The notes under the pieces are model-generated. The model worked only from the letters and a program-made list of their open reading frames with translations. It made no database searches and was not told the origin of the DNA. DNA of 64,000 bases from Ceratobasidium sp. AG-K (lineage: Eukaryota > Basidiomycota > Agaricomycetes > Cantharellales > Ceratobasidiaceae). This document shows positions 1 through 64,000 of this stretch, piece after piece. Position 1 is the stretch's first letter. The number at the start of each line of letters is the position of its first letter. The position numbers were made by a program, and so were the translations under genes. Where the stretch lies: assembly GCA_037039685.1 (NCBI GenBank), contig JAWNGF010000003.1:4252571-4316570 (forward strand), written 5' to 3'.

Positions 1-2349
1 GAGGATGCCGAGGACGAAGCAGTCGAACAAGAGCCTGTAGGTCCCCTACAGCGAGACAGTGTGCCTCCGAACAGCCCCACCCCACGACCCAATGGATATC
101 CGAATCCTCGACTTCCTCCATCTCCGTCGCGTAGTCATGGCATACGTGCTCCGTCGCTGGGTGCTCCGCCCAGCGCTCCATCGTCCAGACAGACATTCGG
201 ATTGGCTCCTCCACCTATGAACAGACATTCACGTGCTCCGTCGGTCTACGAGCCGCTTTATGGCAACCCACCAAGTGCTCCGCCTACAAAACAAACATTT
301 AGCCCGACGTCACCGACAGCTCCTCCCCCAGCCTCGCCATGGAGAACAGCGTTCCCACCTCCCTCTCCGTCGACTGGGTCGTCTGGAGTGAGCCCACAGA
401 CCGCTACATCTGGTCGACGTGGACACGGTCGAGTACATTCTCGGAATTTGTCCGTGTACTTTCCGAGGCCTGGCCAAGCGCCGGCTGGCGGTGTCGAGTC
501 GATTGCCGAGGACGCAGACGGGCAGGAGATCGAGTTTGGCAATGGACGTTCTGATGCGCCGATTCAGCTTATCCCAGCCCCGGCGGGTTCACAAAAAGCA
601 TTTGGGGACTTTAAATTTGGTGGGCTGCCAATGGGTGACGCACCCAGCGTGAGCGAGGGTGGGAAACGACGAGGGTGGGTTTTGGTGTACGATCTGATTT
701 TCAAGCTAATTACTATGAGCAGACACCACCACAAACACTCCCTCTCGCACAACTTTTTCTCATTCATGGAGCCCGGGGGAAACGCCAAATCCAACGCATT
801 CCCAAACCTAAAATCACCCATCCCAGAATCCCCATGGGCCCCACTCACACCGTTCCCCGCATCCGCAACTTATCCAAGCACAGCTTCCACCCTCGCTCCG
901 GGCGTCTCACTCACACCCGACCCACCCCGACGCGACCATTCCCCTCTCCACGCACCTCGCGGCGGATCCTATGCGTATTTCCAGGACCTTCCGCCCGGCT
1001 CGAAACGCGCCCTCATGTTTGGTCTAATCGAGTTTATTGTGGGTGGAATGGTTTGGGTCGCTGGACAGCGTCGAGGTAGTTTGGCCTGCGCGGGGTTGGG
1101 ATATTGGGTCGTGTTTGATGCGATGGGAGTCGGGATGGGTGTCGTCGGACGGGAAATTGGGAATGGCGTCGTTGGCGAGACTGTCGCACGACCATACGGG
1201 TACGTACTCCAAGTCGGTTCCGAACGCGGGGTTAACGAGTGATAGGTCTGTCCGATTGGAGACGACACTCATGTTTGGTCAAGCGGTGTATCTAATGTTT
1301 GCCGCTGTGTACACGTGTAAAGAGACGGTTGAGCACTTGTTGCTCGCCGCTGGGTCCTCGCACCATCATCATTCTGGGGACGAGGAGGCGTATACGCCTG
1401 ACGGGTGCGTCGAACCCTGAATTCATTTGTGGCGTACTAATGGCAATGGTAGATTGTTATTCCCAAACGTGTTATTAGTGCTCTCGGCGCTATGCATGCT
1501 CTTTACTGCTTTCATGCTCGGGACGCATGAGCGACTATTATCTGGTACGCTCCCGATGTTTCGCCCCGGTCAGCACCTAACATTTGACTAGCAACAATAA
1601 ACGACGTACCCACACTCTCTTCCATATCTCAACACTTTCGTTCATCTTCCTCCAGTAAACCATCTCGTTCTCACTCGTCTCAATACAACTCGCAACCCAA
1701 ACTCGTCCGGGTTCTCGATAACCCGTTTTGTATCACCCCGGTCGTGTTTGCTGTGACCTTGCTTGGGGTGTCTACTTTTATTCCTTCGTAAGTTCGTCCC
1801 TCTGGTAATTGTGGAGATTTTAACAAGTTGGGCAGGACGGAACACCGTTCGCTGGATTTAGCGCTAGCAGGCGTTGAGACGCTCGTTACGTGGGCGATTG
1901 CGTATCCGACTGCCGTGTCGTTGGGCAAGGTCTTGTTGCAGACTGCGCCCGAGGTGGGGATGGAGGGTGTGCAGAGGGTCGTGCGAGAGGTTAGTGTGAT
2001 TTACTTGGGTGGTTTCATTGCTGACTGGAACCGAAATCAAAATCAACTCCTAACATCATTGGATCTAAATATAAACCGAACTACCATAAACTTCCCACGA
2101 CCAAAAAACGATACTAATCACAAACACTAGCTCGAACGCCACCCCCAAATCACCCGCCCACCCGTACCCAAAGTCTGGCAACTCACACCCGGAAGCGCGC
2201 TGGTCGCGAGCATGGAGATCCACGTCCGACGAGGAGTCGACGACGCAGAAGTATTAGCGCTCACGCGGTACGCCTATGAGCGATGCGTGGCCGCTGTAGG
2301 GCGGGGAGGCGGGCCGGGAGGTGTGAGCGTGAGCGTGGTGCGCGAGTAG
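1..2349 (+). CDS. ZRG17: Zrg17-like CDF-family zinc transporter (5' end outside window)
   Basis: The reading frame is open from base 1, so the start lies upstream. The N-terminal part is a long Pro/Ser-rich cytosolic region with the motif HSRNLSVYFPRPG. It is followed by a His-rich HHHKHSLSHNFFSF segment, then hydrophobic helices (RALMFGLIEFIVGG..., YWVVFDAMGVGMG, LMFGQAVYLMFAAVY, LFPNVLLVLSALCMLF, CITPVVFAVTLLG, LDLALAGVETLVTWAIAYP), and a C-terminal cytosolic domain (VWQLTPGSALVASMEIHV). I spliced exons 1-674, 723-1199, 1246-1404, 1453-1544, 1592-1787, 1836-1989 and 2131-2349; the first intron (48 nt) is in frame and might be retained. Zrg17 proteins of fungi pair with another CDF protein to load zinc into the secretory pathway; that role is taken from the family. 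The family call rests on remembered motif order, not on a search. Confidence 0.75.
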
Positions 2350-2485
2350 ACATTTTTGATCTGTGGCCTATCTTAGATTATTGAATTCTGTTGGCGGGTG
2401 ATTGACATCCGTGTTTTGAATCTTCTGGTGATGGCGCTTGGCGGAACGTTGTAGTCCGCCTGTGTGTGACGTGGACGTGAGTGTG

Positions 2486-2493
2486 TATAAATG
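2486..2493 (+). promoter_or_regulatory. TATA-like box for the DUF1348 gene
   Basis: TATAAATG lies 100 nt upstream of the ATG at 2586, a normal position for a fungal TATA element. Only the sequence match and spacing support it. Confidence 0.35.
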
Positions 2494-2585
2494 GTAGGCT
2501 TTGCAGCTATACTCTTGCATTCACCCCTAGCGAAGTCGCGTATAGCATTCCTTTTGCTCATTACACCCCGACTTGATCTTATATT

Positions 2586-3220
2586 ATGCGACCATACCTG
2601 CGCCTCCCAGTCCAAATTGCTACTCGCGCCATGTCAACCAATCCGCTCCCACCCGCCAAGCTAGTTCCTCCATTTACTGCCGAAACCGCTCACGCCAAGG
2701 TTAAACTTGCACAAAACCTCTGGAACGGGCAAGATCCCGCAAAAATCGCACTCGCATATACCGCAGGTCTGTCCCACCCTCTCACAATATCTTACCAGCT
2801 AACCCACCGCTCACCCTCAGACAGCATTTGGCGCAACCGCTCGAGCTTCCTCCAAGGCCGAACGGCAATAACCGACCTCCTCACCCGCAAATGGGCAAAA
2901 GAAAAAGACTATATGCTCCGTAAAGAGTTGTTTTCGTTTACGGATAACCGGATTGCTGTGCAATTTTGGTACGAGTACCGGGATGCGGAGGATGGGCTCA
3001 AGTGGAAGCGGTGTTGTGAGTGTTTTATTTCGTCTTATTTACTGGTGGCGCTCATGCGGGTTTAGATGGGTTGGAGGATTGGACGTTTGCGGAGGACGGG
3101 CTGATGCGCAAGCGTCAAATGAGTGGAAATGATATTGGGATTAAAGATGAGGAGAGGTGGTTCAAGGGGCTGACCAAGGACGAGGTGGACAGTGTGGATA
3201 TCTCAGAAATGCATTGGTAA
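2586..3220 (+). CDS. DUF1348 / SnoaL-like NTF2-fold protein
   Basis: Three exons join in frame: 2586-2766, 2821-3015, 3066-3220, with introns of 54 and 50 nt. The protein (about 175 residues) has the DUF1348 pattern: SIWRNRSSFLQGR, LTRKWAKEKDYMLRKELFSF, NRIAVQFWYEYRD, WKRCYGLEDWTF and a C-terminal EERWFKGL. This family adopts the NTF2-like cone fold; most members are small cytosolic or mitochondrial proteins with no established reaction. A second in-frame ATG at 2631 (MSTNPLPPAKLVPPF) aligns better with the usual family start, so residues 1-15, which are basic and lack acidic residues, could be a short targeting extension or simply untranslated leader. The fold is well supported; the function is not known. 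Confidence 0.8.
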
Positions 3221-3348
3221 TGGGCGGCAGCAAGCGGCTTGTCGAGTAAACCTGGGACTATTTGAAATAACCTAATTTGGTCTAATTGGCACTTGTAACT
3301 GATCGGTGACGCCAAACTGCTTTGGTCACAACGACCACACCGCCCATC

Positions 3349-5340
3349 ATGAACATCGAAGAGTATAGACAAATGCGAGAGAACTTGGCGTCTATAATTG
3401 AGTCTCTTCCTAACCTGACATCTAATGTCCAGCAACTCCCAGTGTTGGATATGGATGGAGGATCGTTTGGTGGAGGCAATAACGAGGTCGTTGGAATTAA
3501 AAACTTTAGGATTAGCGCTGAAAAGGACATAGATGGTCTCGATACCGTGAGTTGGTATTGATTGATCTCGTATCACGGCTCAGTCTGTTAGGAAGTTTAT
3601 ATCCCAGCACTTGAATACCCAAGGCCCTTTGCCGCCACTATCGACGAATGCGCCGTACCTTTTGGCTGTATGGAGCGAGATTATCGCCGCCTCCCCGGTT
3701 CAGGCTATTGGAAAGTCCTTCAACTTGCCTAAAGAGAAAGGTCGCGGGAAGGATGCTGGAACAGTCAAAGTGGATGTGGTATCAGACGAAGGAAGACGGT
3801 GGATTCGGGTGAATACGTGAGTGAGTCGTCCCCTTGCGAACTAGTCGCAGCTGGTAGAACATCTAATGCGTAACCTCCCAGAATCAAAAACTCTCGTCTA
3901 ATGGCAGAGATCCACGAGCTCGACGGATACGACTCCGAGTCATCCGAAGCAAGCGTCGATCACAAGAATAATATCGTCGCCCCATCTGGGGAAAATTCCG
4001 TTATCAAAATGGCCCGATCGCTACTTGCTGCTGCTACTCACCACACTGCACCAGACACTGGCGAAATTCCTCGCGTGACCTTGCGTCTCACTAGGCTCGA
4101 GGTTGATTATGCGACAAGTACCGAGCGGGTCGATCCTCGAATTACTCGCACTGTAAAGGAGCTTGAATCGCTTGGTGTAGATGTACAACTTGGAGAGAGA
4201 CCGTTCCCGCCCAGGCTTGAACCAGTGCCCCCCGCACCCGTCGTCTTACCTCGACCCACCCTACGCATCAATCTTGACCTTTCCCTCATCATTGCTCTGG
4301 TATCGGACCTCACGCATTCAGCACTGCCTACCACCGAAGAAGAGGCTTGGGAACGGTTCAAGCCCCTAACTAGGATCTGGAAATCCGGCAGGTTATTTCG
4401 TAGTATGGTTGCCTCTGAGCCTACTAGCGATGATGAATCGATTGCCAGCGGAGACAAGGTGGATGATGGGGATGATGTTGTAAAGGACTCGCGCGAGCAT
4501 TCGAGGGCCTTGGCCCTCCAACTTCTATCCGAAATGCGGCACAGCCTTCTAGATGAAATGGCTATATACCTCAAGTCGGCCGACCAACCGCTCGAGTTTT
4601 GGACTACCCCAGAGGCCCAGGAGCGATGCGTCAAAATTGTACGAAGGATCGGAGGGACGGGGGAACAACGACGAGCTCGGGCATTATTCGATCCCGACGG
4701 CGAGTCGGCGTTTTGGCAAGATTCCAGGTTTAGCCCATGCTTCATACCCGGGCTGGTTCCGCTTCGCGTTTATCCTGAGCATGTCCCAGTCTCATCTGCA
4801 CTCCGAGGTTCAGGTTCAGCAAATTCATCCGAAATATTCGCTCGGAGACTGTTTCGAACTTGTCGAATATTGCTCTCTCCAAACCACGCCGAAGCCCAAG
4901 CTCGACTCAAGGGTACGACTGTACCGCTCGGATATGCTACTGAGCTTGGTCCTCCAGGCGATACGCCTCTCGCACCTTCAATAGATACGGGCATGCCATC
5001 TCCATCTGTTCTCGCCGTGTCTCGGCCCAATACTAGACTCACGGCACATACCGTACGGTCCATGCTCTGGGGCGTTTCAAAGCGGATTACCACCTTGACA
5101 GCCAATCGAGCCAGTGTCAAGGCCGTACTTCGGGAGATGAGGGTACTTGCTGGGATCCCAACAGAACAGGACGAGCTGACACACAATGTTGAAGTGGACG
5201 GTAAGAACAGCAAACCGGAGGGAGACATGGAAGAAGTGGGAGATGAAGGTATTGCTGTGTTGTGGGTTGTTGAGCCTCGCTCGTTGGCTGAGCAAATGAG
5301 GTCTGACGTTGTAAGCGCCGGAGAGGGCATAAATGCGTAA
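3349..5340 (+). CDS. DUF1308 protein, C7orf25/UPF0415 homologue
   Basis: Exons 3349-3546, 3584-3816 and 3882-5340 give a protein of about 630 residues. The N-terminal part (LASIIESLPNLTS, RKFISQHL, LLAVWSEIIAA) matches the helical N-terminal domain of this family. The middle carries the very conserved KVDVVSDEGRRWIRVNT-IKNSRL junction, then DGYDSESSE and RVTLRLTRL...LESLGVDVQLGERP, diagnostic of DUF1308. The DUF1308 domain is related to PIN-like nuclease folds; its biochemical role in fungi is unknown. The first intron as modelled is only 37 nt, short for this genome, so the exon 1-2 junction and the start codon are the weakest part; an additional upstream exon is possible. The last exon is a single 1.46-kb open block ending in an acidic tail. 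Confidence 0.75.
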
Positions 5341-5824
5341 ATTTACAGGCGAATCATTGCTGCGGGCATTCTTGCAGTTGCCCCATACAACTTAAAAGAT
5401 CCCCGCTGAGAGATTCGAGGCTTCCATCCTTGATTGGGAGGCGTTAAAACGCCTCAAGATGGGCGCACTATGAGAGAATATTTACTCGCGAGATCAGGTG
5501 AGACTGTGGTCGTCAAAAAATCATCATCAGGGTCGTTGAACAGACTTGAGCGAGGCCTGAGAGTGCATTTATGAACGGTCCAAGCGCCCCGGAAGCACCA
5601 TGGTCCTTTCCAGTACCAGCGCCTCTCCGAATTGATTATCCCTCCGGATGCAATTGTTGGGCCTCACCGACCTCACCGCGAACAGTAAGTGCCAGACATA
5701 TAAGTTATGTCGTGTGCCAAATCCTGACTCTCCCTGTTTATTCTAGATTAATGTACGTACACTCCTCGATAGAGATCTTTGGTTGCACTGTGCTAATAGC
5801 TTGTTCCGACCGTGAATAGTCACG
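5341..5824. other. Intergenic region and RPL41 5' leader
   Basis: No coding signal is convincing here. A GTAAGT at 5685 with TTCTAG at 5741-5746, and GTACGT at 5753 with GAATAG ending at 5819, could be one or two 5'-UTR introns of RPL41, a common arrangement in fungal ribosomal protein genes. An upstream ATG at 5571 opens a short frame whose relevance is unclear. Confidence 0.3.
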
Positions 5825-6007
5825 ATGAGAGAGGTGAGTGATGACGGGATTTTGGATATTTTGAGATGCTAACAAAGCTTGTAGAAATGGAAGAAGAAGC
5901 GTTCGCGCAGACTCCGCAGGAAGCGTAGAAAGATGAGAGCGCGCTCCAGTACGTCCAGTGCCATATACTTCATTTGAGTACCTCACATCGTGCTTTTATT
6001 AGAATAA
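5825..6007 (+). CDS. RPL41: 60S ribosomal protein L41 (eL41), 25 residues
   Basis: Three tiny exons, 5825-5833, 5885-5948 and 6003-6007, with GT-AG introns of 51 and 54 nt, encode a 25-residue peptide (MREKWKKKRSRRLRRKRRK then MRARSK). This is the highly basic single-helix protein eL41, which sits at the bridge between ribosomal subunits. Nearly every residue is Lys or Arg and the length equals that of eukaryotic eL41. The last exon contributes only two bases of the final Lys codon plus the stop, so automated gene callers easily miss it. Phase agreement at both junctions and the exact length make the call firm. Confidence 0.95.
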
Positions 6008-6297
6008 ACACCTCGCCGATCTAGGCTAGTACTCGTTCATTCACTAGTCGTTGCCCTCGACCTTCATTCCGAATCTGTTAACTATTCATGAAACCCATGG
6101 GCGGGTCACGCTTGGTCTCAAGTCACACTGTATCAAAAGCAATTGAGTCGTGTATGTTTTGTATTCGTCTGAGTATGGCATATGCACTTTATCTTCTTCT
6201 GGGCACCTCGAGTGGTCGTTGTGTGAGCATGCAAGTGCTTAAGTTTAGATTGAGTGATAGGCTACTATAAATTGGGAACATCGTGCCATGGCATCGT

Positions 6298-7228
6298 TCA
6301 TTTCGAATCCTTTTGGTGAGCCTCCTTCAAGGCTTTCAAGAGGCGTTCATGTAAGCTGGATGTTAGCCTCAACGGGCCATCTCTGGTGACTGTCCTATAA
6401 GCGAGCGAGTCAGCTGCGGATATCAGATGACAAACTTGCTTAGACACTTGCCGGTACGAAGGCATTCGCTGATAGGTATCCCCCTTGATCTGCCATCCGC
6501 CAAGTGTTAGCCGTGCGCCAGAAAGGACTTCTTCGCATACCTTTCCCTCCTGTACCAATACGCTTCCTACAATATCATCTGGATCGCCCACACGGCCCTG
6601 TTCAGGAAAGTTCCTCAAATCTATAGCCCCCAAAAATTAGAATACGTTATTGCGAGAGAATGCGACGCCTTCGCTTACCATGGACATGTAACCACCCTTC
6701 CTGTCTTTGTGTTGCATCGTTTGTTAATTCCTTATCGACCCCTTCAACGAGTGCCGCTTTAACAGTGTCGTGTAACAAATCCACAAAAGGGACTGTGTTT
6801 AGCATATATTCTCTGGATCAACAACCTCGTACGTTGGTGAAATAAGCAGCCTTACGGTTCTCCTTGAATCCATCCAAGCCTGCATCTTCGGGAACATGCC
6901 CGATCACAGTTGGTGAGTCTGGGCGACTGGGCTTCTCAGAGAGAAAGGAGAGCGCATAAGTCTTGTTTCCGATTGGATGGTAGTAGAGCCCTTTGCGATC
7001 TGGGTCCTCGGATACGTCGGAAGACGAGTAGGAACGAGCTTGAGGGATTCCAAAGGCTATAGCTGGATGGGGTAGATGAATGGGCGCCGGGAACGCACGA
7101 GACTGTGGGCGAGTAGAACGTAGAGGATAGGTTATCGGAGCGCGGGCTATCGCACCGGTCGAACAAAGTGAGCGCCGTGCAATGGCGAAACGAGGCAGCT
7201 TGGGTGAAACGAGTTTTTGACAATGCAT
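6298..7228 (-). CDS. Conserved fungal protein, probably mitochondrial, function unknown
   Basis: Exons on the minus strand are 7228-6856, 6792-6679 and 6620-6298 (introns 63 and 58 nt), giving about 270 residues. The first 60 residues are rich in Arg, Ser, Ala and Leu and almost free of acidic residues (LPRFAIARRSLCSTGAIARAP), typical of a mitochondrial presequence. The mature part begins with DPDRKGLYYHPIGNKTYALSFL and SPTVIGHVPEDAGLDGFKEN, then PFVDLLHDTVKAALVEGVD and EGWLHVHDLRNFPEQGRVGDPDDIVGSVLV. The spliced frame through these blocks is clean. I do not recognise a named domain. Localisation is inferred from composition only. Confidence 0.65.
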
Positions 7229-7559
7229 AATCTGAGGTCGTTGTGGTCGAAATAACCCCTAATGTTGTTTCTGTATGAAAGGGATTAAATACGGAACTGT
7301 CGATCGTGACGTCAAGCTGGTCATGCTGACCCCAGTGGCGTGTAACAGTGCCGTTGATGGTAACGCAACAACAAGTCCACACAAATCCCGACATGCGGCA
7401 AGGTGGCCCAGTGGAGCTGATCGCATGTACTTGTCAGATATACTTGAAAAAAATCACACGTTCACACCATCCACGCGTCATAAAAAATATAGCGAAGTCT
7501 TATTCGTGCATGTATGATACAATTCGACGAGCGCCTCAACACGTCTACAAACCAGCCAA

Positions 7560-8182
<623 letters not shown>

Positions 8183-8664
8183 GATTGCAGTGTAGCCTGT
8201 TCAACTCAAATACCGGTGATGTGGAACGGAATACTCGTCGCAGTGGAAATGTACAAGCGCGTGAACGGGCTTGGGGTCAAAGTCTCGAGCGCGCGCAGGG
8301 TTCACATTTACGTAATGCGCCGGGCGCCAAACTCTTTCCTATGATCAGGTGACCTTCTAATTAGTCCGAATGAAGGCAGACAATTCGGGGTAATGCACTT
8401 GGTTCGCCCTATTCATAAGTCCTCATGATCCGTTTTTTTACCGAGCTCGATCCTTAAAGTACATATATGATTAGTAGCTTGCTTCTCGAGTTGCCGATAT
8501 TTTCAATCACGAAGGAAACGGGACACATGTTCGCGTCGGAGCTCCGTGGAAGCGGTTGGAATCTTGCTGGCAGTCATGGCGGCCCGGAGGGCCCAATAAA
8601 AACACGCCGACCAGGAGGTGATCACTCACAGTTCTCACTTAGTCTTCGTTTGTACTGTCACATC
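8183..8664. other. Divergent promoter region between HRT1 and the SGNH esterase
   Basis: About 480 bp separate the two start codons. An AT-rich ACATATATGA at 8461-8470 could be a TATA element for the rightward gene. No coding frame is convincing. Confidence 0.3.
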
Positions 8665-9784
8665 ATGCGCACTTTTGGAACAGCTCTATTGGCCGGGCTT
8701 GTTGCGTCTGCCTTGGCAGCACCAGGTATGCATATAGCGGTGTCCCAAGGGCAGAAGTATATCTTACAGTTATAACCAGGCATTTTGCTTATTGGAGATA
8801 GTACGGTGACTGCTACGAAGGGCTGGAGTACTGGCTTTGTAAGTATACAGAGGTTTAAATCAGCCGCGTGCTTAAAAATCATCGCTAGTGTGCAGACACG
8901 ACCGGTCTTGCCCAATGTGTGGATCTCGCCAGCAGCGGCGTGAGTGATCACACTGCGAGCCGAGTTTCGTGCGCAAGCTGAAACATTTGATTTTCATTAG
9001 AAAACTACAGTTACCTGGCAGGCACAGACACAGTATAGTACAATGCTGACTAAATGTAAAACGGCCAATACCTACGCACTAATTCAATTTGGACACAACG
9101 ACCGTAGGTACGCTAACGACCTCGAAAGAAGTTGCTTATTCGTATGAAATTACAGAGAAAGTGATGACAACCACCCAATTCGCGGCAAATCTCACATCGC
9201 TCACCAATAAAATTAAGGTGCGCATATATCTGGTGTATTTACGGAACGAGACTAAATTTGATAAAGAGCGCTGGATGCTCCCCAGTGCTGCTCACCTCGC
9301 TCGCTCGCCGTACCTTCTCCAGTGAACACGCAACCTCAGACAGCCTTGGGCCGTACTCAGCGCAAACGATAAGCGTGGCATCCAATCTAGGGTTGCCCGT
9401 AAGTATGGGGCATACATACGTAAATCATTGGCTGACTTTATTTGATAGCTTTTGCCCTTGCTGGCCGATTCTCGTGCGTACTTGGATAAGCTGGGAAAGA
9501 CAAACGCTATGACGTACGTGAGTAGTTGCGCTCTGGAGAATGATGCTGAACCATGACACTTTCAGATTCAACTTGGAAGCCGATGATACCACACACTTGA
9601 ACTCGTAAGAGCATCCTAGTTCTCCCTGTAATATCTCTCTAATGCTCGACCCGCTTCTAGACAAGGCGCCAAGTATTTTGGACGCATTGTAGCGGACGAG
9701 GTCAAGTCAAAGATTTCTGCACTGTCTTCGTACATTGTGAAGGATACGGCACTCTCCGCGAAAATCACGGCCGGAACTTTGTAA
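8665..9784 (+). CDS. Secreted SGNH/GDSL esterase, rhamnogalacturonan-acetylesterase-like
   Basis: The protein starts with a signal peptide (MRTFGTALLAGLVASALAAP). Eight exons can be joined; the first two introns are 8726-8779 and 8839-8888. All four SGNH blocks are present: GILLIGDSTV (catalytic Ser), LASSGKTTV (Gly), FGHNDQKV (Asn) and DDTTHLNSQGAKYFG (Asp and His). SAGCSPVLLTSLARR matches the strand preceding the fourth block. Enzymes of this type (CE12) deacetylate rhamnogalacturonan in pectin outside the cell. The predicted length of about 240 residues agrees with the family. The fifth junction, just after GHND, needs a 52-nt intron to stay in frame. Substrate specificity cannot be read from sequence; another acetyl-polysaccharide is possible. 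Confidence 0.85.
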
Positions 9785-10044
9785 TGGTACTTCGAGGCTT
9801 TTTGATGTCATATGATGGGATAGTATTCGAATAAACTGTATAACATGTGGTTACAACGGAACAAATCACTTGAAACGAGTATGGACTGCATATTGACGAG
9901 ATCGAGGCAAAACACAAATACGTAGGTAAAAAAAAGTAGGAGAAAATACAAACATTGATCAAGGGACGAGAGAACAGTGAGATCGAGTAGATAGAAATCA
10001 AATCAAGTAGGTGCAATCTCCAGCATCGTCAGACAAATAGCTCG

Positions 10045-13000
10045 CTAAGCGCCACCACCAGAAGGACGGGGTCCGAAGAAGCTGCCAGAAGGGCCGAAGG
10101 GACTGCGACTACGATCGCGAGCGGTGACAACGGGAGGGTCAGCAGTATCGAATCCGGTGGGCGAGGGCGAAGGAACTTGAGTCGCATCGCCACGCCAAGA
10201 TTGCCAGGACGCAGCGGTACGAGGTGCAGGGACGTATTCAGTAGACGAGAGCGGGCCAGTGGGGTAAATCGGGGTCGGGGCAACCATGGCTTCCTCGCGG
10301 TCACGTTGGCTGCGCCTGCGGGTACGAACGGTGCGCCAAGCAGACGGCTTCGGGGCACGTTCTTCCTCGACGACGTGAACGACCTCGGGTGCAGGTGCTG
10401 GGGTGCGGGAAAGCTCAACAGGGCAGACGTCACCGCCGGGTGGGACCCTAATTATAGGATTAACTTGGAATCCGGGACTTGTGGGGACTGTAACATACCA
10501 GTCCGGTTCAAATTCTCCGCCAGGTCCATACTTGCTCTTCATTGTCAACAAACAGCCAATTTCGCTGCAAGACGAGTATTAGACCTGGTCTCAAGAAAAT
10601 TGATCAGGTAACGCACTGTTGCAAACCCCTCTTCTCCTCGCGAAGCTTCCCAACCTCCTTCAGTAGCATACGAACTTCCTCAGATAGCGCTTTGGAGAAG
10701 TCATCCAGGTACTGTATATGCGTGCTAAGTATAAAGTCACGGGAATGGCTACGTGTTACTGACCCTCTGCACATTGAATGGAACTTGCTCAGCAGCCGTA
10801 GCGCGTACAGATTCCAGGGTCTCCAAGTGTTTCCGGTCCATGTCAGTGCGTAAAGCTAGTGGAAGTGATGAGCTCCAGTTAATTTAGAACCTTGTCGGGT
10901 GTACATACTGTCAGCAATCGACGCCATCATAGCAGCCATTTCCGCATTCTGTTGTTGCATCGCCACAAGAACCGCTTCGATACCTGTAGAAAAAAAGGTA
11001 AGACGTAATCCGTAGTCAATCTAAGGATACGTACCAGGTCGTGCTGCAGCAGCTACGCGTTCTTCTTCCTGGCGTCTGCGTTCCTCTTCACGTTCCGCGA
11101 TGATACCGTTCACTAGGTCGTGCAATGTCTCCGCTCGTTCAGCCTTAGCAGTCCGGCGCTGTTGCTTCTCCGCCCAGCGTTGATCGTCAGCCTCACGCCA
11201 ACGTGCAGCTTCGGCACGACGCTCTTCCAGTGCATTGGTGATGTCGACAAGCTGGGCACGGTTGATGGCTTCGCGCTCCTCGGCTTCAGCTCGCAACTGG
11301 TCGAATCTAGCTTGTTCTGCCGCGACGCGTTCCAGACGTTCACGCTCGATGACTTCACGGGCCTGAGCCAACTCTTCCTCTAGTCCACGCATTCGGGCTT
11401 GATGGTTCTCCAACTCCTGCGCACGTTCTGCCTCGCGAATCTCCAATAGCCGGGTACGCTCCTCCTCTGCAATTGCGCGTTCCTCCTCGATCTCACGCAA
11501 GAACTCATCTCGCTCAGCCTTGGTTGACTCGATGGCGTCACGAACCGTCTGGGCGATTTCTCGTCCAATGTCCTGCTCGTGCCTAGCTTGCTCGATTTGT
11601 CCGCGTTCGGACACCTCGCGACGGATGGTTTCAGTGATCTCGAAGACCTGGCGACGTCGTTCCTCGGCTAGAGCAGCACGCTCACGTTCGACCTCATCAA
11701 AGAGCCTTTGCCTCTCACGCTCGTTGGCCTCAAAGAGCTGTTGCCGAGCGATTTCAGCACGTTCAGCGGCTTCAGCAGCTTCCCTGCGGGCTGCCTCGTT
11801 CTGGGCAAAGATACGTTGACGCTCTTCTTCGGCAGCCTGGCGTGCGGCTGCATCCTCCAACGCAATCACGGACGAACGAGTCGAAGCGGTCGACCTCGGG
11901 GTACGCACGGGGACAGATACGCGATGAATGCTACCAGCAGGACGAATGATTGCGCCAGAGGGTGGAACCGAGTGAGTCGATGAATGGACAGAAGAGCGAT
12001 GGCTTTCCACGATACTATCGAGCCGGGGGTGAGTGGCGACTGGGGTATAGGGAACTCCTGGTTGGCTAACAGAGTCGTCGGGCCGAATCTCAGTGATTAT
12101 CGTGCCTCCATACTCGGACTGCGGGGGTTCGATGATCGTGGGATGACTAAGGCGAGTACCAGTTTGGGAACCAACATCAAAGACAACGCGACCGCCAATC
12201 GGTACACCACCTCCAGGTTGAAGGATAGAGGTAGGCGGGTTGAGCTGCGCTGGATTGGTGATTTGGATGCGTGAGGCTTCAGAGGGAACACTTGGCGAGG
12301 TGACACGAATGATGTGAGGCGGCTGGGACGCAACACGAATGACCTGAGACTCGGAGGGCGCGGCTGAACCAAGGCGAATAATCTGCGGTGGCTGGGGAGT
12401 AGCTGATCCCACACGGATGACCTGAGGCTTTTCTTCTGCCCTGGAGCCGATTCGAATGATCTGAGGCTCGCTGATCGGGGCAGGAGCTGCGACTACGGGT
12501 GCGGGTGCTGGTCGAGGGGAAGTAACGCGGATAATCTGAGGCTCGGTTTGGGCTGCAGATCCAAGGCGCACGACCGTCGGTGGTTCTGTGGCAGGGGCGG
12601 CTACGGCAGCGGGGGCAGCTGGCTGGATGTGAGGAGACGTGACGCGAATGACTTGCGGACCTGGCTGAGATCTAAATACAGCCACATCATATCAGAATGG
12701 ACGCAAAGTCAATGTTTAAACCACTTACTGTGCGGGTGCGACTACGGGTTTGGGAGACGTGACGCGAATGACCTGGGGACCTTCCTGAGGGACTGGGGAA
12801 CCAACGCGAATGACCTGGGGCGGTTGCGAGGCCACAACCGGTGCTGGGGCATCAACGACAGGGGCGACTACCTGTGGGTGTGCAGAGGTAACGCGAATAA
12901 CCTGAGGCGTAATCGGTCGATCACTTCCACCAATGCGGACCACTTGGGGGGGCTCGGACTTGACGACTTCGGGGACGACCACTGGTGCTGGCCTGGGCGA

Positions 13001-16000
13001 GGTGACGCGGATAACTTGCGGAGTCGAAGGGCGAGAGCCACCGCCAACACGAACAACTTGAGGGGGCTCCGAAGGAGAGGGGTGAACTGCGGTGATCGGC
13101 GGGCGGGGCGAAGTAACACGAATGACCTGAGGACCAGAGCCCGACATGCTGGCGCGGGAGCGGGAGCGGGAGCCAAGGCGAATAATCTGAGGCTGTTCTG
13201 ATGCGGCTGCATGCTGACGTCCAGGTGTGCTGACTCGGATAACTTGTTCGACATCTCCTGAAGAGTCGACGGACGGCGCACCGACATGGATGACCTGCTC
13301 CACTGCGCTACCTTGAGAAACGGAGCCCTCGGGATAGGAGCCAGCGGCGGAAGCGGGTGCTGGGATGCTCGGCTCTCCTGGGAGGATGATAGAGCCCGAG
13401 TCGTAGATGCTTTGCGGTACGTTGTGGCTTGGGTGCTCGGTCAAGCGGCTGTGACGATCTCCCTCTTCGGTACGAATGGTTGGCCCGACGCTAACGGCTC
13501 TGCCTTCCGTGACAAAGGACGGCGGCCTGGTAGATTGCTCCTCGAGAACATCTGAGAGCGGACGCGGGACAACAAGAGGCGGAGAGGGCTCTTCAGGACG
13601 GCTGGGTGTTGTAACTCGGACAATTCGAGGACCTTCGTATGCTTCGTACGACGAGTCGCCCAAGCGAATGATCTGAGGCGCTTCTGAGGCTCGCGAAGGT
13701 GTTCCTACACGGACGACATGGGGAAGTTCACTAGGACGCGCGGAATCACCTAGGCGGATGATATCTGGACGCTCACTGTCGCGCGAAGGGGAGGTAACTC
13801 GGATGACCCGGGGATCTTCACTCGGAACCACGCTACCGCCCACACGAATCACTTCAGGTCGATCGAACTCACGCGAGGGAGAAGTAACCCGAATAACCTG
13901 GGGGTCGACCGGGGGAGCTGCACCACCAGTTCGGATGACGTGAGGTGCCTCGGAAGGAGGATGCGACGTGCCAACTCGGATGACCTGGGGCCCGTCGCTG
14001 AGGGGTGCTTGGCTGCCGGTCCGAACGACATGGGGAGGCTCGGGGACGCGCTCGGGGGAGGTAACGCGGATGATCTGAGGCTCTTGGCTGGAATGCTCCG
14101 TGCCGGTGCGGATGACCTGCGGAGGCTCGGAGACTGGCTGGGAGGTACCGACGCGGATGACTTGAGGACCCTCATGTGTAGTAGGCGCTGTGCCCCCCAC
14201 TCGAATGACCTCGGGAGCGGTAGGGGCGCGGACAGGGGATTTGACGCGGATAACTTGAGGCCCTACATCTTCCTGGCTTTCTGATGCGACACGCACGACT
14301 CGAGTGGGCTCGTGAACTGGGACTGGAGAAGTAACACGTATAACCTGGGGTTCCGTGTGAGCAGCGGGCGTTCCAATGCGCACAACTTCTACGGAGTCCA
14401 CTTCCTTGTGAGGAGCGGCAACACGAATGACTTGTGGGGGTGCGGGCGTAGCTGGTGTTCCGATGCGTACGACCTGTGGGTCCGAGTAGTCCTTTGGATG
14501 GGCAACGCCGACGCGAACGACTTGAGGGGTGTCCGGATAGGCGGGAGTTCCGACGCGAAGAATCTGAGCGATCTTGTCACCCACTTGAGGCTTAGCAGTG
14601 CCCACGCGAACGATCTGAGGGTGATCGGGATAGGCGGGAGTCCCAACGCGGAAGACCTGCGCAGGAGTCGTATCCGGCTGAGGCATGGCGGACGCGACAC
14701 GGATAATCTGAGGACCGAGCGGTGCAGTTGGCGCGGACTTGAGGTGCACTACCTGGGGAACAGGATCGACAATTTGGCGCGGGGGTGACATGACTCGAAC
14801 TCGCTGCGGCTCCTCAGTGAGGTGAGCAGGCGTACCAAGACGAACGACATGAGGCTCCGTAGGCACAACGACCGCTGGGGGCGACGCGACGCGAATGACG
14901 TGGGGCTGGAGGTCCGGCCTGCCTTGCGAGGTGGGAATGCGTACAATCGTCGGGGGGGCTTCTGGCTTCGGTATCGGCTTGGTAGAGCCCACGCGCACAA
15001 TGGGAGGCGGATAGTCCTGGTCTGGGACGGCTGTGCCAACACGAATAACTTGAGGCGGAGCATGGTCTGCAACCGAGGGCGTGGAGATATGGATATGCTG
15101 GGTAGGAACCTCGGAGCGGGGCGCGCCAGTGCCGACTCGGACAACGTGTGGTGGCGGGGCTTCCGTACGACGCTCGGATTCTGGTGAACCGACGCGGATG
15201 ACTTGTGGGATATCGGAGCCACCTGATTCCTCGGAAATGTGGGAGAGATATCGTTCCTGGAGATCGGGATGGACGGGCTGCGTAGTTGCTGACGGGATGT
15301 AAGACGGCACGCTGGTGCGAGGGACGGCAACGCGAATGACGCGGGGAGGCTCTTCTGCCTGGGGGGTACCAATTCGGATGACGTTGGGAACTTGAGGGGC
15401 TTCGTTACGAGGAGAGGCTACCCTGATGACCTGGGGTGTAGCACTCATCTCCGACGGCGCGCCGCCCACCCGAACGACCTAGGAAGTAGTCAGTAAACCG
15501 ACGGTTGAAGTGCACAACAGAAACTAACCTGAGGTTCCGTTGCACGCGGTGTGGTAACTCGAATGAGATCTGGTCCGTGGCGACTCGCCGATCCGACACG
15601 AATGATATGCGGACGGTCACCGGCTTGGGAGTCAGGATACTGCGAGCCACCATAGTACACGCTTCCTCCTGGGCGAGACCCATCGACTCGGATAATCCTC
15701 GAGGGCGAGCGAGATCCAGAGCGCACGGTGCGTACTTGAGATGGGCTGCGGCTGTGGCTGTGGTGACGCTCGCTGCGTGGATACACGATCCTCGTTGGGG
15801 AGCGAGAGGGCGTGCGAGGACGCGAGCCAGAGTGTACGACATGGATCGTACGTGGGGAGTGCGAGCGGGAGTGTCTGCTGTAGCTATCGTGGTGGTGAAC
15901 GATCCTCGTAGGCGAGTGCGAGCCCGACCGTCTGCTGCGGCTACCTCCGACCTCGATGATTCTCGTTGGCGAGCGTGAGTGCGAGCGCCTGCTGCGACTT

Positions 16001-19000
16001 CCATGAATTCTCCTCGGGGAGCGCGAACGCGAGTGTCTGCTACGGCCGACGTCGATGATCCTCGTTGGTGAACGCGAGTGTCCGCGTCGGCTGCGGTCGA
16101 CTTCGACGATCCTTGTGGGCGAGCGCGAGTATGAGCGTCTGCTGCGACCTTCGTAGATTCTCCTGGGGGAGCGCGAACGCGAGCGCCTGCTACGGTCGGC
16201 TTCGATGATCCTCGTTGGTGAGCGCGAGTGTCCGCGTCGGCTGCGGTCGACTTCGATAATCCTCGTGGGCGAGCGCGAGTGTGAACGTCTGCTCCGGCCG
16301 GCTCCAATGATCCTAGTGGGCGAGCGTGAGTGTCCGCGTCGGCTACGATCGACCTCGATGATCCGGGTGGGCGAACGCGAGTGTGAGCGTCGGCTGCGAT
16401 CGACCTCGATAATCCTTGTGGGGGAACGAGAATGCGAGCGTCTACTGCGGCTACCACCAACTTCGATGACCCTCCTTGGAGACCGGGAGCGTGAACGTCT
16501 GCTACTGCTGCCTTCGACTGTGACAATCCGAGTGGGCGAGTGCGAGTATGACCTGCGCCTTGAACGCGTGTGGGAGGGAACGACTTCGATGCTCGGCCGT
16601 GAATGAGACCTGCCATGAGATGGGGACGAGCGTTCGACCTGGATGATGCGGGTTGGGGAATGCGATCGGCTGCGGCGGCTGCGAGACCCCGAGCCCTCAA
16701 CCTGGATGATTCGCGTGGGGGAGTGCGACCGGGAGCGGCTACGACGGGAGCTATCTCCTCCGACCTGGATGATGCGAGGTGACCTGCTACGGGATCGACG
16801 GGACGTTGATGGGGCGTCAACCTGGATGATGCGCGTGGGAGAGTGCGAGCGACTACGGCGACTACGGTGCCTACGGTGGGTGCTCGTGGGAGCACCGCCG
16901 ACTTCGATTATCCGAGTCGGGGAACGAGAGCGCGAGCGCGAGCTCGAGCGCGTAGACCTGGAGTGTTGAGTCCCAACTTGAATGATACGGGTCGGCGAGT
17001 GAGACCGGGAGCGAGAGCGAGAATGAGTACGACGCGAGCGACCATCACCACCACCAATAATAACTTGCGTAGGAGTGTGACGACCAGAGCGGCGCGACCG
17101 ATGCGAGCGACTACTTTCCGGGGGGGCTTCGACGTGGATAACATGGGGAGGGGGAGTACGGGAGCCTGAAGTGGATCGGGAGCGCGGTGAACGAACACGA
17201 GTACCGGGAACCTGGACGAGGCGCGGCGAGCGAACCCGCGCGCGGCTGGAAGGAGAGTCTCGTACAACTTCAACCAAGTGAGGCCTATCTGGGGACCTGT
17301 CGCGCCTGGAGCGTCCGGGAACTCCGATTATGTGGGGAGAGCGAGACTCAGGTTCATCCCCAACGCGAATGATGCGCGTGGAGCCGGATTCGGTGCCAGA
17401 GCGGTCAACCTCGATAATGCGGGGCGACCCATGACGACGGGATTCAGAGCTTTCGACTTCAATGATGCGGGGCGAACCACGGTGACGGGAACCACCAACT
17501 CGGATGACCCTTGGGCTTCTTGAGCGACTACTTCCGGACCCGGGTGCATATACTTCAGTACCGCTGCCTCGCCTATCCCTCCTGGACCGATGGTGAGGGG
17601 CGTCGACAATGACCGTGCCTCCGGGAGAGATCGATCTGGAGCGGCTGACCGACATTCGCGAGGTCCTAGGGCGGCTGCGCCGAGACCGACCGCCGTGGGT
17701 GCGCTCGGGGCTGGACGACGAGGATCGACTTGATTCGACAATGATTGTGCCTGGTCCGACAATGGGAGCTGTGTGTCCCGGAGAACCAACACGAATGATC
17801 CTGGGACCGCCACCCGACTCCTGAGGAGAGCTGACGCGAATGATCTGGGGGCCTTGGGACGCTGGAGAGTGCGAGGTGCCAGTACCGGAGCCGACATGGA
17901 TGATTTGAGTACCGCCGGGTTGAGTTCCAGACACGGAGGGCGAAGTGATGACTGCAGGCGGCTGAATGATAATCGGCGGCTGTTGCCACGGGCCAGGCGG
18001 GTACGGGTACGGTTGTCCGGGATAAGGCTGCCCAGGATATGGGTAACCGGGGAACTGACCAGGGGGCGGCGATTGCATGGGTGGGACCGTCGAACCAGGA
18101 GGATATTGGGGAATCGGCTGGCCTATTGGAACCTGTGCACTTGGCGACATAGACGGAGGTGCTTGACCCGGGACGTGAGGCTGCCCGATAATATGAGGTC
18201 CACCGGGATAGCCAGGCTCGGTGATTTGGATAATCTGAGGCGGAACTGATTCTCCCGGCGAGTCGACGCGAATGATTCGAGGCGAACGATCAGAGGACTC
18301 GGACCTGCTCTCCGACGGGCCTTCGATATGGATGATTTGCGGCCCATAGACTGTTCCTGGCGTGGGTGCGGGTGATTGCGTTCTGCTACCAGAGGATCGT
18401 GGCGTTCGCTCGGAATGTGGGATATCGATGTGGATCTCCGTCGGTGCGCGTGTGTCTCTGCTGCGTCTCGAAGAGCCCGAGGACTTGGACTTGGACGATT
18501 TCGAAGATTTGGACGACTTGGAAGACTTGGACGACTTGGACGACCCCGACGACGAACTCCTGCGACTCGCGGTTCCTGGCATGTTGATAACCGTGACCGG
18601 GGCAACTTGAGGTGCTTCCCTGGGCGCTGGACTACTCCTTCGGCTACCCGTTCGACTTTTGCTGGTGCGGGAATCCTCAATGCGCACGACCACCGTGTGT
18701 GGTTCGCCCGAACGACGCGACTCAGACCTCGAAGAACTCCTGCCGTGATGACGACCACCGTGTGGGCGATCGACGTGGACATAACTCGATCCGCGGCTAT
18801 CCTCGTGAACACCTGGACGCGTTGACCCGACCCGGACAATCTGAGGGCCATGAGCGTTACGCGGCGACGTGACACGCAGGATCTGAGGACCGCCGACAGT
18901 GGAGGCGGGCGACCCAATCCTCACGATATGCTGCGGCGACCTCACTCGAATGATGCGTGGTGGAACGGTGCGAGGAGAGGTAACTCGGATGATCTGGGGC

Positions 19001-22000
19001 GCTGCAGCTGCTGTCCCGGCTGGCGAGCCGACGCGAATAACTTGGGGTCCTTGAGACGCGGCGGGTGTTCCGAGGCGGATGATTTGAGGCGCAGCTGCTG
19101 GAGACGCGGCCGGGGAACCAATCCGAATGACTTGCGCTGGCTCTGGGTGCTGGGAGCCCTCTGGGGAGCTGACTCGAATGACTTGGGGCGCGGCATCTTC
19201 GCTGGCTGATTCGGCCGGAGGGGCAACGATTTCCACAATCTGGGGGCCGGACATTGAGCTCGCCTATAACAAAAGCGTTAGTTTGTAATAACTAGCGAGG
19301 ACGACACACACGAACCTCGGAGGGAGCAGACGCAGGTTGAATAGGCACTACAGGTGGAGGCGCGAAGATTACCGTGGTTCCAGGTGGACTTGCTACCGAA
19401 GGGGGCGCGTGGGCTCCAGACGACGACGCCGGAGGTGGAACAATGACTTGAACGATGTCCCCGTGGACGCTGGAGACTGGTCGGCTGGGCTCGAATACGG
19501 GGGGAGCAGCATGAGCAGGAATTGCAGGTGGGATGACTGGGGGTTCGTAATCGCCGTTGCTAGTAGACGCGCTTGTGGAGAAGGTTTCTTCCTCGCTGGT
19601 GGAAACATGTGATGGCACAACGGGGCGAGAAATGGGCGATTCACCGTGAGTGTAAGGCACACGTGGGATGATGAACGACTGGGATGACCCGCTGATAGAC
19701 GATGTTTCCTCGCTCGATGTCTGGGAGACGATTGGGTGGATAATTGGTCCGACGCTATCCGAGAGCGCAGGGGGCACGACGTATTGAGAAGGACGTGAGT
19801 GAGGGCGTGAATGTGGGCGCGACTGCCTGGATGGGCCGCGATCGGAAAGCGGGGGGATAATCACGCCTCCTGCCGGTACTTGGCCAACGATCTGGGGACC
19901 GTATGGTGCTATACCAGGCTAATGAGTGTCGCAAAAATCAAAGAGATAGAAAGTGCTTACGGCGATGCATCAAAGGCGTTGGCGGCCTACCCAAACGGTT
20001 CAGCAACTCATCCCTCAATTGTTCCATGCGCTCGCTGAGCTCGCGGAGTTCGAATTGGCGATCGATGACATCCCGTTCCAACCAACTATTGAGGCCTCCG
20101 AGATAGCGAATAATCTCTCGCTGTTGCTCGGCGACGACCTCTTGGGAGCCGGCGTTACCCTATACAGATATTCAGAATGCGCCAGTTGAACCAAGATATG
20201 GGACTTACTCTAACCATATCCAATAACTCGCCATAATCAGGCAAACCCGAAGCGGTCTCGCTCGGCTGTATAATGCACGTTAGCGCTACGCGTTGTTGAT
20301 TTTTACAAAACATACTGGCGCTGGACGCCTTCCAAGAACTTCATCGACAGAAACAATATGATCGGCATGGGGGTGAAGGGCTGGCTGTGCTCCTAGAACT
20401 TGCGACGGGGACACGATTGTCGTTCCACGATCGGGGACCCATCCCACCTGGTTTAACGGGTAAGTAAAAATAGAGAGGTCGTAACGTGGACTCACCTCGG
20501 TGGTCTGGTCCACGGTTGGAGGAGGGCGTGGTCGGGTGTACCACGATTCAGAGATTGGTGAGCGGCGGGAAGGACCTTGGCCTAGATCTGACGGCGGGGA
20601 GGGCGGGCGAGGGGTTGCATCTTCGTCACGTTCGGCCCAATCCGGCTAATCGAGTATATTAGTGAGATGTATGCTTTCGAATTACCATCACTCACGAGTA
20701 CTGGCTCGACCGGAGGCATCGGCATCTGCGGAATATATGTACCATCTCCACCAGTCTTGCGCTTGCGAATCTCCTTCAGTTTTTGCTCGAAGTCTAGATC
20801 AATGTCTTCCACTTGTTCGACGACAGACGGTGCTGGGCGTTCGTCCAAAGTTGGCGCCTTCGGAGCCACAGGAGCGGCAGGGGCCTTGATCTGTGCCAAC
20901 GACGGGATCCTCAAGGTGATGTCGTAGTCGTCAGAAGATGTAACGGACGAGGACTCGATGCTTCCGATCATCCGCTCAAAGGTGACGGAAGGGCTAGCAC
21001 TACGGGCGCGACGGCGATGGATACGAGGGCGGAGCACGGGGATCAATGGCAAAGCCGTAGTTGCTGTGGGCGGCGGCACCGAGACATCATCTTCAGAGAC
21101 TACGGAAGGCGGAATACCACCCTCAACGCTGGGAAGCGGGCTGATTCGTCGGGGCGGGATCTGAGCAACCGGCTTGCGCGAAACTTGGTCCCACTTCTCT
21201 CGGAGGAGGCGCTCGTCTTCGGTACTGCCAAAAGTCAAGGTGCGGTGCGATGCCGTCGAAGAAGAAACAGTTTCGGAGCTGCTGGTCAATGTGGAGCTGC
21301 GGGTGAGCGATGAACTCGAGATGGAGTCACGAACGACCTCGAATCGATCCACCAGGTCGCCGAGGATGTGTTCGATCTTGGTGAGCGCGACGCGGTGCTC
21401 CGTCAACTCGGTAACGTCCGGGGCCTGGTATACAACAGTGGGAGGCGGCCTGGCTCGGAGCTCCTCGAGAATCGCCCTTTGGCTCTCTTGGCGGCCAGTC
21501 ACTTCGTCTTGATGCTTCAACAGATCACTTAGCATCCCTCGCAACTCCTCCAATCCCATCGTCGACTTGCTATCCGGCTTGGCAGTTCCAAACGAGCGCT
21601 CAGACGCGTCTGATAGGGACGAAGTCGAGCGGGGTGTAGGGAGTTCGCGGAAACTATCTTGGGACAGCGGCGACGAGATGAAGTAGTCCGATTCCGTCAT
21701 TGGTGGGGAGACACCTCGCATGGGAGGGGGAGAAAGAGACCTGACGCGCTTCGGGGGAGCATGAGTTGGCGTCTCGGTCCTGCGCGACGGCGGGATTGAC
21801 GGCGACTGGGTAAGAGATGACGCTTCCTTAACCGAAACTGGGGCCAGGGACTCGGGTGACAAAGAAGGCGATGGAGTAAGGTCGACTCTTTTGGTAGATG
21901 CGGTCGATTGGGACCCAGGGGACGAGAGGACTGGCGTGGAGCCCGAGCTGAGAGATGGCGAGGCCGGTGCTGGGAAGACGATGGCCCCTGAAGGCTCCTC

Positions 22001-25000
22001 GAGTAAGGATGGCGGCTCATAGGACTGCCCTGAGATGGTAGACATCGACACGGTTGGCGACCTGGTGATTTCAGACGACGAAAGCATCGATCGTGAAATA
22101 GAGCTCTCGTCGGAAAGACTGGCGGTGGTCAGACTCGGGCTATGCTCGGACACGGCGGCGACCGATTCAGTAAAGTCCAACGACGAAATCGACGCAGGCG
22201 GAAGAGGAATTGTCACAACAACTGGCGTGGGTTGGTCGTCTCCGACCGAGATCGAAATGTCGGTGCTTGCGGAGCTCATGGGAACGTAGGCGGTGGCCGC
22301 ATCGGATGCAGTGCGAGGAGTAGGAGGCACGACCTCTTGGGGGACTTCGACGGGGACTGGGACATACTGCGGCTGGGCCGGTGGAGGCGTGGGCCGACGT
22401 TCGCGCAAGAACGCAGAAAGATCGTAGAGCTCCTCTTCGATTCGACGCAGGTGCTCTGACATGTCGCGCGTTTCCCCCTCTCGGATGGTGTCGACTTCGT
22501 GCAAGTATTGGAGAAGGCGGTTCACATCGTGGCTGATGATATGGCTCGGGGGGACCGCACCCTCGTTCATGTCTCCTTCCGAATAAATGGTCTGTACGTC
22601 CGACTCGATTGAAGGCCGGTTTCCCACTGGGGTTGTCATCGAAATGCTTGACGCACTGGTGGTATGAAGCGACGGCTCACTCGGGGGCAACTGAAAGAAT
22701 AAACGTTAAGTCGATATTTGGCGAAGACTAGCGACTTACTGGAGGCAAGCTCACAGTCGTGGGCGATGAAAGGCTCCCCGGAACGACCGTTGGCGTCTCT
22801 GAAGTCGCCCTGGTCACCGGCTCCTCGGATGTCGGCTCGAATACACGGCTGTCCATTGACCTTGACCTCACGCTTGGAGTCGGCAAATGGGGCACGACGT
22901 CGTAGCCTGGGCTAGCAGTCGAGATCGCAGACATGGTTTGCTCGAGATTCGAATAAGACGGCTCATAATCCGGACGGCCCGATGGTAGCTCAACTATGGC
23001 AACGGGAGGCGAAGGCCCGAGGGCGACGCTATCGTACGTCATGTGCGATTCCATGGTCATGGTCGACCGAGTCGATCCGGAGCGAGACAGCGATGTGATC
23101 GTCGTGAGCTCGCGCGACTCGGGAGGAGACGGCGACGGAGGTCCAGGAGGCGGCACGATGATTGTCGGCATAGTGGCAAACGACACTGTCGAAATCGAAG
23201 GGGACAATGGCGACTCGTCCGTCGACTCGCTAATCTGAGAAGATACAACGGACGGTACAGTAACGGACATAGTTCCGACCGACGTGACGGAGCGGCTGCG
23301 GTGAGTGGTGCTTGGGCCGTACGAGTATGGCTGCTGAAGTGGTGGCAGATTGGTCATGGGCGAGATGGTGCCGTACGACGACGCGGAGTCGGCGGGATGG
23401 ATGGTGCTACCGCCATGTGTGCTGGGCGCGTGCAGACCCGGGATGCTTGGGCCTGAGGAGGACACGGACTGAATCGAAGAGGTCGAGCGGCTACGCCTTG
23501 TGCTGGTCGGAGGTCGAAGACTTGGCTGGAGTAATTGGGGCGTCGAGCGCATAGAAGAAGCCATGGAGCCGACCGAAGTAATGTGAGGCGACGCGGTCTC
23601 GTCGTGAAGGCTGGGCTCATCTAGATGAGGTGGAGAAATGGCGGTTGAGCTAACGGACGACATCGTGCGTGTGTGTGAGCGAGCTGTTCCGCCTCGGACT
23701 GTGGGCGTCATCAATTCGGGTGGAGACACGACGGTCGAGCTAACAGACGAAACCGAGTCATCGGGATAACGAGAGCTTCCCTCATGGAGACTAGGCGCGA
23801 ACAGCTGGGGCGGCGAGACGAGGGTCGAGGTGACCGATCGGACAGACGAGATGGTGCCGTCGCGACGAGAGCTGCCTGCTCGGAGACTTGGTGCTAACAA
23901 CTGGGGAGGAGATACGAACGAGGAGGTCATCGAGTGCACAGAGGAAATAGAGTCATCGTGGTACACGCTGCCTTCTCGGATACTAGGCGCCAGCAACTGC
24001 GGAGGCGAGACGAGTGACGAGGTCACGGATCGGACCGAAGAGAGAGTGCCACTGTGGCGCGAGCTGCGTTCCCTGAGACTAGGCTGCATCAACCCGGGCG
24101 GCGAAGCCATGGAGGTCACAGAGCGTCCCGAGGACATGGTCTCAGTTGGCTCGTACGAGCTGTCGTCCCGAATGCTAGGGGCCATAAGCCCAGGAGGCGA
24201 CACGAGGGATGTAGACATGGACCCGACGGAAGAGATCGTGCCGCTGGCGTAAGGAGACCCGATACCCAAGCTGGGCGGCGGTGCCAATGGGGGAGCCGAC
24301 ACGTCCGAGAGCGAAGAAATCGTATCAACCGTGCTCAACGAGGAGCTGCGCTGGAGAGTCGGGGAACGCGAGTCGCGTCCGGGCGCCCGGTCGAGCGAAG
24401 GAGGGAGCAGTTCGGAGAGCGTAGGACCCATCGAGGGCGAGCCACCAAGTGACAGATTCAACGACGAAGGGCTCGCGAGCCATTCCTCGCCCGCAGAAGA
24501 ACTATAGATAGACATGGGGGCGGGCGACGGGAAGTTGATAGACACAGGTCGAGGAGGCAGCGACAGCGACCGACTCGAGGACACGCGAGGAGTTTCGGGA
24601 ACTTCAAGCTCATCCGGAATGGTTGGTGCAAGGGAAGGCGTCTTCTCGGTCAGGCTCGGGGATCGCTCAGTGGTCGGCTCCCGAATAGTCGGCTCGTATA
24701 CGGTTACCTCAGGCTCCCTGAGAGTCGATAGGCTTGGCGAAGGTGTAAGCTCGGAAAGCGTGCCCGCCGGAGTCACAGTCGAAGAGACAGCAGTTAGCGA
24801 AGGCAAAGCAGAGCGCTCCGAGGCGGTGTGCATTGTACGCGTGACGACCGATGGGTCCTGGCTGATCGAGATCATCGACGACGAGTGTATAGAGGTTGGC
24901 CTTTGCGAAGGAGGTGGCGACAGCTCGTGAATCTGGGGACCAACGGAAGTGACCGACGGCGAGCTCATGATAGTCATTTCGCGCGAGGGCGAGCTGGCAA

Positions 25001-28000
25001 TAGAAATGCGCTGGGACTGAGGGGGCGAAAGCTCGATAATCTCGGGGTGCCAGGAGCTCATGCTACGCGAGCTCGGCGACGACTGCACGAACGAAGGTGG
25101 GGCCGAGACCTCGATGGGCACGACAATTTCCTCGACTACGGGCGGCGGCATGACTTCTACAGGGACCTCGACAACCGATGGTGGGCACTCGCATTTCCTC
25201 GCATCGTCATAATCGGTGGACGGCGGGCAAACGGTAACGGTCTCGAATTCGGTGTCGGTGCACGTCTGTACGGTGTTGAATGTCTCGGTGCCTGTCGAGC
25301 CCTCTGCGGTGACGAATGCCTCGCTGATCTTGGTTGGCGATGGCTGTCGGACTGACGTAACGGTGCGTGCACGGGAACCGGTCTGGTCGATGGTAAATTC
25401 GGACATGTCGCTTGTCTCGCAGACCTCGTAGGCGATGGACCCGTAGGTGGAAGGACCTTGCGACCCACCGCTGACAGACTCGTAGGCATTCGAAGGCGAG
25501 CGCGAGCGGAAGCTCGTGTACGACCCGTTGGACTCTTCAGCAAACTCGGACGTGGCCGGAGCGGAGATGCGATCGGTGGCAGCAGGAGAAAGAGTCTGCG
25601 CGCGCTCACGCCTAGGACGACGGAGACCTCCAGAGCGAGACAGACCGGCGTTGCTCGACGAAATTGCAGACAGCGTACGACGACGCTCGTAGGTAGCGCT
25701 CGAGATGACTCCCTCGCTTCGGCCGGAACCGTAGCCAGTAGACAGGGCATCATGCGAGCGGGTCCCCCGGGAGAGCGAATCGGCGACAATCCTCAGACCG
25801 CGAACGGTCGACTCCTCGGTATCGGTGGGCACATAGGTCGTCTCGTCATGGCCGGTGAGGTGGCTGACCGAGTAGAACGAGCTGCGCGGCCTGTCGGTGG
25901 CGCTCGGCGTCAAGTATCCACTTCCATCGGACTCGGCGTACATGCTGTGGCGGCTTCGGGTTGGCGGGGGGCTAAGCATGGAGCTCTCACCCTGGCTGGC
26001 TCCGCTCGTGACGGTAACGGGAGCAGGAGCACCCGCGCTACGTGCCAAAGCGCGCTCAATATCGGCTTCGAGTTCGAGATCGGCCATGGAGGTAGTGCGA
26101 CGCAAGCTGCCGGTACGAGAAGGGGGAATGAGGCTAGCTACGGACATGTCGTCGGCGGTCTGTCGTGGAATATATGTCGAATGCGTGACGAAAGACGAGT
26201 TGCGCGACAACACGCTGGCGGTATCGGGGATGTCTCCGGTCGGGGGCATGAACGTCGTAGTAGCAGATCCTTCGGAGCTGTGAGAGCGGACCGAAGACGA
26301 ACGTTGCAGCGAGCCGGCCTCGGATTCGGACCGTTCCGTGATAGCCCTCGTCGGGGCGCGCGAGATGCTTGCCAAAACCTCCCTACAACGACCGTGAGTA
26401 CTGCAGAACGAATCATGATTAATTACTCACCAAATAGCTCCGACCCATCGAACACGTTCCCTTGCGGTATCGGTTCCAAGTCGTTCCACTCCATCGGTAT
26501 ACAAAAGTTGAAAAGGGCACAAAGTCTCTGCCAGCTCGGCACTCTGTAGCCTGGCGGCCACACTTCCCACATCATCGCGAGCGCTCGGGTGCGACGGCGA
26601 CGGCGCACTGCGAACCTCCGTGCAGTTAACCAAGTCGAGGGTCACCACACCACGTCCACCAGTCGGGGCAATCCATGTCAATATCAAAACGTTCGGGTAG
26701 AGGACTGCCTGCGTGCGGAGCCATTCGAATGGTGGTGGTGCGTGCACGTTGAGGTACCACAGCGCGCTGATTCGGATAGGCTGAGAAATGATTGGTCAGC
26801 GGCTATGAAGGCAAACAAGCGCCGGCCTCACCTCCTGTCCATTGTGTCCAAGACCAACAGCTTCGCTCTCGCTTGGAACAGGAACGCTCGTCACAATCTC
26901 TCGGCTCAATCTCTGGCGCATAAGCCCTTCGGCGCTCGTCGGCGCGCTTGATGCCTCGCTCAATGCCTTGCCAAATCGTCCACCAGGCGTTCGAGGGGTC
27001 ATTGCACCCGCCTGAAACGCCAGTTAGCCTCACTCAATCACATCTGTTTTGAGCTCACCTGGGTCTTCGGTGTCATACTTCCAACAAATGTCTTCGGGGT
27101 CCCCATATGCGGCGTGAGCGGCATAGTTGTCGAATAGGGGGTCTTCTCGCCTGGTTGAGGAGTTCGGTCGGCCCAATCAGCAAACTTGTCTTCGGCGCTC
27201 GGGTTCGGAGTCTTGGGCTCGACGGGAGTCATGGCGCGTTGCTTCGGGGTCATCGCTCCACGTGGGGTGCGCGGCGACTTGGGTGGGACAGGGGGCGGGC
27301 TGCGGGAGCCTTGGGTATACGTATCGGATCCTTGGGTGTAGGTGTCCTCGCCTTCGGTATAGTATGCGCTCGTCTCGGGCGGAACGTGTGTGCTTGAGCC
27401 TTGGGTATAGGTACCAGATTCTTGAGTATATGCTTGGGAGGGCTGGTATGTCGAAGATCCACGAAGATAGGTGCTCGAGCCGGAGCCAGAGGTAAAACCG
27501 CCCTCGGAACGGCCTTGGGAAGTCGAAGTGCGTCCGGTGACGGTATTGGAATCGGAGCCGAGGGGATACATGGTGCTGACGAAACCGCTGATGCCGCCTT
27601 CGCTTCCAGCACGGTAAGTACCGCTGCCAGTGCCAGTCGCATAGCTCTCGGTCCGGCTATCAGGGCGCAACGTGTCGGCGCGGCTGTCGGTGCGAAGGGT
27701 GTCGCTGCCGCTGGGACGGTAGGTCTCGCTCGCGCCAGTTCCACTCATGTAAGTCTCGCTGCCGCTGCGGTAGCTGCCGCCGTCGCTTCGTCCGTCGCTC
27801 CTGTACGCCTCGCTCCTGTAGGTATCGCTTCGCCCGTCGCTCCGGTACGTGTCGCTCCGGCCATCGCTGCGGTACGTGTCGCTGCCATTGCTCCGGTATG
27901 TCTCGCTGCCCGCAGTGTAGGAGCCGCTGGCCACGGACCTCGGCCGGCTGCCGCTACGGTAAGTCTCGCCGGCGCTGCGCTCACTCGGGGCTCCACGGTA

Positions 28001-30795
28001 GGTCTCGCTGCGTTCGCTCGAGGCACCTCGGTAGGTTTCGCTTCGTTCGCTGGGGGCGCCGAGGTACGTCTCGCTGCGTTCGCTCGAGGCACCACGATAA
28101 GTCTCGCTCCGCTCGGTCGGGGCGCCGAGGTACGTCTCGGTGCGGTACGTGTCGCTTCCGCCGGACCTGTAGGTGTCGCTGCCGGCTCCGCTGCGATATG
28201 TATCGCTACCCGCGCCGCTGCGGTACGTCTCGCTGCCGACGCCGCTGTATCCCGCGTCGCTTCCACCACCGCTCCTGTACGTTTCGCTTCCGCCGCCAGA
28301 TCGGTACGTCTCGCTTCCACCTCCAGATCGATAAGTCTCGCTGCCTGCGCCAGATCGGTATGTTTCGCTTCCTCCACCACTGCGATAGGTCTCGCTCCGG
28401 TACGTCTCACTCCCAGCGCCACTCAAGCCGGCATCACTTCCAGGCCCAAGTCCACCGCTAGCATAGCTTCCAGCACTAGCGCTCTTGGTCGGACTTGCGG
28501 GCCTAAAAGGACTTCCAGCACGGGCAGCCGGGAACGAGGGGGAAAACAGGGCTTCAAAGCCTAGCCCAACGCGGGGACGGGAGAATGGTGACGCGACGGA
28601 CGAGCCGCCCATTTCAGAGCCTACCCACAAAGTCAGTCTCAACGTCGCAAAAGAAATAACGGGGACTTGCCGCTTCCGGACCCACTAGCAGACCCACGCG
28701 TAGGGAGCCCGACGCTCAACTTGCCAGGGGACAGACTTCCAGCACTGACAAAGCTGGCTTCACTCTTGGCTCCTCCTTTTTCGAAAAACGCGATCAAGTC
28801 GCCTGCGCGACGACCCATGGACGCGCTCGGGTGGCGGGCGAGGATATCGGTTGGGGCCGGCGGGGCGAGTTCTTTTTCTTTTTGCTTGGGGTTGGCGCCA
28901 ATGTCGGACCCGGCGGTGCTCTTGTAGTCGCTCTGGGCCGTGGCGGGGCGGTATTCGGAGATGGGGCGGTAATCGCTCTGGGCTGTCGCGGGGCGCAAAA
29001 ACTCGCTATGGGAAGACGAGGGGCGCTCAAGAGAGGTCGCGCGGTCTTTGCCCAGAGTCTGCAGCGGGGCCGTCGGGGAGAACAACTTGAGGGGTTGGGA
29101 CGGTCCGCCCGAGGAGAGATAGGACCCATGCGTCGAGGGTGAAAATAGGGAAGCAGCTTCGGACGACGCGCGGGTATGTCCAGACCGCCTCGAGGGCGCG
29201 GAAATATCACTTCCAGCACTAGCGCTCGCTACACAAAAGTTAGCCACCTGAACCGGCTGAAAAAAGTTGCCACCCACCTGGACCAAATCGTTGCGAACTC
29301 AATCGGCTGAGGGCGCTCGAGGTGCGCTCGGTTTGTTCTTCTACGGTGCTGAGGACCTTGCGTTCGAATGAGACGGGGTCGAGGGTGTTGGAATGGAGAG
29401 ACGCGAGGATTTCTTCGGGGGAGATGCTGGACGAGGCCGATGTGCCGTCGTCGTACGAGTATTGCGTGTGGCCGTCGTCGTGCTGGCCTTCGGAGAGGAT
29501 GTCGGAGCGCTCATCGGAGCGGGCGTCGGAGCGGGCGTAGGTGTGGGGAGTCGCCGAGCGGGATTGGGTATGAGGTGTCACGGAACGCGACTGGGACTGG
29601 GTGTATGGAGTGATCGACCGCGACTGGGTGTGCGAGTCGGTGCGGGACTGGGTACGAGTGTCGGTCCGCGACTGGGTGCGGTCGTACGAGAGGCCTTCGG
29701 AGACCTGGGACTCGGAGCGGTAGTCGCTGCCCTCTTCAAAAGTACGCGCATCATCATAATCGGCACTTTGGGCATCGTCGTATCCACTCTGAGCATCGTC
29801 GTACCCGCTCTGCGCATCGTCGTATCCACTTCCGCTACGTCCATCATCGTACTTGCTCGCATCGTCAAACCGGCTGGCAGCTCGGCTCGCGGTTCGGGCG
29901 TCTTCGAATCGACTCGCTGGCCGACTGGCACTGCGCGCATCGTCGTATCTGCTCGCAGCCCGGCTCGCACTTCGACCGACGCTCTGGGCCACGCTCTGGC
30001 CGTCTTCGTATCGCGTGCTCCGGCCGTCGTCGTACCGGGTGCTGTGTCCATCGTCATAAGCGCTGCTCCGGCCGTCATCGTAAGCGCTCGCTCCCTCGTC
30101 GTCGTACGTGCGGGCCTCGCTGCGGTTGTCGTCATACGTCCTGCCATCGCTGTCGTCGTCGTCGTGGTAGCTGCGGCTGTCGTATGAGCGCGCGGTGTGT
30201 GTTGGAGTGCGACTTGCGCTCCGGCTGTATGCTTCGGTGCGCTCGTCGTGTCGACTGGGGCTGCGAGAGTGGTATGTTTCTGTGCGGCTAGGCGCGCGGC
30301 TATCGTATGTTTGTGTTCGACTCGGACTGCGCGAGTCATAAGTCTGGGTGCGACTAGGCGCTCGACTGTCGTATCCCTGGGTGCGGCTGTCGTACGTCTG
30401 CGTCCGACTGGGTGCTCGGCTGTCGCTGATGTATGACCTCGCAGGGCTCCTTGTGCGCTCCGTCTCAGAGTAATACTCTTCTTCCTCGTCGTCGAGCTGA
30501 ATGTCGCGCTCGACCTCGGTGGCAGAGTCGCCTTCTTGGATGGTGGTCTCCCCCTCGTCGTCATAGTACGACTCGTGGGGATCAGAAAAGTTCGAGCGCG
30601 TATGGGAAGAGTAGCTTCGACCAGTCACGCTGCGGTCGGGAGAGGCTGCCCCCAAGTTAGCCACAAAATCAACAACAAAATATAATATTTAAATTTACCA
30701 GATCGCCCATCGTAGCTTGGAGAGCGCGACGTGTATGTCGCAGTGCCGTATCGCCGCGAGTCGGGCGAACGAGAGTAGGACCTGCGGCTGGCCAT
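10045..30795 (-). CDS. Giant (about 6,600-residue) repeat protein with PH-like domain and coiled coil
   Basis: A chain of large open blocks on the minus strand joins through short introns with matching phases at every junction I checked: 30795-30699, 30645-29278, 29228-about 28690, 28620-27059, 27011-26832, 26780-26431, about 26375-22740, 22690-20695, four short exons (20650-19985), 19890-19310, 19265-15530, 15480-12725, 12705-11030, three short exons, and a last exon ending at 10045. Order along the protein: Ser/Arg/Tyr/Asp-rich repeats, SETYRSG repeats, a PH-like globular segment (about residues 1250-1365), a Ser/Pro-rich region with 36-residue repeats, a small helical segment, about 2,700 residues of IRV motifs including an SR-rich stretch, a long charged coiled coil and a Pro-rich tail. 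Most of it is predicted disordered by composition. I recognise no named full-length family. A large membrane-associated or cortical scaffold is a guess from the PH-like part. Two or more separate genes are possible but no internal stop, promoter or poly(A) gap was seen. Confidence 0.7.
11040..11840 (-). other. Long charged coiled coil of the giant protein
   Basis: About 270 residues of Glu/Arg/Ala-rich heptad-like sequence (AAEEERQRIFAQNEAARREA, EERTRLLEIREAERAQELEN) without Pro or Gly. It would form a long helix or coiled coil C-terminal to the IRV repeats. Confidence 0.85.
12250..19250 (-). repeat. IRV repeats: more than 100 copies of P-Q-[VI]-I-R-V-[GT]-[ST]
   Basis: Across three large exons the protein repeats an 8-residue core (PQVIRVGS, PQIIRLGT, PHVVRVGT, PQVIRVTS) separated by 6-20 residue Pro/Ser/Ala/Glu-rich linkers. 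I counted about 50 in the 12725-15480 exon, about 55 (including degenerate forms) in the 15530-19265 exon and 9 in the next. Core positions Ile/Val-Ile/Val-Arg-Val are nearly invariant while linkers diverge freely, so the core looks under selection. The 15481-15530 intron falls inside one motif, between Q and V. Confidence 0.9.
15700..17000 (-). repeat. SR-rich variant of the IRV repeat (RSRSPTRIIEVDRSRR)
   Basis: Here the core becomes SPTRIIEV or SPTRIIQV and the linkers become Arg/Ser dipeptides, giving units such as RRSHSRSPTRIIEVDRS. Between about 16000 and 16450 neighbouring units are nearly identical in DNA, so this part probably expanded recently. Confidence 0.85.
23390..24330 (-). repeat. 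About nine 36-residue SPPQLLAPSLREGSS repeats
   Basis: Units of the form SVTSSLVSPPQLLAPSLREG, followed by SSRRDGTISSVR, repeat about nine times with moderate divergence inside the Ser/Pro-rich exon. The periodicity is visible in both DNA and protein. Confidence 0.8.
26431..26780 (-). other. PH-like domain exon of the giant protein
   Basis: This exon encodes the only clearly globular segment: PIRISALWYLNVH, PPFEWLRTQAVLYPNVLILTW, GGRGVVTLDLVNCTEVRS, CPFQLLYTDGVERL and ARERVRWVGAIW. Alternating hydrophobic strands ending in an amphipathic helix with conserved Trp fit a pleckstrin-homology-type fold. The fold is inferred from the pattern and from recollection of similar segments in other agaricomycete proteins. 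Confidence 0.55.
27690..28430 (-). repeat. SETYRSG / SETYRGA repeat block of the giant protein
   Basis: About 30 tandem units of a 7-12 residue motif (SETYRSGGG, SDTYRSDGR, SETYRGAPSER) fill this stretch of one exon. Tyr is regularly spaced; the rest is Gly, Ser, Arg and Thr, a composition typical of disordered, phase-separating segments. Confidence 0.85.
29700..30430 (-). repeat. N-terminal SRTQTYDSR and YDDAQSG repeats of the giant protein
   Basis: The coding strand reads iterated DSRAPSRTQTYDSR units followed by short YDDAQSG and YDDGRS units. These are in-frame protein repeats with visible DNA-level similarity, consistent with expansion by slippage. Confidence 0.8.
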
Positions 30796-31040
30796 GGCCT
30801 GTCGAGGTTGTCAGAGAAAGTTGAGGGTGGAAATCAAACCAGGTCCAACAAAGCGCAATATCCTTTGCAAATTCAGGACGCGTCCGGGTCCGGCGTTTTG
30901 TTGCCTGCATGTCCGGGGCATGTATATGCGCGTTGGACGTGTAATTATCTTTATGCTCGTGTCAATGCCAGGCCGGCTCGTATGTCTCGGCGTGAAATTC
31001 TTCCATGGTCTATTATTCGACCTCGGCGGGACCTTTTGCC

Positions 31041-31048
31041 ATATATAT
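31041..31048 (+). promoter_or_regulatory. TATA-like box for LCB1
   Basis: ATATATAT lies about 85 nt upstream of the chosen LCB1 start at 31129, in the 330-bp divergent spacer shared with the giant gene. Support is positional only. Confidence 0.35.
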
Positions 31049-31128
31049 CTGGAGCTATAATGAACCAAGCACGTGAGCCGCGCCAGCTTATCTCACGGCG
31101 TTCCATATCCGTCTTCATTCCCACCACC

Positions 31129-32912
31129 ATGGAGAGCCTGGCGCACGCAAAGGACGTCCTCATGGCCATACCCGGCTCTGCCGCCATCGTCCGCTACGTC
31201 AAGGCATCCCACCAAGATGACCCCTTTCGCACTCTTTTGGAACTTATTCTCGTCGTTTTCGCTGTCCGCACGCTGCTTATGAACCGCACCCGCTCCGACC
31301 AGTCTGGAAAGAATTTTGTTAAATTGTCGGAAAAGGTACGACCGCTCTTTTTGCTTTGATGTGGGCTAATGGTGGTGTAGGAAATTGACGACCTCGTGGA
31401 CGAATGGACGCCCGAACCCCTCTGCACCCCGCTCACCCCCGAAGAACAAGCCGACCTCGCCTCGATTCCTATCATCGCCGGCCCCACAGGACCTAAACCC
31501 AAACTCGCCTCAACTGGAAAAACAGTGCTCAACTTTGCTACATACAACTTTGCTGGTCTCGCCGGAAACGACTTTATCAAGGAGCGCGCCGTCGAAACAC
31601 TACGCAAATATGGGCTCGGCAGTTGTGGCCCGCCAGGTTTCTACGGTACAATCGGTCAGTCCACCCGCCTATCCCACGTGCTCGAGGTTTCGCCCCTCGC
31701 CGACGTTTTTTTCTCGCTCAACCGAGATGCTAACTCTATCCTAGACGTGCACATGCAACTCGAACGCGATATTGCCTTCTTCCTCGGCACCGAATCGGCC
31801 ATCCTCTACACCCAGGCCTTCCACACCGTCTCATCCGTCATTCCCGCTTTTTGCAAACGCGGAGACATTATCGTCGCCGACCGCGGAGTCAACTTTGCCA
31901 TTCAAAAAGGCCTTCAGATCTCGCGTAGCACGATTCGCTGGTACGAGCACAACAACCTCAAGAGCCTTCAGGATGTCCTCGAATCCGTCGACCGCGAGTG
32001 CAGGAAAAAAGGTACCAAGCTCACGAGGCGGTTCATCGTCACCGAGGGAATTTTCGAAGGGTCGGGTCAGATGGTCGATTTGCCTAGACTCGTGCGTGGT
32101 CCGAGGTTTTGACGGGCTGGGCTAACGTGTTTTTAGATTGAGCTCAAGAAAAAGTACAAGTACCGTCTCGTGCTCGATGAATCCATCTCGTTTGGCTCAA
32201 TGGGACGCACTGGCCGCGGACTTACGGAATTGTACAACGTCCCGGCGACCGAGGTTGACATGCTCGTTGGATCCATCGCCAACGGTCTCTGCTCGGCTGG
32301 AGGGTTCTGCGCCGGCTCGCGCGTAGTCGTTGACCACCAGGTATGCCCCAATCTTCACTGCATCAACTCCAGCTAACTCTGTCGCAGCGCATCAACGGCA
32401 CTGCATTCGTCTTCTCCGCAGCCCTCCCCTCGCTCCTCGCAGTCGCAGCATCCGAAGCCATCTCAATCCTCACCTCCACCCCCTCCGCCCTTGCCGCACT
32501 GCACGAAAATGCCCGACTGATGCGCACCACACTCGACCGGTGCACCGACCAAATCGAAATCACCTCGCACACCGCTTCGCCTGTTATCACGTTTACCCTC
32601 AAGACTATTACTTCAGGACTGCACCCCTCGAGCGCTGAAGTCGCTAAACCCCACCCGCATGCACAGGCTTCACCGAACACCCCAACGTTTGATATCGCAG
32701 CAGAGGAAGTCATACTCCAGGCTATTGTCGACGAAGCGCTCGCTCAGGGCGTCATGATTTCCCGCGCACGCCGGCTCCGTGGGCAGGAAGGCGTCGAGCC
32801 GCGTCCGAGCGTGCGTATCGTCTGCTCCGCCGCACTTAGCAAAAAGGACGTCGAGCGTGCTGCGGGGATTCTCAAGGGTGTGATTGGTAAAGTGTGCACC
32901 AAGAGGAGGTGA
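31129..32912 (+). CDS. LCB1: Serine palmitoyltransferase subunit 1
   Basis: Exons 31129-31335, 31381-31654, 31745-32091, 32137-32340 and 32388-32912 give 518 residues, normal for LCB1. An N-terminal membrane segment (LLELILVVFAVRTLL) is followed by the alpha-oxoamine synthase fold: FATYNFAGLAG, KYGLGSCGPPGFYGT, FLGTESAILYTQAF, VLDESISFGSMGRTGRG and GSIANGLCSAGGFC. As expected for LCB1, the PLP-binding lysine of the catalytic partner LCB2 is absent, so this is the non-catalytic half of the ER heterodimer that condenses serine and palmitoyl-CoA in sphingolipid synthesis. The start at 31129 has an excellent context (CCACCATGG); an in-frame ATG at 31060 is upstream. The 90-nt intron 31655-31744 is stop-free and in frame, so a naive model would carry a false 30-residue insertion inside the conserved YGT-IDVH segment. 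Confidence 0.95.
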
Positions 32913-34277
32913 CTCGGTTTCTGGAATTATTAGATTTCATGTATTTTACGTGTGTTTTGGATTAATGATGGGTTCATGAGTTGGTGAAATGGGTGTGACT
33001 TTTGTGAGGTGTGATGGGGTTGGGCGTTTGCTGGGGTTTGAGGGTGTATGCGTTCCTGGTTACAGTCTTCGAGTTGGTCATGGAGTAAGGTACTGGTCAG
33101 TCGGAATGCCATTACATCACGGCTGTGCTGTGCTCTGGTTGGCATCAGCCCTGAATTACACCGGCTCTACTGAGACCACATACCACAGACTAGGAGTATT
33201 GGATTCGACGCGGTGCGAAGCATCCACGACCTCGCCTCCAAGTTCTCCAATCACGACTGCTGGGCTCTGCTCTATCGGCTCGCCCTGGTGCAGGTCTTCG
33301 AGCTGCAGTCCTCGCTCACCGCGCAATCTAGTCCGAGCTGACCCTGCCGAAGTTTCAACCACTCGTTTGCCACTGAAGCTCAGAATCACGTTAGTCAGAA
33401 CGTTTGCCGTCTGTGATTCCTCGCATTGTTCTGCCCCACATGTCTCATGCCTTGCCGGCATGGCATCGCTGCCCGTCCCTTGATTGGCCAAGAAGGTGAA
33501 TCGGAACCTGATCTCGGCCCTTGGACCTGCCGGTAATGCTTCTCTTTTGCACATTGTGGCTTCCCTGATCATAACTCCCACAGAGGCCCTTGGCACCAGG
33601 ACGCTGCCTTGGTTGTCGTCGTTCCCAACTCATCACTTGCGAATGCCCAAGGCAAGCTGATTGTTAGTCGTTGGCTGTGGGTTGTGCGCGAACTCCAGGA
33701 GGTATTTACAGCGTCGGAGTAGTTTCGCTCACTGCGTGTACCTTGCAAGAGTGCATAACCACTCGATCACTCCGTTGTTATTTGCCAGATCTGTGCGTGT
33801 TCGAACGACTTTCTCATTTGACTTCTTTCGCGCTGGTCACTCTTACCGTATGCCTAGCGCACAGCAATGGATTCACCGTAGCCGTCGCACGTCTTATGTT
33901 ATGCATGTGTTATAGGTCTCTCAGTCCCACAGTTATTTGGGTGAGCGAACCGAAGTCGTTTGATATTTCTGATCGTAATTTATACGAACCTGACCTGACC
34001 ACTCGTGTCTCGACTAGGTCCATCCTCTAATTTACGCACACATAAGCTATTACAACTACTTCTTCCTCAATAAGTCATTGGGATTGTACTATATGCCAGA
34101 CCCGGTCTTCTGTCGCGTCAGACTCGGAGTAGATGGGAAAAGTCGTCCAATGTTTGCCTACCATCACGTAAGCATCACCCGAGGCTCGGCATGATCCAAT
34201 TACAACTCGGGCCGAGTCATCATTTGAATCCAGTCCCAGATCTTGTCCCACTTGCCACCATCCGACGCGCGAATTTG
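32913..34277. other. Gene-poor spacer
   Basis: Apart from one uncertain reverse open frame (33156-33596) nothing convincing was seen in these 1.3 kb. Forward frames are short and lack the codon regularity of neighbouring genes. Confidence 0.4.
33156..33596 (-). CDS. Hypothetical open frame, 146 residues
   Basis: An uninterrupted minus-strand frame of 146 residues (contains FRFTFLANQGTGSDAM and VVIGELGGEVVDASHRV) has a more protein-like composition than the surrounding shadows. It has no recognised domain, its first codon is not ATG (the first in-frame ATG is 24 nt further in), and it may be an exon of a longer gene or a decayed fragment. It should be treated as unproven. Confidence 0.25.
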   Translation of the reverse strand: MPRASVGVMIREATMCKREALPAGPRAEIRFRFTFLANQGTGSDAMPARHETCGAEQCEESQTANVLTNVILSFSGKRVVETSAGSARTRLRGERGLQLEDLHQGEPIEQSPAVVIGELGGEVVDASHRVESNTPSLWYVVSVEPV

Positions 34278-35921
34278 ATGGATGCTAAACCGCAACAACT
34301 ATTTCAAGAATGGAGCGGTGCCCGACAAGAGCTGGACGATGCGATCCAAAGTTACCTCGAGTGTACCACTGAGCTTGCATCTGACGTATACAACCCCGTC
34401 CAGGGCCGCAATGACCCCGATTTGCTCAAAGAAATTATTCTCGAAGCTTATAGTGACTCTCATTCAATGCCCTTACGAGTGGACATGCTTGAGAAGACAA
34501 GGCGTATCCTGGTAGCGATCCGTAACTCGCCAAGCCCGCTGGTTCCAATTAACAAGCTTCCGTCCGATCTTTTTCAGCAAGTTTTCTCTCTCATAGTTAA
34601 TCAGACTCGTTATGCTTCATATGGGCTTGATTATACATGCCAACCGCACTCCCATTATTTGGAGCGTCTTCGAGCACTGCTGGCTCTTAGCCACGTATGT
34701 ACCCACTGGCGAAACATCGCCATCAAAACTCCCTCGCTGTGGTCGCATATACGCGTAAAGTTTGACGGTTGGAGTAAACTCACCAAATCTTGCGGCTACC
34801 TCGAAGCTTGCCTTGAGCGAGCACATGGCACGCCACTGCATCTTTGTATTGATGGCAAGAAATTGATTCCTAATATAGGGATCGAGAAGTTGAACAATCT
34901 CCTCCGCCCAAGTCTCGGGACCCTTGGGATGTTCTGCCTGGTGGATTTCCGAGACCCCCGTCGACTCACTGACTTGATCTCCTTTTGGCTCACCAATGGG
35001 CGACCTGGCTCTGTCCATACTCTCGTAATCAACATCTGCAAGACTTTCCCCATTAAATTAGATCCCAGGATCCTAGTTCCAGACCAACAGCAGCTAGATT
35101 CATTCTTGGAGCCTATTCGCGTACTTCGCTTATGTCGTGTATATATTGATGGAAATAGCCCTGTGTACCACAATCTGGCTGAGCTTGAGCTCAGCTACCC
35201 CGATCGTATCGCCAGCGATTCTCCAGGGGTTTCGGAGATTCTACATATTCTCTCGATGTCCCCCCAATTGCATACCCTACGGCTCGAATACCTGCGGTCC
35301 CTGGAACCCGAAGTACACACCCTCCAACCAGTCACTGCTGCTGCGCTTAAGCGACTCGAGATTAATTTTGTAGAGCCACGTTTTCTGAACACACTACTAC
35401 CTATGATATCTTTAGGATCGTGGGAGACGGGAGAACAGCTAATAATGGGCTTTCATTTCGATGCGAGTTATTTCACTACTGCCATTCTTCAGTCTTTTCT
35501 CGCCCAGGGCAATGTTGCAGGGCTTCGCATTAGCGGCCCCTATGTCAACCCGAATGGGCTTAGGATGTGCTTGTCAAGCACGCCAAATCTACGCACACTC
35601 GTTCTCAGCTGCATGGCCATCACCGGCCCCGAACTTTCAACTGCACTCGTGCTGCATTCCTCTTCGTCGAGTCAAGAATCAACTACCCTATGTCCCAAGC
35701 TTCACACACTGTGCCTTACTCACGGAAACTTTGAAGCCACAAGCATTAAGGCCATTTTAGAGACGCACCCGTCGATTAAACGGGTACGATTCCTATCTTG
35801 CACTTTAAGTCCCTCTGAAGACGATATGCTCTCTGAACTCAAGCCGCTTGTGGCGGATGTCGGATGCGGGCCATACCGAAATCCTAGTTATTTAGAGAAT
35901 TCGTTTGGCGAACAAATTTAA
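34278..35921 (+). CDS. F-box-like protein with LRR-like C-terminal region
   Basis: A single exon. The start at 34278 (MDAKPQQLFQEW) is preferred over the non-ATG upstream extension. An N-terminal helical segment (SGARQELDDAIQSYLECT) precedes an F-box-like region at about residues 80-150: INKLPSDLFQQVFSLIV, ALSHVCTHWRNIAIKTPSLW. The rest contains Leu-rich segments (LRTLVLSCMAIT, LHTLCLTHGNFEATSIKAIL) resembling irregular LRRs. Such proteins are greatly expanded in agaricomycetes and are thought to recruit substrates to SCF ubiquitin ligases, in which the RBX1 encoded at 7.6-8.2 kb would also act. The physical link is general biology, not seen here. Substrate unknown. The frame is intact. Confidence 0.8.
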   Translation: MDAKPQQLFQEWSGARQELDDAIQSYLECTTELASDVYNPVQGRNDPDLLKEIILEAYSDSHSMPLRVDMLEKTRRILVAIRNSPSPLVPINKLPSDLFQQVFSLIVNQTRYASYGLDYTCQPHSHYLERLRALLALSHVCTHWRNIAIKTPSLWSHIRVKFDGWSKLTKSCGYLEACLERAHGTPLHLCIDGKKLIPNIGIEKLNNLLRPSLGTLGMFCLVDFRDPRRLTDLISFWLTNGRPGSVHTLVINICKTFPIKLDPRILVPDQQQLDSFLEPIRVLRLCRVYIDGNSPVYHNLAELELSYPDRIASDSPGVSEILHILSMSPQLHTLRLEYLRSLEPEVHTLQPVTAAALKRLEINFVEPRFLNTLLPMISLGSWETGEQLIMGFHFDASYFTTAILQSFLAQGNVAGLRISGPYVNPNGLRMCLSSTPNLRTLVLSCMAITGPELSTALVLHSSSSSQESTTLCPKLHTLCLTHGNFEATSIKAILETHPSIKRVRFLSCTLSPSEDDMLSELKPLVADVGCGPYRNPSYLENSFGEQI

Positions 35922-36139
35922 TTCTAGCTTTGGGTTCTCACCTTGCTGAATATTGTTTCCACTCTTATGACTTCATACTTTATAGCGGACGTGCGATAAG
36001 AAGCAGTACACACGGATAGGCGCCAACGTGTTGGTTGACAGTGCTCGACCACTGAAAGGCGGGTTTCTGGTCTCAGGGATATACATCAATGTGCATGTGC
36101 AGTCTATAACACACATATATTGATTTTTGAACACTGGCT
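35922..36139. other. Short spacer downstream of the F-box gene
   Basis: AT-rich sequence with no feature recognised. Confidence 0.3.
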
Positions 36140-36492
36140 TATGGGAGCTATATTACTGAAGCTCTCCGCTGATCTCGTTATTGAGCCGCTGAAAGGGCAC
36201 ACAGACCTAGTTGAGTCGGTTGCATTCTCGCCCAACGGCACCCATGTTGTTTCTGCTTCGCGCGATTAGGTTATACTCGTCTGGGGCCTCTTAAACCCTA
36301 GGGGTTCCACCCTGCGAATGATGGGTGGTTCAAGGACAAGAACGGTTTATTGTTTTGGGCCCACCTTGATTTTCATCCCCATGTTCCTCAGCCATCCAAC
36401 GTCCTCTTGATAGGCCTTCGAGGCACTGTTTTCATTGGTTACGAACTTATGCTGCCCGCCAACAGCTGGTCGGAATGTTATGTATTTCCATA
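36140..36492 (+). pseudogene. WD40 gene remnant (3' end of an NLR-type WD40 gene)
   Basis: One WD40 unit is readable (EPLKGHTDLVESVAFSPNG, then HVVSASRD) but runs into a TAG at the start of the next strand. A shift of frame is then needed to read the family tail GWFKDKNGLLFWAHLDFHPH, then VPQPSNVLLIGLRG and ending SWSECYVFP. The tail is shared with the fragments at 36908-37893 and 51307-51774, showing common descent. The upstream part of the gene is missing. It lies on the strand opposite to the interrupted NLR. Confidence 0.8.
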
Positions 36493-36907
36493 GCCGGTTC
36501 GCTGCTACACTATTGTAGCTTACATGTAAATTGAACTTAGTAATAACTCTCCTAATATCACTATCACATACTGTACTGGCAGGTAAGCAGTGTCTACCTG
36601 GCTGTGCTCTCGTTCACGTATCAGCTCATAACAAATCCAATCGCTTATATGTATGCGAGGTGATGGACAAACTTTCGAGTGACTCGCAGCGGCTGATGAT
36701 AGGCTCCTTTCACCGTAGGCACTTTGCCAATGTATCTGCCCCAACCCTATGGGTTGTTTAACATCGTCATGTCGCATTGTCAACACCTCACGAGCAGCAT
36801 AAGGGAATCAAGTATTTAGTATAATAGATTTGGCGATGCACGCGCTTATTGATCATGGCAGAGAAATGCACAACATGAAGACGCTGCCAGAAATATCGAG
36901 GCGTCCA
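36493..36907. other. Spacer between WD40 remnant and interrupted NLR 3' end
   Basis: No gene recognised. Confidence 0.3.
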
Positions 36908-37893
36908 TTAAAAGAGGTAACACTCAGACCATCGTGAGCCAATTAGTAAATCACGATAATCAATGGAGGCAGTACCGCAAGGGCCTATCAAAAGGGTGTT
37001 TCGAGGGTGGGGTACGTAGGAATGGAAGTCTGGGGATACCCAAAAGAACAGCCCGTGGGCATTTTTGAACCATCCTTCTTCTGTAGGTTGAAAGTCGTCA
37101 CCAATAGAAAGGATATCCCAGACTCGGATAACCGAATCTCTCGAGCCAGAGACAACCCTCCTACCGTCAGGGGAGAAGGCAACTGAGTTGACCATCCTCG
37201 TATGCCCTTGCTGAAACCTGACGATGATGCTATTGGACCTTGCGTCTTGGACTCGTATTATAAAATCCTGACAACTGGAAACAACCTTTGTACCATCAGA
37301 AGTGAAGGCGACCGATGTAACAGAGTCCCCATGTTCTTGAAATAGCCCAACTGCGACACCGCCAATGCCTGCGCCTCGTATTTGAATAGAGCGATCCCCG
37401 GAACCAGAAATAGTGGATGAACCATTGGGAGAGAACATAATCGAATTTAACTTGGGGATGAATCTTTGCAACGGCCTAGCTATGACCTGGCCGGTGCGTA
37501 CGTCCCAGATTAGGATGTGATGGCCGTAAGAACCTGAGACAATCCATGTGCCGTCTGACGAGAACGCAATCGTATTTACACCTGTTGTATGGCCTTCGAA
37601 TGGAGCAGAAATAGCATCGCCAGTGCTTACGTCCCACAACCGAATTGTTTTGTCATGAGAAGCAGAAGCAATGCACCTTCCGTTGGGAGAGAATACAGCC
37701 GCATTCACTGTGTCACTGTGTCCCTGAAATGGCCCAGCTACGGCGTCACCTGTACGCGCATTCCGCACCGAGATAGAGCGATCATCAGAGGCAGAGACAA
37801 TGTAGAGACCATCAGGCAAAAAGGCAACAGAGTTCACTTGGGCTATATGCCCATGAACTGGTTCAGCTCCGTCATTGGCAGTGTGTGCATTCC
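36908..37893 (-). pseudogene. 3' part of the NACHT-WD40 gene, separated from its 5' part by a transposon
   Basis: On the minus strand an open frame begins mid-blade at the transposon boundary (WNAHTANDGAEPVHGHIAQV) and continues without stops through about six WD40 units (VNSVAFLPDGLYIVSASDD, IASASHDKTIRLWDVSTGD, VVSGSRDSVIRVWD) to the family-specific tail GWFKNAHGLFFWVSPDFHSY and the end SRWSECYLF. There is no ATG at the 5' edge and a TGA formed by transposon sequence precedes the Trp. The missing upstream half of this blade (NDKSIRI) ends exactly at the other transposon boundary at 46,760. The fragment shows no decay, which suggests the insertion is recent. As it stands it cannot be translated as part of the NLR unless the element is removed. 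Confidence 0.85.
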
Positions 37894-37895
37894 AT

Positions 37896-37907
37896 CATCA
37901 GTAAAAC
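37896..37907 (+). repeat. Left terminal inverted repeat of the transposon
   Basis: CATCAGTAAAAC, inverted counterpart of the sequence at 46747-46758, preceded by the AT target dinucleotide. Confidence 0.8.
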
Positions 37908-37908
37908 G

Positions 37909-38215
37909 GGTCTAAAATTTAAAGTGCTTTCAATCACATACCTATCTTTCAATCAATTGTAATCTAAGGCCCATATTTAATGTAGTTTCAAGCACTCTCA
38001 ATCTGCCGTTGTGATTGTCATTGGTTTCAATCAGCCGATACGATTGTAGTTGTTTGAAATTTGACTCGGGATAATTTTGGCCACTTTCAATCCGTGTTCG
38101 TGCTCCAAATCACACTCAATCCACGTTCACGCGTCAAATCACTCTCAATCCATGTTTACGCGTCAAATCACTTCAAACCTCACCACGAAGTCGCAAAATC
38201 ACTTTGAATCCTGAT
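37909..38215 (+). repeat. Left subterminal repeats of the transposon
   Basis: Starts with GGTCTAAAATTTAA, then a run of degenerate units around CAAATCACTCTCAATCC (for example at about 38100, 38135 and 38165). The same core occurs inverted at the right end. Such subterminal arrays are typical transposase-binding regions; that role is inferred. Confidence 0.75.
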
Positions 38216-39471
38216 TTCTGCATGGGATCACTCAACAGCTCCCCGGAAGCTTTAAATCGTTTCACATCGAACTTGGATAGGGGGCAAATGAAAGTTTTCC
38301 AACGTACCGCAAGCCTTGCAACCTCGCGCACCGGTTCACATTTTGAGCGAGTGCGACTTTTTCAATTTCAGATGGGCACGCCCGACGTATGCAACTCAAC
38401 TTTCCATTGCTCAAACAGTCTAATTTGGTGGTTTACATTTCACCTCGTATATGTACCACATACTTGTCGATCGATATAATGAACAAAATAACTAATGTAC
38501 GCGCGCGCAGAAATTTGACAAGCTCTCTACCACGAAGGCCTTTTCGGCAACTGAGATGGTGTGTGTGTGTTAAGGGGGCGCTGGCGGAATATTCAGACAT
38601 AATACTGACCAAACGCGTGGCGACGCACCTAAAGCAACACAGATAACCTGTTTTTTTCAGTAGTCCGACTCGCGCAACTCCGGAGCTGAGCACAAGTGAA
38701 AGTGTAGACACGTCGGGCCGGTAGACGCCTCGAGCGCGGCGAGCGTAAGAAGAGGCGGGCGTGGGTGGATAAACCGGCGCAAGGAACCACGGGTGCGGGT
38801 ACGACTGCGGTGCGCCAGGAAATGAGATATCGAGGTCGAGTGGGAACGGCAGGCCCGAGCAAAGGCAATACGGGCAGGCCGAGAACGGAAACTGCGGGTT
38901 GAGAGTGACACGAATGCGACACGAGAATAGGGCGGGGATGAGACGAGGACGTGACGAGGAGGTGACGGCGATGAGGGGGGAGGGGAGACAGGGAGGAGAT
39001 AGGGAGAAGGGGACGAGACGGGGACGAGACGGGGACGAGACGATGGTACGAGAGGCGTGAGTCGGCAACGCATGGCTCGAGAAGGACGTACTGACCAGCT
39101 ACAACAGCGCCAGCACCAGGCGTTACACGAGACTCGAGTCGTGATTCGGACTCGGGCGCCAAGGAACTGGCCGAAACAACGCAGGGCCTTGAAACTTGGC
39201 GCCCGAAAGGGGCTGACCCCGAAAATCTGTTTGGGAATAGACAGAGTGGGTTCGTGTACATCGTTTTCTATCGCCACTCCGAGTACTTACTGAAATCGAA
39301 CCCGGGGACGACCAAAGCGGTGATGCCTATTGGCAGGGTCGAGGCGAGGTGCTCGCGTAGCCAAGGGTGGGCATCTGCGGCATCCCTGCTTGAACGAATG
39401 TGTAGATAGAAACCTTGAAAGAAGATTGTATGTCAGCGACGGTTGAGCACAGCAAACAAAATGGACGAACC
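38216..39471. other. Left non-coding part of the transposon
   Basis: Between the subterminal repeats and the transposase stop. Several overlapping open frames on the minus strand (38433-39277) are Pro/Arg/Ser-rich and show no family pattern; they coincide with a low-complexity G/C-rich tract and are not called as genes. Confidence 0.4.
39009..39042 (+). repeat. Simple repeat, three GGGGACGAGAC units
   Basis: Three tandem 11-bp units in a purine-rich tract inside the transposon. They create spurious open frames on the other strand. Confidence 0.8.
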
Positions 39472-42400
39472 TTAGCGTGTGACCAAACGATTCTCCCAGT
39501 GTCGCAGGACGTTGAAAACAAAGTAGGACGCGTAACGGTTAAGGTGGAAGATGCTACAGGTTTCCAGCAAGTCGGCGGACGACGAGATCTCGTGAGTCGG
39601 TAAGAGAGAGCTGAACCGGGGGGTAAGGTGACAAGCCATTTGAAGCCTCGAGAGCGGCATGACGGAGACACGTCGGGCGGAGGGACCGCTCATATCGTGG
39701 CTGGTGGAATAAAAGCCGTCCGCGGATCCAGGTTTGGCCGAGAACGCCTGGAAGTGCTCGATATAGACGAGCTTTTTGCTGTAGATATGCTGAAGGTGTC
39801 GCGGTAATTTAAATATGACTCGCACGCGACCAGCGCCGTAGCCTGTATACATTGAGTGTCCTCAACAAACATTCTGTGGGGGGAGAAATAACAAGAACTT
39901 ACGGTGGATACCCTGTTTCTCAGGGTTAGTGACGAATAGCGCGGTGTCGAAAGCACCGTGGCGTGTCAAACGGTTGTAATCGTCGCGTAGCTCGGGGGTC
40001 GCACGGATAGTATCGACCTGGGGCCCATCTTCGGGAAGAAATGGCAGGCGTCCGTGTTCGAGTCGGCAGCGGTGCCAGACGGCAAAGGCCTGCGTTTTAT
40101 CGAGTGGGACGCGTGTGCGATTGGGGTTGCGGCTACGGAGGAATGCCTTAGTGGCTTCGACGATGGTAGTCGCGTGGTAATTTTTCGCCAGGGAAGCGCC
40201 AGTCCTGGTCACGTGACTCTTGTCCCTCGCAGTCGACACCAACGGACGAGGGTGCCAAACCAAGTCCGAGTCCCATTCGCGGCGGACTTCAGGAGGACCC
40301 TCTGGACTCTCGTCCGCCGGCTGCCCCATCACTCGACCTAGCGGCCCAGCTCGCTCCTTCCCCCGTCTTGGCTGGCAAACGACCTCGAATTTGCCTCCAT
40401 CCTCGTCGGCCCCGGGATCTCCGGCCTGGTCGGGCAATCCGCTCAAACTGTCACCGCTCGGAAGGATGCCGATGTCGATTAGGTGAGTACGGAGTAAGAC
40501 CCATGCCTCCCGCCGCTGAAGGTATTTCGTCATCTGGGGCATAGGGTTGACTTTGTTGGACGCGCGCCAGCCGTCCTTGACGTACTCGATGTGCAACCGC
40601 TCGGTTGCTTCGCTATTAAAGTTGTCGGGGGTTCCAAGGCTGCGAATCGAGTCGGCAAAGTGTCGTAGCATGTGAAGCTTAGGGGTACCGTCGAAACTCC
40701 CTTTGCCGATCACCTCCGGTTTGTTGAATACCTTCTTGAGTTCGTGGAATTTGGCTAAACACGTCTCTAGATCGGATATGTCTTCCTCGGTCATCTGCGA
40801 CAGGTGCGCCAAACGCATAAAATCGACCAGATTCCGCGACGCGGCGACAGCGTCCGACTTGTCGCATCCCGAGGCAACCGCCATGAAAACTTGGGCGAGC
40901 GATTTGGCCTCTTTGCCGGACCACTGGGAGATTTTCGACTTCCCGTAACTGAAGTGGCGAAGGCCTGGGGCGCGTGGGAGACCGGTCAACCAGCGATCGA
41001 ACTGTTTAGGGGTCAACAGGTTCGTCATCCACTTCACTACGTGGTCAAGGAAAACACCCTTGTTGACCTGATGCAGCAGGTCGGGCGTGATTGCGCCGGG
41101 AATGTCGGCAAACGGGAGTTTCTCCCAGAACGGGCGGACTGGGCGATAGCCCAGCTTTCGGAGCGCAGGTCCAGGTCGCCCTCGCGCTCCATCCAACGCT
41201 TCGAAAAAGTCCAACTTGTCTCGTTTGCGATGAGACCGACTGCAGTCCCCACGGCCTTTTAACGGGCTATGGCATATAGGACACCCACTTTGCCGAACGC
41301 AGGAAACGAGACATTGCTCCGGCCAATCGCCAACAAACGCCGAGACGATGGGAAAAACAAGGCGGACGCCGCCGTCGGCACACAGCATCTCGATTCCGCG
41401 CTCGCCAGCCTTCTGCAACGGCTTCAAGAGGCGCTTCATACACTTGTGGTAGAATTGCCACCCCTCCTTTCCGTTCTCCGGAACCACGGGGATATAGCCG
41501 AGCAGAATTTGTGCGTGTTCGGATGGACGTCGGCGGAGCGATTTGCTGATGTTGCCGATGGTTAGGTACACCGGCCACGCGACACGACTGCCGCTCATGA
41601 GCGACATTTGGGTCTTATCGGTCGACAGTATGACCGTTGCGACTGTAGCTCCACGCCCGCCGCCCAGCGCATTCTATAACCCCCAAACAAAGTAAGTATT
41701 CTCGTACGTTGATTCATGTTGTTCAAAAGGCTTACCTGTAGTCGCCACCATCGGTTACCTGTCCAGACCTCTCCGTAGATCCGGCGTGCACGCGATCTTG
41801 AGGTGTACTGGCGGACGGGTGCGTACCGCATATGCTTGGCAAAGCGACGTGTTGACATCAGCTGGCGTATGACATCGACTGGGTTACGGGTCCAAAAGTC
41901 GATCCATTCGCCCTTTGGATCCTTAATGACCAGTTTCGTCCAATCGGGACCGTGCGGTAGCTCATCGACATCCTCGAGGAAGTCGCGACAACTGCGCCAG
42001 GGCAGTGTGGTGTTCTAGGAACAGGTAAGCCTTGGCAAAAACTACCAATCAACCGACTCACATATTTACGCAGGTACTCCTCGCGTTTCCCGTTGCTGAC
42101 GTGGATGTTCCCCAGCCATTCGCCATGCTCGAAGAGCTTAGCGTCCTCCCACATGGGATTATAGGGACGCTTGGGGGGTTCGGGCGCGACCTGCCATCGT
42201 AGGACGCCCCCAGCGGTCGGGTCAGGGTGTGGTTCTTCGTGAATCGACCTGTGCGGTGGGCGGCAGGGAGGGGTAGGAGTCACTTTCGGTGGGGGGCCCC
42301 GCCAGTACACACCGTCATCCGCCTCGTCTTCGCCATCGGTGGTATCGCCGCTCTCGTCGTCGTCGCTGTCCCATTCCGACTCCGTGGCCGCATCGTCTGG

Positions 42401-42790
42401 AACAAAATCCGAGTCGTGGTCGTGGTCGCTAGCGTTGCCGTAACCAGGGGGCGGGACCAGCTGGTCGTTTTCATCGTGAGTCCAACCACTCGGGCCAGCG
42501 TGGTCGAAACCATCTTCCATTTCAACATCTTCGATGACGACCGGTTCTTCCTCAGGCGGTGGCTCTAGAACAACCTTGGGCGATCGCAATCGCAGTGGTT
42601 TTGTCGGTGCAGGATGGGATGTGGGGTTGCGGGCGTAATTCCAGTGAGCTGCAACCACGCGCGCATCATACTCGGCAAGATGATATTTACGACACTTAGG
42701 CACTTGAGAATAGTGATATACAAGACCTCGAGAACTGGGCAAAGTTTTCTTGCAACAGCGGCAGCGAAGGTGCAATTTTGGGGGGATCAT
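39472..42790 (-). CDS. KDZ (Plavaka-type) transposase
   Basis: Exons 42790-42062, 42014-41736, 41673-39903 and 39860-39472 give about 1,050 residues. Order: an N-terminal C2H2-like finger (LRCRCCKKTLPSSRGLVYHYS), an acidic linker, a Plavaka-like segment (PHGPDWTKLVIKDPKGEW, FWTRNPVDVIRQLM), then the RNase H-like core. Candidate catalytic acids are the Asp of VILSTDKTQ, the Asp of FVGDWPEQ or LCADGG, and the Glu of NFNSEATERLH. The sequence WPVYLTIGNISKSLRR, a CPICHSPLKG zinc knuckle and GAITPDLLHQVNKGVF are hallmarks of this family in basidiomycetes. The C-terminal exon (RLQMACHLTPRF, SADLLETC) is also typical. No stop or frameshift is visible, so the enzyme may be active. It lies inside terminal repeats that support mobility. 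Confidence 0.88.
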
Positions 42791-42989
42791 GGTACGATGT
42801 GTAGTGGGCGACGTTCACAGGAGGTGAGTTGGACTTGTGATTTTTCGACTGCTTACCCCTTGGACATCAGGGCGGTTGGAAGCCCTCCGATCCCAACTTC
42901 GATCCCAACTTCGATTTCGAGATGTATGCGCCCAAAGTCTGAGAATCGGCTGAAACCACCGCATCCTGCCTACGTATGCCAAGTAGGTA

Positions 42990-43008
42990 AGTGTCAGTTC
43001 CTGACACT
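42990..43008. other. Perfect hairpin AGTGTCAG-TTC-CTGACACT
   Basis: An 8-bp perfect inverted repeat with a 3-nt loop lies in the 500-bp spacer between the divergent transposase and DUF6532 genes. It could be a binding site in a shared promoter or coincidence. Confidence 0.4.
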
Positions 43009-43291
43009 GTGAAGGCCATTTGCATTAACCTTTGATTTTCGAAGCCAAAATGAATGGGCTTCGAGCTCCAAACGCAGCAACGAAGCACAGTCTTCTTGCT
43101 TCTAATGAGATGGCCCAGGGTTCGGCGCCCGCTTTCAGAGTTCCTCGTATATAGACTCTGCAAAATTACTCTCGAAGGCAGAGCGCCCCCTTCGTTCGTT
43201 CGCCTCCTCCCTTGCCAAAACCTCCACGACCTCAACCTTCTTCTACACGCGCTTGGAACACTCCATTCTCTCATCGCGTGCCGCGTTCAAC

Positions 43292-45965
43292 ATGGCCGGA
43301 AGCGAGTCCGACAGCTCTACGGGCCGTCCACAGCGCCCGCCCAAGATCCCCGCGAACGCGTTTGAGTATGGTATGTCTGGCGACCGCTTATCCAAACACA
43401 TTACTAACTTCGTTTGAAGTGAGCAAGCACCAGCCTTCGGTGATGGCGCGGCTGTCTCAGGCTAGCACCACCGCTGTTGTTTCTGAAGGTATGTTCTCTT
43501 TTACCACCACTATTCCGTCGTTGCATCGCTAAACCGATACGCGTAGCCCCACCTGCTGTCCCTCGCAAGAAGCCTGCCTCGCGCTCTCGAAGGGACTCTG
43601 ATGCCATGCCATCAACCGAGTCGGAGTCGGAGCCAGCACCGAAGCGACAAAAGAAGGGAAAGAATAAGGTTGACAACCCCGAGGAGATGCTTGGTAAGTT
43701 GGCCCAAACTTAGCAAAGACCGATTGTTAACTTGTCATTTAGATATCCCGTATGACACACTGACCTCCGACACGGACCGCGAGCGCTGGCTCCTGACTAT
43801 GCTCCGTGTTCGCGACTCCCGCGATTATTCGGATGAAGGTTTTGCGATCAACAATCTCGAATTTCTATGGTTAGGTTCCCCGAACTACCAGGTATGTTTC
43901 CCACACCGTTGTCAGCTACGTGTTACTAATCTCGCGATTCCCCACCAGCCACCACCCTCGCATGATGCCCCATTGTCTCTCAAGAGGACAGACAGCCTTA
44001 CGGTTGTCCCGGGTGATCCCCTACCCTCATTTAAGAAGAACGCACACAAAGGTATGTTCGTGGCAACATTGTTTACTTGATGCACCGAGCTAACAATCAA
44101 TGTTCGTCAGGACCTAGTAGCTTAGCGGGTTCTCAGCCAGTTGGTGGGCGCCCGTCCCCATGGGTTGGTGGCGTCAGCCCGGTGCCTGCACCTCCAAAGG
44201 CTACCTCGTCGCAGGCCCGTGTTACCACGCGTCTCCGTATCCTCCCACCAACGGTTCAACCTGTCGGGACGTCCGCAGACGTCACTCATGATGCAGCACT
44301 GCACAATCCCCCAAGTCCAGATGCCCGCTCAGCCAACTTAGGCCCACCCGCCCCCGACTCCCCAGCCCGTTCTTACGTTGGAGAAGTGCCAGGCGATTCA
44401 CCTCCTCGCGAGGTGGCTGAGGACGCTCCCTCGTCGCCTGCGCATGCGTCACCCGGCCCCAATGCCGGCCTCTCTTTGGCCTCGCCTCCGCTCGAAGGCA
44501 CCCCACCCGACCGGCTCTTGTCCACTTCACCTCTGCCACGACCGGTACCCAAACATTATGGCCTTCAACGACCGGCACCTGGCGAGCAGGAAGACGAGTC
44601 CGATGACCTCCCTGAGCCAGAGGACATCATGATGTCAGACCGGGAACTTCCCAAGGAAAAGCCCAAACGGAAGAGTACACGAAGGGGGGCAAATCTGGCT
44701 CAAGGTGTTCCCGCTGCTGGGAATGCCGCCCAGGCGGATGCTAATGAGTTGCCTGAGTTTGAAGGTGCAATCCCATCTAATACATTATAGTTCAAACGCT
44801 AATTTTATTTTACTAGATGCTGGAGTGAATGTCCCCGTCGAGGGGCTTCTCACCATGAGGCAGCGGTCACAACGGCGTTGGTTTGGCCGTGCCATTCCCC
44901 TTGTTGATCGTCTCGCCGAGCGGCTCGTACTCCGTGCGCTCACTGGGAATCCATTTGCCGATTGTACCCCTGTCATTGTTGACAATGACGAAGACGGTGT
45001 TCCGATTGCTGAAGGGGTGGAATTTGATCAGATCGTCATCGACGAATGGATGGCCGTTAACCACGAGATGCGCCCGGGACAACTTCCCTTCAAATTGCAT
45101 GAAGAATACCGGTTCAATGTAAGTTTTCTTACGTTTGTTGTTGTTAGTCATTAACTCACCTTTGATGTTAGGTGAAACAAGTTTATACTCAGATCCGAAA
45201 TGCTATCAAGGCTGTCACCATTGGCTATGTCAAAACATACTACAAGCTTGGCCCTGATTGTTCGCCAAAGGATGTTCGGAAACGTGTTCAGAATTTACTC
45301 GACGATAACTTCCACTCAAGTGTATGTACCACATCTGCGTCTGATCAAATCCGAGGCTGATATCACGATAGTCCTATGAACTTGGTCCAAACGAGTTCAA
45401 ACACAAGATTCTTGCCGATACCATTGGTCAAGCTCACTTTGCCGTGCCCGGCAAATCTATCGGCTATCGGTTTGCTAAACACTTCAAGCCTATGCCACGA
45501 CCAACTATTGCACTTCACTGCACAATTGTATGTCTGAGACTGTTGCCCTTGGCCTTGCTGACACCCTCCAATAGATTTACTTCCTTATCACAACTTTCAG
45601 CACTGGACATCAAAACCAGAGCGCGACTCTTGATGCTGAGATCCAGCGGCATTGGTTCAAGTACTACCTTGACCAGCTCAATGCAATGGCTCACCCGAAA
45701 GGGAACCCCGTCAGGATGTCAAACATTCAGAGGAGACTCTTCAAACAGGTTTAGTAAGTGATCATGACGTCCGAAGAGATAGTTTGATTGACCTGCTTGA
45801 TAGCCAAGTTGAACCTGTCCGTAAAGGACTTCCACGGCCTCGTCGTCGTGATTATGATACTGATAGTGAAGAGGAGGAGTTCTCTGAGATCGAGTTTTCT
45901 GATGATGGTGAGTGCACACTACTGTTGTAAAGCTTGTTGCCTGAATGTTTTATCCCTTAGATTAG
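43292..45965 (+). CDS. DUF6532-domain protein carried inside the KDZ transposon
   Basis: About eleven exons join with consistent phase from ATG 43292 to TAG 45963-45965 (about 640 residues). The N-terminal half is disordered (SESESEPAPKRQKKGKNKV looks like a nuclear localisation signal; a Pro-rich stretch covers 44110-44770). The C-terminal half is globular: DAGVNVPVEGLLTMRQRS, VKQVYTQIRNAIKAVTIGYV, then HKILADTIGQAHFAVPGKS, GYRFAKHFKPMPRPTIALHC and HWFKYYLDQLNAM, which fit the DUF6532 pattern (FxPMPxPTIAL...). It ends in an acidic tail (DYDTDSEEEEFSEIEFSDDD). DUF6532 is very abundant in agaricomycete genomes with no known function. Its position within the transposon termini, divergent from the transposase, suggests it is the second gene of the element. 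Exons as short as a 5-base terminal exon make the 3' end the least certain part. Confidence 0.75.
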
Positions 45966-46349
45966 ATGGACTGTTTTCCATCCCTATTGACGTTGATGGA
46001 CCCTTTGCTTGTATACGTTGTTGATGTTATGACCCAAGCTTTATATTTACCGACTCACAATTTCTTGGACCCGTGCCCTCTCATTACCTCTTGTTCTTAC
46101 AAGCTGACTTTTATTCCTCTCTGGATGTATACACGATCCATTTTTGCTGTTTCTGCCCTGTGACTTGTTCTGTCTTTCATGCCCCAACCTTCCTCTCACC
46201 CATGTGTTGTGATTTGACACTGACTAATTGCAATATGATTTTGAAGTTGACCGTGCCCATTGCAAGCTTGATCTCTAGGGCTGGCAGAGGTTTGAGTTGC
46301 CTACCTGCCTGATATCCACTAAACTGTGCTAGTCCTTTGGGTATTGGCC
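45966..46349. other. 3' flank of the DUF6532 gene inside the transposon
   Basis: AT-rich, no further gene seen before the right subterminal repeats. Confidence 0.4.
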
Positions 46350-46740
46350 AAAGATGATCAGGATTTGGGGATTTAACACTTTGAATTAGAAGTGATTTGG
46401 GGCTACATGGGTTGCATTTTAATGAATTGGAGGTCATAGATTGGATTTCAAGTGATTTGAGGTTGAATAGCTGGATTTTAAGTGATTTGGTAGTGAATGA
46501 TTGAATTTTAGGTGATTTGTGAGTCAAGGGTAGATTTCAAGTGATTTGTGAGTCAAGGGTAGCATTTCAAGTGATTTGTGAGTCAAGGATAGGATTTCAA
46601 GCAATTTCAAAACTATAGGGGAATTATAAGCAATTGAAATCACTCTGAGTCAATATACTGTTGATTTCAAGTGCTATTAAATTTAGACCTGGCTTATTGT
46701 GATTTGGTGCTTTAAAGTGATTTGAAGTGGTTATAATCCA
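46350..46740 (-). repeat. Right subterminal repeats of the transposon
   Basis: On the minus strand about ten units around CAAATCACTTGAAATC recur every 28-40 bp, the best kept being three with CTTGACTCACAAATCAC. GGTCTAAATTTAA at 46677-46689 (minus) pairs with the left-end GGTCTAAAATTTAA. Confidence 0.8.
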
Positions 46741-49700
46741 AGGTCACTTTTGCTGATGATATTCGGATGCTTTTGTCATTGGAACCAGAAAAAATGCGGG
46801 CACCGTTGGGAGAGAATAAAACCGAGTACACCTCAAATTTATGCCCTTGGAATGGCCCAGCTACAGTATCACCAGTTTGCGCGTCCCACACTCGGACGGT
46901 AGAATCAGACGATCCGGAGACAATACGTGTACTATCAGGAGAAAATGCAACCGAGTTGACCGAAGCTTTATGTCCCTTAAACGGCCCGGCAGCGGCAATG
47001 CCAGTGGTTGGGTTCCATACTCGTATGCCCCCTCCGTATGAGCCGGAGGCTATTCTAGTACCGTCGGGGGAAAACGCTACCGAGTTGACCGAGGACGCAT
47101 GGCCTTTGAATGGTGGAATGATGGCATTACCGGTCTGTAGACTCCAGACTTGGATAGTTTGATCACGGGATCCAGAGACAATTTTTGTACCGTCGGGAGA
47201 GAACATGACAGAATTTACCGATGATTTATGTCCCATGAATGGCCCAGCGACGGTGTTCCCGGTATATGTATCCCATACCCAAATTGTTCGGCCGTGCGAG
47301 CCTGAAACAATTTTTGTACCATCAGGAGAAAATGCAATGCAGTTGACCTGGTTCCTATGTCCCTTGAACAGCCCGGCAACGATATCTCCCGTATGCGCAT
47401 TCCATACACGGATATACCTATCATAAGAGCCGGATACAATGTGTGTCCCATCTGGTGAGAATGCAACTGAGTGGATCGACCCTCTGTGTGGTTCGAAAGG
47501 CTCAACAACCAAGGTGCCAGTACAAGCATTGCGCACACAAATCATTCCGCAGAGGCTACCTGAGACGACATACGCGCCATCAGCAGAAAGTCCAAGTGAA
47601 GTGACACTCTGATTTGTCATCCACGTTGCTTGGGCAGTGTTGCTCCCACGGCTTATTGCCGTCCCTTGAACGTCTATCAAACCTCGAGTTCTTCCCCAGT
47701 AGTGCACATATACCAAGCTAGATCTCGCGCAGAAGGGAAGTGCGGAGATATAAATGTGAGGCGTGCTGCGGCTACATGCGCCAGCTGCGAATCGGGATAC
47801 GAATTCCTTGGCGTCTGAAACAAATTGTTGGGTGGACATTGGAGCGTTGGTGACCTATCATATGTTCAATATCCATAACTGAATTTCCAACCACCAGACT
47901 TACAAGCAACCATTCTTCAGCCTGGGAAAGCGTCAATATCCCCTTCACAGTGCACCGCTGCAAGCTCAGCACTTCCATCCAAAAAAGCAACCTATCAGTC
48001 AAAAGGTCAACTATTCCTTGGTGAAGTGTGTCCAAGGGCCCTGATAAATGCAAGTGATCTCCCCAGAAAGAGCATGAATAAAACAGGGCTGGTGATATTG
48101 TATCCTTGATCCGTTGATCCAGGTCTATAACTTCGCTGTCGAGAACACACGACGACTCGAGGTTGCAGATATTGAACTGGAGCTGGTTCTTCATCACCTC
48201 GAAACATCTCTGCGCTAGCAATCCATTGTGCTGTATGCGATCGCAACAAAACTTGCCAGACCGGGAACAATCAAGCATGTAGTCAGAGAACGAAGCATGC
48301 AGGGTAGAGACAAGCTCGCTGAATTCGGACACATGGAGTACCGAGCGTAGCGGCTGCAAGGCAGACAACACCTCGTATTTGTCGAGTGATAAAATTGATG
48401 CAAGTGTGGGAATGGTCATTGGCTCCCTAGCGCATATAGCCGTCCAGAGCACAACCCGTATTGCTTCGACCTCCTCTGCTTCTAATTCTTTGTCGTTCAG
48501 CGCTGTGGAAAGAATATTTTTGTATAAATCGTCAAGCTGTTTGTGCTTTTTACCCAGCCCTTGCTTGGAGGTCGATAGTGATCCTGTCGCCAGAATGCTG
48601 TTTAATCGGTTTATCGAGTTGACAGCAGCCTTGCCCGGGAGGATGTATCGCATAACTGTGGCAGCATGGATAAACAGTTTTCCAGAGAGCTTCGCAAGTT
48701 GGTCGATTTGCTCATTGCTTGGCCTAGGGGACATCTGACTTAGCGACTCGGTAAAATAATTCTTGATGTCTTCTTCCACGACGGACTGTTCGATATCATG
48801 TAAGTGTAGTACAGACGGGGAATATCCACCCAGTGATAGCATATTTCCTCGAATGGAAGGTTCCGGTCGACTGGCCACGAAATACTTTAGGGGTAGACTC
48901 GGACCGAGTTTAAGCAGTGTCTGGAGAATACGCTGCACGCCAAAATCGTCCTCGCACTCGTCCAATGCATCGATCACAACCACTACTCCACTAGGCATAG
49001 TACTTGCAGCCTCTTGCATTGGGTCACGGAGTAGCCTCTCGAACTGCGGTGCCGTACCCAGTCTGCTGACCTCCGGCTCATTCTCCAGAACCCTGACTAA
49101 TGCCGCTCGAAATGCTTGCAAGTATTGGGCAAGCTGATATGCAATGGTGGGCAAAATCGAGTTCACGTTTTGGCACAAAGGGGAATTACGGGAACAGAAG
49201 AAGCTGGCCCCCAGCTGGCGTTTGACTTGAAGCCACTTGCACAGGGTATACGCAATAGTTGTCTTCCCGGTTCCAGCCATGCCGTTCATCCAATACACCT
49301 TGGCCCCATTTGGATCTTGAACCCAATCTTGTAGTTCTGCTTGTACTTGCTTACGCGTCTCCTCAGTGCATCCACGTCGCTTGATGGTCTCCGAATAGCT
49401 TGAGTTGTATCGGGCGTCATCCACTGGGGAGATGCCTCGGAGCAATGTTGACTGCCAACTCATAATCAATTGGGTATCCAGTAGGCCACTTCACATCGAC
49501 TTTACCATGTTCTGTTTTTTTAGGTCCCTCAATGTTTGAAGACCAATATCACTCTGTCCACGCTTCAGCAATCTTTGACGCTCTGGGCAGTTGGATGTTT
49601 ACCTGGAATTGTCGAAACAGCCCTTCAATTCGGCGATAATGCTGAATCACATTGGCATTGTCATCCGCCGCCTCGAGCGCCTTCCTTGCCTTGCTACGCT

Positions 49701-50435
49701 CTCGCTGCTTTGCTATGTGCGCAACCTCGGCCTGAATGGCCCTATATATCCTCATTAACACCAATATCACTCGCGTCAATGCTCCTTCCTTACGACGCAA
49801 TACGGGTGCACGATGCGCGACTGCTGTAGTCATCTGGACTCAGTTCGCCAAGGTATTCATTGAGGGTGCGTGCCATTGTCTGGAGTTCTTCAGTAAGTTC
49901 GTCGTACTCTTTACCGTTCTTTGTAGCGGCCTAAACCCCATTTAGACTCGTTCCTGGATACGAAAAGCAAATTATGGCTTACCTGTATAATATCCCGGCA
50001 ATCAACAAATGCGCCGATGGCTGGTTTTAAAGGAGGTATGATATCTGCACTGATGTGTAGAGCCCGGAGCGCAGACTCCAGTCCGGAGGTAACCGCATCC
50101 TGTAGATTGTTCATGGTCCCTGTTTTAACGCCGGTCACAGCTGCAATAGGTGTCGAGTCAGAGTCCACAGTTGGTAGCCCGCCAGACAGGCTATCAATTT
50201 CCGGGGTAGGGCCTTGAGACGAAATGGAAAGAGTAACAGCAGATTTAGATTTAGATGAATAAGGTGTTGGGGATCGACTCCGAGAAACTGATCTAGCGCC
50301 TCGCGATGAAGAGCGTGAGCTTTTGCGATTTGGCGATGGAGGTCGGAGAAATGATTTAACTCGCTTGAAGCCCAATTGCGCAGCATTTTCCGCATATTTA
50401 CGCTTTGAGAATGGCTCCGATGGAGGGGAAGCCAT
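46712..50435 (-). CDS. 5' part of an NLR-type NACHT-WD40 gene, truncated by the transposon
   Basis: The start ATG at 50435 (MASPPSEPFSKRKY) begins an N-terminal domain of about 200 residues with a basic, Ser-rich stretch (KRVKSFLRPPSPNRKSS) and helices ending in HYRRIEGLFRQF. A 52-nt intron near 49808-49757 is needed to keep frame. The NACHT domain has Walker A GMAGTGKTT and Walker B VVVVIDALDECED. Downstream helical repeats lead to about seven WD40 units (VNSVAFSPDGTRIASGS, VRVWDAQTGDTVAGPF). The frame passes the insertion point after NDKSIRI at 46760 and picks up about 15 foreign residues before a stop at 46712 inside the transposon end. Fungal NLRs of this type are linked to non-self recognition and cell death; that is family knowledge. 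The exact splice between the N-terminal domain and NACHT (49550-49480) is unresolved. Confidence 0.85.
46747..46758 (-). repeat. Right terminal inverted repeat of the transposon
   Basis: Read on the minus strand: CATCAGCAAAAG, followed outward by the AT target dinucleotide at 46759-46760. Confidence 0.8.
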
Positions 50436-51306
50436 GGTTGTCGGGATCCAGGAAGCCAAAAGTTCCAAGGTTTGTATCCGTGGTCATATCTTTAGATCCA
50501 TATATACACCACATAAACCGCGGTTCATGTCCCGGTGACCTTCCGTTCTGGGTGTGTGTGATGGTCGTGGCCTGACTGACACATCCTGCGAAATGCCAGC
50601 GCCTTTGGATTTCAACGAACTTGAAGTATTCCCTTAAACGCCGAGCCTGCGCGACGACTAGTTACAAGCTTATAATACCTATCGAAAGGTGTTATGATCA
50701 TGCCCCCAGCATGATGGCAGAATCATTTTACAAACGCACAAGCGACGTTCTCGTAACTGAATTTCGGTCTGTGGGATGAAAGTCAAATTATTTGATTATG
50801 GGATGCACGCAGTTGAGACACTACAAACAAAACACTCGATACTAGCACTTTTGCGAGCTACTCCGCCGCGATGTCTGCCGCCGAGGACACATGCATTGTC
50901 GCTAGATACAGCCCGGGTGCGAGAGGCACTCACTGGATAGGTCAAGTTAGGAGGGAAATCAAGGGTCCAACCGACATCCATTAGTCAAATATCTTATACA
51001 CCCGTTTAATCATGAGTCGTCAGCAAATCTATTGGCGCTCTAAACCCGGGGAGCACTCAGCATCGCTATGTAGGCTCCTCGAGCCTCAGAGGAGATGTGG
51101 TGTCAGATGAGATCGTTCGGGGAGTACCTGTAGCATCTTTAGATGGATTATCTACCAAAATAGGTCAGCCAGTGAATCTCCGAGTCGACTTAGGTGTTCT
51201 TACCTTGAAACGTTGAACGCGTGAGCCAAGGGTGAGTTCCCACACAGCCTGGTCACGAGACCCAGTCGTGTCCTAATCACTACCAGATTTAGTATGATCT
51301 TGACGG
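50436..51306. other. Spacer upstream of the NLR gene
   Basis: Contains the NLR promoter by position. No other gene recognised. Confidence 0.3.
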
Positions 51307-51774
51307 TTGAGGCTCTATGCAGTACGAGGCATGTTAACCTTGAGGGTTCGGAGGATTTCAACACTCGCATTTTCTCCCGGCGGCGAATTTATCGTCTCAG
51401 GTGATCATAGTTGTGCTGTCAAAGTGAGGAACACTTACACTGGTGGCGTCGTAGCTGGTCCGCTTGATGGGCATACAGATAAGGCTAAGTCAGTTGGATT
51501 TCCTCTCAACGGCGCCCGAATCCTCGTCTGCGCTTTAGATGGGGTCATCGTAGTCTGGAACATTCTCTCGGACGCCGGGGAATTCAATCGCTACAAAGAC
51601 GGTTGGTTTACCACGGCCAACGTAGCGCTTTTCTGGGTGTCTCTCGAGTTTCACCCTCATCTACCCCACCTTTGCAAGACACTCGTAATCGGACTTTTGG
51701 GTAGTATTTCTCTCAACTACGAAGACTTACTACTGTGCCAGTCTTGGTCACAGTGTTACAACTCTTCATCGTAG
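51307..51774 (+). pseudogene. Truncated WD40 gene remnant
   Basis: A 155-residue frame without a proper 5' region starts in a degraded WD40 unit (ISTLAFSPGGEFIVSGD, VKVRNTYTGGVVAGPLDGH), passes a second eroded unit (SVGFPLNGARILVC) and ends with the family tail (DGWFTTANVALFWVSLEFHP, LPHLCKTLVIGLLG, QSWSQCYN). The core Asp-His-Trp positions of WD40 blades are partly lost. It is the far end of a once larger NACHT-WD40 gene in the opposite orientation to the NLR at 46.7-50.4 kb. Confidence 0.8.
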
Positions 51775-52426
51775 CCTCTGGTATGGATTACCCGTCGCAT
51801 TTACCGCAAATATATTAATACGTATGTGGTACTTATGCTCATCTACAGCTCTATTCTTTGTTATGCCTTTGTAATATGTTTCTTTCAATTTTTTAGTGAG
51901 CGGCGACTACTACAAGTCGTGTATATGTTTAGCCTGAAGCCCATGATTACATGTATATCTTCGCATAACTTGGCGATGGAATACCTCGGCGCTTATACCC
52001 GGACAAATACACGCCGGCCTTTGTTGTGACTCATTTATTCCGAGGGCGATCAAGTGGGGCCGGGTCAATCTCACGGCGCCACATTTGTTCAAATGAGCTG
52101 AGGGTTTGCGCTCTAGTCAAAAATGCTTATTTACTGTAAGGGAACCAAAGTCGGAGCAACTGTAATCGGTGTAACTTTGAGCATCTCGGGCATAGAATGC
52201 ACGTTGTCGTTGCAACTTGGTGTTGTTTCCTAAGGCGGCCAGGTACATAGCGTCTATTCGGCCGGCCGGCAAGAGTTCCAGTCACAAGTCCGGTTACTTG
52301 TTCCCAAGATAGAGCTTACAGCATGACAGCAAAGCGTGGACTGTCCACGCCAAGCCATCATCGCAGGAACTGATTTTGTATTGTACGGGCTCACGTGCTC
52401 GTCTCTTTCTCCATCCCATCACCACC
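51775..52426. other. Spacer and GH47 upstream region
   Basis: No gene recognised in about 650 bp. The GH47 promoter should lie in the right half. Confidence 0.3.
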
Positions 52427-54944
<2,518 letters not shown>

Positions 54945-55555
54945 GAGATGATGGACTTGGGATGGACGGTGTTCTTGTAAATGTGTTAATACACTCGTTA
55001 TATACATCCTTTTGTTGGTTGATTATAGACTCCAGAGTCTGATAGATATAGTTGCCAACCGATATAGCGCGGGTGTTCATTGGCTGGCCGCCTCATTTCG
55101 CTTCCGCTCATGAACACAATTTGGCCTTGGACTCATTTTCCCAGCCCAACTTCACCTCCAGCACGAAAAGGTGGGCGGATGCCTGTGAGCTGGTGTGCTC
55201 CAGTTCTGACCGTGTGTACACACCTCGCTCCTTTTACCCACTATATGCGCTTCAGTTTACATAAATATATGTCTGAAATTTGACTGGTCCGACGTCTTCG
55301 TGGATTGTACCGCCTTACTACGGTCAGCCTTCGGGTGAGAAGCTCCCCAAGTGTGATCGTGGGGTCCCCGCGTCGCCCGAGGTTGCATTGCAACAGTTCC
55401 ATCATAATATATTCTATTCATGGGCTCAGTACCCCCCCAACGCTAATCTGTGCTGCTAGAGGTACTTCTTTTCGCCAATGGATGAGTAATATCTCCCGCT
55501 ACCAGCTTATTCAGTATGAACAGTAAGCGGGGTTCCTGGATACCTACCTCCCCTG
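54945..55555. other. Spacer between GH47 and GST genes
   Basis: No gene recognised. The tail of GH47 and the GST promoter are here. Confidence 0.3.
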
Positions 55556-55563
55556 CATAAAAG
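55556..55563 (+). promoter_or_regulatory. TATA-like box for the GST gene
   Basis: CATAAAAG lies 71 nt upstream of the ATG at 55627. Support is positional only. Confidence 0.35.
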
Positions 55564-55626
55564 CAGGTATCCCAGAGCACCGTAAATTAAAATTAAAATA
55601 ACCACCCCTTCCATTACCACAGTAAC

Positions 55627-56508
55627 ATGGCTGCCACCAAGGAAACCCCGATTATCTTCTACGATATACCGGATTCAAACAATTCATCATGGTCTTTCAA
55701 CCCCTACAAGACTCGGTAAGTACATCCTTATGCATCATTGGAAGCCATGTTCTCACGAATTGCAACCAGATTATCATTAGATTACAAGGGCATACCTTAC
55801 CGCGTCGAATACATCCCATTTCCAGACATTGAGCCGAGGTTGAGGGAGCTAGGCGTGCCTCGGGTGTCTGACACGATCCTTCGTTATACTTTGCCAGGTG
55901 AGAGTAAATTATGCCAACCAGATAACCACTAACTCAAGGATTTAGTTATTGCCGATCCTTCCAGCGACCCCCATGGGGAACCGACCTTTGTTTCAGATTC
56001 GTTCAAGATCGCGATCTATTTGGATGAAAAATACCCCTCTCCCCAATATCCTGCCATCTTTCCCTCGGGTACACACGCTATCCAGGACCTCCTAGTTTCG
56101 CAATATCTGGTTACCCTCGTCGGTCCATTAACTTCCTTATTCGCCGGAGATATGGCCCGGCTACTCGATGCGCGGTCCATCGAGTATCTTCGAAATGTCA
56201 GGGGGTTCAGTCTCGAGCCCAAGGCCCTACCGAAAGATGAAGCCGAGAGAAAGTGGCAGCAGGCTCGCGAAAAGTTTGAATCGATCGACAAGGCGCTGGA
56301 TTTGAACAACGGCGCGAGGCCCTTTATTTTCGGCAGCCAACCGTCGTTTGTCGACTTTGCTCTAGGTGGATTCTTCCACTTTGTTGAAAGGCTGCAAGCT
56401 GCTGGTCCGGATCAGCTGAAAAGGATGTTGGAGTGGCAGGACGGGAGGTGGGACAGTTATTGGAAGGCGATCAAGCAAATCGAGAATAATACGTCGCAGG
56501 TGTTCTGA
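55627..56508 (+). CDS. Glutathione S-transferase
   Basis: Three exons (first two junctions 55715/55770 and about 55894/55945) give about 257 residues. The N-terminal thioredoxin-like domain reads IIFYDIPDSNNSSWSFNPYKTR, LDYKGIPYRVEYIPFPDIEP, then EPTFVSDSFKIAIYLDEKYP, where the Ser of VSDS binds the gamma-glutamyl group in related enzymes. The helical C-terminal domain contains REKFESIDKALDLNNGARPF and PSFVDFALGGFFHFVERL. It resembles basidiomycete GSTs of the GstA/Ure2-like group with a Ser-rich active-site loop (NSSWSFNP). These enzymes conjugate or remove glutathione during detoxification. A P450 lies next to it in convergent orientation, but joint function is only a guess. Confidence 0.88.
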
Positions 56509-56868
56509 AGCACAGTAGTTGTACGCCTTTGAGTTGTAATACCTACGTTATTTCAAAATAGTGGTTGGACCCTTCACTTTTGGACTATATCTTTGGAGGC
56601 GCGTCGCATTGACCAAACAGAGTGACCATGCATAATCGGACGAAATGTCGGAACGGACGTACGGGAAGCGGGGAGGCACCATATAAGAGGGTCGAGGAGA
56701 TTGAGAGCAAGGTGTCCTGAGGAGCTCAGCTATGGGATTTACATAATTTCAAGTGCCCAGATATCGCAACATGAACAACAGAATCAAAACCATTGTGTAT
56801 GCAGGATATACGAAGGGCTGTTATGGCTAGATGATCGGACAGTTCGCTGAATGCGTCGTTTTAACTCG

Positions 56869-58854
56869 TTAGCTATGAGCAGACGCCGCCGCGTTGATCA
56901 GCTCCACTGTATGTGGCGAGCGAGGTTTTATCAAGCATTGAAATGGTAAAACTAGACTATTCAGCAGTAAATAATTAGCGGCAATGTCCTCGAGATACGC
57001 TCACTCAAGCTGCTGGACTTACTTCACAGGCGAACCGCTCCGAACAACTTCTGGTACGAACTCAACTCCATGTTCGTCAAGCGGCCTACTAATGTCCATT
57101 GTTGCAATCAGGTTGGCCATTGTAAGGTATACCGATGTATCCGCAATACTGTTACCAGGACATATTCTTCTTCCAATGCCGAATATGAAGTCTCGTATAT
57201 TCACAGTATTGGTTTCGGAGTCAGATTTTGTTTGCTCGAAGCGTTCTGGAATGAAATTTTCTGGGTCGGGGAACATTCGCTCATCCCGGGTGATCTAAAC
57301 CCCAACACATCGGGTTAGCTCGTGAGGTATCACCGGCTTGGCGATAGGGAAACATACAGCATATATACTGCTATAAACTGTACTGTTCGCAGGAATGCGA
57401 TAACCCTTATATTCATCATCTTGTGTAATGCAATGAGGGACCGCTAACCACATGTAAGCCGGGTCTTTTTAGCAAGTGTCATCGGCAATATCAAATAAAG
57501 AGACTCACCAAGCGGCGCAATTGGCTGCCATCTAAGCGTTTCCAACAACACACACTCCAGGTATGGCAGATTGGATCGGTCCGCCGCGGTTGGTAACCTA
57601 TCAGGCCCAATAACGTTATTCATCTCTTGTCGGGCTTTGCGAGCAACCTCCGGGTGAAGCATCATCGCCGCGATGAAATTGCACAGCGTGCCGACAGTGG
57701 TATGTGATCCGCCAGCATACATGGATGCCGCGGACCACTTAATGGCATCCTCGCCGATCTCTCCATCCTTGTTTTCGGCCAACAGTACGGACACCAACGA
57801 GCGCTCTGCCTTGCCTTCACGCTAGTAAGCAGACCAATTGTTACCACACGTAAAAGATCTTAACGAATCCTGGCGTACTATCTGACTTTTTGTCCATTCA
57901 AACGGCTCGTCGGCCATCCTCATTGGCATTTTGCGCAGTTCTTGCGCCTGACGTTTGAAGCCCATACCAGGAAGCCACTTTGGGAGGTACCGTAGAAACG
58001 GGTAACTATCAACGAGATAGTTCCCGGCGATGTGAGTGAGAACCAGAGATTTAAAGGCTTGATCTGAGAGTGTAACGTATGGATCATCTTCGCTGGTTAC
58101 ATGATATCCATAAGTCACCCTCATGATGATGGACCCCGCAAGCCTGTAGCAAGTCAATGACGCGATGTTTTAAGCCTTTGAATAAACTCTTACCAGTTGA
58201 GATGCTTGACGAAGTTCTCAGGATCAACCAACAACCGCTGGAGAAACCCATACACGTCTCGAGTTTGTCCTTCGTGATAATTCATGGATGCCCGCTTGCT
58301 AAATCCTACAGCTGCGTGCCGCCTGAACCTCTTCAGTCCATTATCATAGCTGCGAAAAGATCCAATATTCTCCCAGCCCATCCTAGCGTGTAAGCACATA
58401 AACAAAAACCGATCCCGTTAGAAAGGGAGAACAACGTACAGAAAAGCCATAGGTCTCTGGGGCCTATCGGAGTAATATGGCCCTCGAGTTTCAAACAGGT
58501 CAACAATTGCTTCGTATGAGGACAAGACGATTATATGTTTTGACTGTATCCGCAGGTGCAAGACGTCACCTGGAGCCAGTTCCCATAAAATTATTGGATT
58601 GCTTAGACAATTGATTGGTTGATTTCTAGTATCTGGCCGTACTAACCATACTCTTTAGCCCATTCGTTAAATCTAACCCACTGGAACTTCTGTGGGACAT
58701 CTTGGGCGTTGCCTCCTAGCCACGTCTTTTCTGGTGGACCGGGAGGGAGAGGAAGCTGGTGATATCGTTTGTAAATGTCTACAATCGTCCAAGTACCAGC
58801 AATCGTGGCAATCACAGCCAGTGCGCCCAAGGGCACAACACGATCCAAAGGCAT
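56869..58854 (-). CDS. Cytochrome P450 monooxygenase
   Basis: The start at 58854 (MPLDRVVPLGALAVIATIAG) gives an N-terminal ER anchor followed by the Pro-rich hinge LPLPPGPP. Diagnostic motifs are all present: I-helix AGGSHTT, K-helix ETLR, PERF (FIPERFEQ) and the haem loop FGIGRRICPG with the Cys ligand. The last exon, reached by a phase-2 intron after GSPV, adds PFQCLIKPRSPHTVELINAA, the usual C-terminal strand pair, and ends at 56869. The protein (about 500 residues) appears complete. It resembles the large agaricomycete P450 groups related to O-methylsterigmatocystin oxidoreductase. The substrate cannot be told. Confidence 0.9.
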
Positions 58855-59620
58855 GCAGATAAGGTAGACACAGCTAGAAGGAATCAATGGAAGCCGAATC
58901 TGTGCTAGCAAGCTCAAACGGGAATTGGAAACACTGGCGTTATGTGAGCCATTCTAAATATGGGTCGATGCGCTAAGTGGAACGTCCCCGGTTCTGAACC
59001 CCGGTCTTTGTACGAGAGCATCCATCTCAAATACGTAGGCTAGTTCTGAACAACCGTAGTCAACACTAGGGCTGAATATATGCGCTATTCATGATCAAAC
59101 AAGGCCGCCGAGTCTTTCTGCTCGCTCAAAGCGGGGCTTGATGGCACTTTTGGATAGAAATAAATGGCTAGAGTTATATTCAGCATCATGGTTTAGTAGC
59201 GAGTAGTCGGTACCCCGCTAAACGAAACTATAACTCCTCGCGGGTGGTCTGCGCAATGTGGGTCATTTCATCCCATTAGGACAGACGCAAAGAAGTGTCA
59301 CTTACGCCGTATATGTTGCTGATGATCCTCCGTAAGAAGATATGAACGACCATTGTTTGACCGCCGTGATGCTTATCGCTCGGGCATGACTCTTCCGTCG
59401 GACTAGGTGGGAAGGATGCCTCTGGTTCTGCTTGCATGCATCTAAAATTGCCCAGGTTCCGGTGAGGCGGAGGTTTCTCCTTCAGTCAACCTCGCGGCAG
59501 CTTTCATGCTACTAGGGTATTCATATAACCAAATTCCATAGTTGAAGCTCAAATCTAACTGGAATTCCTGGGGATATAATAGCGCCAGACATATTGTCCG
59601 AGTACAAACAGCACAGAACG
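58855..59620. other. Spacer upstream of the P450
   Basis: About 760 bp with no gene recognised. It should hold the P450 promoter and the PTPA 3' UTR. Confidence 0.3.
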
Positions 59621-61145
59621 CTAATCAAAGGGCACTGGACGAATACCTGCGCCAGCCAACGGTGCACCGCCTGGTCGGCCAGGATTGCGTTTCTCGGCCT
59701 CGGCTGCAGCAAACGCACTCGGGACCGGGATTCCGCAACAGTCTCCCCAACCTGATTTGGCTTGACCAACACCGGCATGAGCGTGGCCCCAATGGGGATC
59801 GTTGGGGTCGCCCGCATGCTCATGCAGCTCAATTCCCTCCGGTCGCTGAATGATCGACCCAAACAAAAAATGTTGTGCAACTGGCAGCTTCCCCAGCACC
59901 TCTGCGTTGAACATCTTAATCATTCCGCTGTTGACTTTGTCCCAGGTCTTGACCTGAATATGATGAGACAAATTTATGAGGCGTCATTTATAGGCTAAGG
60001 CCAACGTACCCCTGAGATATCGTCAAGCATTGGCGAATGCCAACGTAATGAAGCAGTCTTAACCTATTCATTTGCGTTAGTTCAAAGCGTTACAGTTGTG
60101 TTCATCCCACTACTTACCGAGTTGATAAACTGGATACAAGCAAAGTACATGTAATGTTGAGAAAATTCTTCGATAACTTCAGCATTATGAATTGACTTGG
60201 GTCGAAGATGTGGATGCCCTGCGCAGGGATAAGCATTTGACAAAACGTTTGTAAGATAACGGTAACTTACCAACGAGCTGCCCGCTTCCCCATAAAAAGG
60301 GAAGGAAATGGTAATCGTCCAAGCCCCACACCCCGTGCGAACCAGCCGGTTCCAACCAATAAGTTTTCTGTAGCAGCCGCATTACATTTAGGTACCTGGT
60401 CGGGGAGGGCCGGTCAGAGATCACGGTCACTAACCCTGTCAGACGTACTTCCAAAATACTCGTAAAACTAGAGCGGGGTGGTCTTCAGGTGATATGACTC
60501 CGAGTTTTTCTAAACAATATCTAGGCAATCGTTAGTCGTGAATGGCAGCGGAAAACAACCGGACTTACAGCCAACAGACAAAGTTAAACTCCATCCCGCT
60601 CCCATAGTCAATTCGAGCACGATTCCCCCAGCATTCCTGAAGATAAATAGATATCTCGGGCGCAGCAGCTTGTGGTATGTGTGGTATGCTGGCGTGCAGA
60701 GATGGCAATGCCTTGTTAAGCCACATCAGACCAGTGTCGGTAAACGGGAGAACCTCTCACCTCTTGAACTTTATCGTAAAAGGTCTTGAAAGCGGGGTTA
60801 CCGAATCGTGACGCGTCATTGTTTACGGGTGGTGTATCTTGGGCAATGGATTCGATCCGTTCGAGGAGCTGGATGATTAGCTTCACGTTCTATGTGGCCG
60901 GTGTGAGTCGGTCTGTGGCGAGTCCAATGGCGGTTACTCACCTCGCCCTCATAAACTTCATCAGTTAGTTTCTTATTGATCACGCTAGAATTGAGCTGAG
61001 TGATATAATCCACTATAGACTGGTGAGTGGACGATTGTTTCCAGACCTCCAAGTCAGCGGGAGTTAATATTGCCTTTAGAGGGACCTTGTATCCGGTTCC
61101 GTCTTGAAGCTGCGCAGGACTATCAGTGTGAGTCTGCTGAGACAT
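59621..61145 (-). CDS. PP2A phosphatase activator (PTPA/RRD family)
   Basis: Starting from [14 protein letters not shown] at 61145, about eight exons encode about 400 residues. Family blocks are clear: [80 protein letters not shown] and FGSII. PTPA proteins are peptidyl-prolyl isomerases that activate and assemble protein phosphatase 2A; yeast has two, RRD1 and RRD2. The Pro/Gly-rich tail with [20 protein letters not shown] is typical of the fungal proteins. One short middle junction (near 60760) is uncertain in phase. It is divergent to SFM1 with about 240 bp between starts. Confidence 0.93.
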
Positions 61146-61382
61146 CGAGCCAAAATAAGTGATTATAGTCTAGGCTGTTGAAATCAATCAAGGTTTGGTT
61201 ATGGTGGTCGGCCGCAAGGATCTTCGGCGCCTGTTATTTCCAAAGAAGTCATTTCGATCAACCTCGAATCTTTCATCCACACCGTGACCAATTGCGTAGA
61301 AAATGGGCCATACTTTTGTAATAGGTTACAAGCTTCAATCGTCAGCTCCGCCAAAGCTAACCAATGCGTGCCAATAGAACAT

Positions 61383-62314
61383 ATGGAAGAGGACGATGAA
61401 GAGAGCAAGTCGGTGCCTCCGTGGGTTTACCTCGAATACAGAGCAAGTCCTGCCTATTCTCTACAACCCCTACTCTCAATGACCCTGTACAGCAAATGAC
61501 TGCTATCGCCGGCGAGACATCCTCCGTCCTTTTCACACATTTGAGCGCACCTTCGCGGGCCGCGCTCAATTCGGCCCTTGCATCGTCTCAAGGTGGCTCC
61601 AAGTTCGAGGTTCATTCGATGGGCGTTTTAGACGTGATGAAGCAGAGTGGCGTTCCTTTGGACAAAGTATGTCTGCTCGACCCAAAGGCGGAAAAAGAAC
61701 TGTCTCCAGAAGACGGAGAGCAATTTTCTTGGTTCTTGTTCGGCGTGCGTGAGTCCTTGCCATCGCTTCTCTCCCATCCCTAAGACCTTTTGTTTGTGCA
61801 GGGGATTCTTGGTGAGTGGCTCGCATGTCATAGGTTTCCCACTAACGAGGTAACTCAGGCGATGACCCGCCGCGAGACAGAACGTCAGAACTACGAGTCT
61901 TGGGATTCCCCAACAGGCACCTGGGTAGCGTTCAAATGACTACAGATACGGCGCTCGGTGTAACAAAACGAGTAGTGATTGATAAAGGTGCGTTGAAAGA
62001 ATTCAGATTCGAGTGTTCGTACCGATGAGCATCCACCATAAAGTTCCGCTCCAAGAGATACCATACGTCGATCATCCCACTATCCGGTTCAACGCAAAGG
62101 AAAGCGTAGAGATGCCATTCCGTAAGTAAATTCTGCTCATATAAACCAGCTCCTAATTCCTCCACAGGTTATATTACCGATTCAAACGGAGATCCGATAT
62201 TACCTGAAGGAATGAAAGCACTCTTGAAGGTTCGTGATTTAATTTTGCCTATGGGTGCCGCAACGCTCACGCTCGTAACTGTAGGAGGACTTGAACAAGG
62301 GCTTCGACTTCTGA
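61383..62314 (+). CDS. SFM1: SPOUT protein-arginine methyltransferase Sfm1
   Basis: Blocks identical in order to the Sfm1/DUF431 family: WVYLEYRQM, VLFTHLS, SKFEVHSMGVLDVMKQSGV, VCLLDPKAEKELSPEDGEQF, GILGDDPPRDRTSELR, GFPNRHLGSVQMTTDTALGV, IPYVDHPTIRFN, ESVEMPFRYI and the C-terminus EDLNKGFDF. In yeast Sfm1 methylates Rps3 on an arginine using the SPOUT trefoil-knot fold. The intron at 61443-61492 is GC-AG (donor AGA|GCAAGT), and it alone restores EYR-QM. The family usually starts M-[KR]-x-[IV]-I-E-H-M-E-E. Here IEHMEE is in frame at 61371-61388, but the ATG CGT just before it is one base out of frame, so I start at the internal Met (61383). An unseen first exon or a one-base error is possible. 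Confidence 0.9.
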
Positions 62315-62594
62315 CTTAGCTGAGCCACACTTCTCTAATAGTAAATTGAAAATTAAATCAATGCATTTATTCTCTACAAGTTTTAGTGGTAAATATCGGC
62401 CCACCAACGCTCGCATATACTTTACGGTGCTTAGCGGTAGTCATAGGACACTAGATCGCGACATTCGAATCCTATTCTTATCCAGCTCGTATGCATTTCA
62501 TTTTTCAAACCTTCGAGATACAATCGGCGGGCATATCTACTTTGTCAGCCAGCCCTCCAAACCCGGTTTGATCCTTTACGTATACACTGCCACG

Positions 62595-63641
62595 ATGTCG
62601 ACTACAAACACGATCTACCCAGCAGCCCGCATATGTGCAGATTATATCGCCGAGGCCCTCTCAACGACTACCAAGCGACCTCTATTCGTCGGATTCCAAG
62701 GACCACAAGGAAGCGGTCAGCATAATCGCCACTTTAGTTCGTGCCGGCAGATCTAATCAGCCTACCATTCATAGGCAAAACCACACTTACAAACCAAACC
62801 AAGTCAGCCTTGCTCACCCTCCCAACGCCCATACACGCCACCGTCTTCTCAATTGACGATCTCTACCTTCCCTACGAAGGTCTAACCGCTCTCGCCCGCT
62901 CGCACCCTGAAAACGCGCTCCTTCAGGGACGCGGGCAACCGGGTACGCACGACCCCAAGCTAGGCGGTGAGATACTTGAGCGGTTGTCCCGCGGGGAAGA
63001 AGTGTCAGTGCCGATTTTCGATAAAAGCAAGTATGGGGGGTATGGAGACCGATCAAGCGAGAACGTTGTCGTCCGACCTCCTGTGGATGTTGTAATTCTC
63101 GAAGGATGGTGTTTTGGATTCCAGCCGTTAGACGAGGCTGAGCTCCAGCGTCGGTACGAGGCGACTGGAAACGGAAATGGAGCTCCATACTTCAAATCTC
63201 ATTCTATCAAATCTTTGGCCGAGGTGAACAAGAGCCTAAGGGATTACGCAGAGCTGTGGTATCCTCATTTTACTCACTTCGTTCAGGTAAGCACTCCGGC
63301 AACGCTCTAGTGCGGTTATGCTTATGATTACCGCGTACAGATCGTTCCTGAAAACCTATACGATGTGTTTGAATGGAGGCTGCAACAAGAGCACGCGATG
63401 AAACTCAAAAATGGCGGACAAGGCATGTCCGACGATGAGGTGCACAAGTACGTCTATATTATGGTGGTAACGCGCAAAGCGGTATTAAGCTGCTATACGA
63501 TGTAGTTTTGTCGCGCGATACATGCCGGGGTACGAGCTATTCCAACACACAATAGAGAACCAGAACAACCCGTGGGTTGGACATGGAATCAAGATCGTCC
63601 TGGATAAACAACGAACCGTCGCAAAAACAGAGTCATTTTAG
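62595..63641 (+). CDS. TDA10: P-loop kinase of the glycerate kinase / Tda10 family
   Basis: Four exons give about 300 residues. The Walker A GPQGSGKTT is completed across the first intron (62716-62773). Further motifs are ATVFSIDDLYLPYEGL, RGQPGTHDPKLGGEIL, VPIFDKSKYGGYGDR, DVVILEGWCFGF and, after the next introns, RLQQEHAMK and FVARYMPGYELF. These match yeast Tda10 and plant D-glycerate 3-kinase, which share a phosphoribulokinase/uridine-kinase-like fold. Plant GLYK phosphorylates glycerate in photorespiration; the substrate in fungi is not firmly established. The protein ends with KIVLDKQRTVAKTESF. No damage is visible. Confidence 0.88.
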
Positions 63642-64000
63642 AAGTCGTTCAATTGGATCAGTTGGTGTCATTGTCCGCTCGTGTCTCGATCAGCAGGAAT
63701 TGAGCTATGCTAACAGCGAGCGATGCGCCAGATCCGAGGACGTGACCAATGATTGCCATGTACGCTGCCGTTAGTGGCCACGCCTAAACAAATAACATGT
63801 CAATGTATCTCTGAATCAATTAGGAGCAACACTCGCCTGCCATGGCCTATCCCAATCCAAGGGCATTGGCAGTACGCCGAGCCAACAGCCAATTATCGCA
63901 CCGATCGAGGGAAAGACCACGGCTCGGTCAACGGGAGAACGTGCTCTGGAAACTATAGTGTGAGAACGTGGGCATGCATGGGCAAGCTCGGAACATACGA
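63642..64000. other. Right edge of window
   Basis: About 360 bp with no gene recognised. Confidence 0.3.

Follow-up and report, generated by a model that had tools for sequence, protein, structure and literature searches.

The window, i.e., the whole stretch of 64,000 nucleotides that was analysed, comprises positions 4252571-4316570 of contig 3 in a genome of 53.6 Mb and 17 contigs. It contains a receptor gene of the NLR type on the minus strand (ATG at 50435, stop at 36908), the seventh WD40 blade of which is interrupted by an element of 8,863 bp. The features are, from the start of the gene to its end:

46761..50435, minus strand: 5' part of the NLR; from the ATG at 50435 it encodes the N-terminal region, the NPHP3_N/NACHT ATPase, WD40 blades 1 to 6 in full and blade 7 up to its middle
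49982-49931, 49793-49742, 49602-49554, 49505-49452 and 47903-47855, minus strand: predicted introns of the 5' part
46759..46760, unstranded: target-site duplication AT, right copy
37896..46758, unstranded: DNA transposon classified as PlavakaB-type, 8,863 bp, with ends CATCAG..CTGATG
43292..45910, plus strand: second gene of the element, head-to-head with the transposase gene, limits approximate and set by eye
39327..42790, minus strand: Plavaka transposase gene (PF18759), ATG at 42790, stop at 39327
37894..37895, unstranded: target-site duplication AT, left copy
36908..37893, minus strand: 3' part of the NLR, with the remainder of blade 7, six more WD40 units, the C-terminal tail and the stop codon at 36910-36908

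The introns of the NLR were predicted from GT-AG borders and the reading frame only, without RNA. After their removal, the 5' part is open over 1,140 codons up to NDKSIRI at the insert. The initial annotation had described the gene as open up to this point; this holds for the spliced 5' part, but the gene carries five predicted introns. The 3' part continues with 328 open codons from WNAHTANDG to the stop codon without an internal stop, in agreement with the earlier claim that it shows no decay. A Pfam search revealed NPHP3_N (PF24883) with 109.7 bits against a cut-off of 24.8, NACHT (PF05729) with 24.8 bits, slightly below its own cut-off of 26.7, and WD40 matches on both sides of the insert, i.e., C-terminal repeats of the sensing type. 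Before residue 290 no Pfam family scored above its cut-off, and the N-terminal part of 778 aa yielded no match to the HET domain up to an E-value of 1. The WD40 repeats differ too much from one another to be of the highly identical type, as the 11 complete blades have a mean pairwise identity of 0.44 and a highest one of 0.67. Among the 120 best-scoring homologues listed, most carry Ceratobasidium or Rhizoctonia names, judged by eye, and two of the three best-scoring ones are from Flammula alnicola. A stretch of 693 aa from RPB2 of this genome has its best match in Rhizoctonia solani (89% over the full stretch, 90% over 83% of it), followed by one at 85%, and the fungus is accordingly placed, as a probable assignment, in or near the Ceratobasidiaceae. 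The last 75 residues of the NLR cover part of a WD40 unit and are matched by 102 of the 120; in the 12 homologues inspected the match ends at most 3 residues from the homologue's own end.

The two parts of the gene are in register. The spacing of the WD40 motifs is 43 residues in all six intervals on the 5' side and in all five on the 3' side, and the interval that spans the cut (19 + 24 residues) has the same length. In the 120 homologous proteins, which stood in for the proposed alignment of uninterrupted paralogues, 43 was likewise the commonest spacing (660 intervals), followed by 86, twice 43, with 109 intervals. It was thus verified that the insertion lies within a WD40 blade and that the same spacing extends across the joint. 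The proposed termini were found exactly where they had been placed, with CATCAG starting at 37896 and CTGATG ending at 46758, and an AT flanks the element on either side. An uninterrupted allele, which had been suggested as possible in the other nucleus or in sister strains, was found neither in this assembly, in which further long DNA stretches resembling the 3' part show 67-69% identity, nor among the 120 best-scoring proteins, none of which exceeds 58% identity to the 5' part. Because no such allele was seen, the state of the gene before the insertion was deduced from the register and the homologues.

The element belongs, by its features, to the PlavakaB type, which has CATCA..TGATG ends and target-site duplications of 2 or 3 bp (PMC12730594). 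It shares with the published PlavakaB of the CMCT clade the PF18759 transposase, ends of the CATCA..TGATG class and a 2-bp duplication, here AT. PF18759 matched two overlapping frames (E 3e-69 and 5e-20), and a gene model drawn by script, with four predicted introns, gives the transposase an open spliced frame of about 1,080 codons. Two differences from the published elements were observed. No TET/JBP match was present among the 12 raw frames scanned in the window element, and the window element has a head-to-head second gene with a DUF6532 match (PF20149, E 4.5e-9, inside 45372-45761), a term that is absent from the main text of that paper. The genome contains 35 DUF6532 matches, which were merged to 32 loci by dropping three neighbouring pieces, and 29 of these have a Plavaka transposase at a distance of up to 15 kb, in head-to-head orientation. 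Thus, DUF6532 is a regular second gene of Plavaka elements in this genome, and this pairing gives a family of unknown function a home.

Two other descriptions of the element were considered and rejected. A Helitron does not fit the inverted ends and the Plavaka transposase. True ends beyond CATCAG and CTGATG were suggested by CC before and ATTC after the AT in the window copy and in a copy on contig 6; the full set of these bases is present in none of 13 other elements, and the W codon of the blade falls within them.

A genome search with the end pattern CATCAGYAAAAC yielded 52 matches, compared with 28 for the reversed pattern. Half of the 52 (26) form 13 close, opposite-facing pairs with a distance of 0.13 or about 1 kb. 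Together with the two long copies these make up a set of 15 elements of three sizes. The 24 unpaired matches, being at the level of the reversed-pattern control, were excluded, and three opposite-facing pairs among them with distances of 20-27 kb were not taken as elements. A perfect duplication of 2 bp, in one case 3 bp, was found in 12 of the 15 elements, including the one in the window, and none in the other three; the duplicated bases vary among the elements. As 11 of the 14 other elements carry such a duplication, the AT at both ends of the window element is above chance. The second long copy is on contig 6, is about 95% identical and is split by other insertions, and further long relatives are 65-78% identical. 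For the short relatives the likeness to the window element is confined to the ends (85% over the left 38 bp, 77% over the right 99 bp). Nine relatives are 1 kb long, and seven could be compared, some of them without a few end bases. Six of the seven are 99.6-100% identical between contigs and the seventh about 93%, and this high identity across contigs indicates that the 1-kb group moved recently. A segmental duplication as the source of the identical copies was rejected, since their flanks and target-site duplications differ.

Five of the 15 elements lie in NLR coding sequences or no further than about 0.2 kb from them. In addition to the element in the window, a 1-kb relative lies inside a second NLR gene (contig 3, 4523882-4524930, duplication AG), with NLR homologues aligning up to both edges. 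On contig 6, the long copy precedes the likely ATG of a third NLR by about 170 bp. On contig 7, a 0.13-kb relative precedes the point where N-terminal homology of a fourth NLR begins by about 190 bp, and on contig 9 a 1-kb relative is 77 bp past the end of homology of a fifth. At least 170 merged NLR ATPase loci were used for comparison, taken from two candidate lists (89 scored out of 270 and 150 scored out of 340). Five of the 15 elements are within 4 kb of a listed NLR ATPase, with 0.40 expected (P 3e-5), in a post hoc test with a small sample, as the idea followed the sight of the loci and the 4-kb limit was picked afterwards. The corresponding values are three elements within 2 kb (0.21 expected, P 1e-3) and six within 10 kb (0.88 expected, P 1e-4). 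The window had been selected for its insertion, and hence the count was also made without it, which gave 4 of 14 within 4 kb (P 4e-4, or 5e-3 with doubled NLR coverage).

This recurrence hints that there is a source from which receptors are still being lost. It is tempting to speculate that the young PlavakaB group and its short non-autonomous relatives prefer NLR genes or their edges and thereby create continuing presence/absence variation of receptors, but such a preference must be regarded as unlikely. The probable explanation is that there is no targeting, and that the elements settle at gene edges generally, while those at NLRs persist because the family is large and redundant. This fits the size of the NLR repertoire, the variable target bases and the ten elements that are not within 4 kb of any listed NLR, one of which abuts an open frame of 317 codons without a Pfam match. 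Flanks, mostly one side, of five of these ten and of another subgroup gave no match to NLR homologues in eight flanks and no Pfam match in nine frames. Against it stand the counts for other transposons. Among the Plavaka transposase loci other than the two long copies, 45 in number (91 matches had been merged by hand to 47 loci), none is within 4 kb of a listed NLR (1.2 expected), one is within 5 kb and two are within 10 kb (2.6 expected). Likewise, none of 150 retroelement loci, scored out of 1,423 candidates, is within 4 kb (4.0 expected), and four of the same 150, taken as 7-kb elements, are within 10 kb (8.8 expected). The two zero counts suggest that tolerance at NLR genes is unequal among transposons, although they concern long elements and the best of longer lists. 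If the excess recurs in other genomes, site choice of transposons would be one answer to the question of how fungal NLR repertoires change so rapidly. For other transposon families, new insertions have been scored in monokaryon lines of Marasmius oreades (PMC9674265).

The age of the insertion was addressed by comparing the two long copies, counting substitutions and leaving out 12 gap openings. In 8,842 aligned bases 382 substitutions were found. A CpG in the window copy corresponds to TpG or CpA in the contig 6 copy at 311 of them, the reverse is true for 15, and the remaining 56 result in a non-CpG difference of 0.63%. The ratio of observed to expected CpGs is 1.04 in the window copy and 0.64 in the contig 6 copy, which has lost nearly half of its CpGs, while the window copy has retained them. 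CpG-biased hypermutation has been reported for R. solani AG8 (PMC4014442). The retention of CpGs here and their loss on contig 6 argue that the window copy is young or protected; an unmethylated location could explain the little CpG decay as an alternative to youth. In a simulation of decay, the 3' part of the NLR remained open with a probability of 0.81-0.94 at 0.2% divergence, 0.35-0.72 at 1% and 0.004-0.23 at 5%, so the open 3' frame alone, which may well survive even 1% divergence, is weak evidence for dating. Together with the small non-CpG difference, the retained CpGs are in line with the earlier proposal of a recent insertion, and from the sequence the event does look recent. An NLR gene interrupted so cleanly and by so young an insertion represents a natural broken allele, the unbroken counterpart of which can be sought in sister strains.

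Reading from the NLR into the element adds 15 residues before a stop codon, so that the 1,140 codons would yield a product of about 1,155 aa. The element, its ends, the duplication, the register and the little decay are directly visible, and the best explanation as a whole (probability about 0.9) is that a young insertion split an intact receptor gene, most likely with loss of its normal sensing. A cut-and-paste PlavakaB-type transposon, from a group that includes very young copies in this genome, would have entered an intact NACHT-WD40 gene at an AT dinucleotide within the seventh blade and duplicated the AT upon insertion. The gene would now give either no protein or one in which the N-terminal region and the ATPase are followed by six and a half blades and 15 foreign residues. 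The sensor propeller would be unclosed, normal sensing would most likely be lost, and a genome with at least 170 NLR-type ATPase loci may tolerate such losses. Loss of receptor function is thus likely, while it is conceivable that the insert is bypassed by splicing or that a truncated protein still works. A shortened NLR might remain functional if six blades and the ATPase were enough, or become constitutive or dominant once its distal sensor is gone. The insertion has indeed left the ATPase and six complete blades open and untouched, and the WD40 number varies among Podospora NLR genes and isolates (PMC1805685), but the seventh blade is halved and ends in a foreign tail, and a functional remnant is improbable. 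Fragmented assemblies are known for NLR loci with paralogues and transposons (PMC12222747), but an assembly join of two loci is very unlikely here, since both boundaries are exact ends of a kind common to 15 elements, with a target-site duplication as in most of the others, and the flanks keep the 43-residue register.

The breakage of an NLR by a transposon is ordinary as a single event, and a general association of NLRs and transposable elements is already in print (PMC12222747); the interest lies in the recurrence at NLRs and in the DUF6532 pairing. In the open-access literature no paper treating both Plavaka and NLRs was found. At het-v, an allorecognition locus of Podospora anserina, transposons occupy the place of genes in one natural type, with about 12 kb and five genes replaced and both types known (PMC9262711), while the window locus is one split gene with a single known allele. 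The NWD/HNWD NLRs of Podospora anserina (PMC1805685, PMC12222747) share with the window NLR the NACHT ATPase and the WD40 repeats. Judged by its domains, the window NLR is set apart from the HNWD incompatibility NLRs of the het-d/het-e type, as it has no HET match and its repeats are not highly identical. The NWD family also contains broken members, and NWDp3 directly follows a transposon relic. As far as these reports describe it, inactivation in Podospora was ascribed to RIP and an inversion, whereas the window NLR owes its exact split to a young DNA transposon.

Genome-wide profile matches revealed that at 29 of the 32 DUF6532 (PF20149) loci of the genome a Plavaka transposase (PF18759) is located head-to-head at a distance of at most 15 kb. 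Because of this arrangement the DUF6532 domain, which also has a match in the transposon of the window, seems to be transposon-borne, and it looks like a second gene that is carried by the element.

45372-45761 of the window: DUF6532 match in the window element

The target CCATATTC, which has six bases in addition to the duplicated AT, was common to the window element and the other long copy on contig 6. The chance of such target sharing is 2.4e-4 for one pair, and about 0.026 for any of the 105 pairs.

37892-37895 and 46759-46764 of the window: shared target bases around the window element

The copy on contig 6 is itself broken by a 7.2-kb insertion, at the edges of which about 6 bp of the element are repeated, and a further insertion of 0.46 kb follows.

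Contig 6, 1608650-1615866: 7.2-kb insertion

A second NLR gene is interrupted by a 1-kb relative of the transposon, which separates its ATPase from its WD40 part.

Contig 3, 4523882-4524930: 1-kb relative with AG duplication

Another 1-kb relative (contig 2, 5717653) is directly abutted by an open frame of 317 codons, for which a Pfam search yielded no match, and which is perhaps another interrupted gene.

A G+C-rich block (58-61% G+C between 12 and 32 kb) is also present in the window, and its long frames have no Pfam match.

11000-32000 of the window, minus strand: frames of 556, 917, 1257, 707, 1232 and 548 codons

For residues 1-1200 of the 1232-codon frame nine matching proteins were found among 7,987 scored candidates, all of them with Rhizoctonia or Ceratobasidium names.
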